A stretch of DNA of 35,935 bases from Candidatus Zixiibacteriota bacterium (lineage in GTDB: Bacteria; Zixibacteria; MSB-5A5; JAABVY01; JAHJOQ01). The stretch covers positions 1 through 35,935 of the forward strand of contig JAGVNY010000101.1 in NCBI GenBank assembly GCA_020053015.1, read 5' to 3'. Below, in pieces: positions 1 to 35,935 of this stretch. The notes beneath the pieces are model-generated. The model was not told the DNA's origin. It did no database searches and saw only the letters and a program-made list of their open reading frames with translations. Every line of letters starts with the position of its first letter. Position 1 is the stretch's first letter. A program made the position numbers and the translations under genes.

Positions 1-437
<437 letters not shown>

Positions 438-550
438 TTACTCCACATGCCCCATACAACCTCCAAATTGCCCAGAGTGGCCTTCATGCATCAGGAGTGA
501 TGCAAGTCGGATCAGTTCGGTACGGCTTGTCCGGATTCAAGGGGGCACTA

Positions 551-1354
551 TCACACTGAAGCCGCGTTGGCGCTACCGAGGTCACAGAGCTTCCTTTCGA
601 GACTCGGTCTAACCTCTTCTCCGACAACCTCGAATATACGAATTAGGTCTTCGTACGTGCCCGGTCCACCCAGGAAATCCCAGAATCCCCTGCCTACAAG
701 GAAGTCGCTGCCTTGGTCGAAATACCTGAGGCACGTCCATCTCTGATACTCATGAGGGTCGTATGGGTTGTAGTACATACCCAAGAATGTCCGCACTCTC
801 TTTCCCTCCTTGGCTCTCATCGCATATATCTCCAGGAGGTCTCTCTTTGCTGCTCGCATTTCATTCTTGTTGGGTTTTGGTCCTTTTATCTCGAAGTATA
901 TCTCCTCGTCATCATGCGTTTGAAGGAAAAGATCCACGGTATGAATGCGTTCAGCCGATTGATGGTCGTGCTGGCTTGCTTCGAAGATCTGCTCGGCTTC
1001 TCTCGCGTGGTTGGGCGCTGTTATCACGCCATCAAGCTCACTTAGTATCTCATCGAAGACACTCTGAGCCTCGAGCGTTATCTGTCCCCGTAATCTTCCA
1101 CTACCTCGCAGCTTCTTGGAGACGGTGAACGTTGATCTTGCGATGACCTTTGCGATCGTCTCATGCCAGGTTCCGAGAGCCGTTTCACAGCCGTGGATGA
1201 ATCCCTTCACCAGATAGCCCTTCTTGGTGAAAAGGGCATATTGAAATGGTTTCGCAGAGTCCTGGCCATTCAAGCTGTACTTCTCTATTTTCGCCAGAAT
1301 AGAATCTCGCAGCAGGGAATGGATTTCCGCTTCAAGTTCTTTGTTTAGTGCCAT
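551..1354 (-). CDS. TdeIII-like type II restriction endonuclease (copy A, divergent)
   Basis: Probable DNA-cleaving enzyme of the TdeIII family (the prototype cuts GGNCC). The start chosen is the ATG at 1354 (MALNKELEAE), with AGGAAGGAG 8-9 bases upstream; a TTG further upstream lacks this signal. The protein has 267 residues. A PD-(D/E)XK core is visible: D141 in HTVDLFLQ and E155-I-K157 in IYFEIKGPKPNKN. It shares with the neighbouring copy B the blocks YNPYDP...RWT and GFWDFLGGPGTYEDLIRIFE followed by VGEEVRP, so the two are paralogues. It diverges from B throughout the N-terminal half and uses EIK rather than DLK. It lies 69 bp after copy B, on the same strand as the methyltransferase. 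It could be a second specificity, a heterodimer partner, or a decaying duplicate; the intact catalytic residues argue against decay. The recognition site cannot be read from sequence. Confidence 0.78.
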   Translation of the reverse strand: MALNKELEAEIHSLLRDSILAKIEKYSLNGQDSAKPFQYALFTKKGYLVKGFIHGCETALGTWHETIAKVIARSTFTVSKKLRGSGRLRGQITLEAQSVFDEILSELDGVITAPNHAREAEQIFEASQHDHQSAERIHTVDLFLQTHDDEEIYFEIKGPKPNKNEMRAAKRDLLEIYAMRAKEGKRVRTFLGMYYNPYDPHEYQRWTCLRYFDQGSDFLVGRGFWDFLGGPGTYEDLIRIFEVVGEEVRPSLERKLCDLGSANAASV

Positions 1355-1423
1355 CCTGGTACTCCTTCCTGCAACACAAAGCAACGCTCGAGTTCTGAGT
1401 GCGCTGGTCGAGGAACATTTCTG

Positions 1424-2197
1424 CTATGCGAATTCAGCAAAATACTTGTCAATCTCTGGCCTGAGTTCGATGCCAACCCTTTCAAAGCAGTCCAACAACT
1501 CCGAGTACGTTCCGTCCCCACCAAGAAAGTCCCAGAATTCTTCTGCTACCAATAACTCCTCTTCCAAATCCAACATACCTTTCAGAGTCCATCTCTCATA
1601 TGGCTTCGGCTCATAAGGATTATAAGGAATCGCGATATAGGACCGAACATCCGCTGTCGGCTGTTTGAGGAGGTATATGGCAGCCCATTCAAGGAGCGTC
1701 CGTTTGAAATCCTTGAAATTGCTGATGTTTGGTTTTGCGGTTTTCAGGTCAAACAGATAGACTGAACCTCCACCGCTCTTCACCAACAAATCCACCTTTA
1801 CCGTCTTCAGCTTGTGCATTGCTCCCTTTGTGCAAGCACTCCTGATTCTTGCGATCTCATCTATCTTGTTGGGCGTCTTGCCAACGGAGAGGTCGTTCAT
1901 GATCTGCTGTATTTCGGACTGAGCTTGTTCACTTATCGTGTCTCCAACGATGAATTGCTTCCTGGCCTCAACGAACCTAGCCGCTGCCACGGTTTCTGCC
2001 ACAGGTTCGAAGATGGAGGTGCCGAAAGTCGTATTCAGGGAATGTATGAATGAGAAGAGAGCCATCCTGTCATGGCCGAGCAATCGATAGTGAAAAGGCA
2101 TATTGCCGGATTCGGGCTTGTAGCTCTGGAATTTCCGCCTCAGGCTCTCCCTTATGACACCCTGGATCCGCTGAGTCTGATCATGGGTAAAGGACAC
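1424..2197 (-). CDS. TdeIII-family type II restriction endonuclease (copy B)
   Basis: Restriction endonuclease of 257 residues close to the TdeIII family pattern: MPFHYRLLGHDRMALFSFIH, LNTTFGTSIFEPVAETVA, then the catalytic core D136 (KVDLLVK) and D150-L-K152 (VYLFDLKTAKPN). A conserved tail reads YNPYEPKPYERWT...EEFWDFLGGDGTYSELLDCFE...GIELRPEID. The start is GTG at 2197 (MSFTHDQTQR). The methyltransferase stop lies one base upstream, and the ribosome site AAGGAG sits inside the end of the methyltransferase gene, so the pair is almost certainly co-translated. This is the usual arrangement for a cognate restriction-modification pair. Assignment to the TdeIII family is from recalled family patterns; whether this copy cuts GGNCC is not known from the sequence. 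Confidence 0.85.
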   Translation of the reverse strand: MSFTHDQTQRIQGVIRESLRRKFQSYKPESGNMPFHYRLLGHDRMALFSFIHSLNTTFGTSIFEPVAETVAAARFVEARKQFIVGDTISEQAQSEIQQIMNDLSVGKTPNKIDEIARIRSACTKGAMHKLKTVKVDLLVKSGGGSVYLFDLKTAKPNISNFKDFKRTLLEWAAIYLLKQPTADVRSYIAIPYNPYEPKPYERWTLKGMLDLEEELLVAEEFWDFLGGDGTYSELLDCFERVGIELRPEIDKYFAEFA

Positions 2198-2198
2198 A

Positions 2199-3800
2199 TC
2201 ACTTCTCCTTCAGATGGAATATTACCTCTGCATAAGCGGATCTGTCCTTCTCAACCCTATTCAAGACTGGCCGTTTGAAACGATCCGCTATGTTCATCCC
2301 AGCCAGATCGGCGATCCGCGGATAGAGGTCGAATTTGTCATTTGCAACGAGAAGCACATCGTAGTCAGCTGCGAGGAACTTTCTGCAATTCCGGAGTGCG
2401 GCCGCAATTCCTTCAACGTATGAATCCCGCGCTTCCTTTCCTTGTCCCTTGCATAGAGGGCCTATCTCCAAAGCGTCTCTTCTGTCAAACCCGAAGATTT
2501 CATACGCGTAGGCATGTTGCTCGTGATAGTCGATGAGTCCCACGTAGGGCGGACTAGAGAATATGCCCCGAATCTTCTGTTTGATTAATAGTCTGGATAT
2601 CTCTGGATTCTTCCTCTCGGTTTCAGCAAAAAGGTCTATCTTCCTGCTATCCCCAACCAAGCATACTTGACGAGTGTTTGTCCTGAGCTTGTCGAAAACG
2701 CTCAAGCGTTCTATGCTGTCCTGTGCATACCTTTGCCACCAACTCATGATTGAGAAGAGCGGTTTGCAGATCTTCCCATGCTTCTTGCAGTAGTACGTTG
2801 TCGTGACCGGGTTCTTTAGTGTTGCCAAATCAGCGTGTGTGGTAGCCCTGCACGAGCGAATCGTCCTGCTGAGAATGACACCAAGCACTCTCTTGACATC
2901 AGAGTCCCTCATCGTCTTCAGTTGTTCGAAAAGAAAATCAATCTCCTCTCTCACTGGTTGCAGAAACCACTTCCCCAAGAACGTATCACTTGCATCCTGA
3001 GTGATGCGGATTCTGTGCTGCCGAACCAATGCCTTATAGGTGGCGAGAAACTCTCTCTCCTTTTCGCTGGCGTACACTCTTTCGTCGACCGCACCCGTGA
3101 GAACCCTTCTCTTGTACTCTGGGGAAGGGAAGTGTTTCTGGTTGAAGGTCGCGAGTTCGGCAAGCAGGTGTTCCTCAAAAAGCATGTTGGATCTGGACTT
3201 CTGGAATTCGTGCAAGTGTTTTGTCATAATTGCAGAAGCTTTCGCAATGTCCGGCAACGAGTGCTTGCTGACCTTTACGTTGCTGATTATCGCATTGAAG
3301 GCCGAGATGTCGACTCCGATGCAGTAGAGACCCAGTTCATTTGCCTCTACAAGAGTAGTGCCGCTGCCGCAAAAGGGATCTAGAACAATGTCGCCTTTGG
3401 AGAAGTATATGCGTTTCTTGAACTCATCAGTGTGAGTGTCCAAGAAATACTCCACTAACTGAGGAATGAACTTCCCCTTATACGGATGCAACCTGTGAAC
3501 ATGCTTGGTTCTCTCGGACTCTTTATACTCCACAAATGACAAACGCCAGTTAAGGTCGTCACCGAGCAAGTCCTTCCACCGTTTCTCCTTGTCATAGGAA
3601 TCGTAGTACTGCTTCAACTCCAGTGTGCTGATCAAGAGGCTACCATTGTCCCCGTGTCTCTTCAGCCTTCCGTATTGAACGAGATATGAAAGATTCGAAA
3701 TCGTCACCTGCCGGCCAAGATACTGAGATGCCCATTCGCTGGCTTCTCTAAGACCGACCAGCTCACCTTCCCTTACCCGAAGCGATCTTTGCTGACTCAT
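2199..3800 (-). CDS. DNA methyltransferase (N4-cytosine/N6-adenine type) of the TdeIII-like system
   Basis: Site-specific DNA methyltransferase, 533 residues. SAM-binding motif I DPFCGSGTT is at 141-149, followed by the acidic motif in YCIGVDIS. Catalytic motif IV, SSPPYVG, lies far downstream at about 415-421. This order, with some 260 residues between the motifs that could form the target-recognition region, resembles the alpha class. SPPY points to amino methylation (m4C or m6A), not C5. The first 70 residues look like a helix-turn-helix domain (LREASEWASQYLGRQVTISN), which might bind target DNA or the operon's own promoter. It is translationally linked to endonuclease B. It would protect host DNA from B and perhaps also from A, since no other methyltransferase adjoins A. 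Confidence 0.88.
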   Translation of the reverse strand: MSQQRSLRVREGELVGLREASEWASQYLGRQVTISNLSYLVQYGRLKRHGDNGSLLISTLELKQYYDSYDKEKRWKDLLGDDLNWRLSFVEYKESERTKHVHRLHPYKGKFIPQLVEYFLDTHTDEFKKRIYFSKGDIVLDPFCGSGTTLVEANELGLYCIGVDISAFNAIISNVKVSKHSLPDIAKASAIMTKHLHEFQKSRSNMLFEEHLLAELATFNQKHFPSPEYKRRVLTGAVDERVYASEKEREFLATYKALVRQHRIRITQDASDTFLGKWFLQPVREEIDFLFEQLKTMRDSDVKRVLGVILSRTIRSCRATTHADLATLKNPVTTTYYCKKHGKICKPLFSIMSWWQRYAQDSIERLSVFDKLRTNTRQVCLVGDSRKIDLFAETERKNPEISRLLIKQKIRGIFSSPPYVGLIDYHEQHAYAYEIFGFDRRDALEIGPLCKGQGKEARDSYVEGIAAALRNCRKFLAADYDVLLVANDKFDLYPRIADLAGMNIADRFKRPVLNRVEKDRSAYAEVIFHLKEK

Positions 3801-4036
3801 GCTTATGTGCCTCTTACTTCAGCTCATGCCGATCATAAGCCCAAACTTGCAGATACTAACACAGACGATCTTGTCAGACGGCAACATTTGGCCACACATA
3901 CAATCATTGCTGGGTTAGAAACCCGACTCAAGATATCCAGCCTCTTTCCCAACATCAATCACATTTTGGCCAGCCCACGACGATTGTGTGTCAGAACATA
4001 GCACCAATGCCACGGTCCGGACTTCCGTCTCGCTGA

Positions 4037-4645
4037 TCAAGAGTCAAGATCATTGACCAGCCCAGAAATGTCTACTGTGACGCCTTCTTTTGTCTTCTCA
4101 TAATACACAACTTTCCCCTCGATTGTCTCGTGCAAGGACTCCTTCAGTCTGTACGACTCTGGTTTGATGCTGATGGGAGTATCGCCCACGTAGCCGTCGA
4201 TACCTCTAGATTCCTCAGATGGTTCAGCAAGGCGGTAGGTTGTGTCGAGCATGGCAACCACCTTTGCCAGGATAGCCTCCTGGCACCTAAGACCGATGAA
4301 TGTCTTGATAATAACCATATCCCTAACCCAGCGTTCAATCAGTTGTCTATCTATCTTGTCCATCACCGACCGGAAATTATCAATCATGAGTGCTATCTTT
4401 ACAGTGGCCTTCGGAATCGCGTCTGGGTTCTTCTCCAAGTACCATTTCTCCCATTCCTCTATCGATTTCCCCAGGAACTCCTGAATCAGTTCGCTCATCT
4501 GCCCAACAACTGCAGGGCGCGTGCCCTGAGCATTCTGGTTCGCCAAGTTCAGGATTTGGGTAGAGTACTTAGGAAAGTCAAATGACTTGATTCCGAGAAG
4601 GTCTTGTATCTCACGATTGGTGAGTTTGAGTCTCTTCGTTCGCAC
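4037..4645 (-). CDS. MjaI-family type II restriction endonuclease
   Basis: Restriction endonuclease of the MjaI family (the prototype cuts CTAG), about 202 residues. Family blocks are unmistakable: LTNREIQDLLGIKSFDFPKY, ANQNAQGTRPAVVGQMSELI, EEWEKWYLEKNPDAI, KTFIGLRCQEAIL and the presumed active-site segment GIDGYVGDTPISIKPESYR. The GTG at 4645 (MRTKRLKLTN), with GGGA upstream, places the start just before the conserved LTN block and leaves a 35-base overlap with the methyltransferase gene. A TTG at 4666 and an ATG at 4720 would overlap more and add unconserved residues. The overlapping gene order (methyltransferase then endonuclease) allows modification before cutting. CTAG specificity is inferred from the family and not visible directly. 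Confidence 0.9.
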   Translation of the reverse strand: MRTKRLKLTNREIQDLLGIKSFDFPKYSTQILNLANQNAQGTRPAVVGQMSELIQEFLGKSIEEWEKWYLEKNPDAIPKATVKIALMIDNFRSVMDKIDRQLIERWVRDMVIIKTFIGLRCQEAILAKVVAMLDTTYRLAEPSEESRGIDGYVGDTPISIKPESYRLKESLHETIEGKVVYYEKTKEGVTVDISGLVNDLDS

Positions 4646-6023
4646 GGGAGTTTCCCATATCTGCAAGCGTCTTGAACTTGGTCTCGTATTTGAATGGATA
4701 CTCAGTGTCAAGGTCGGCAAAACCGAGCTTTAGCAGATGAGCGTTGACAAATGTTCTGTTCTTCAAGTAGAGATATGCCATGAGACGATCGTTCTTGTCG
4801 TACTTAGTTGAGTCAAACCTGAGAAACACCTGTCGCTTCAGTATCTTGTTGTTCAGAAAAGTGATGGAGGCTTCGTGCTGGGATGGCCTGGGTCTTACAC
4901 CGGTTAGTCTGACAGTAAGACCGTCGGCTAGTTTGACAAGGTTTGTATCGAGGACTTGCGCCACCGAGTGATAACTGAACCGCGATGTCTTCACGCCTTC
5001 GTCAGCCGCGCTGATTCTCGATCCAAACATCAACTTGTTAGGATCGACTTTCTTGTCGAATTTCACCGGATCGGAGAAAATGTATGGTAATTGCTTGAGG
5101 TCGGCTTTCCAATCCAGAGAGTGTGGATGTTGCTCCTTGACGATGATCTCTGCATTTCCGAACAGAGGGTCTCTCCTCTCACCCAATTTCTGCTCAATGA
5201 CTGGGCGAAACTCCTTGTTGATTTCGTAGCCTATCGAGTTCCTCCCCGTGAGCATGGCCGCAAGTGACGTGGTGCCGCTTCCGAGAAAAGGATCCAGCAC
5301 CGTTTCGCCCGCAAACGTGAACATCTCAATAGCGCGCTTTGGCAATTCGACCGGGAACATGGCAATATGGTGATCCTGCCTGACTCCATTGAAATACCAA
5401 TGGCCTTTGAAGTATTCCTTCCATCTCTCCTTTGGAATTACGGACAGCTTCTTCTGTGATCCATCGACTTTCGGCCCCATACCCGGTTTCTTGAAGATCA
5501 GGATGAATTCATAGTCAATCTCTATGATCCCGTTCCTCGGATACGGGAACGAGCCCATTACAGTCGCGCCGCCGGTCGTGTTCATAGTCGTCTTCTTCTG
5601 CCAAATAATCGCACCCATGTAATCGAGACCAACAGTCTCGCAGAACCTGATGATCTCGGTGCGTATCGGAACGACTTTGTATCTGCCGTAGTAGACTGCG
5701 CGCGCGAATTGATCGCCGATATTGATGAGCATTCTACAGCCCGGATGCAGAACCCTAACACACTCAGCCCAGACCAAGTTCAAGTTGTTGATGTAGTCCT
5801 CATAGGAATCATTGAAGCCAATCTGGTCCTGTACTCCGTAGTCCTTGAGCTGCCAGTAAGGAGGCGATGTGACGATGAGATGCACAGATGACGACGGAAC
5901 TTCAGTCATCTTTCGGGAGTCACCCATTAGGCACACGTGTCGTGTTCCCATTAGAAAGTCGCTCTCTTCGCGAATAATTGCATCCCTTATCGCCTCTGCA
6001 GTCGAGTGATTTACCTCTGACAA
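4611..6023 (-). CDS. N4-cytosine DNA methyltransferase (M.MjaI type) fused to a staphylococcal-nuclease-like domain
   Basis: Modification enzyme of the MjaI-type system, 470 residues. Catalytic motif TSPPYW is at 52-57 and SAM motif DPFLGSGTT at 244-252, the beta-class order typical of m4C enzymes such as those for CTAG. After the methyltransferase (to about 300) comes a second module, about 357-455: VRLTGVRPRPSQHEASITFL, DRLMAYLYLKNRTFVN and HLLKLGFADLD match the strand-strand-helix pattern of SNase/Tudor-SN folds. The Asp-Thr that binds calcium in active SNase appears replaced by RPRP, so it is probably a DNA-binding or structural domain. The first open start is TTG at 6023 with a poor ribosome site. 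An ATG at 5951 (MGTRHVCLMGDS) fits the family start equally well. Confidence 0.88.
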   Translation of the reverse strand: MSEVNHSTAEAIRDAIIREESDFLMGTRHVCLMGDSRKMTEVPSSSVHLIVTSPPYWQLKDYGVQDQIGFNDSYEDYINNLNLVWAECVRVLHPGCRMLINIGDQFARAVYYGRYKVVPIRTEIIRFCETVGLDYMGAIIWQKKTTMNTTGGATVMGSFPYPRNGIIEIDYEFILIFKKPGMGPKVDGSQKKLSVIPKERWKEYFKGHWYFNGVRQDHHIAMFPVELPKRAIEMFTFAGETVLDPFLGSGTTSLAAMLTGRNSIGYEINKEFRPVIEQKLGERRDPLFGNAEIIVKEQHPHSLDWKADLKQLPYIFSDPVKFDKKVDPNKLMFGSRISAADEGVKTSRFSYHSVAQVLDTNLVKLADGLTVRLTGVRPRPSQHEASITFLNNKILKRQVFLRFDSTKYDKNDRLMAYLYLKNRTFVNAHLLKLGFADLDTEYPFKYETKFKTLADMGNSRANEETQTHQS

Positions 6024-6075
6024 AGCTACGGAAGTCGGTGCACCATATCAATCATTTTCTTCGACATCCCTTTCT

Positions 6076-6106
6076 TTGCGTCAAGCGGATAGGCCGCTTG
6101 GCCTAC
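6076..6106. repeat. Palindromic element, copy 1 (GTCAAGCGG...CCGCTTGGC CTAC)
   Basis: GTCAAGCGG at 6080-6088 pairs with CCGCTTGGC at 6094-6102 across a 5-base loop, with one T-G wobble, and CTAC follows immediately. A near-identical element with a perfect 9-bp stem and the same CTAC tail lies at 6729-6754. The two copies bracket the flavin reductase-like gene. Here it sits just after that gene's stop and before the MjaI-type methyltransferase, so it may also act as a transcription-attenuating hairpin, but there is no T-run. Confidence 0.6.
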
Positions 6107-6111
6107 AGGAT

Positions 6112-6681
6112 TCATGTCTTCTTCACCGAAAATCCGCCGACGCCGAGGAACTCGCTTATTCCGCCATAGTATTTGCGAGCGCCGGTGACATAGACAATCG
6201 GTTTGACCTTTTGCAGATCGATCTGTCGATGCTCGTCGAGGCATTTCTCATCGACGTGAATGGAGACAATCTCGCCGATGAACAGCTCATGCGATCCGAG
6301 CATCAGCGATTGCACGACCCTGCATTCTATGTTGATAGGGCATTCTTTGATCATGACGGATGACGACAACTCACCCTTCTCCGCCGTGAATGCACAGTCC
6401 GCGAACTTGTCGCGGTCACGTCCGGAGATATGGCCGCAGTAATCCACGGCGTGTGCCTGATATTCGGTCGGAATATTGATAACGAATTCGCCGGTTTCCT
6501 TCACGAGATGATGGGAGTACCGCGACGGCACAATCCCGACTCCGATCTGAGGAGGCGTGCTGCAGAGCACCCCACACCATGACATTGTGATGATGTTTGG
6601 TTTCTGCTTCTGTTTACCGCATGACAGAAGAACCGCCGGTAGCGGCATCAGGAATGCCTGAGGTTTGATCGTTGTCTTCAC
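6112..6681 (-). CDS. Flavin reductase-like domain protein (flavoredoxin family)
   Basis: FMN-binding split-barrel protein of the flavin reductase/flavoredoxin type, about 189 residues. Visible family features are the N-terminal PLPAVLLSCG, the segment NIITMSWCGVLCSTPPQIGV (flavin-binding region), PSRYSHHLVKETGEFVINIP, and the C-terminal LFIGEIVSIHVDE before VKPIVYVTGARKYYGGI. Such proteins bind FMN and serve as electron carriers or flavin reductases in the cytoplasm; the partner is unknown. The GTG at 6681 (MKTTIKPQ) is preferred, with GGAG 9 bases upstream; an in-frame GTG at 6711 would add ten residues. It stands alone between radA and the restriction island, bracketed by two copies of a palindrome. 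Confidence 0.85.
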   Translation of the reverse strand: MKTTIKPQAFLMPLPAVLLSCGKQKQKPNIITMSWCGVLCSTPPQIGVGIVPSRYSHHLVKETGEFVINIPTEYQAHAVDYCGHISGRDRDKFADCAFTAEKGELSSSVMIKECPINIECRVVQSLMLGSHELFIGEIVSIHVDEKCLDEHRQIDLQKVKPIVYVTGARKYYGGISEFLGVGGFSVKKT

Positions 6682-6728
6682 TGCTCTCAACTCCACTCTA
6701 TGTAGGGGCACAGAACAGAGCCATGCCT

Positions 6729-6754
6729 GTCAAGCGGCAGTCCGCTTGACCTAC
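6729..6754. repeat. Palindromic element, copy 2 (perfect 9-bp stem plus CTAC)
   Basis: GTCAAGCGG at 6729-6737 and CCGCTTGAC at 6742-6750 form a perfect stem with loop CAGT, followed by CTAC. It is the better-preserved copy of the element at 6076-6106 and lies just upstream of the flavin reductase-like gene. Confidence 0.65.
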
Positions 6755-6790
6755 GATGTTCAATGTGGCGTGGCCGTCCCTGCCATAAAT

Positions 6791-6809
6791 CACGGGCGAG
6801 ACGCCCGTG
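6791..6809. terminator. Strong hairpin downstream of radA, possible terminator
   Basis: CACGGGCG at 6791-6798 and CGCCCGTG at 6802-6809 form a perfect 8-bp GC-rich stem with loop AGA. It lies about 58 bp past the radA stop on the minus strand, followed only by a weak T-rich stretch (ATTTATGG). It could therefore slow or end radA transcription, or be another member of the dispersed palindromes that fill intergenic DNA here. Confidence 0.35.
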
Positions 6810-6866
6810 CCAAACACACCGTGGCGGCACGGCAGGCTGCGCCAAACACGACCGGCCACAGTCATT

Positions 6867-8228
6867 CTACACCAGTGCCGCCCTGAAAGCCTCAGAGAGT
6901 CGAGACACAGGCACGACTTCCACACCCGTCTTCATTGCAGCTTCTCGTGCGCCGCGTTCGGGTACGACTATTCGAGTGAATCCGAGTCCAACAGCCTCTT
7001 TGGTTCGCACGTCGAGTCTTGGCACCGATCTGATCTCGCCTCCCAGTCCGACTTCGCCAATGACCACGGTGTCATCGCGCACGGGCGTATCGTGGTAGCT
7101 TGATACGATAGCACAGACCAGACCGAGATCGATCGCAGGTTCATCGATGCGAAGTCCACCGGCGAGGTTGACAAAAACGTCCTTCGATGAAACGTGCAGT
7201 CCTTCCTTCTTCTCAAGGATAGCAAGCAGCAAGCTTAGCCGCTTCTGATCGAATCCCGATGCTACTCTCTGCGGAACGCCGTAGGTAGCCTCGGCGACTA
7301 GCGCTTGAAGCTCGAACAGAATCGGGCGAATCCCCTCGATCGAACACACAATCACTTGACCGGAGATTCCGCTGGTGCGTTCGGAGAGGAACAACTCTGA
7401 AGGATTCGCGACCGGTTCCAGTCCTCGCTCTCCGATAGTGAATATGCCGATCTCAGATGTCGACCCGAAGCGATTCTTCTCTGCGCGCAGAATCCTGTAG
7501 AGATGATTCTTCTCGCCTTCGAAATGCAGAACTACGTCGACCATGTGTTCGAGCACCTTCGGTCCGGCAATCGCGCCTTCTTTGGTGATGTGTCCGATGA
7601 GAAGCAGAGCGATCTTACTCGCCGCGCACGTGTCCTGAAGAGCAGCTACGCATTCGCGTATCTGCGTGACAGTGCCAGGAGAGGACTCGAATTCACGTGA
7701 CCGAAGAGTCTGGATCGAATCTACAATAACAAAGCGATGCGACCCACCGTCCACCAACTCCTTTATCTCCTCCAAATCGGTTGTGGTTGCAACATCGATT
7801 CCCTCAGACGCTATCCCAAGTCGATCTGATCGGTTCCTGATCTGTTCGGGCGACTCCTCGCCAGAGACATAAAGCGATGGATGATCGCGCTCGGTGAACT
7901 TGCCTGCAACCTGAAGCAGAAGTGTAGATTTGCCGATCCCCGGATCGCCTCCAAGCAACACTGATGATCCGGCCACGATTCCGCCGCCGATGACCCGGTC
8001 GAATTCCTCCATACCTGTTGGAATCCTGAATTCAAGAGAGGTGTCGATCTTCCCGAGTGGAACCGCGGCGGCAGCTCTGCGATCGCCGGTGCCCTTGCTC
8101 GACTGTTTCTTGGAGACTCGCTCCTCGACGATCGTATTCCATTCGCCACAATGCTGACATTTGCCCGACCACTTCGATTGAACAGCTCCGCACGACTGGC
8201 AGACGAATATGGTTTTGTCAGAGGACAT
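6867..8228 (-). CDS. radA: DNA repair protein RadA/Sms
   Basis: RadA is a RecA-related ATPase and branch-migration helicase that helps process recombination intermediates. The 453-residue length is normal. The N-terminal C4 zinc finger has C10, C13, C24 and C27 (CQSCGAV...CQHCGEW). Walker A GGDPGIGKS is at 93-101, Walker B lies around FVIVDSIQT, and the RadA-specific KNRFG is at 251-255. The C-terminal third is the Lon-like domain (DVFVNLAGGLRIDEPAIDLG). The start is an ATG right before SSDKTIFVCQ. It is separated from mlaF upstream by a 312-bp gap filled with a structured repeat, so it is probably transcribed on its own. Confidence 0.97.
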   Translation of the reverse strand: MSSDKTIFVCQSCGAVQSKWSGKCQHCGEWNTIVEERVSKKQSSKGTGDRRAAAAVPLGKIDTSLEFRIPTGMEEFDRVIGGGIVAGSSVLLGGDPGIGKSTLLLQVAGKFTERDHPSLYVSGEESPEQIRNRSDRLGIASEGIDVATTTDLEEIKELVDGGSHRFVIVDSIQTLRSREFESSPGTVTQIRECVAALQDTCAASKIALLLIGHITKEGAIAGPKVLEHMVDVVLHFEGEKNHLYRILRAEKNRFGSTSEIGIFTIGERGLEPVANPSELFLSERTSGISGQVIVCSIEGIRPILFELQALVAEATYGVPQRVASGFDQKRLSLLLAILEKKEGLHVSSKDVFVNLAGGLRIDEPAIDLGLVCAIVSSYHDTPVRDDTVVIGEVGLGGEIRSVPRLDVRTKEAVGLGFTRIVVPERGAREAAMKTGVEVVPVSRLSEAFRAALV

Positions 8229-8319
8229 CGATCCTGCTACCCGTTAGCGCTCTGCGAGAGCATTCGATGCGGCGTCCGGAATCCGATCCCCACGCAATCG
8301 ACGAGCCAAATGTATTGAT

Positions 8320-8500
8320 GTTCGGGCAGGTCTTGCGATACGCGATCAGCGGATCGTGTGACCTGCCCGCAACGGGCAGCGAAAGTGCCGGGTCACACGC
8401 TCCCGACTTCGTCGGGGTCGCAAGACCCGTCGCAATTCCCGATGCGCGCCAGGGTCTTACGACAGCACCTTCTTCCGGAATGCCAACCAGCAGCAGCCGC
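8320..8500. repeat. Module-A interspersed palindromic repeat, copy 1
   Basis: The 312-bp gap between radA and mlaF holds a highly structured element. Its core is CGGGCAGGTC (8323-8332) paired with GACCTGCCCG (8360-8369). GTGTGACC and GGTCACAC then form an outer pair, and CCCGACTTCGTCGGG is a 6-bp stem with a three-base loop. GGGTCGCAAGACCC follows. The core and the GTCGCAAGACCC block recur at 24817-24926, and the core recurs with one stem mismatch at 35594-35642. All three copies are intergenic. No open frame runs through it in a convincing way. Confidence 0.75.
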
Positions 8501-8540
8501 TCAGCCACTGTATGCACACACCGAATCATCAACCAGCATC

Positions 8541-9263
8541 CTATCTGTGCGATAGAAACTCCACAACCAGAGGATCCTGTGATGCACTGATTTCATCGGG
8601 TGTGCCCACGAATCGTATCTTGCCTTCACTCAGCATCGCCATTCTGTCTGCAATCTTAAACGCCGAACGCATGTCATGAGTCACCGCGATAGATGTGATT
8701 TTCAGCCGCTCCTGAAGCCTCAAGATAAGCTCATTGATAGTGTCAGCGATCACAGGATCAAGTCCTGTGGTCGGCTCGTCATACAGGACTATGGCGGGGT
8801 CCATGCAGATCGCGCGCGCGAGGCCGACACGCTTGCGCATTCCTCCCGACAGTTCAGCCGGGTACATGTCCTCCGTGCCAGACAGTCCAACGAGCTCGAG
8901 CTTGCTTGCGACGATCTCGCGCTTCTCGGTCTCGGAAGCTGATGTGTGTTCAGTCAGTCCAAGAGAGACATTCTCATAAACCGTCATCGAATCAAAGAGA
9001 GCAGCAGACTGAAACAACATTCCGAAACTCCGCCTGACGCGATACAGCTCGTGTTTGGGGAGCGACGTGATTTCTGTTCCGTTTACGAAGACCTTTCCAC
9101 TGTCCGGAGAGAGAAGCCCGATAATGTGCTTGAGCAACACGCTCTTTCCGCAGCCCGATGCTCCGAGGATGACCATGACCTCGCCGTCTCTTACTTCGAG
9201 GTCAACTCCCCGGAGGACCGCTTTGTTTTCGAAGCTTATGTGAATATCCTCGATCCTGATCAT
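8541..9263 (-). CDS. mlaF: ABC transporter ATP-binding protein, MlaF type
   Basis: ATPase of an Mla-type phospholipid transporter that moves lipids between inner and outer membrane. It has 240 residues. Walker A GASGCGKS is at 34-41, the Q-loop in FGMLFQSAALFDSMTVYENV, the signature LSGGMRKRVGLARAI, Walker B IVLYDEPTTGLDP and the switch His in SIAVTHDM. The LFQSAALFDSMTV stretch and the MRKR signature are characteristic of the MlaF branch. It lies 37 bp after mlaE on the same strand. No substrate-binding mlaD follows: downstream is a repeat and then radA. Confidence 0.92.
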   Translation of the reverse strand: MIRIEDIHISFENKAVLRGVDLEVRDGEVMVILGASGCGKSVLLKHIIGLLSPDSGKVFVNGTEITSLPKHELYRVRRSFGMLFQSAALFDSMTVYENVSLGLTEHTSASETEKREIVASKLELVGLSGTEDMYPAELSGGMRKRVGLARAICMDPAIVLYDEPTTGLDPVIADTINELILRLQERLKITSIAVTHDMRSAFKIADRMAMLSEGKIRFVGTPDEISASQDPLVVEFLSHR

Positions 9264-9300
9264 ATATCCTTGATCGCGGGCTGCGTTTTCTCCGAACGTT

Positions 9301-10074
9301 CTACACGCTGAACAGCAGGGTTGCCATAACGAAGTCAGATACCAACACCAGCACGGAAGCCGTCACGACTGCGCGAGTAGTTGCAATTCCAACTCCCTCG
9401 GCTCCGCCATGTGCTTTGAACCCGTGGAAGCAGCCGAGTATAGCTATCAATCCGCCAAACACAACCGCCTTCATCATGCCTGAGGTCACGTCGGACACCT
9501 CGAAGAACATCTTCATGCCGTTAAAGAACGTCTCCGGTTCTACATCGACGAAGAATATGGCCACCGCTGCCGCGCCGAGAATGGCGATGATATCGGCAAA
9601 CACAATCAAGATAGGCAACATAATCATGCCCGAAATCACGCGCGGCGTCACGAGATAGCCTACGGGATCGATCGCAAGCGTCTCCATCGCGTCGATTTGT
9701 TCGGTGACGCGCATAGTACCGAGCTCGGCAGCGATCGCAGCCCCGACTCGACCTGCTACGACAAGCGCCGTCAGGACCGGAGAAAGCTCGATGAAGATGG
9801 CCTTCGAGACTGCCGTTCCGAGGTACCTCAGAGGCACATATCCCTGAAACTGGTAAGCCGCCTGCCATGAGGAGACCGCGCCCGAGAAGATCGAGGTCAG
9901 CAAGATGAGCGGTAAAGAGTTGACGCCCATCAGAAGCATTTGGTCGGAGAGCAGCTTGCCGTGGCGAAACTGCGATGGCAACGACTTGAGAACGCCGATT
10001 GCCATGACGAAGACGCCGCCAAGATCAAGAAGGAAAGTGTAGAAGAGTCTCCCTAAGTACCTGAATAGGTTCAA
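9301..10074 (-). CDS. mlaE: MlaE-type ABC transporter permease
   Basis: Integral inner-membrane permease of the MlaE/YrbE family (257 residues) that pairs with the adjacent ATPase. Family landmarks include VNSLPLILLTSIFSGAVSSW, the GTMRVTEQIDAMETLAIDPV block contacting the ATPase, YLVTPRVISGMIMLPILIV, and a glycine-rich CFHGFKAHGGAEGVGIATT near the end. Several hydrophobic helices are evident. The start codon overlaps the dnaB stop by four bases (ATGA), so its translation is coupled to the helicase gene upstream. Confidence 0.93.
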   Translation of the reverse strand: MNLFRYLGRLFYTFLLDLGGVFVMAIGVLKSLPSQFRHGKLLSDQMLLMGVNSLPLILLTSIFSGAVSSWQAAYQFQGYVPLRYLGTAVSKAIFIELSPVLTALVVAGRVGAAIAAELGTMRVTEQIDAMETLAIDPVGYLVTPRVISGMIMLPILIVFADIIAILGAAAVAIFFVDVEPETFFNGMKMFFEVSDVTSGMMKAVVFGGLIAILGCFHGFKAHGGAEGVGIATTRAVVTASVLVLVSDFVMATLLFSV

Positions 10075-11480
10075 AACGGCACATCTCCCGACTGATCGTC
10101 CGTGTAGATTCCTGCCGGCTCTTCCTGTCTGGCCTCTCGATTGACAAACTGGATGTAGTCTTTGAGAAAGAGCAGCTTGACCGTCCCCGTCGGGCCGTTG
10201 CGCTGCTTCGCAATCAACAGTTCTGCGAGACCCTGCTTATCTGGCGGACAGCCTTCCGGCGTGCGCTCAAGGTAATATTCCTCGCGATAGACGAACATTA
10301 CGAGGTCGGCATCCTGCTCAATTGCGCCTGACTCTCTCAGGTCGGCAAGCTGCGGTCTGCGGTCTCCTCCGCGCATCTCCGGAGCGCGAGAAAGCTGAGA
10401 GCATGCTACTACTGGGACGCGGAGGTCTTTGGCAAGTGCCTTGAGAGATCGCGATATCTCAGAGATTTCTTGCTGACGATTTTCCTGAGACCTCGCCGAC
10501 TGCATCATCTGCATATAGTCGATCACTATGACGCCGACGTCCTCTTTCGCCTTCAGTCGACGTGCCTTTGAACGCAGTTCCGGAATTCTGATATTCGCGG
10601 AATCATCGATGAACACGGGCGCCTCGCTCAGGAACCCGACTGCGGTTGATAGTCGTTCATAGTCCTCATTCGCGAGGGTTCCCGCACGCAGCCGGAACGG
10701 ACTGATATGCGCCTTGGCACAGAGCATTCGCTGTGCGATCTGATTCGCGGACATCTCGAGAGAGAATATCCCGACAGCCTTGCGCATCTCCATAGCCACA
10801 TGGGCACAGATGTTCAGAGCAAAAGCTGTCTTGCCCATTGATGGCCGCCCGGCAATTACTATGAACTCCCCGTCTTGGAACCCAGTCGTCATCTGATCCA
10901 GCTCGTAGAAACCGGTCGGAATCCCGACCAAGCCGCCTTTCCGCTGGCGATAGTTCTCTATCTCGTCGAAGGTCTTGGGCAGGATGCTCGAGATCGATAC
11001 AAAACCCTCTCCCAGACGACGTTGGCTGATTTTGAATATGGAGCTCTCGGCGTCATTGAGTATTTCTTCCGCGCCACCTTCAGCTTCACCGGCATTCTGG
11101 GATATTTCCTCGGCGGCAAGTTTCAATTTCCTCAGCAGATACTTATCATAAATGATCTGGGAGTGCGGCACCACGTTGGCGGATGTCGACACAACCGAAA
11201 GAAGCTCGGTGAGCGCCTCAAGACCTCCGATCTTATCGAGCTGATCCTTACGCTTCAGCCGATCAGCTACCGTCACGAGATCTATCGGAACGGCATCATT
11301 ATAGAGCTCCATCGCAGCTCCGAAGACGATGCCGTGCCTGCCATCAAAGAAACACTCCGGCTCCAGCATCTCAGCGGCGTCATGGATGGCGTCGCGGTAG
11401 TTGAGGATTGCGCTCAGCACTGCGCGCTCAGCCTCAATGGAGTGAGGAGGTACCCGAGGCTGGCCTGCTTTTTCGGACAT
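10071..11480 (-). CDS. dnaB: Replicative DNA helicase DnaB
   Basis: Hexameric helicase that unwinds DNA at the replication fork; 469 residues, normal length. The N-terminal primase-interacting domain begins PPHSIEAERAVLSAIL, and the RecA-like domain carries Walker A GRPSMGKT at 211-218. Further motifs are VGIFSLEMSANQIAQRM, VIVIDYMQMM, VPVVACSQLSR and RRPQLADLRESGAIEQDAD. The ATG at 11480 has AAGGA upstream. No intein or insertion is seen. It is the first gene of a run dnaB-mlaE-mlaF and is divergent from the plus-strand cluster beginning at 11721. Confidence 0.97.
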   Translation of the reverse strand: MSEKAGQPRVPPHSIEAERAVLSAILNYRDAIHDAAEMLEPECFFDGRHGIVFGAAMELYNDAVPIDLVTVADRLKRKDQLDKIGGLEALTELLSVVSTSANVVPHSQIIYDKYLLRKLKLAAEEISQNAGEAEGGAEEILNDAESSIFKISQRRLGEGFVSISSILPKTFDEIENYRQRKGGLVGIPTGFYELDQMTTGFQDGEFIVIAGRPSMGKTAFALNICAHVAMEMRKAVGIFSLEMSANQIAQRMLCAKAHISPFRLRAGTLANEDYERLSTAVGFLSEAPVFIDDSANIRIPELRSKARRLKAKEDVGVIVIDYMQMMQSARSQENRQQEISEISRSLKALAKDLRVPVVACSQLSRAPEMRGGDRRPQLADLRESGAIEQDADLVMFVYREEYYLERTPEGCPPDKQGLAELLIAKQRNGPTGTVKLLFLKDYIQFVNREARQEEPAGIYTDDQSGDVPF

Positions 11481-11571
11481 TATTGCGTCCTTGCGTTACC
11501 TAAGTCCTTGGTTGCAGATCAAGCGACAATACTGCAACTGCCCGCGAATCGCGTTGCCGCTTTTCTTCGAA

Positions 11572-11600
11572 ACGATAATACAATCGGGACAGTAAGTCAA
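11572..11600 (-). promoter_or_regulatory. Candidate sigma-70-like promoter for dnaB
   Basis: On the minus strand, TTGACT (11600-11595) and TATCGT (11577-11572) are separated by 17 bases, about 90 bp before the dnaB start. The 240-bp divergent gap must contain promoters for both directions. The match is modest and the organism's promoter consensus is unknown. Confidence 0.28.
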
Positions 11601-11720
11601 CCTGACTAACTTCGGACCGATTATTCACGATATTTCTGATCCTGCCGATAACTGGATAGGGTATCGCCTCCGGGTCGGACAGGCAAGTCTATTATAGCGA
11701 CCCGACAAATCGAGGAGATC

Positions 11721-13172
11721 GTGCAAGACGCCTCTACCGAAATCCGGTTGCAGAAGTCTCCGGTTACCGCAGATGAGTCCACAGGCTGCGGCGTGTCTGA
11801 GAAGCAGTCTGACTGCAGCGTACTGTTCGTCAATTGGTACGTCGAAGACGACTCGATCCCAAGAGCAGACCTGTTTGACGGCTTCGAGCTGCAAATAGCA
11901 GCGGGGAATATCGTCTTTTTCGATCCGCTCGGGTTTGCCGCGGCCAACGGCATGCGCAGAAACAGCAGCGACATAGCGGAAGCCGAATACCAATCCATCA
12001 GCGAATCAGACTTCCGGCGTTATCTGGCAGGAGTCAAGCGAGCGACTCAGTTGTTCCAGAGCTTGCTCGACGGCGGTGGAATCCTTGTGCTCCGATCTCA
12101 GTTCCCGAACACTCAGCTGCGTATCAGAAAGAAAAGCTCTGTCGGAACCCAAACGTATACAGAATCTGTCGTTTCCCCGTTCTTCTGGATGGAGGACTTT
12201 CTCGGCAAGTTTTCGTTCCCTTACGCAAGCAAGAGCACGATAGAATTTGTCGACAGACACAATCCGCTCAGGAAGCTCCTCGGTCACGCACCTGTCAATT
12301 GCCTCCAGACTTTGAATACGATCGGAAAGGGCGAGATCGAAATCATCGCGACCACAGCATCCGCGCCGAAATCGCCTGCGATAGCCAAAATAAGCCCGGA
12401 GAACTCTCGCGGTCAAATCTACATTATCCCACAGTTCCTCGTTCGCAGGGAGCATGCCATTCTCGTCGACGCATTCAAGTCAATACTACTCAACAAGTCC
12501 TTCGGGATGGCCAAGCCAGCCTGGCTCGATGACTTCGCAGAGCGACTCGGCATCATCAATCCGTACAGGGCGAAGCTTGAAGAACTTGGCAAACAAATCG
12601 ACAAGCTCGAGCAAGAGCGCGACGAATTGCTGCAGAAGCTCGAGGAGACAATGCGACTTGTCGACCTGCTGGTCGAAACGGGAGAAGATTTGCAGTCAGC
12701 AGCTCGCGTGGGGCTCGAAACGGTCGGGTTCGACTGCTCGGAGAATGCTCCCGGAAGGCAGTCGAATAGCATTTTGGTTGTGGACAAGGGAAATGTGATA
12801 AGGCGGGCAATAGTCAGAATTGCTGCCAACGACTCTGGTCCGATACGAGTGCAGGAGATTCGAGAGCTTCAACAGGCCATAGATTCGAGCAATCTCAAGA
12901 ACAAGCCCAAAGGCATACTGATAGGCAACGCATCGCGGATGACCCCGCCAAAGGATAGACAGATTTGGTTCGATATGGAGTGCCAGACCGAAGCCAAACA
13001 GAGCGACATTTGCCTGATTCCCTCGTTCGAGTTCTACGCAGCCGCATGCTTCTGCCTTGCCAAAGCCGAATCGGACATCTACGACACGGTTAGATCGGCT
13101 GTGCGACGCGACATAATGGAGTGCGACGCAGTGTTCCAACTGAATCGCAAGCGATTTGGCGTCCGCATCTGA
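11721..13172 (+). CDS. Uncharacterised coiled-coil protein with a possible degenerate nuclease-like C-terminal domain
   Basis: I do not recognise the whole protein (483 residues, GTG start with GAGGAG just upstream). Residues 30-260 form an unassigned alpha/beta region with no signal peptide. Residues about 282-318 are charged and heptad-like (LEELGKQIDKLEQERDELLQ), a clear coiled coil. Residues about 322-440 (AARVGLETVGFDC, IRVQEIRELQQAI, KPKGILIGNASRMTPPKDR) follow the layout of archaeal and bacterial restriction-like domains in which a helix precedes an E-x-K strand and a final GILVGN strand. Here the strand that should carry the acidic-x-Lys pair reads RRAIVRIAAND, so catalysis is unlikely. 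It heads a five-gene plus-strand run. It could be a sensor or scaffold that keeps a nucleotide- or DNA-binding fold. Confidence 0.6.
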   Translation: MQDASTEIRLQKSPVTADESTGCGVSEKQSDCSVLFVNWYVEDDSIPRADLFDGFELQIAAGNIVFFDPLGFAAANGMRRNSSDIAEAEYQSISESDFRRYLAGVKRATQLFQSLLDGGGILVLRSQFPNTQLRIRKKSSVGTQTYTESVVSPFFWMEDFLGKFSFPYASKSTIEFVDRHNPLRKLLGHAPVNCLQTLNTIGKGEIEIIATTASAPKSPAIAKISPENSRGQIYIIPQFLVRREHAILVDAFKSILLNKSFGMAKPAWLDDFAERLGIINPYRAKLEELGKQIDKLEQERDELLQKLEETMRLVDLLVETGEDLQSAARVGLETVGFDCSENAPGRQSNSILVVDKGNVIRRAIVRIAANDSGPIRVQEIRELQQAIDSSNLKNKPKGILIGNASRMTPPKDRQIWFDMECQTEAKQSDICLIPSFEFYAAACFCLAKAESDIYDTVRSAVRRDIMECDAVFQLNRKRFGVRI

Positions 13173-13251
13173 CACGGGCGGATGACGCCAATCACTTCCG
13201 AGTACATTCCGCACTTGACCACCCACGCTGCAATTGCTTATCAATGTTCTC

Positions 13252-14073
13252 ATGATCGACGATTTCACTGAGTCAAATCGCGAGCTCTGGAACAAGCTGA
13301 CACCAGTCAACGCCGCCTCTCGATTCTATGATCTTGACGGGTTTCTCAATGGCGACTGCTCGTTGCAGCCTATCGAACTTGAGGAAGTCGGATCGGTCGC
13401 CGGCAAGAGTCTCCTTCATCTGCAGTGCCATTTTGGCATGGACACGCTGTCATGGGGTCGACTAGGCGCCAGAGTCACGGGGGTCGACTTCTCAGAAGAG
13501 GCTATTTCGCTCGCATATTCGCTCGCCGACAAATTGTCAATGAACACTGAGTTCATTTGCTCGGACATCTACGACTTGCGGAGCCGGCTGTCCGGTGAAT
13601 TCGACATTGTATTCACATCCGCTGGTGTGCTCTGCTGGCTGCAAGACATCCCTCGCTGGGCAGAAATAGCCGCGAGCTTCGTGAAACCGGGAGGGTTCCT
13701 TTACGTTCGTGAATTCCATCCATTTGCGTACATGTTCGACGACACGAACAACTCGCCCGTTCCAGTTCTTCGCCACCCCTACTTCCCGGCCGAGCAGCCA
13801 CTTCGATTCGAGGACCAAGGGAGTTATGCGAATCCTGAATCCGACATAAGAACTGTCAGTTATGAATGGTCCCACAGCCTTGCGGAGATTACCTGCGCTT
13901 TGATCGATGCGGGATTGACAATCGAGTTTCTGCATGAATTCCCGTTCAGCACTTATCCATCGCATCCCTTTCTTGAGAAGGCAGAAGACGGATCGTGGCA
14001 ATATGACAAGATCGATGGTGGTCTCCCGCTCATGTTCTCAATACGGGCGAGAAAGCGTTTACGGTCGAGATGA
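13252..14073 (+). CDS. Class I SAM-dependent methyltransferase
   Basis: Small-molecule or unassigned-substrate methyltransferase of about 273 residues. Motif I is unusual in form (LHLQCHFGMDTLSWGRLGA, about 55-73), followed by the acidic motif-II residue D79 in VTGVDFSEEA and post-motif segments FDIVFTSAGVLCWLQDI and VKPGGFLYVREFHPF. The ATG at 13252 (MIDDFTESNRELWNKL) is preferred to the TTG at 13234. LQCHFGMDTLSW with EFHP is a recurring subfamily signature among stand-alone methyltransferases. Its stop overlaps the start of the serine hydrolase gene (ATGA), so the two are co-translated; no substrate link is evident. Confidence 0.88.
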   Translation: MIDDFTESNRELWNKLTPVNAASRFYDLDGFLNGDCSLQPIELEEVGSVAGKSLLHLQCHFGMDTLSWGRLGARVTGVDFSEEAISLAYSLADKLSMNTEFICSDIYDLRSRLSGEFDIVFTSAGVLCWLQDIPRWAEIAASFVKPGGFLYVREFHPFAYMFDDTNNSPVPVLRHPYFPAEQPLRFEDQGSYANPESDIRTVSYEWSHSLAEITCALIDAGLTIEFLHEFPFSTYPSHPFLEKAEDGSWQYDKIDGGLPLMFSIRARKRLRSR

Positions 14074-15788
14074 CAAAAGGTGAGGTTCTTCAAAGGGTAG
14101 TTGCGCGCTCAATCAGAAACATCCTCCTCTGGCAGCTGACAATTCTGGCTGTGTGCCCAATCTCATCAGGGCGCTCACTGGTCGAGCAAAAGCTCGACGA
14201 ATACCTTGTCGCAGCTACAAACGTCTGGAGATTCCAGGGAGCGGTGCTGGTGGCGAAAGAAGGCAAGGTCATTCTGAGAAGAGGCTACGGCATGGCCAAC
14301 AGAGAGGTCGGAGTATCCAACACGCCAGAGACGAAATTCTTCATCGGATCGATTACAAAACAATTCACTGCGGCCGCGATTCTGCTTCTACAACAGGATG
14401 GTCTGCTGAATGTCATGGACCCCATTAGCATGCATCTTCCAGATTACCCGGGTGATGCAGGCTCGCGAATCAAGCTCCATCACCTGCTCACTCACACATC
14501 GGGGATCCCGGACTACACCCAGACACCGTCGGTTATGCTTAAGCGCACGACAGCGCTGTCGCAGACCGATCTTCTCAGGATATTCGATCAGCAACCTCTC
14601 GAGTATGAGCCCGGTACTCAGTTCCACTACAGCAATTCGGGATACATTGTGCTCGGTGCGATCATTGAGCGCGTTTCAGGGCAATCCTACGAAGCGTTTC
14701 TCCATCACAGACTGCTGAAGCCACTGAAGATGCTCAACAGCGGCTATGCACGGCGAGAGATGGGGCTTCCGGATCGTGCCGACGGCTACACGCTCAATGA
14801 CGACCAGGGACTGATCAGGGCGCCACAGGTCGATCCGCCGTTGCTGCACTCAGCCGGAGCCCTGTACTCCACCGTGGACGATATGCTGCTGTGGGACAAG
14901 GCGCTCCGGGATCATAGCATTCTGGATAAGAAATACATTGAGGTTATGCTCGCTCCGTATACCGGATTCTACGGATACGGGTGGTTCATAGAGACACTGT
15001 ACGGACGTCGGCACACATTTCATGGCGGCTATCTCGATGGATTCAACACCACCTTTGACCGTTGGATCGATGACAACCTTTGCATAGTAGTGTTCAGCAA
15101 CGAAGATGAGGCGCCAGTCAAGAAGATTGCCAAAAATCTCGCAGCCATCATATTCGGGGAGCCTTACAATATCCCACAAATGAGGGTTGCTGCTGAGGCA
15201 GACTCTCTTCTGATTTCGGAATACACTGGAGTCTACGGAAAAGGAGTCGAGTCTCACGTAGTCTATACTCGCGACAAGTTTCTATTCGACAGACCTTATA
15301 ACGAGCCTGCTCGCAAGCTGCTTCCCTTCGCCGCGGATTCCTTCTTCGTGGAAACGGACAACACGATCACGCTGCTGTTTACAAGAGACGAAATGGAAAC
15401 AGTGGTCGGATGCGTTTTGGACGACGATGGAATGGGTGCATGTCTCGGCAAGCTCATCGGTCCTCAGGCAGACAGCATTTGGGTATACAGGCGCGCCATT
15501 GCCCTTGATCCGGATATCCTTGGTGGTTACGTTGGCAAATACAGGCTTGAAACGGGTGTGGAAGGTCTGGACTCAACTTTCTATGTCGAGATAGCGCTTC
15601 AACGAAACGGGCTGTCGGTTATCATAGGCGAGGGAGAAGCTGTGGATGTATTCCCATATACGCAGTCAGAGTTTTTCAACTACTCGGCCGATTTCCTCAT
15701 GCAATTCATTGCCGACAGCGCTGGTTCCGTCACTGCATGCAGACTGGAGCTTTCCGGTGCATCGGTGACGGCTTTCAAATTGAAATGA
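14070..15788 (+). CDS. Exported serine hydrolase, class C beta-lactamase/DD-peptidase fold
   Basis: Penicillin-binding-protein-like serine hydrolase of 572 residues. All three active-site motifs are present: S94-I-T-K97 (nucleophile and base), Y187-S-N189 and H318-G-G320. Supporting blocks are HHLLTHTSGIPDY, PGTQFHYSNSGYIVLGAIIE and SAGALYSTVDDMLLW. A hydrophobic stretch at about 18-32 suggests a signal peptide or anchor, so it should act in the periplasm; a VC pair at its end is a poor lipobox. Residues about 350-572 form a C-terminal beta-rich region common in family members. Substrates in this family include peptidoglycan peptides, D-amino-acid peptides and esters; none can be chosen here. 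Confidence 0.92.
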   Translation: MTKGEVLQRVVARSIRNILLWQLTILAVCPISSGRSLVEQKLDEYLVAATNVWRFQGAVLVAKEGKVILRRGYGMANREVGVSNTPETKFFIGSITKQFTAAAILLLQQDGLLNVMDPISMHLPDYPGDAGSRIKLHHLLTHTSGIPDYTQTPSVMLKRTTALSQTDLLRIFDQQPLEYEPGTQFHYSNSGYIVLGAIIERVSGQSYEAFLHHRLLKPLKMLNSGYARREMGLPDRADGYTLNDDQGLIRAPQVDPPLLHSAGALYSTVDDMLLWDKALRDHSILDKKYIEVMLAPYTGFYGYGWFIETLYGRRHTFHGGYLDGFNTTFDRWIDDNLCIVVFSNEDEAPVKKIAKNLAAIIFGEPYNIPQMRVAAEADSLLISEYTGVYGKGVESHVVYTRDKFLFDRPYNEPARKLLPFAADSFFVETDNTITLLFTRDEMETVVGCVLDDDGMGACLGKLIGPQADSIWVYRRAIALDPDILGGYVGKYRLETGVEGLDSTFYVEIALQRNGLSVIIGEGEAVDVFPYTQSEFFNYSADFLMQFIADSAGSVTACRLELSGASVTAFKLK

Positions 15789-15812
15789 TTCACACGGCAA
15801 AGGTCTGTGGTC

Positions 15813-16286
15813 ATGAACTGGGTTGACATGCTGGCTGAGTTTGCCTCAGAAGTGAGGGAGTCAAGCCTCAAACGGCTGCGAGCTGTTCCCATCGGGTTCG
15901 AGAACTGGCGCGTTCATCCCGACTCCATGAGCTTCGCAGACACCGCGAAGCACCTGATCGACTGCGATGAATGGCTCTTTGACAGGCTCGCCGGATCAAA
16001 CCCAGAGCCATTGCGGGGCCTGTCTGGATGCACTCACATAGCCGATAGACGGTCGTATGACAACCTGCTCGAAAACCTGGACTGCGTCGGACAGAGACGC
16101 CGCGATGCTATTTCGCGTCTCGACGACTCAGCGCTTTCCAGACTCGTACTCGACACACGCTTCGGCCGCGAAGTGACTGTGTGGTGGGTCATTGTGCGAG
16201 GCAACCTCGATCACGAAATACACCACAGAGGCCAGATCGCAGCTTGGCTGAGGATCATCCAAACCGGTGAGGGAAATAAGCAATGA
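15813..16286 (+). CDS. DinB-fold metal-binding protein
   Basis: Four-helix-bundle protein of the DinB/YfiT superfamily, about 157 residues. A three-histidine metal site is visible: H47 (DTAKHLIDCDEW) and H134 and H138 in the last helix (NLDHEIHHRGQIAAWLR). Members are thiol-dependent transferases or hydrolases, often in detoxification; the substrate is unknown. The ATG at 15813 has AAAGG 9 bases upstream; a GTG at 15807 is possible. The stop overlaps the next gene by ATGA, continuing the compact operon. Confidence 0.88.
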   Translation: MNWVDMLAEFASEVRESSLKRLRAVPIGFENWRVHPDSMSFADTAKHLIDCDEWLFDRLAGSNPEPLRGLSGCTHIADRRSYDNLLENLDCVGQRRRDAISRLDDSALSRLVLDTRFGREVTVWWVIVRGNLDHEIHHRGQIAAWLRIIQTGEGNKQ

Positions 16287-17797
16287 GAATCCGAACGACC
16301 ATAGGCAGATTGCTCAGTGCTTCGCATACCGAGATCATGTCAATCGTGCTTTTATCGCAATTGCTTCTTCCGTTCACAGCCAATCAAGCTTCGGCACACG
16401 AGCGCCGGAATGTGATTGTCGATACTGACGTCGCACTCGACGATGTTCGGGCCATCCTTCTGCTGTTGCGAGCCAGCCAATTCGAAGTGGTCGGAATTGT
16501 CACATCAGACGGAGCCTGTTCACCTCAGATCGGCGCGAGGAACGTGCAGTGTGTGCTGAGTCCGGTCGGAAGAGACGACATTCCGATTGGGTACGGAGAT
16601 ACTCTCGGCCAACCGGCTCCTCCCTGGCGTCCGATGTCGGAAGCGCTCGGCTGGGCTGGGATTCAGCCCGCTCGAAGCGATGACTCCATTTCACTCGCAC
16701 TTGATCTGCTGGCGCGGCTGCTGACGTCATCTGGAGAAAGAGTCACATACGTTTGCCTCGGACCAATGACGAACTTAGCAAGTCTGATCGAAGCCGACAC
16801 CGCAGCCTCTGAGTTGATATCGGAGGTCTGGTACTCCGGAACGCTCGTCGATCAGGCGAGTGAATCATGGAACACACTGCGAGATACTGCTGCCGCGCGA
16901 GCGGTATACAGATCCGCATTAACTGTGCGAGCAATCGAGCTACCGGATTCGGAACTGATTAGATTTGACAGCTCAATGTTCGAACACATTGCAGATATGG
17001 AAACCGAATCTGCACGGTTGATCACGAAATTGCATTCCGGCGAAAGAACCGGGATGCTCGTCCGAAACGGTCATTTTCGCGCCTGTGATGAGTCTGTAGT
17101 GCTGGGCATGATTGAGCCATCACTCATCTCGTTTCGAAGAGCAGACCCGTTACTCCCGCACTTCGAGTCAACGGGCTTCAACTCGGACTCCGGTCGCGCT
17201 TTGTATCTAACTATCCTGTCCCAAGGAGTCGACAACATGCTTTCACCAAGGAACCCTACGGTGCTTGACCACTTTCCGGCAGATCCAAGTGAGCTGCAAG
17301 GAGATATCAAGCCTTTCGTGACAGATATTATCGCAAGATATGGCCGAGAAGAATGGAACTGCGCAATACTGACCAACGAGTTTCATCAGCATCTCGGCAT
17401 CTACTCAATTGTCGGTGTGAAGATGGGTATTATAGCAAGGGAGTTGCTCCGCGCCGATCATGGAAGCCTAAGAGTCGTAAGCCATGCAGGTTCGGTACCG
17501 CCAATGAGCTGCCTCAACGACGGACTGCAGGTCTCGACGGGAGCAAGCCTTGGACACGGAGCAATCAGAGTCGTCGAAGATTCAACTCGCGTTGAGGCTG
17601 AATTTAGTAGCAACAACAGATCGTTGAGACTGAAGCTGAACGACGATGTAGTTGCACGGATCAGATCAGACATCCGGGATGCGATCGCCAAATATGGAGA
17701 TCTCACGCCCGAGTACTTCGCCGAAGTAAGAAGGCTGGCTCTGCAATACTGGCTCGAACTGGACAGAGCGACAATCTTCGAGGAGCGAACGGAGTAG
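16283..17797 (+). CDS. Exported nucleoside-hydrolase-like protein fused to an FmdE-like domain
   Basis: Two-module protein of 504 residues. After a signal-peptide-like N-terminus (hydrophobic about 19-34, ending near QASAHE), residues 43-340 match inosine/uridine-preferring nucleoside hydrolases: calcium-site motif D47-T-D49...D53-D54, VVGIVTSDGA, GARNVQCVL, IGYGDTL, YVCLGPMTNLASLI and LSQGVDNM. The usual DTDPGxDD is here DTDVALDD. Residues about 364-460 resemble the FmdE family (formylmethanofuran dehydrogenase subunit E-like): NEFHQHLGIYSIVGVKMGI, then PPMSCLNDGLQVSTGASLGH. The first HGH element reads HQH. It would cleave N-glycosidic bonds of nucleosides or analogues in the periplasm. The fused domain may bind a metal or pterin-like ligand; this is inference. 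Last gene of the plus-strand cluster. Confidence 0.8.
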   Translation: MRIRTTIGRLLSASHTEIMSIVLLSQLLLPFTANQASAHERRNVIVDTDVALDDVRAILLLLRASQFEVVGIVTSDGACSPQIGARNVQCVLSPVGRDDIPIGYGDTLGQPAPPWRPMSEALGWAGIQPARSDDSISLALDLLARLLTSSGERVTYVCLGPMTNLASLIEADTAASELISEVWYSGTLVDQASESWNTLRDTAAARAVYRSALTVRAIELPDSELIRFDSSMFEHIADMETESARLITKLHSGERTGMLVRNGHFRACDESVVLGMIEPSLISFRRADPLLPHFESTGFNSDSGRALYLTILSQGVDNMLSPRNPTVLDHFPADPSELQGDIKPFVTDIIARYGREEWNCAILTNEFHQHLGIYSIVGVKMGIIARELLRADHGSLRVVSHAGSVPPMSCLNDGLQVSTGASLGHGAIRVVEDSTRVEAEFSSNNRSLRLKLNDDVVARIRSDIRDAIAKYGDLTPEYFAEVRRLALQYWLELDRATIFEERTE

Positions 17798-17894
17798 CTG
17801 CTGACCCGCGTAGACGCACGAGTAGATGCAAGCCTATTCTGAGGCTGTACACCAGATACTACTGACTACTCAGCGAAGCCCTCGGTTCTCGTTC

Positions 17895-19529
17895 TCACCA
17901 CTTCGAAACGACTTCACCGAAGCACTCAAGACCGCTTCTTATGACCGCGCTGTATCCGCCGCCGGGTCTTGTCCAAGCTCCCGCAAGATACAAGTTCTCT
18001 ATCGGCGTGGAATGAGGCAAACGACGCAGGCCGGAATTGTCCACCGTCTGGTCGAATCCGTAGATCGCACCACGGTAATTGCCTGTGTATCGCACATTCG
18101 TTAATGGAGTTCCTATCTCTTTGACTTCTATGGCATCCATCAAACCGGGCAAGAGAGCTTTCTCGGCCCGCCTGATCAAGATGTCTGCCATGCGCTCTTT
18201 CTCCTTGCGATACGCATCCTTCTTGCCGTTCAGGTAGTCGCTCTCGTATGGCAACCAGTGGTCATACCCCTGCAGCGCCATTACCGTCACTGTGTTCTTT
18301 CCCTCCGGCGAATAGCCTTTGTAAACATTATCATAGAGAGTTACTCCAAGCCCGCAATTCTCGACATCGGCTGCCAGGCAGGCCGCGTAATCCGCCTCGA
18401 CATCATATCCCTCGCCGATGAAGATCTCCGTATCGCGGAGATCAAGCTTGCCGACGAGGTCTAACTTCAGGCCGAGGAAAACCTGGAATGAGGAAAGACT
18501 GACGCTCAATTGATCGAGCTTAGCAAGATACTCCTGAACGATCTCCTTCTCGTCGGTCAGCGTTCGAATAGTGTCGAAAGCGTTCGCGTTTGAAATGACA
18601 GCTCGGCATCGGATTTCCTCACCACCATGAACGCGAACTCCAACGGCCTTGTGATCCTCCGTCAGGATCTTCTCGACTTTCGTCTTGAGCATGACCCTGC
18701 CCCCTCGATCGGTGATGAACTTGACCAGGGCATCGCTGATCTTTTGAGACTTACCTCTCGGGTAGTATGATCCGCCCTCCAGAAAGCCAATCGTCGGAAG
18801 CGCATAGTAGAAGCTGGAGAGCTTCGATGGCGGGAGACCGTAGTAACCCCACAGGCAGGAAACAAGCGCCACGAGTTTGGGGTCTCTGATGTGCATCGCG
18901 ACAAGCTCGCCCCATGTGATTCTGTAACATTTGAAAAGCGTGGGGAATTCGAACGGAAACGTGTTCATTTCGAACTTGCCTCCGGCGCTCGACAGCTTGC
19001 CGATATCGGCAGCGAGTCCCTTCATGTCTGCAAACAGGCTGTCAATGCCCGCCTTCTCGGACGGGAAGTAACCGGACAGAAGGTCGGTGTAGGCCGCAAC
19101 GTCCTTCTGGGGCACGCGAAAATCATAGTCGGGGAAGATCGCCCTGTACAAATGAGGATGCGCTACGAATTCTACCTCTTGTATTTCCGGGAATCCTGGA
19201 AGCAAATTAATCAGACCGTTGCGCTCACCGGCCGAAGTGGCATGTAACGAGGCATCGAAGACGAATCCTCCGGGCCGGGCAAACGTGGTTGCATATCCGC
19301 CCGGCTTGTCGTGCTTCTCAATCACGAGTGGTCTCAAACCCTGACGCGCGAATGCCCCGGCACAACTCAACCCGCCGAGTCCCGAACCGATTACTATCGC
19401 GTCATAGCCGCCGCCCTTGTCATCTGAAGCTACCGCCTTGCCGATGACACTCCAATCCAGTACGGCAAGACCGAGCCCCGACAGAATCGCTCCTATGAAG
19501 TCTCTTCGATCAACATGGCTTCCTTCCAT
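17895..19529 (-). CDS. Tat-exported FAD-dependent oxidoreductase, phytoene desaturase/retinol saturase type
   Basis: Flavoprotein of 544 residues in the CrtI/all-trans-retinol saturase superfamily. The N-terminus carries a twin-arginine signal (DRRDFIGAILSGLGLAV), so the folded, FAD-loaded enzyme is probably exported. The Rossmann motif is VIGSGLGGLSCAGAFARQG, followed by VIEKHDKPGGYATTF. Substrate-domain segments follow, and the C-terminal FAD-closing motif reads NLYLAGAWTRPGGGYSAVI. ATG at 19529 has GGGAG 5 bases upstream. Hydrogenation, desaturation or isomerisation of a lipid-soluble polyene or quinone-like substrate is plausible; no carotenoid genes are nearby. Convergent with the nucleoside hydrolase-like gene; 221 bp downstream of baiN. 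Confidence 0.87.
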   Translation of the reverse strand: MEGSHVDRRDFIGAILSGLGLAVLDWSVIGKAVASDDKGGGYDAIVIGSGLGGLSCAGAFARQGLRPLVIEKHDKPGGYATTFARPGGFVFDASLHATSAGERNGLINLLPGFPEIQEVEFVAHPHLYRAIFPDYDFRVPQKDVAAYTDLLSGYFPSEKAGIDSLFADMKGLAADIGKLSSAGGKFEMNTFPFEFPTLFKCYRITWGELVAMHIRDPKLVALVSCLWGYYGLPPSKLSSFYYALPTIGFLEGGSYYPRGKSQKISDALVKFITDRGGRVMLKTKVEKILTEDHKAVGVRVHGGEEIRCRAVISNANAFDTIRTLTDEKEIVQEYLAKLDQLSVSLSSFQVFLGLKLDLVGKLDLRDTEIFIGEGYDVEADYAACLAADVENCGLGVTLYDNVYKGYSPEGKNTVTVMALQGYDHWLPYESDYLNGKKDAYRKEKERMADILIRRAEKALLPGLMDAIEVKEIGTPLTNVRYTGNYRGAIYGFDQTVDNSGLRRLPHSTPIENLYLAGAWTRPGGGYSAVIRSGLECFGEVVSKW

Positions 19530-19750
19530 ATTCGCTCCCTTGAATCGCTACTGGTCGGCTAACGGGAACATCCCTCACCAACACATGTCCAACACGCAGC
19601 CTTGATCTGAACGGTTCTATTTCTTCTTAATCCCGCTAATCGTACAACGCACATCTTCGCTCAGTTTGTCTACGATATTGGAGCAGCAGAGTTTCAAGCC
19701 GCAAAATGACCGAAGGGCTGAGGCTTCTTGAACTTGAAGCTGAGTTCGAA

Positions 19751-21043
19751 TCACGATGATCCAGTTGAAGCGCTTGTCCCGGCCAGCCAGCCCGTTGAGA
19801 AAGCCGCCTGCAGGTTGAAACCGCCAGTGTCTGCGTCAATGTCAAGAACCTCTCCTGCGAAGTACAACCCCCGGACAAGCTTGGATTCCATCGTAAGTGG
19901 GTTAACCTCACTCAAGTCGACTCCTCCGGATGTCACCATAGCCTCGCGAAACGACCTATGGCCGCTGATTTCGAGGACAAATTCCTTGCAGCAGCGAACA
20001 ATCGACCTTCTCTCGCGCGACATGATCTGATTCGCTTTCTTGTCCGGGTCAACCCCGGCAGTGGAGATAAGAGCCGTCGCCAGCCTGGCCGGCAGGAAGC
20101 CCGATAAGACGCTCCGCACCATCTTGTTCCCGTGTGCATTGAATTGATCGAGCAGCAATGTCGTGAGTTGGTCATCACTCTGTTCGGGCAGGAAGTCAAT
20201 GTGCGCTTTGACCGACGATCCTCTCTCGATGCCTATGACTGCATACCTGCTGATGTTCAGCACAGCTGGGCCGGAGATGCCGAAGTGAGCGAAGATCAGC
20301 TCGCCTCTCTCCTGAGCGACGCGGCGGTCACCCTCGACCAACGTCACTTCCACATTCTCAAGGCTGAGTCCCTGTAATTGCGATAGCGTCTTGCAACGGG
20401 CCAGCAGTGGCACAAGCGCAGGTCGAAGTGGAACAACGCGGTGCCCCACTCGTTTTGCCATAGTGCATCCATCACCGGTGGAGCCCGTAGCGGGATACGA
20501 TGCTCCGCCTGTGGCCAATATCACCGCATCAGCTTGAATCACATGCTCGCTGGACGCCGCCGATTGCACAGCCGACGAGTTCCGGGCACTATAGGTCTGC
20601 ACAGCAATCCCCTCGATGCGCCCGTCTCTTTCAATCAGGCGACGAGCCGGGAATCCAGTCACGACATCGACGCCCTGTGTACGAGACCAATGCTCAAGCG
20701 CTCTGGCCAATGTTTCTGCAGAGCCGCGGGACGGGTAGGCCCTTCCGTCGGCTTCTACTACAATGGGAACACCGAGTTTCTTGAAGAACGAAATCAAATC
20801 CTGCGATGAAAACCGGGCGATCGCATGACGAATGAACTTGCCCGATGCTCCAAAATGAAGAATAAAGTCGTTGAGCATCGCCACATTCGTCACATTGCAC
20901 CTTCCACCACCGGTAATTCGCAATTTGCGGGCCGTCGAAGACATCTTCTCAGCGAGGGTAACGGAACCGCCAAGTTCTGCGGCTCTGCCGGCGGCCATTA
21001 GCCCTGCCGGCCCTCCCCCTATTACCACTATTCGAGTTGACAT
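19751..21043 (-). CDS. HI0933/BaiN-family NAD(P)/FAD-dependent oxidoreductase
   Basis: Flavoprotein of 430 residues in the YhiN/HI0933/BaiN family. The N-terminal FAD site is IVVIGGGPAGLMAAGRAAE. The family hallmark KLRITGGGRCNVTN follows, then VEADGRAYPSRGSAETL, VILATGGASYPATGSTGDG and the C-terminal VRGLYFAGEVLDIDADTGGFNLQ, where the last block closes over FAD. Members have been linked to bile-acid reduction (BaiN), but most have no proven substrate. It is the last gene of the tldD-tldE-DUF116 run, 43 bp after DUF116. Confidence 0.92.
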   Translation of the reverse strand: MSTRIVVIGGGPAGLMAAGRAAELGGSVTLAEKMSSTARKLRITGGGRCNVTNVAMLNDFILHFGASGKFIRHAIARFSSQDLISFFKKLGVPIVVEADGRAYPSRGSAETLARALEHWSRTQGVDVVTGFPARRLIERDGRIEGIAVQTYSARNSSAVQSAASSEHVIQADAVILATGGASYPATGSTGDGCTMAKRVGHRVVPLRPALVPLLARCKTLSQLQGLSLENVEVTLVEGDRRVAQERGELIFAHFGISGPAVLNISRYAVIGIERGSSVKAHIDFLPEQSDDQLTTLLLDQFNAHGNKMVRSVLSGFLPARLATALISTAGVDPDKKANQIMSRERRSIVRCCKEFVLEISGHRSFREAMVTSGGVDLSEVNPLTMESKLVRGLYFAGEVLDIDADTGGFNLQAAFSTGWLAGTSASTGSS

Positions 21044-21086
21044 GAACTACCGGGTCATTACTGGGCAGTCGAGACGATCAACCCGC

Positions 21087-21875
21087 TCAACGCACCGCGA
21101 GCAATTTCCGAATGAGTGACTCGAGCTCAGCCCTGTTGACATCAGTGTTCTTGCAGGGACCTTCGGGCCGGAGATTCGGAAGTCCGACCACCGGAATCCT
21201 CGGATTCACTTCAACAAAACCAGACAGCAGATCCCGCTCGCAGGCGATCGCTACTATCGCCCGTGGACAAACCTCTCGTATCTTCTTGCGCGCTTCCTGA
21301 CCGCCATCGGCGGTTGCCATCGCAAATCCGTAACGATCCCGAAGCGATCTCAGGAATGAATTGGCTTCGCGGGTCAGACATCTCGGCAAAAGCACCAGAA
21401 GCTCCTCAGGCGCTACTACTCTCTGTCCGGGCAGAAGGATATTGTGTATTCTCAAAAACGAATTGACGAGCTTGTCCTTGGAAATCCCCATGATGCCGCC
21501 AATCCGAAGTGCGATGCTCAAGAGCCAATTAACCGGGTGTGGGAAGATCAGCACTCCGCTCATGAATGACGAGCCTGCAAGTGAAGCAAGAGCAAAGAGC
21601 AATAGCCACATCAGAACGACGACCGTGAAGACCCATGCACCCCACTTCACAATGGTGTATAGTAGGGGGCTGATTGATATGAGCCGAGGTTCAACGAGCC
21701 AGACAGCCAGATGCGAAGTGCAGATCAAAAACGTCACTGCTACGGCAGCAACGCCGACAAACATCCCCTTGCGCACCGGCGCTGTGCTGCCAACTGATCC
21801 GTCCCAGTCGAGCCATTCATCGCCCAGTTTTCTGTCTCGCTGGGTCTTCTCTTTGCTGTTAGAGCCTGATTCCAT
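21087..21875 (-). CDS. DUF116 family membrane protein
   Basis: 262 residues. Two hydrophobic helices (about 40-60 and 70-95) follow a charged cytosolic N-terminus, and the C-terminal half matches DUF116: LVNSFLRIHNILL, LLPRCLTRE, ATADGGQEARKKIREVCPRA, IVAIACERDLLSGF, IPVVGLPNLRPEGPCKNTDVN. The family is described as having seven conserved cysteines. Here only four remain in the soluble part (LPRC, EVC, IAC, GPC), and the segment after LPRCL lacks the usual C-x2-CG-x-C-like cluster. The function is unknown; a metal or Fe-S role is often presumed and would be altered here. It is 16 bp after tldE and likely co-transcribed. Confidence 0.82.
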   Translation of the reverse strand: MESGSNSKEKTQRDRKLGDEWLDWDGSVGSTAPVRKGMFVGVAAVAVTFLICTSHLAVWLVEPRLISISPLLYTIVKWGAWVFTVVVLMWLLLFALASLAGSSFMSGVLIFPHPVNWLLSIALRIGGIMGISKDKLVNSFLRIHNILLPGQRVVAPEELLVLLPRCLTREANSFLRSLRDRYGFAMATADGGQEARKKIREVCPRAIVAIACERDLLSGFVEVNPRIPVVGLPNLRPEGPCKNTDVNRAELESLIRKLLAVR

Positions 21876-21891
21876 GGTTCAATGCCTACCC

Positions 21892-23256
21892 TCAGGATGC
21901 TCCTGTGACCTTGATGCTTGACACGCCGATGGTCGGCATGCCGATCATGCCATCCGCCGGTGTCCATGTCAAATCGTTCGCGACAACCTCGATGCTTCTA
22001 AACAGGTGAAGCAGATTGCCTGACAACGTAATTCCGTCAATCGGCTCACACAGCAGTCCATTCCTGACTGCGATAGCCTTCGCGGGAACCGAGAAGTCAG
22101 CTGTAGTCGGGTTGACCGCCGCATGGAGGCCCGACACTTCGGTCACATAAAGACCGTTCCCCACCGATCTGATCAGCGATTCCGCGCCCACTTGCCCAGG
22201 TACAAGATACAGATTGGTCGGACTTATGCAAGGTTGGGAGTGATAGCTTGATCTGGAAGCATTGCCCGTGGAGAATGTCTTTCCCCGGTTAGCGCAGTAA
22301 GAATCATACATGAATCCCGCAAGTTTTCCGCGTTCGATCAAGACGGTAGACTGCGAAGGCATGCCTTCCGAGTCGAACGGACTCGTGGCCAGCCCTCCTT
22401 CCAAACGCCCGTCATCGATGATCGTCACATTCGACGATGCGATCATCTCGCCAAGTTTGTCACGGAGCGGTGACTTACCTTTCTGAACTCGATCAGCCGA
22501 CAGCATTTCCGACAACGACTTCAGAAACGCCGAGCCGCTCTCAGGCGGCAGGACAATCTGATACTCCCCGGAACTGGCTGTAGAAGCGCCCAGCATCCGC
22601 AACGCGTAACTGGCCACCTTCTCTCCAGCATCCTGAGCGGACAGCTTGTCGAAATGAGAGGAGGCTTCAACGTGTGTACCGGTCTGATACCCGGACTCAT
22701 CTCCGGCAAAAGCATAAGCAAAGACGTAGGCAAGCGTGCCTCTCGATCTCGCGAAGATGCCACGGCTGTTCACCACAACAGTCTCCTGCACCGTGTCCCC
22801 GTACTGAAGCCAGCCGAAGCCTTTGATCCTGGGATCGACCGCCCTGGCATGTTGCTCCACTGCAAGCAGTTTCTTGAACTTGGCATTGAGCGTCAGATCG
22901 GCCATCTCTGGATCGAACGGCTCAGACACCTGAACTCGTTCTCCTGTCGGCGGCTCGGGAAGGATATTGTTGTCATCCGGAGAATGGAGATCGCACCTTC
23001 TTGCCAGATTTCTGACGAGTTCAATGGCTGCGGCCTTCTCGCACACGTTGGATGAGCCGAACGCCAACTTGCCATCGCGTAGTACTCGAACGGCGTACCC
23101 GTCAGCCAATCTTAAGTTCACGGAATCGATTTCCGTCTTGCCTGCCAAGATCTCCGTGCCGACAGTCCGATTGACGTAGACTTCAGCCGCGTCGGCGCCG
23201 AGCGATAATGCGGCATCCAGCAACATCTCAGAGAAATCTTGGTCCAGGATGTTCAT
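21892..23256 (-). CDS. tldE: TldE/PmbA-type subunit of the TldD/TldE protease
   Basis: Non-catalytic partner of TldD (454 residues) in the heterodimeric protease that processes modified peptides. Family signs are LGADAAEVYVNRTVGTEIL, LADGYAVRVLRDGKLAFGSS, YQIVLPPESGSAFLKSLSEM, STVLIERGKLAGFMYDSYCA, GLYVTEVSGLHAAVNPTTAD and the terminal MPTIGVSSIKVTGAS. The TldD metal-binding HExxxH is absent, as expected for this subunit. Its ATG lies one base past the tldD stop. Confidence 0.93.
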   Translation of the reverse strand: MNILDQDFSEMLLDAALSLGADAAEVYVNRTVGTEILAGKTEIDSVNLRLADGYAVRVLRDGKLAFGSSNVCEKAAAIELVRNLARRCDLHSPDDNNILPEPPTGERVQVSEPFDPEMADLTLNAKFKKLLAVEQHARAVDPRIKGFGWLQYGDTVQETVVVNSRGIFARSRGTLAYVFAYAFAGDESGYQTGTHVEASSHFDKLSAQDAGEKVASYALRMLGASTASSGEYQIVLPPESGSAFLKSLSEMLSADRVQKGKSPLRDKLGEMIASSNVTIIDDGRLEGGLATSPFDSEGMPSQSTVLIERGKLAGFMYDSYCANRGKTFSTGNASRSSYHSQPCISPTNLYLVPGQVGAESLIRSVGNGLYVTEVSGLHAAVNPTTADFSVPAKAIAVRNGLLCEPIDGITLSGNLLHLFRSIEVVANDLTWTPADGMIGMPTIGVSSIKVTGAS

Positions 23257-23257
23257 G

Positions 23258-24679
23258 TCAGAATGTGCTCCCGGTTCCGCCCACGGTCAGTTTGCGGACT
23301 CTGACGGTCGGCATGCCCACGCCAACAGGCACCTCCTGCCCCTTTCCACACCGACCGGGAGAATGATTGATCACAAGATCGTTGCCCACCATGTCGATGT
23401 CCTTTAGAGCTTGAATCCCGTTGCCCGTGATCGTAGCGCCCTTGACCGGTCTCGTCAGTTTGCCATCTTCTATGAGGAATCCCAGCAAGATGCTCGTTAT
23501 GAACCTGCCTGTAACGACGTCCACCTGTCCACCGAAGCCGACATCAGCCGCGTATATACCTTTCTTGGTGGATCGAATAATCTCCTCCGGATCGTCCGGT
23601 CCTGCAGATATGTAAGTATTACGCATTCTGGGGATCGGCGGGAAGGCATAGCTCTGCCTCCTGCCGGAACCTGTGGGATTAACATTGAACCTGCTGGCTG
23701 TGAGGATCGTGTGCAGGTATCCGCAGAGTCGTCCATTCTCTATGAGCAGAGTGTCCTGTGATGGTGTGCCCTCGTCGTCAAAAGCATACGACCCCGGATA
23801 CCCTGCCAGAGTCCCGTTGTCATGAATAGTGACCTTCTCGGAGGCCACCCTCTGGCCCAGCAATCCTGCGAAGGAGCTGCCCTTTTCAATCAGATCAGCC
23901 TCCATACCGTGGCCGCATGATTCGTGGAACAGAATTCCGTTCTCGCCCGGCGCAAAAACTACCGGTACCTCACCTCTCGGGCAATCATCGGCCTTGAGCA
24001 TGGTGATTGCCTGCTTGCAGGCTGCTTCCGCAAAGCGGGTGGGGGAGTTCTCGCCAGTCAGCGCTTCCATCCCTTCGAAAAACGACTTGCCCGACCAGCC
24101 CATCTGGCGCTCGGAGTCACTACCCGCAAACACCGTAATCACGAACTCGGTAAGACCGAGCCGTTGCCTTACGACCTCATTGGCATGCGACGATGCGACA
24201 AGCACATCTCGCTTGATATCCGAGTATCGCGCGGTGACCTGTCTTATCTTGCCGGAGTAACCCCAGGCGGCCTCTTGTGCCTGTCTCACAAGATCGTGTT
24301 TCAACTCGATTCGAGCTTCAGCGGGATCGATCTTGATACGGGAGTACATGTCTATTACGGCTCGATCCGCAAGGACTACCGTGCATGGCGAAAGCGTCGA
24401 GTGCGTAGGAAGTCCGGCTGCAAGTCGACGCGCAGCGGCCTCCAGCTTGTCGGGTGTCATCTCCGTACAGTCGGTATAGAACGTGCAGTGATCTTTCACA
24501 GCCCTCAACCCTGCACCCAACTGAGTGGAGTATGACGTGTTTATCTTCCTGTCGTCGGATGTCACAGCGTTGTAACTCGAATCCTCACAGAACACGTCAC
24601 AGAAATCAGCTCCGGCATCCAACAGAATGCCGATCAACCGATGAAGCACGGTCTTATCAGGTATTGGACTCGCTGACAT
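23258..24679 (-). CDS. tldD: TldD-type zinc metalloprotease subunit
   Basis: Catalytic subunit of the TldD/TldE protease, 473 residues. The metal-binding motif is H252-E253-S-C-G-H257 (NGILFHESCGHGMEADL). Other family blocks are the N-terminal DFCDVFCEDS, GLRAVKDHCTFYTDC, LLGQRVASEKVTIHDNGTL, the active-site region AFDDEGTPSQDTLLIENGRL and VGFGGQVDVVTGRF. In characterised systems the heterodimer threads unstructured peptides into a central cavity, for example in antitoxin degradation or maturation of microcin-type peptides. No RiPP or toxin genes are visible nearby. It heads the run tldD-tldE-DUF116-baiN; its promoter should lie in the repeat-rich divergent gap to moxR. Confidence 0.94.
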   Translation of the reverse strand: MSASPIPDKTVLHRLIGILLDAGADFCDVFCEDSSYNAVTSDDRKINTSYSTQLGAGLRAVKDHCTFYTDCTEMTPDKLEAAARRLAAGLPTHSTLSPCTVVLADRAVIDMYSRIKIDPAEARIELKHDLVRQAQEAAWGYSGKIRQVTARYSDIKRDVLVASSHANEVVRQRLGLTEFVITVFAGSDSERQMGWSGKSFFEGMEALTGENSPTRFAEAACKQAITMLKADDCPRGEVPVVFAPGENGILFHESCGHGMEADLIEKGSSFAGLLGQRVASEKVTIHDNGTLAGYPGSYAFDDEGTPSQDTLLIENGRLCGYLHTILTASRFNVNPTGSGRRQSYAFPPIPRMRNTYISAGPDDPEEIIRSTKKGIYAADVGFGGQVDVVTGRFITSILLGFLIEDGKLTRPVKGATITGNGIQALKDIDMVGNDLVINHSPGRCGKGQEVPVGVGMPTVRVRKLTVGGTGSTF

Positions 24680-24810
24680 ATACGGAGTCTACGAAAATCT
24701 TCATGCCTTGGACAGAGAAAAAGGAGTCGCAGGAACAGAAGATACCAACTCTGTCGCCAAATCAACTTGACAATTTTGTCCTCTATACGTCTATATGGAT
24801 AAGAGTCCAT

Positions 24811-24985
24811 TCCGATGTTCGGGCAGGTCTTGACTGCGACGAAGTCGCGGTTGTGACCTGCCCGCAAGAGATTGTGAGAGCGATGGTTCACACGCCCCGC
24901 TGCAGCGGGTCGCAAGACCCATCGCAACTCCTGACGAATATCTGACTCTTTCAACAGTCCCTTTCGCCGGAATGACAGACTGGGA
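24811..24985. repeat. Module-A/module-B repeat, copy 2, in the tldD-moxR gap
   Basis: The 547-bp divergent gap holds a second copy of the radA-mlaF element. CGGGCAGGTC (24820-24829) pairs with GACCTGCCCG (24855-24864), enclosing an inner GCGAC-GAA-GTCGC hairpin. CGGGTCGCAAGACCC follows, and then module B (24944-24978, CTTTCAACAGTCCCT...CGCCGGAATGAC). Module B recurs inverted at 35525-35559. The rest of the gap (24986-25180) shows nothing I can name apart from presumably holding promoters. Confidence 0.72.
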
Positions 24986-25184
24986 GGAGCAAAGCTCTCT
25001 GCATAGGTACCTCTGTGATATCAAAGACTCCGCCGATCACGACCGCCGTGGCAGCAAATGATTTTGATGCCATGCCATCAGCCTAACAATTCAGTTGACT
25101 CTTGCCACATTCGGCCTAAATTCGCCATGACGTTGCAGCTGATGAAACAGTGGCTTTCGCCCGCGTGTATATAGACTGTTACTG

Positions 25185-25198
25185 CCCGCCGCGGCGGG
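25185..25198. repeat. GC-rich palindrome in the moxR leader
   Basis: CCCGCCGCGGCGGG is a perfect 14-bp palindrome ending 28 bp before the moxR start. It could be an operator or leader hairpin, or simply another intergenic palindrome. Confidence 0.4.
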
Positions 25199-25226
25199 TG
25201 CGGCGTATCACTCGACCGGAGGACCT

Positions 25227-26234
25227 ATGGCTGACGAGCTTTCCCAATCCCAGGACATCCAGGCAGTCGAACGACTACGACAGGCTCGTGACAGAATAAA
25301 GACGGAAATTGCGAAGATCATCATTGGCCAGGACGTAGTAATCGATCAGCTCCTGATTTCGATTCTGTCAAACGGCCATGTGCTCCTGATCGGCGTACCG
25401 GGTCTTGCGAAGACGCTTCTTGTCTCGACCCTGGCACGGATACTCGACCTCAAGTTCTCTCGCATACAGTTTACTCCGGATCTCATGCCTTCGGACATAA
25501 CCGGAACAGAGATCATCGAGGAGGACAAGAGCAGCGGCAAACGGTCTTTCAAATTCGTGAAAGGTCCCGTCTTTGCGAATATCGTGCTCGCAGATGAGAT
25601 TAACCGTACTCCGCCGAAGACTCAGGCTGCCCTGCTTCAGGCCATGCAGGAACACGAGGTCACTGCCGCAGGCGAGACTTATCGACTGGTCGAGCCGTTT
25701 TTCGTGCTCGCAACTCAGAATCCAATTGAACAGGAAGGAACTTACCCGCTTCCGGAAGCGCAGCTTGACCGCTTCATGTTCAACATACTGATCGACTATC
25801 CCTCTGAAGCCGAAGAACAGCGGATCGTCAAGGCAACTACGGCAGTACAGCAAGCCGAATTATCGCACGTGCTCAGCGGAGACGATATCGTGAAGCTCCA
25901 AGTTCTCGTGAGGCGCGTGCCGGTGTCGGATCATGTCATCGACTATGCCGTGAGACTCGCGCGTGCTACACGCCCAGCTGAGAGCGGAGCGCCGGACTAT
26001 GTCCGCAATTGGGTGTCATGGGGGGCGGGACCGAGAGCTTCGCAGTATCTGATTCTCGGTGCAAAGACACGTGCGGTTCTTGCCGGAAGATTCACTCCGT
26101 CGGTCGAGGACGTTCGATTCATCGCAAAACCGGTATTGCGACACAGAATCGTCACATCGTTCAACGCCGAGGCTGACGGCGTGGGCGCATCAGAGATCGT
26201 CGACCGGCTGCTCGAATTCGTGAAAGAGAAATAG
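25227..26234 (+). CDS. MoxR-family AAA+ ATPase
   Basis: Chaperone-like AAA+ ATPase of 335 residues. Walker A GVPGLAKT is at 56-63, the Walker B acid pair D123-E124 in NIVLADEINR, then sensor 1 in PFFVLATQNPIEQEGTYPLP, the EAQLDRFMFNILIDYP block and a C-terminal lid. The AUG is preceded by GGAGGA, a strong ribosome site. MoxR proteins usually act with a DUF58/von Willebrand partner to activate or insert metal into target proteins; such a partner follows directly. The further vWA and Bat genes often found with moxR are missing here. Confidence 0.95.
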   Translation: MADELSQSQDIQAVERLRQARDRIKTEIAKIIIGQDVVIDQLLISILSNGHVLLIGVPGLAKTLLVSTLARILDLKFSRIQFTPDLMPSDITGTEIIEEDKSSGKRSFKFVKGPVFANIVLADEINRTPPKTQAALLQAMQEHEVTAAGETYRLVEPFFVLATQNPIEQEGTYPLPEAQLDRFMFNILIDYPSEAEEQRIVKATTAVQQAELSHVLSGDDIVKLQVLVRRVPVSDHVIDYAVRLARATRPAESGAPDYVRNWVSWGAGPRASQYLILGAKTRAVLAGRFTPSVEDVRFIAKPVLRHRIVTSFNAEADGVGASEIVDRLLEFVKEK

Positions 26235-26344
26235 CTGCATTTATTGCGGTGTAGCGGCACGGCATGCCGTGCCGAAGGAGTAGGTCGGGTTCCGAATTCC
26301 CGCCCTGGCGAGAAAGAGAAACTCGACACAAAAGACACACATAG
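26235..26344. repeat. Palindrome and decayed MITE-like fragment between moxR and DUF58
   Basis: A perfect 20-bp palindrome (CGGCACGGCA and its complement, 26255-26274) is followed by a segment at about 26278-26328 beginning GGAGTAGGTCGGGTTCCG. This resembles the inner part of the MITE-like copies at 32.9 and 35.8 kb (GGAGTAGGTCGGGTTCCGGA...AAGAAGAAACCCGACAC), with several substitutions. It separates two genes that are normally co-transcribed. Confidence 0.6.
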
Positions 26345-27256
26345 ATGACTCCAGAACTTGACTACAAGCGTTTCTTGAAACCCGACGTCATCTCGCGCCT
26401 CAAAGGGATGGAGCTGAAGGCGCGGCTCGTGGTCGAGGGATTCATGGCAGGCCTTCACAGATCACCCTATCACGGGTTCTCTGTGGAATTCGCCGAGCAT
26501 CGCCAGTATATGCCGGGAGATTCGATACGCAATATCGATTGGAAGGTTTACGCCAAGTCGGACAGATATTTCGTCAAGGAGTTCGAGGAGGAGACAAACC
26601 TCAAATCGTACGTGCTCATAGATACGTCGGCATCAATGGGATACAGCTCCGACCAGAAGCACAGGATTGCCAAGCTCGAGTATTCTGTTTACCTCGCCGC
26701 ATCGCTGACTTTCCTGATGCTCAAACAGCGCGATTCGGTAGGTCTGGTCGGCTTTGACGAGCGCATCCACACGTACATCCCGCCAAAATCGGCTGCGGCA
26801 CACCTTCATGTTCTGCTCCAACAGATGGACAAGCTCAGGCCATCGCAGAAGACAGATATCTCTGATACTCTTCACCAGATGGCGGAGAGAATCAAGCGTC
26901 GCGGTCTGATCATTCTGATGTCTGATCTCTTCGACGAGCCCTCCAAAGTGCTCGCCGGCCTGAAACACTTCAGGCATCGCAAGCATGAGATCATCGTCTT
27001 TCACATTCTCGATCCTCGCGAGCGGGATTTCGCCTTTCCGGCAGAAGCGGTCTTCGAGGATCTCGAAACAGGCGAAAGAATCACTACTCTGCCGTGGCAG
27101 ATCAAGAAAGAATACAAGCACGAACTGGAAAAGACTTTCGACGTATTCTCTCGGGAATGCCGGATGTCCAACATCGACTACCATCTGATCGACACATCAA
27201 TCAGCTATGATCGCGCGCTGATGGCGTATCTTAACAAACGGGCGAGGCTATACTGA
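26345..27256 (+). CDS. DUF58 domain protein (vWA-like, MoxR partner)
   Basis: Cytosolic protein of 303 residues. The DUF58 core is EHRQYMPGDSIRNIDWKVYA (51-70). A von Willebrand-like metal site, D93-T-S-A-S, follows in VLIDTSASMGYSS, with downstream LMSDLFDEP. It is expected to work with the preceding MoxR ATPase in maturing or regulating client proteins. Its stop and the next gene's start share one base (TGATG), so nfo is translationally coupled. Confidence 0.93.
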   Translation: MTPELDYKRFLKPDVISRLKGMELKARLVVEGFMAGLHRSPYHGFSVEFAEHRQYMPGDSIRNIDWKVYAKSDRYFVKEFEEETNLKSYVLIDTSASMGYSSDQKHRIAKLEYSVYLAASLTFLMLKQRDSVGLVGFDERIHTYIPPKSAAAHLHVLLQQMDKLRPSQKTDISDTLHQMAERIKRRGLIILMSDLFDEPSKVLAGLKHFRHRKHEIIVFHILDPRERDFAFPAEAVFEDLETGERITTLPWQIKKEYKHELEKTFDVFSRECRMSNIDYHLIDTSISYDRALMAYLNKRARLY

Positions 27257-28125
27257 TGCCGAAGAAGCAACTCGACCCTCTCATCGGCGCTCACATGTCA
27301 ATCTCCGGCGGATTCCACAATGCCATCGAAGCTGCCGATGCAGTTCACTGCACCGCGCTGCAGATTTTCACCAAGAACAGCAACCAGTGGAAATCAAAGA
27401 CAATCACGCCGAAAGACCTCGACAAGTACCACGAAGCGCGAAACCAGTCACAGGTACGCGCCTATGTCGGACACGTCGGGTATCTGATCAACATCGGGTC
27501 TCCCAAGGAAGACATGTACGCCAAGTCGGTTGAGTCGCTGACGGACGAGATTCATCGCGCCGAGGTGCTCGCACTCACGGATCTCGTTATGCACCCGGGC
27601 GCTCATCTGGAAGCTGGTGAGGACTACGCGCTGCGGAGAATAGCAGAGACTCTGAATCGAATCATAAGTGACACGCCAAGCATCGCGACACGATTTGCCA
27701 TTGAGACGACTGCCGGACAGGGAACGAACGTCGGTTATCGCTTCGAGCAGATCGCTCAGATCATCGAGCTCGTAGAGAACAAATCCCGCGTGTCAGTCTG
27801 TTTTGACACTTGCCACACATTTGCTGCAGGGTATGAATTGCGAACTGAGAAGGCATGGAAGGCGACATTCGATGAGTTCGATAAGACAATCGGTCTGTCA
27901 TACTTGAAGGTGTTTCACGTTAACGATTCCAAGAAAGCATTTGGCTCGCGTGTCGACCGGCATGAGCATCTCGGACAGGGTGCGCTCGGCCTTGAACCAT
28001 TCAGGTTCTTGATGCAGGACAAGCGATTCATCGACATTCCCAAGGTGCTCGAAACCCCAAAAGAAGACGATTCGGCAGCGAGTGATACACGAAATCTGGA
28101 TATACTGCGAGGATACGCGAAATGA
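27256..28125 (+). CDS. nfo: Deoxyribonuclease IV (AP endonuclease)
   Basis: Base-excision-repair enzyme that cuts the backbone 5' to abasic sites; 289 residues. It is a TIM barrel with three metal ions. Visible ligands and motifs are GAHMSISGGFHNAI, QIFTKNSNQWKSK, VMHPGAHLEAG, AIETTAGQGTNVG, VCFDTCHTFAAGYE, KVFHVNDSKKAFGSRVDRHE and HLGQGALG. ATG start at 27256, overlapping the DUF58 stop. The position after a MoxR pair is unusual but the identity is not in doubt. Confidence 0.96.
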   Translation: MPKKQLDPLIGAHMSISGGFHNAIEAADAVHCTALQIFTKNSNQWKSKTITPKDLDKYHEARNQSQVRAYVGHVGYLINIGSPKEDMYAKSVESLTDEIHRAEVLALTDLVMHPGAHLEAGEDYALRRIAETLNRIISDTPSIATRFAIETTAGQGTNVGYRFEQIAQIIELVENKSRVSVCFDTCHTFAAGYELRTEKAWKATFDEFDKTIGLSYLKVFHVNDSKKAFGSRVDRHEHLGQGALGLEPFRFLMQDKRFIDIPKVLETPKEDDSAASDTRNLDILRGYAK

Positions 28126-28279
28126 GCCGAACGCAGATGTCGAGCCAATTGAGCAGACTGCGGCTGTTATGTGGCTGTGATGCGGAAAGCTCCTCGGTGA
28201 ACGCTGCCGATTGGGATGTTCACGACTCTTAACGAGGCTGTTCACTACAAGCGACTTTTGTCCAAGGGAGATACCAACT

Positions 28280-29368
28280 TTGATCATCGGAATTATCGGT
28301 CTTCCTCAATCAGGTAAGACCACACTGTTCAACGCCCTTTGCGGCACACATCAGGAGACTGGCGGCTATACAGCGAAAGGCGAAGTCCATCGCGGAGTCG
28401 TCAAAGTTCCCGATCCCCGGATTGATGTGCTTGTCGAGATATATTCCCCGAAGAAGATCACCCACGCAGAAATCGAATGGATGGATGTGGCCGGGTTCAC
28501 GGGCGATGTTTCTGATCGGAACAAGCTCGACACCGAAATTCCCAACGCCATACGGCAGGCTGATGCGATCGCTCATGTCGTTCGGGCGTTCGAGGATGCG
28601 AATCTTCCTCATGTCAAAGGCTCAATCGATCCGGAACGAGACATCCGGCTTATTGAGGAAGAGCTGATTATCTCAGATCTCGTGACCGTCGAAAAGCGCC
28701 TCGAGCGTCTCGACAAACTGCTAAGGGTTACTCCGGACGACTCTATGAAGCGAGAGAAGGCAATCATCGATCGCTGCTATGAACAACTGAGCAGCAACAA
28801 ACCTCTTCGCGATCTCAATTTGCCACCGGAAGACGAGAAGACGATCAGATGTTTCCAGTTCTTGAGTATCAAGCCGATGCTTCTTGTGCTTAATATCAGC
28901 GAGGCAGACATGCCGAAGCGTGCTGCAATCCTCCAGGATTTCTCGCAGCATACAAAACCGAATGCCTGCGCTGTTGAGGCTGTCTCAGCAAAGGTCGAGA
29001 TGGAGCTTGCTGAGCTCGGTGAGGAAGATCGGGCCATATTCATGAACGAGCTTGGCGTCACTCAGTCTGCCCTCGACCGCGTGATTAGAAGCTCATATGA
29101 CCTTATGGGACTGATATCCTATCTTACGGGCGGTGAAAAGGAGGTTCATGCCTGGACGATCAAGCGCGGAATGACCGCCCCGAAAGCAGCCGCTGTAATT
29201 CACAAAGATTTCGAGACAGGTTTCATAAAGGCCGAAGTCATACCGTATGAGAAACTTGCCCAAGTGATGTCAGAGTCAGAAGCAAAGAAGCACGGCTGGA
29301 TGCGTCTCGAGGGCAAGGAATACATCGTGCAGGATGGTGACGTGATCTTCTTCAGATTCAACCTTTAG
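28280..29368 (+). CDS. ychF: YchF/OLA1-family P-loop ATPase
   Basis: Ribosome-associated Obg-related NTPase of about 362 residues, the usual YchF length. P-loop GLPQSGKTTLFNAL is near the N-terminus, then EIEWMDVAGF (switch region), DAIAHVVRAFEDANLPHVKG, the NISEAD motif replacing the GTPase NKxD (hence ATP preference in this family), a helical domain and the C-terminal TGS domain (AAAVIHKDFETGFIKAEVIP). The start is taken as TTG at 28280 (MIIGIIGLPQ), with GGGAG 9 bases upstream; it fits the family N-terminus. An upstream ATG at 28211 would add 23 unconserved residues. Confidence 0.93.
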   Translation: MIIGIIGLPQSGKTTLFNALCGTHQETGGYTAKGEVHRGVVKVPDPRIDVLVEIYSPKKITHAEIEWMDVAGFTGDVSDRNKLDTEIPNAIRQADAIAHVVRAFEDANLPHVKGSIDPERDIRLIEEELIISDLVTVEKRLERLDKLLRVTPDDSMKREKAIIDRCYEQLSSNKPLRDLNLPPEDEKTIRCFQFLSIKPMLLVLNISEADMPKRAAILQDFSQHTKPNACAVEAVSAKVEMELAELGEEDRAIFMNELGVTQSALDRVIRSSYDLMGLISYLTGGEKEVHAWTIKRGMTAPKAAAVIHKDFETGFIKAEVIPYEKLAQVMSESEAKKHGWMRLEGKEYIVQDGDVIFFRFNL

Positions 29369-29513
29369 GACATCAGTCTCCGCAATATATGAAAAGTGCA
29401 TCGCATCTGAGCAAGTACTTCAACCGTTAAAAACGCATTGAAGAGCTTTGCGCGCACTGCCGCCGGTTATTCTGATCGAAGCAGAGAATCTAAGCCTGCT
29501 GCCTGACAACGTG

Positions 29514-32500
29514 TCAGCTATTGTCGCTCGACTTCTGCTGATACTCTCGCGCGCGATCCAGCTCCTTCCGTACAGCCTGAGCGATTGACTTGAGTGAAAG
29601 CGGTTTCCTGATGAATGCTCCAGCGCCGAGATCAAGCGCTCGCTGCACCCGCTCGGTCTCCGCGTAACCTGAAACCACGATCGCCTTCTGGTTCGGTCTG
29701 ACCTGAAGAATCCGTCTGTACGCCTCCGCCCCATCGATTCCATCGGGCATTATCATATCGAGCAGCATCAAGTCGAATCGCGATTCTTTCGCTGCAACAA
29801 CAGCTGCCTCACCGCTTCGGACAACAGTGACGCTGTAGCCGAGTTTTTCAAGAAGCTTATGGCAGATGTCCCGCTGGACACCGTCATCATCAACCACCAG
29901 GATCGTCTCCTTGCCACCTGCGATCGATTCGGACGGCTCATCCTCGATCCCTTCCCGAGAAACAGGCAAATAGACGTAGAATGAGCTCCCGTGTCCTACC
30001 TTGCTCTCGAAGTCCACATGACCATCATGATCTTCCACGACCGCATGTACGACACTGAGGCCGAGTCCCGATCCACGCTGGCGGCCTTCCGATTTCGTCG
30101 AAAAGAACGGATCGAATATCTTTGGGACAACATCCTGCGGTATCCCCACTCCGGAGTCGATCACAGACAGCTTGACATATTCTCCCTTGGGGACTCTGTT
30201 ATTTCTGCCAACAATAGACTCAGCATAGTAGCTCTCCGTCTTGATGACTATCTTTCCGATATTCAACATCGCGTCGGCAGCGTTCGACACGAGGTTTGAG
30301 ATGACACGAACCAGTTGAGCCGCTCCCCCTCTCACCGGCAGGAGATTGCGCTCAAACACTGTCTCGATAAGAAGTGTCTCCTGAATAGGCTTCATCTGCT
30401 CCAACGCATGCGAGACAACTTCATTAAGATCGAGAGTGGACATTGCGTAGTGCCCGCGTCTTCCGAGGGTAAGCAATTGCTGGTTGATCTCTGCTATCCT
30501 TCCCGCCGATCGTTCGATCTCATCGATGAATTCTATCGCGGGATGATTGTCAGGAAGCAGCTCCCTGACGAACAGAGGATAAGCCGTGAGCGGACCGAGG
30601 AGATTGTTGAAGTCGTGCGCCACCTGACCCGCGATTCGTCCCGCCGTCTCAAGCCGCTGCGCGCGATTCACAAACTCCTGGAGGCGTTTCGTCTCGGAAA
30701 CGTCCCGGAACACGAGAACAACCCCTATGATGCTCCCAGACAAGTCACGGATCGGCGCTCCGCTGTCCGCGATCGACTTTTCGATCCCGCTTCGCGAAAT
30801 CAATGCAGTGTGATTCGCGAGCCCGACTACTTCACCAGCCCGGAGAACTCGCTCGACAGGATTCTCGCATTCTTCGCGCGTCTGCTCATTGACGATCCGA
30901 AAGACCTCGGTGAGCACGCGACCTAACGCTTCTTTCTCGCTCCAGCCGGTTAGATCTTCAGCGACTCTGTTGAGAAACTCCACGCGACCGGTCGAATCAG
31001 TCGCGATGACACCGTCCCCGATCGAACCAAGAGTCACAGCAAGTTTCTCTTTCTCGGAGGCGAGCTCAATCTCTGCCTGTCGGCGCCGCTCCGCAAGCTC
31101 CAAGGCGTGCAGAGCGAAAGCGATGTCGCCGGCCACTTCTCTGAACAGACTTAATTCCTCTTCGTCATGCTCGAATTCCGCTGGAATTGAGATGTTGAGT
31201 ATCCCGTAAATGCGTTCTCCATGCTTCAGGCATGTGCACAGAACACGTCGCTCAGAAAAGCAATCTGTCGCTGAGCAGTCGCCGCACTCCTGATGTGGAA
31301 CAATCATCAACGCAGCAGCGGGGTCCTTCTGCGCTTTCAGCCAGCAGTGTGGCCCCCGGCTTTCCGCGAACTGATTCGCTATCCGATCAAAACCACCATC
31401 GAATCCCTGCTGAGCCCTGGCGATAAGATTGCCGGACTCATCCAGAAGCGCAATCCAGGCCGAATAGAATCCTCGCGCCTCGACAAGGCATTCGCATATC
31501 TGCCTAATCAGCGAGTCGAGATCGTGGACCCTTGTGATCAACTGACTGACGTTTCGGATAGCCTTGAGCACTGCATTCAAGTGCACAACTCGATCCTCAG
31601 CGGTCCTTCGCTCGGTGACATCGACTACAGCCGCGAGCGCTCCCGTCATCCTGCCCACATCATCGTTGATTGGCGACGCATTCAGGCTTGCGAAAAAGTG
31701 CGAACCGTCCTTCCTGACGAATTCGAGATCATAACGTTCGCCCACTCCTCGTCTTCTCATCTCGAGTCTTTGTTGCCACAGCTCCGCACCCTTTTCTTCC
31801 ATAAACGATTGCGGACTCTTGCCGACCACTTCATCGATCGTGTATCCAAGCATTTCTGCCATGCGCTGATTCACAAAAACCGTGTTGCCTTCACGGTCGA
31901 TCTGCCATATGCCTTCATTGAGGTTCTCGACGAGGAACTTGTACTTAGCTTCATTACGGGCAAGCTCCCGTTCGAGTGTCCTTCTCTTTGACATGTCGTG
32001 AAACACCAACACAACCCCCACCAGAGTGCCATCCTTTGATCGGATCGGAGCGCCGCTGTCGTCGATGGGGATGCGATTGCCGTTCCGGGTCTCGAGCTCG
32101 GTGTGATTGACAAGTCCTACAATTACTCCCTCGCTGAGTACTCGATCAACAGGATTAGCAGCCGGCTCTCCGGTGAGCTCATTGAAGACACGGAACACCT
32201 CGTTAGTCGGTCGGCCCAGAGCTTCCGACTTCTTCCACCCTGTCAGTGACTCGGCGACCGCATTCATGAAGGTAACTCTTCCTTCGGTATCGGACGCTAT
32301 TACGGCGTCTCCGATACTGCCCAGAGTGGTCGAATACCATTCCTGACTTACTCTCAGCGCTTCAGAGGCCTTCTCAAGCCTCGACAAATGCACGGCGAGC
32401 ACACTCCCTGCGGCAAGAACGAGAGCCATCCACACTATGCGGACGTACACTTCGTGCCCGGGCACATCCAGCACAAGCATGTCAATGAAGGGTCGGTCAG

Positions 32501-32594
32501 CGTAGAATATCCAGAAATCCAGCAGCCCATCAATAACCCACGCCAAAACGCACAGCAAAACGGTCAGACCTATCACTTTGTGCCGAGTTTTCAT
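29514..32594 (-). CDS. Hybrid sensor histidine kinase (PAS-PAS-GAF-PAS-HisKA-HATPase-REC)
   Basis: Membrane-anchored hybrid kinase of about 1026 residues (positions below count from an ATG six codons upstream, at 32612). Two membrane helices, about 14-37 and 57-76, flank a short periplasmic loop. PAS domains lie at about 90-210, 222-340 and 523-645, with a GAF domain at about 355-515. The phospho-acceptor is H666 (AGQVAHDFNNLLGP). The ATPase has N-, G1- and G2-box residues (ISNLVSNAADAM, DSGVGIP, GSGLGLSVV), and the receiver has D908-910 and phospho-site D952 (LLLDMIMPDG). The inner ATG at 32594 has AAGGGG close upstream. PAS1 and PAS3 are near-duplicates. The GAF holds a cysteine cluster (C443, C446, C451, C459, C461). 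No separate response regulator is adjacent. Confidence 0.93.
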   Translation of the reverse strand: MKTRHKVIGLTVLLCVLAWVIDGLLDFWIFYADRPFIDMLVLDVPGHEVYVRIVWMALVLAAGSVLAVHLSRLEKASEALRVSQEWYSTTLGSIGDAVIASDTEGRVTFMNAVAESLTGWKKSEALGRPTNEVFRVFNELTGEPAANPVDRVLSEGVIVGLVNHTELETRNGNRIPIDDSGAPIRSKDGTLVGVVLVFHDMSKRRTLERELARNEAKYKFLVENLNEGIWQIDREGNTVFVNQRMAEMLGYTIDEVVGKSPQSFMEEKGAELWQQRLEMRRRGVGERYDLEFVRKDGSHFFASLNASPINDDVGRMTGALAAVVDVTERRTAEDRVVHLNAVLKAIRNVSQLITRVHDLDSLIRQICECLVEARGFYSAWIALLDESGNLIARAQQGFDGGFDRIANQFAESRGPHCWLKAQKDPAAALMIVPHQECGDCSATDCFSERRVLCTCLKHGERIYGILNISIPAEFEHDEEELSLFREVAGDIAFALHALELAERRRQAEIELASEKEKLAVTLGSIGDGVIATDSTGRVEFLNRVAEDLTGWSEKEALGRVLTEVFRIVNEQTREECENPVERVLRAGEVVGLANHTALISRSGIEKSIADSGAPIRDLSGSIIGVVLVFRDVSETKRLQEFVNRAQRLETAGRIAGQVAHDFNNLLGPLTAYPLFVRELLPDNHPAIEFIDEIERSAGRIAEINQQLLTLGRRGHYAMSTLDLNEVVSHALEQMKPIQETLLIETVFERNLLPVRGGAAQLVRVISNLVSNAADAMLNIGKIVIKTESYYAESIVGRNNRVPKGEYVKLSVIDSGVGIPQDVVPKIFDPFFSTKSEGRQRGSGLGLSVVHAVVEDHDGHVDFESKVGHGSSFYVYLPVSREGIEDEPSESIAGGKETILVVDDDGVQRDICHKLLEKLGYSVTVVRSGEAAVVAAKESRFDLMLLDMIMPDGIDGAEAYRRILQVRPNQKAIVVSGYAETERVQRALDLGAGAFIRKPLSLKSIAQAVRKELDRAREYQQKSSDNS

Positions 32595-32842
32595 TGATCC
32601 CCTTCCAATCATGGTGAACCCGTAGACTGAAGATCTGGTCGATGATCAGCATTGTACGACATGCCGGTCATTTCGTACCGAACCGTCTCTCCACCCGAAT
32701 CAAACGTTTTACCCTGCCGATCCGGCGGATACGGGATAGAATACAGAAGCCCGTCCGTCAGGTTTACAGCAAATTAGGCCGCTGCATAATATGGTGTCAA
32801 GTTCAAAACTGGAGAATTTCTATCAAAAATGTCAGCAGTGTG

Positions 32843-32997
32843 GAGGTTGTCTCGCAAGTGAGTAGGTCGGCCTCCGGAGTCACGCATGGCGTGACGCAGA
32901 AGGCCGACAAGTCCGTGTCGGGTTTCTTCTTGCGCTTTGCGCACTCCGGAACCCGACCTACTCCAATCAAGCATTTCGCACCTTATGAGACAACCTC
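32843..32997. mobile_element. MITE-like element with 11-bp terminal inverted repeats
   Basis: GAGGTTGTCTC at 32843-32853 and its exact complement GAGACAACCTC at 32987-32997 bound a 155-bp non-coding unit. TGTG lies immediately outside both ends (32839-32842 and 32998-33001), a possible 4-bp target duplication. Inside are short palindromes such as GTCACGC-ATG-GCGTGAC and GTAGGTCGG/CCGACCTAC. A similar copy in opposite orientation begins at 35804 and runs off the window. No transposase is present, so it would be mobilised in trans, if at all. The rest of the 534-bp gap shows nothing recognised. Confidence 0.72.
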
Positions 32998-33146
32998 TGT
33001 GGGGTGGGTCGGCGCAACGCGCCAGTCGAAGTCGGAGCTTATGATGGCGAAATCAAGCAGGACGGAATTCTTGATTCGCTGCGTCGGATGGAGAACGCGA
33101 CAGCACGTGGTTGCTTTCCGCGATCAGGAGCTGACAAATCCCGCAA

Positions 33147-35306
33147 CTACGGGCAGTCGCTACACGGAGCAGGGCCACTCGAGAAAATGAAAGTAATCAA
33201 ATATACTACATCGTCAATATCAACGGGCACTGAGCCGCCGCTGCAGTCGACATCAGCGGCTTCGATTGGATCGGGTGGTGTGCCACCTGCGAATATGTAG
33301 TTGATCAGGTACACGACATCGTCAATGTCGACTGCGGGATCGCCGGCGCTGCCGTCTGCGTCACCGCACTGATAAACGACAACCACAACATCTGCGCTGT
33401 CAAACGTGGCGCCGTCAGTGACAATCACTCGGAAATCGTCGATCTCCCTTTGCGATGGTGCGGTGCCAACCAGAGAGTCAGCGAGTTCGGACAACCACAT
33501 CGGGTAGCCTGTATACGAAATCGCGTGTGTAGTATCGTCAGGATCGACTACAACCGGATAGTACGCGAACCAACTGTCAGTCCGGCATAGAAGCGTATCA
33601 GGAGCGACAATCGACGGCGGCAGATTGACATCATTAACGGTGATTTCAACCAGCATCGTGTCGGCAAGACTCCCATCAAATGCTATGAAACGGACAGAGT
33701 AGATTCCTGATTGCGTCTTGTCAGGGTTGAAATCGAATATGCCCGTTCCATCGCCGTTGTCATCGAACGTCGCATGAAGCGGCATATTCTCAGCGGTCAG
33801 CGAAGAATTAGTTCCATCCGGGTCTGTTGCCGATACCGTGAAGTTCAGATTCTCGTCTTCATCCACAACCTGAGGTCCTATCTCATCAAGGGCGGGAGCC
33901 TGATTCGGGGCGGTAATCCTATAATGATGCGCTCCGGGTTCGCCGATGAAAGGATGAGTCTCCACCCGCCCTGATGCATCAGCAGTCTTGACAAAGTATG
34001 ACACTTCCGAGCCGGGCCCGACGGCCGGGATGTATCCTGCATAAGTGAACGGCGAACCGGTGTATATCAACGCGGCAGACACATAAGCTCCCTCGTTCAC
34101 GCTGTAGTAAATCTTTAGCGAATCGCCGATTAGAGGCTGGCCTGAGCACTCTTCTATGTGAACCGACACAAGCCGATCGTCGGTCGTGTTGTCCGTGTCG
34201 GCCAGCGGGTCGTGATCGAGCCACAGCATTTCCCTGTCCGGCACGCCCATTGCCCGGCAATGGATTGCGTCATCATCCAGCCATGAGCCAGTGAAACCTA
34301 AGACTTCGTAACCGGGCATCGCATCCTGATAGACTTGAATTGCGTCATCATCCCACGATGAGCTGAAGATCGGCACGAGCACTTTGTCGTTCAGAATTAT
34401 CGAATTGGTGTAAGCTGTTCCGCTCGGGCAGTAGACTCTCAGGACTCGATACGGCGTCCCCCATGCGCTCGTCAGCGTTGCCAAGTATGCAGCGCGCTGG
34501 TTAAGAAGGGCATAGCTGGGATCGCTCGACGGGACATTCTTGACCAGTATCGTATTGGGACTCAAAAATTTCGCCCAGCAATCGATATGATGGATTCCTC
34601 CCGACTCGACATACTCGAGCACAGTGTAGTCATTGCCAAGATAGGCGTACATTATCGAATCTATTTGCGCGTGAGTCTTTCCCGTGTTCTCATCCCATAC
34701 CAGACGCGAGGACATCGACATTCCGAGCCCGTCCGACATGTGATTGCCACCTGTGTGGGTCAGAGCCATGCCGTAGACAGGAATGCCCCAGGCAGTGCCG
34801 ATGACTTTCGGGATCGAATCGTCCAGCGGCCGTGGCCTGTTGTAGATGTGATCGACAATCCCGATCTGCTGATCGCTGAAGATGAACCACGGTCCATAGT
34901 CACGTGTCCAGTACGTGTTCGTAGGTGCGATGATGAACTGCGTGTGCGCCATGTTGACGCCCGCCGAAGTGTACGAGCTGATCGCACTCGTTCTCTGGGA
35001 TTCACTTCCCACTATCGTAGTCACCATTATGTCCTCGGACATTTCTTTGATGATGGCAACCGAGATCCCGAGCGGCCAGCGGATGATGACTCCCTCGGAG
35101 CGCTCCCACTCCGCGCAGTTGCGAATCCTTCCGGTCGGGGGAGCGGTGGCCGTGTGATACATCCCGATTTCGTGGAGGCGAGTCAGCTCCTCGGCAGTGA
35201 ACCCGATCGGCAGTGGATTCTGATCGTAGATCTCCTCGGACGCAGCAAACGACGCCAGCAACAGAGACAGAAGAAGCGCGCATAAGATGTTATTACATTT
35301 TCTCAT
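33147..35306 (-). CDS. Secreted peptidylarginine/agmatine deiminase-like protein with cadherin-like and dockerin modules
   Basis: Exported protein of 719 residues with a clear signal peptide (LLLSLLLASFAASEE). Residues about 55-375 match the Porphyromonas-type peptidylarginine deiminase/agmatine deiminase family, with the full catalytic set: D136 (TRDYGPW), H240 and D242 (GGIHHIDCWAKF), N301 (AYTNSIIL) and C350 (DDDAIHCRAMG). It should hydrolyse guanidino groups to ureido groups plus ammonia, on protein arginine or a small substrate. Beta-sandwich regions (about 390-660) follow, one cadherin-like with DEDENLNFTVSATDPDGT. The tail has two dockerin-like repeats (CGDADGS...VDIDDVVYLINYIF and DVDCSGG...VDIDDVVYLITFIF), likely calcium-binding and perhaps used for surface sorting. 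Substrate preference is unresolved. Confidence 0.88.
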   Translation of the reverse strand: MRKCNNILCALLLSLLLASFAASEEIYDQNPLPIGFTAEELTRLHEIGMYHTATAPPTGRIRNCAEWERSEGVIIRWPLGISVAIIKEMSEDIMVTTIVGSESQRTSAISSYTSAGVNMAHTQFIIAPTNTYWTRDYGPWFIFSDQQIGIVDHIYNRPRPLDDSIPKVIGTAWGIPVYGMALTHTGGNHMSDGLGMSMSSRLVWDENTGKTHAQIDSIMYAYLGNDYTVLEYVESGGIHHIDCWAKFLSPNTILVKNVPSSDPSYALLNQRAAYLATLTSAWGTPYRVLRVYCPSGTAYTNSIILNDKVLVPIFSSSWDDDAIQVYQDAMPGYEVLGFTGSWLDDDAIHCRAMGVPDREMLWLDHDPLADTDNTTDDRLVSVHIEECSGQPLIGDSLKIYYSVNEGAYVSAALIYTGSPFTYAGYIPAVGPGSEVSYFVKTADASGRVETHPFIGEPGAHHYRITAPNQAPALDEIGPQVVDEDENLNFTVSATDPDGTNSSLTAENMPLHATFDDNGDGTGIFDFNPDKTQSGIYSVRFIAFDGSLADTMLVEITVNDVNLPPSIVAPDTLLCRTDSWFAYYPVVVDPDDTTHAISYTGYPMWLSELADSLVGTAPSQREIDDFRVIVTDGATFDSADVVVVVYQCGDADGSAGDPAVDIDDVVYLINYIFAGGTPPDPIEAADVDCSGGSVPVDIDDVVYLITFIFSSGPAPCSDCP

Positions 35307-35935
35307 AACGTCACCGGGCTCTTTCTCTTATATCGAATCTGCAATACTCGGTCTGTAGCTAACAAAACGTGTTCTAAGAGTGCAATATACCGTAAAGTCA
35401 GATTCTGGCAAGAGCTAACGTGCAGCTATGCGAATACAACATGCCGCACGGCCGTCTCGGTCGTCCTTGAAGCAGCGTCGGGAATCCCGAGGTTGTCTCA
35501 TAAGTTCTGAATAGAAGAAAAAGACTGGATTCCGGCGTTCGGGACTGTTGAAAAAGTCCTGTTTCGGGTTGTGTGATTCTGAAAGGCGCATAGTGTTCGG
35601 GCAGGTCTTGACCGAGACGAAGTAGAGGTTGTGACATGCCCGTAAGGACTTATGGACGCGCCAGGTCATCGGCAAGTCGAGAACTCTCGCTCTTGACATG
35701 GTTGGTCATGCCGTGCGTGGCGGACGTCCCGTCTGCCACGAGGAATCAGTTGGCGCACAAGGATGTACGCCAACCACGAGAATAAAACGCTGTCAGGAGC
35801 AGAGAGGTTGTCCCACAAGTTGCGAAATGCTTGATCGGAGTAGGTCGGGTTCCGGATTGCGCCATGCGCAAGAAGAAACCCGACACCGACTTGTCGGCCT
35901 TCTGCGTCACGCGAAGCGTGACTCCGGAGGCCGAC
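35307..35935. repeat. Repeat-rich intergenic region at the right window end
   Basis: No gene is supported in these 629 bp. They hold a solo terminal sequence GAGGTTGTCTCATAAG (35489-35504), module B inverted relative to the 24.9-kb copy (35525-35559), module A with one stem mismatch (CGGGCAGGTC 35598-35607, GACATGCCCG 35633-35642), and two strong hairpins. The hairpins are CGTGGCGGACG/CGTCTGCCACG (35716-35740) and GTTGGCG/CGCCAAC (35749-35774). A truncated, reversed MITE-like copy follows from 35804. The deiminase promoter presumably lies in the first 100 bp. Confidence 0.7.
35804..35935. mobile_element. MITE-like element, second copy, reversed and cut by window edge
   Basis: It begins GAGGTTGTCCC (10 of 11 bases of the terminal repeat at 32843). 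Read on the minus strand it aligns with 32864-32997 with only scattered differences, including GTCGGCCTCCGGAGTCACGC, GACGCAGAAGGCCGACAAGT and ACCCGACCTACTCC. The far terminus lies beyond the window. Confidence 0.72.

Follow-up and report, generated by a model that had tools for sequence, protein, structure and literature searches.

The 35,935-nt stretch of Zixibacteria DNA analyzed here (the window) carries a gene that joins a nucleoside-hydrolase-fold domain to an FmdE domain, and the same fusion is found in genomes of two phyla. The hydrolase-fold domain keeps its Ca2+ site but has lost residues of the sugar and leaving-group pocket, and the FmdE domain keeps three of the four FmdE metal-ligand residues. 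Our preferred reading, to which we assign a probability of roughly 0.4 with the mechanism proposed below included, is that the protein may act in the periplasm as an accessory in the uptake of a transition metal, with nickel the likeliest, or of a metal-organic complex.

Domain architecture, fold, and distribution of the fusion

The fusion gene lies on the forward strand at 16283..17797 and encodes 504 amino acids; its ATG is at 16283, preceded by a ribosome-binding-like AGGG, and its stop codon ends at 17797. Based on Pfam, residues 44-286 (16412..17140, +) are an IU_nuc_hydro domain (PF01156; 97.5 bits, E=1.5e-27) and residues 367-499 (17381..17779, +) are an FmdE core domain (PF02663; 52.6 bits, E=6.2e-14), both above the curated cut-offs of 34.2 and 22.9 bits, respectively. 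The first-pass annotation, made from the sequence, had proposed this pairing at exactly these coordinates, and the search of the C-terminal part that it suggested indeed returned FmdE (52.6 bits, E=6e-14). Its description of the hydrolase domain as complete holds for the catalytic part and fails for the whole profile, of which positions 1-254 of 297 are matched; the FmdE similarity was likewise borne out, over about 133 residues instead of the 100 or so first estimated. The zinc-finger tail is absent from the window fusion's FmdE core domain.

The predicted structure agrees with these assignments. In Foldseek, an AlphaFold2 model of the whole fusion (mean pLDDT 83) matched RihA and nucleoside hydrolases from plants and trypanosomatids, with E-values down to 6e-15 (RihA 3g5i, 6e-15). 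The FmdE part was modeled at pLDDT 92 and matched the solved FmdE structures 2gvi and 2glz (E=1e-8 to 3e-7; 2gvi 1e-8). When the FmdE part alone was searched against solved structures, matches were at chance level, and it was the fold comparison that settled the FmdE identity. Similarity of the window sequence to HcgF was weak (E=0.17) and was taken as chance.

A survey across genomes, also called for at first pass, found the fusion in 14 genomes of two phyla. An assembly artefact is ruled out as its source because the fusion recurs in 13 genomes besides that of the window. The copies fall into group 1 (window, G081, G082, G133, G142, and G138) and group 2 (G144, G145, G147, G152-G155, and G159). 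Over the whole protein, the copies from G081 and G082, which belong to the same phylum as the window, are 44 and 42% identical to the window copy. Among the genomes of these two phyla that have any nucleoside-hydrolase domain, 14 of 16 have it solely as the fusion: 11 of 12 in the phylum of G133 (Krumholzibacteriia; Fisher p=4e-6) and three of four in Zixibacteria (Fisher p=1e-3). The fusion is carried by 11 of 80 genomes of the Krumholzibacteriia phylum. Compared with seven stand-alone domains, the fused hydrolase domains form a single clade (support 100/99); the fused FmdE domains also cluster in the FmdE tree, on a weak branch (72/62; L024 is counted there as fusion L061, the same gene). 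A contig scan of the genome collection with the single window protein gave no further fusion, and a scan with an alignment of three fusions recovered a Krumholzibacteriia copy. The plasmids searched yielded stand-alone hydrolases and no FmdE match.

Residues 1-38 (16283..16396, +) resemble a signal peptide, as proposed at first pass. By eye, from the sequence and alignment, the leader consists of a hydrophobic stretch at about residues 18-35 followed by A36-S37-A38 and then H39, with low pLDDT (27-40). This suggests that the window fusion is probably exported, to the periplasm. A His is found at the leader end, which would be the mature N-terminus, in all six group 1 members.

Altered hydrolase domain and putative FmdE metal site

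We compared 13 alignable fusions with seven stand-alone hydrolases, taking the roles of N39, N160, E166, and N168 to be those in the Crithidia enzyme structures. Kept in all 13 (window numbering) are D47, D49, D53, and D54 of the Ca2+/catalytic Asp fingerprint DxDxxxDD (DTDVALDD, residues 47-54; 16421..16444, +), N197 of W196-N197 (16868..16873, +), which corresponds to the ribose-binding N168, and D269, the last Ca2+ Asp, in H264-FRA-C268-D269-E270 (17072..17092, +). Lost in all 13 are N39, the N160 loop (deleted just upstream of W196-N197), E166, and the His of the HGxDG loop, at whose site the fusions have a PPWR-type motif. The conserved Asn of the G-N motif (N39) is replaced by A, S, or V after the Gly; in the window, this is D76-G77-A78 (16508..16516, +), where the acidic residue before G77 is a gain of the fusions. 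The leaving-group His before the last Asp (H241) is lost in 12 of 13 fusions, being Cys in the window and mostly Trp, Phe, or Tyr elsewhere, and the nearly invariant His264 is gained.

Because the residues for base activation and the 5' side that characterize group I (loop His, N39, N160, E166, and H241) are lost, we call the domain hydrolase-fold rather than a group I nucleoside hydrolase. Since the sugar and leaving-group pocket is changed in every fused copy, its substrate is likely to be a non-standard one. The first-pass proposal of an undescribed activity on a modified nucleoside, cofactor, or pterin thus stands as far as an unusual substrate goes, and finds no support for a pterin or Mo-cofactor. 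Altogether, the sequence supports either an altered substrate or a binding role for the domain and does not choose between the two.

The roles of the DxDxxxDD fingerprint, the last Asp, and both His residues have been described for nucleoside hydrolases, among which are NH-fold proteins that are inactive though their Ca2+ site is kept: XopQ, an ADP-ribose binder without leaving-group activation, and the multidomain Sde_0182 (PMC8910321). By this precedent, and given that the loop His and N160/E166 are missing from all fusions and the His before the last Asp from 12 of 13, the domain might have ceased to be an enzyme and instead be a module that binds ribofuranose in a Ca2+-dependent manner; the fusion would then serve in the periplasm to bind or chaperone a metal or a ribosylated compound. 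We consider this somewhat unlikely: the DxDxxxDD fingerprint is invariant throughout, including D53, which corresponds to Asp14, and some active hydrolases do without that His, having Trp in group II and Cys in group III, as do the S. solfataricus enzymes (PMC8910321). The window, with its Cys, resembles group III at this position (PMC8910321).

It is improbable that the fusion is an exported nucleoside-salvage hydrolase acting on ordinary substrates, with FmdE merely dimerizing or stabilizing it. A Pfam score far over the cut-off, the kept catalytic Asp, a leader-like N-terminus, and pyrimidine and purine hydrolases as the nearest solved structures would all fit such an enzyme, but the 5'-side and base-activation residues are lost in all fusions, the gene contexts are those of metal or TonB uptake and not of nucleoside transport, and the FmdE residues that would bind metal do not vary.

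The core Zn/Ni site of FmdE is formed by His15, His17, Cys19, and Cys55 (PMC2954224). Three of these four ligands are invariant in the aligned fusions: His15 and His17 are H368 and H370 of the window motif H368-Q-H370-L-G372 (17384..17398, +), and Cys55 is C410 of C410-LN-D413-GL-Q416 (17510..17530, +), which also holds the Asp58/Gln61 motif. At the Cys19 position, stand-alone FmdE proteins of the same phyla with a recognizable motif have Cys, whereas the fusions all have Gly. One solved FmdE member is also without two of the ligands (PMC2954224). In group 2 fusions, the FmdE domain is preceded by a His-containing linker.

The first-pass annotation also held that FmdE proteins are usually linked to one-carbon or molybdopterin enzymes. 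This view was mistaken: of 208 PF02663 genes, only 13 are next to formylmethanofuran dehydrogenase genes, and the majority have genes for metal-ion transporters as neighbors (PMC2954224). We recognized no formylmethanofuran dehydrogenase (fmd/fwd) genes in the window or in the stretches read beside other fusions. Judged by eye, the genes near stand-alone FmdE genes of these phyla encode TauE-like permeases, a CDF-like transporter, or, beside an RND pump, a His-rich permease. One stand-alone FmdE (locus L065, 5586-9206) has a leader-like N-terminus and is flanked on one side by a His-rich protein and on the other by an EamA-like permease whose tail is very rich in His, with an RND metal-pump-like gene nearby; this setting suggests a role of FmdE in metal handling. 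One genome has two FmdE genes about 2.1 kb apart (L068, 7768-8358 and 10498-11109), with a CRP-like regulator and a TauE-like permease between or beside them.

Gene neighborhoods and a possible role in metal uptake

In the window, the fusion closes a tight cluster on the forward strand, following genes for a SAM methyltransferase (13234-14073), a beta-lactamase-family hydrolase (14070-15788), and a DinB_2-superfamily protein (15807..16286). The cluster includes two 4-nt overlaps, one of which (ATGA) joins the DinB_2-superfamily gene to the start of the fusion, and these two genes are probably co-transcribed. The DinB_2-superfamily gene is absent beside other fusions, and none of the window cluster's neighbors is conserved there.

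Several other genes of the window were noted. Convergent with the fusion is a gene for an FAD oxidoreductase of the carotenoid isomerase/CrtI kind (17895-19529, -) with an RRDFIG twin-arginine-like leader. A 483-aa protein with a coiled-coil-like stretch (11721-13172, +) has no Pfam match above cut-off and no PADLOC match. PADLOC also identified a type II restriction-modification cluster (554-6023, -), in which two restriction-enzyme matches of one family lie side by side (554-1384 and 1427-2197), with type II methyltransferases at 2202-3800 and 4614-6023.

Our metal-uptake reading draws on the relatives of the window copy, whose contexts point to uptake of nickel or another transition metal. 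In G082, the gene order is NikR, CbiM, NikL, CbiQ, CbiO, and fusion, the fusion starting at most 20 nt from the end of CbiO; the G081 contig begins inside the operon, at NikL, and matches this order from there. The fusion thus ends a nickel/cobalt ECF operon in these two genomes, both from a single Zixibacteria genus (g57), the one genus with this link. A NikR-operator-like palindrome with three mismatches precedes NikR in G082 and is no better than chance there.

TonB receptor genes adjoin six of the 14 fusions. The receptor gene of G142 starts within the fusion stop (ATGA), and five group 2 genomes, of which three are closely related, have a divergent receptor gene beside the fusion (loci L050, L052, L054, L055, and L056). 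G147 has a 58% identical TonB receptor elsewhere in its genome. Counted by lineage, the fusion is associated once with a nickel operon and about four times with TonB receptors. Near group 2 fusions (L051, L053, L054, and L055), we also observed a glycosyltransferase (PMT_2-TPR), a universal-stress protein, and often a sodium:sulfate/citrate-type symporter.

Among solved structures, BtuB is the best relative of the neighboring TonB receptor. The cargo could therefore be a corrinoid or another nucleotide-bearing cofactor instead of free nickel, imported via TonB and stripped of its ribosyl or adenosyl part by the fusion, and a pocket without the 5' residues would suit a 5'-substituted ribosyl group. 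We regard this as quite improbable: the similarity to BtuB is weak (E about 1e-16) within a promiscuous superfamily, the colicin I receptor comes close to it in score, and the g57 operon is linked to NikR, i.e. to nickel.

Other observations count against the metal-uptake reading, beginning with the window copy itself. No metal transporter adjoins it, and the window contains neither a TonB receptor gene nor a NikR operator, although the same genome (G000) encodes a NikR-CbiM-(105 aa)-CbiQ-CbiO operon on another contig (C158; locus L049, 6971-9983) behind a perfect NikR-type palindrome (6990-7017). The perfect GTGCTAC-N14-GTAGCAC before this operon is the one such site in the whole genome, where sites with two mismatches are no commoner than in the control. 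The window fusion is thus not part of the NikR-regulated nickel transporter operon, and because operon and site lie elsewhere in the genome, its own link to metal is by homology only. The nickel-operon link comes from one genus, and CbiM is not enriched in genomes with the fusion (7/11 vs 30/69, p=0.33). We recognized no transport gene next to the fusion in G138 and no nickel transport gene next to that in G133. In the FmdE site, all fusions have Gly in place of Cys19, and with BtuB as the receptor's best solved relative, a corrinoid or yet another compound could be the cargo.

Metal uptake by the fusion, as we envisage it, would have four steps. In lineages with a receptor beside the gene, a TonB receptor would carry the metal or complex across the outer membrane. 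The FmdE core would then hold the metal via His368, His370, and Cys410, with additional ligands possibly provided by the His-containing linker in group 2 and perhaps by the mature N-terminal His in group 1. The hydrolase domain, whose pocket is open on the 5' side and changed where the leaving group would sit, would use its Ca2+ site to hold a ribosyl group by the 2',3'-diol, and the ligand might be cleaved or simply retained as the metal is freed. Finally, the metal would pass to an inner-membrane importer, of the nickel ECF type where present. The domains, the fold, the kept and lost residues, the clade, and the gene neighborhoods are direct observations, and export, metal binding, the substrate, and this order of events are what we infer. 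A more specific version, in which the fusion would be an undescribed periplasmic glycosidase for processing metallophores or cofactors, cleaving a nucleotide-like metal ligand at its ribosyl bond as FmdE takes over the metal for delivery to the importer, appears rather unlikely.

Comparison with known systems

The function of the NH-FmdE fusion is probably previously undescribed. Among the papers searched, FmdE and nucleoside hydrolase occur together in none, and likewise none has FmdE with TonB or nucleoside hydrolase with NikR. The fusion ties FmdE to a ribosyl-binding enzyme fold in a protein that appears to be exported, with relatives beside nickel importers and TonB receptors, which makes a role in metal acquisition directly testable on a single recombinant protein. 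It bears on FmdE function outside methanogens and would add a case of a nucleoside-hydrolase fold repurposed away from nucleoside salvage.

The fusions resemble IU nucleoside hydrolases (PF01156; RihA, C. fasciculata IU-NH) in fold, DxDxxxDD, last Ca2+ Asp, and ribose-binding Asn168, but differ in their leader peptide, C-terminal FmdE domain, separate single clade, and loss of N39, the N160 loop, E166, the loop His, and, in 12 of 13, the leaving-group His. With the FmdE family (2glz, Dhaf_2992; 2gvi, TA1109), they share the alpha+beta core fold, the HxH and Cys/Asp/Gln motifs, and, in relatives, metal-transport neighborhoods; unlike these, they are predicted to be exported, are fused, and have Gly for Cys19. 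The nickel ECF operons under NikR (NikM/CbiM, NikL, CbiQ, CbiO) include the fusion as last gene in G081 and G082, but it is not a described subunit, and the window copy is on a different contig from its NikR operon. The inactive NH-fold proteins XopQ and Sde_0182 share the kept Ca2+ site, but they are without an FmdE domain and have other partners and settings. The NH-FmdE fusion combines known parts in a new arrangement and does not amount to a new kind of system.

Follow-up and report, generated by a model that had tools for sequence, protein, structure and literature searches.

The window, that is, the whole stretch of DNA that was analysed (35,935 nucleotides), is contig C140 of a metagenome assembly of Candidatus Zixiibacteriota, genome G000, which comprises 3.13 Mb in 263 contigs and is 88% complete. 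Between two long open reading frames, beyond the 3' end of the one at 33147-35306, lies a repeat of 155 bp that belongs to a family of MITEs; the only open reading frame of at least 100 amino acids that crosses it has both of its ends outside the element. The features of the locus are collected in Table 1.

Table 1. Position of the MITE, its parts and related repeats in the window
Feature	Position	Strand	Evidence
MITE, 155 bp, composite (IS1182-type ends around a REP pair)	32843..32997	+	sequence, genome search, fold, copy alignment
Left TIR, 17-bp form GAGGTTGTCTCGCAAGT; perfect 11-bp core at 32843-32853	32843..32859	+	
Right TIR GAGGTTGTCTCATAAGG; perfect 11-bp core at 32987-32997	32981..32997	-	
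TGTG, left copy of the target duplication	32839..32842	none	
TGTG, right copy of the target duplication	32998..33001	none	
First REP hairpin, GTAG-tagged (GTAG-GTCGGCCT...AAGGCCGAC)	32862..32908	+	
Second REP hairpin, inverted (GTCGGGTT...AACCCGAC-CTAC)	32917..32961	-	
REPIN-like dimer, both REP hairpins together	32862..32961		
Second MITE copy, inverse orientation, ends at the contig end	35804..35935	-	
TIR of another member, different interior	35489..35505	+	
Half target palindrome (CGTCGGGAATCCC) adjoining the end at 35489	35476..35488	+	
Lone GTAG-tagged REP hairpin without TIRs	26280..26327	+	

The perfect 11-bp ends (GAGGTTGTCTC and GAGACAACCTC) and the TGTG on both sides that a preliminary description of this DNA had reported are exact, and the inverse second copy that it had placed from 35804 shares 92% identity with the first across 132-136 nt. 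Its "solo end" at 35489 is a real TIR, which caps a different interior of the TCTGAATRGAAGAAAAAGACTGGATTCCGGC type; similar interiors stand behind the same TIR in L071, L074 and L088, and no partner end (11-bp core, up to 2 mismatches) was found between 35489 and the copy at 35804. What had been taken for a decayed internal fragment of the MITE, at 26278-26328, turned out to be a single GTAG-tagged REP hairpin, which stands alone in relatives too. When only the window was scanned with the 11-bp pattern at 2 mismatches, 19 matches were obtained against 12.4 expected, and 4 of 100 shuffles reached 19; this is barely above chance, so the proof rests on the genome-wide copies.

Copies, boundaries and target duplications

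The genome-wide search for copies that the preliminary description had proposed gave at least 47 matches, of which at least 40 (the best 40 of 134 candidates) had an E value of 2.6e-42 or better; the query included the REP pair, and copies without the pair could have escaped. The element is short (155 bp) and non-coding, with fixed ends and many copies (at least 40 strong matches), as expected of a MITE. When up to one mismatch was allowed, the 17-bp end pattern matched 86 times in the own genome and its reversed control not once. Of the 132 genomes of the class, 38, including the own genome, contain the pattern; the next highest count is 46, and some of the low per-genome counts do not exceed those that controls reached elsewhere. 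Thirty-three elements with two ends were recognized in the own genome; 23 of them are 154-155 bp long and two are 163 bp long.

Twenty-six copies were aligned with their flanks, and conservation falls at both ends, where the boundaries had been placed: the majority base has a frequency of at least 0.88 in 30 of the 40 outermost columns of the element and of 0.31-0.77 in the flank columns, the upper values of the latter being due to target palindromes common to the copies. Pairwise identity among these copies ranges from 78 to 97%, with a median of 87%, and the activity is therefore old. Several contigs of G000 (C131, C55, C217, C128 and C173) and the window itself break inside MITE copies; the family therefore breaks up the assembly, and some flanks may be chimeric.

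Duplications like TGTG, exact over 4-5 bp, were found in 14 of the 33 elements (two of them being 5 bp), as the preliminary description had anticipated. When the flanks were re-paired at random in 10,000 trials, the mean was 2.06 exact duplications and the maximum 8. Elements of other genomes of the class behave in the same manner, with an exact duplication in 15 of 28 (mean of 2.1 and maximum of 9 in 10,000 re-pairings); the nearest relatives among those listed belong to other genera of the same family. The remaining 19 elements of the own genome include 4 that match at three of the four bases, 7 whose flanks look inverted and 8 that are neither. The inverted class has a mean of 7.4 after random re-pairing; a special mechanism behind "inverted loop" pairs is rejected, their frequency being that of re-paired flanks, and the class fits the expectation under recombination between copies or assembler mis-joins.

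Palindromes as targets

Many copies are centred in a palindrome, GTCRGGAA-NNNN-TTCCYGAC. Homology extending past the terminal repeats had been named in the preliminary description as an argument against a MITE, and it does exist in part, 22 of the 33 elements having some of GTCRGGAA...TTCCYGAC on at least one side; yet we read it as the target. One could instead suppose that the element is longer and owns these arms, the TIR of 11-17 bp being no more than the inner portion of a 30-bp terminal repeat, given that many copies carry GTCRGGAATCCY beyond the left end and the complementary sequence beyond the right one. Against this, 11 of the 33 elements, the window copy among them, lack the GTCRGGAA arms, and in 9 of the 11 an exact duplication directly adjoins the TIRs; the own genome holds 29 palindromes of this kind without insert (17 perfect matches and 12 that differ at one position, the reversed control giving 0); and the arms are absent at the right flank of L164 and at both flanks of L166, two IS1182 elements of the same class. 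Moreover, other palindromes occupy the same place elsewhere, namely GGCAGATG/CATCTGCC, GTGGCGGAC/GTCCGCCAC (L088) and GGCAGACG/CGTCTGCC (L129 and L131); CGGCAGATG/CATCTGCCG is the target palindrome of L014. A longer element is thus very improbable, and the outer palindrome as an element part is largely refuted by the duplication-bearing copies without outer arms. From the insert-free sites, the armless elements with duplications and the substitute palindromes, we take the GTCRGGAA palindrome for target and not element.

In 17 of the 33 elements of the own genome and in 24 of the 28 of other genomes, the target arms pair at no fewer than 7 of 10 positions; the corresponding means are 8.6 and 8.3 when arms are re-paired, and 0.12 and 0.14 when their letters are shuffled. 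An exact duplication and palindromic arms occur together in 7 of 33 and 13 of 28 elements, respectively, that is, in 20 of 61 overall. The target of the window copy itself is not palindromic, with 2 complementary positions of 10. Altogether these data show a preference of the MITEs for the loop of pre-existing palindromes, the loop then being duplicated. Among the more distant named IS1182 loci, an automatic search (45 of 79 loci, 39 of them with a pair of inverted repeats) gave 2 duplications and 1 palindrome, with a routine that lengthened the inverted repeats in the outward direction and may have set the ends wrongly; only the TIR motif was used from these named loci, and the outcome lends no support to the loop rule beyond the class of the window.

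Origin of the ends and of the interior

The preliminary description had suggested a search for an insertion sequence with the same ends. Such elements exist in genomes of the same class, and none was found in the own genome as far as assembled (88%). L166 is an IS1182 element of 1,536 bp whose TIRs both fit the 17-bp pattern and which has TCCC on either side; its right flank spans just 5 bases. L150, an IS1182 element of 1,495 bp, has one fitting TIR and one that departs from the pattern by 1 mismatch, and no clear target duplication was seen. L164, an IS1182 element from a genome of the window's family, has a fitting right TIR, its left end being cut off. Against NF033551, the NCBIfam model of IS1182 (cut-off 270), the transposases score 348 (L166), 351 (L150) and 317 bits (L164). 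The one IS1182 element found in the own genome (positions 1307-2976 of locus L066, on contig C106; 1,670 bp, with an open frame of 486 amino acids) has the TIR CAGACTGTGTCGTAATT, which differs from the MITE end by more than 4 mismatches. MITEs usually, though not of necessity, have a partner within the same genome. Partners of MITEs may also have been lost (PMC3852290). Of the 79 named IS1182 loci, 48 contain GG[CG]TGTC[CT]CA somewhere on each of the two strands, 18 have it on a single strand and 13 lack it, and the reversed control occurs on both strands in none of the 79; the MITE ends are thus ordinary IS1182 ends. A 27-bp pattern of the right end had 0 matches in the named-genome collection, which may omit the own genome of the window.

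These findings support the reading of the preliminary description, namely a MITE with defined ends and 4-bp duplications and its past activity, through the alignment of copies, the statistics of target duplications in the own genome and in relatives, and the IS1182 elements with the same ends.

The inner 100 bp (32862-32961) are a separate repeat, composed of two inverted REP hairpins with GTAG at each outer foot: GTAG begins at 32862 and is found on the opposite strand at 32961, the arrangement of a REPIN. The interior, or one hairpin of it, is found without TIRs in relatives and at 26280 of the window. In relatives, Y1 transposase genes have REP hairpins to their left and right in four neighbourhoods, namely L178, L180, L195/L055 and L196, of three same-class genomes, out of 30 loci taken from 41 matches, a count with no hairpin-density control behind it; the REP stem at L196 differs. 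With the RAYT model NF047646 (cut-off 80), L180 and L055 score 110 bits each, and L108 of the own genome scores 138; the Y1 genes of L178 and L196 were recognized by PF01797 only. No REP motif was found at the six Y1 loci of the own genome, in stretches of up to 1.5 kb on each side. The interior is a REP pair of a RAYT (HUH tyrosine transposase) family, probably once an independent mobile repeat.

Since the interior is a GTAG...CTAC REP pair and the own genome encodes a RAYT, the entire unit might be moved by that enzyme as a REPIN, with the outer TIRs as mere passengers. This is hardly credible, in that the copies stop at IS1182-type TIRs with 4-bp duplications and the same ends are kept around quite different interiors. 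Such duplications are not known from HUH transposases.

The ends are in fact not tied to one interior. In the own genome they cap others, for example in elements of 132, 266, 377, 398 and 501 bp, and within the class the interiors behind the same TIRs vary between genomes. Of 27 interiors from other genomes, 17 have a fold z below -3 and 4 have GTAG...CTAC more than 25 bp apart, both counts being given without a matched control (for the fold, neighbouring DNA). On contig C9 of genome G082, truncated MITE copies separated by other sequence form a near-tandem array (L218) with a period of about 214 bp.

The 155-bp unit folds into a very stable hairpin (-89.5 kcal/mol, z of -8.5), which, together with its location between two long open reading frames and past the 3' end of one of them, could suggest a conserved structured RNA or terminator and not a mobile element; dozens of dispersed copies with duplications and the ends of an IS family make this scarcely tenable, and the TIRs and REP pair account for the fold. 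A secondary effect of the MITE on transcripts is possible.

Interpretation and relation to known systems

Taking all this information together, the locus is best read as a non-autonomous transposon, a MITE with IS1182-family ends and a REP-pair interior, of a family that prefers palindrome loops as targets and duplicates the loop; we give this reading a probability of nearly nine in ten. An IS1182-type DDE transposase, acting in trans, is predicted to bind the GAGGYTGTCYCANAAGT ends; it would excise or copy the 155-bp unit and join it to the target with a 4-bp stagger. With the loop of a palindrome as the preferred target, the loop would be duplicated and the arms left on either side. The transposase that mobilised the MITE in trans has presumably been lost or was missed in the assembly, and the target may be recognized as a cruciform or loop. 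The GTAG-tagged REP pair would have been nested between IS1182 ends and then spread along with them; nesting probably came before the 155-bp unit spread, since length and junctions are common to the copies.

Several known systems share some of these features. MITEs of ISMac2 (IS1182 family) in Methanosarcina acetivorans, of 160 and 169 bp in 14 and 7 copies, are likewise IS1182-derived and similar in length, and the first has 4-bp direct repeats; their inverted repeats are longer (26 and 25 bp), and the parts of that article drawn upon here describe neither a REP-dimer interior nor palindrome-loop targets (PMC3852290). ISPse1, an IS1182 element of Paracoccus, has 16-bp inverted repeats and a 4-bp direct repeat, but it is autonomous, and the main text of its paper does not mention palindromes or hairpins (PMC3281130).

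A parallel for the target is IS1272, which belongs to the same transposase family and uses an inverted-repeat target (PMC5678879). Its new insertions replace the stem-loop without duplication, whereas the MITE described here keeps the arms and duplicates the 4-bp loop; L014, L026, L088 and L010, for example, show neither the loss of the stem-loop nor the lack of a duplication. The model of IS1272 transposition includes a hypothetical pathway (c) in which the loop is duplicated, and part of the flanks described here match it (PMC5678879). The 20 elements with both an exact central duplication of 4-5 bp and retained arms are unlike the replacement reported for IS1272.

The interior recalls GTAG-tagged REPs and REPINs with their RAYTs (PMC3733652, PMC3116915), which share the inverted pair of GTAG-tagged hairpins, and in the relatives studied here such hairpins flank RAYT genes. 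In A. variabilis, GTAG-15 dimers are present inside long palindromes (PMC3733652); the dimer of the MITE is instead enclosed by a transposon that has IS1182 ends and duplications. Insertion at a symmetry axis with short direct repeats is known from ISRm22 and ISPsy8, which insert at the axis of REP palindromes, and hybrid elements of this type of IS have been ascribed to recombination between copies; these are full-length ISs with 6- and 3-bp repeats and REP targets, and not a MITE family that uses several palindromes (PMC1525189). A search of titles and abstract openings in openly accessible literature found no prior report of an IS1182 MITE enclosing a REP pair. IS1182 MITEs and REP dimers in palindromes are already known, and the composite make-up found here is uncommon.

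More tentatively, and with the odds somewhat against it, IS1182-type ends in Candidatus Zixiibacteriota could serve as a general cassette that repeatedly captures REP hairpins made by RAYTs and inserts them into other palindromes at the loop, so that DDE and HUH enzymes together would build nested hairpin mosaics, with the loop duplicated and the arms kept as in the third, hypothetical pathway proposed for IS1272. The family provides a natural data set of many copies for the choice of palindromes by IS1182-family transposases, and a REP pair riding in a DDE-type MITE bears on the spread of hairpin repeats and on the origin of nested mosaics in uncultured bacteria.

Two further observations concern the window. 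The intact palindromes at 35716-35740 (CGTGGCGGACGTCCCGTCTGCCACG) and 35750-35773 (TTGGCGCACAAGGATGTACGCCAA) resemble flank sites of L088 and L098 and are possible empty targets. Other dispersed hairpin repeats, of the GGGCAGGTCTTGAC...GTGACCTGCCC and GACTGTTGAAAAAGTC types, pair 24816-24868 with 35594-35646, 8357-8485 with 24852-24977, and 24944-24973 with 35529-35558; repeats of these types are also found within elements bearing the TIRs of the MITE.
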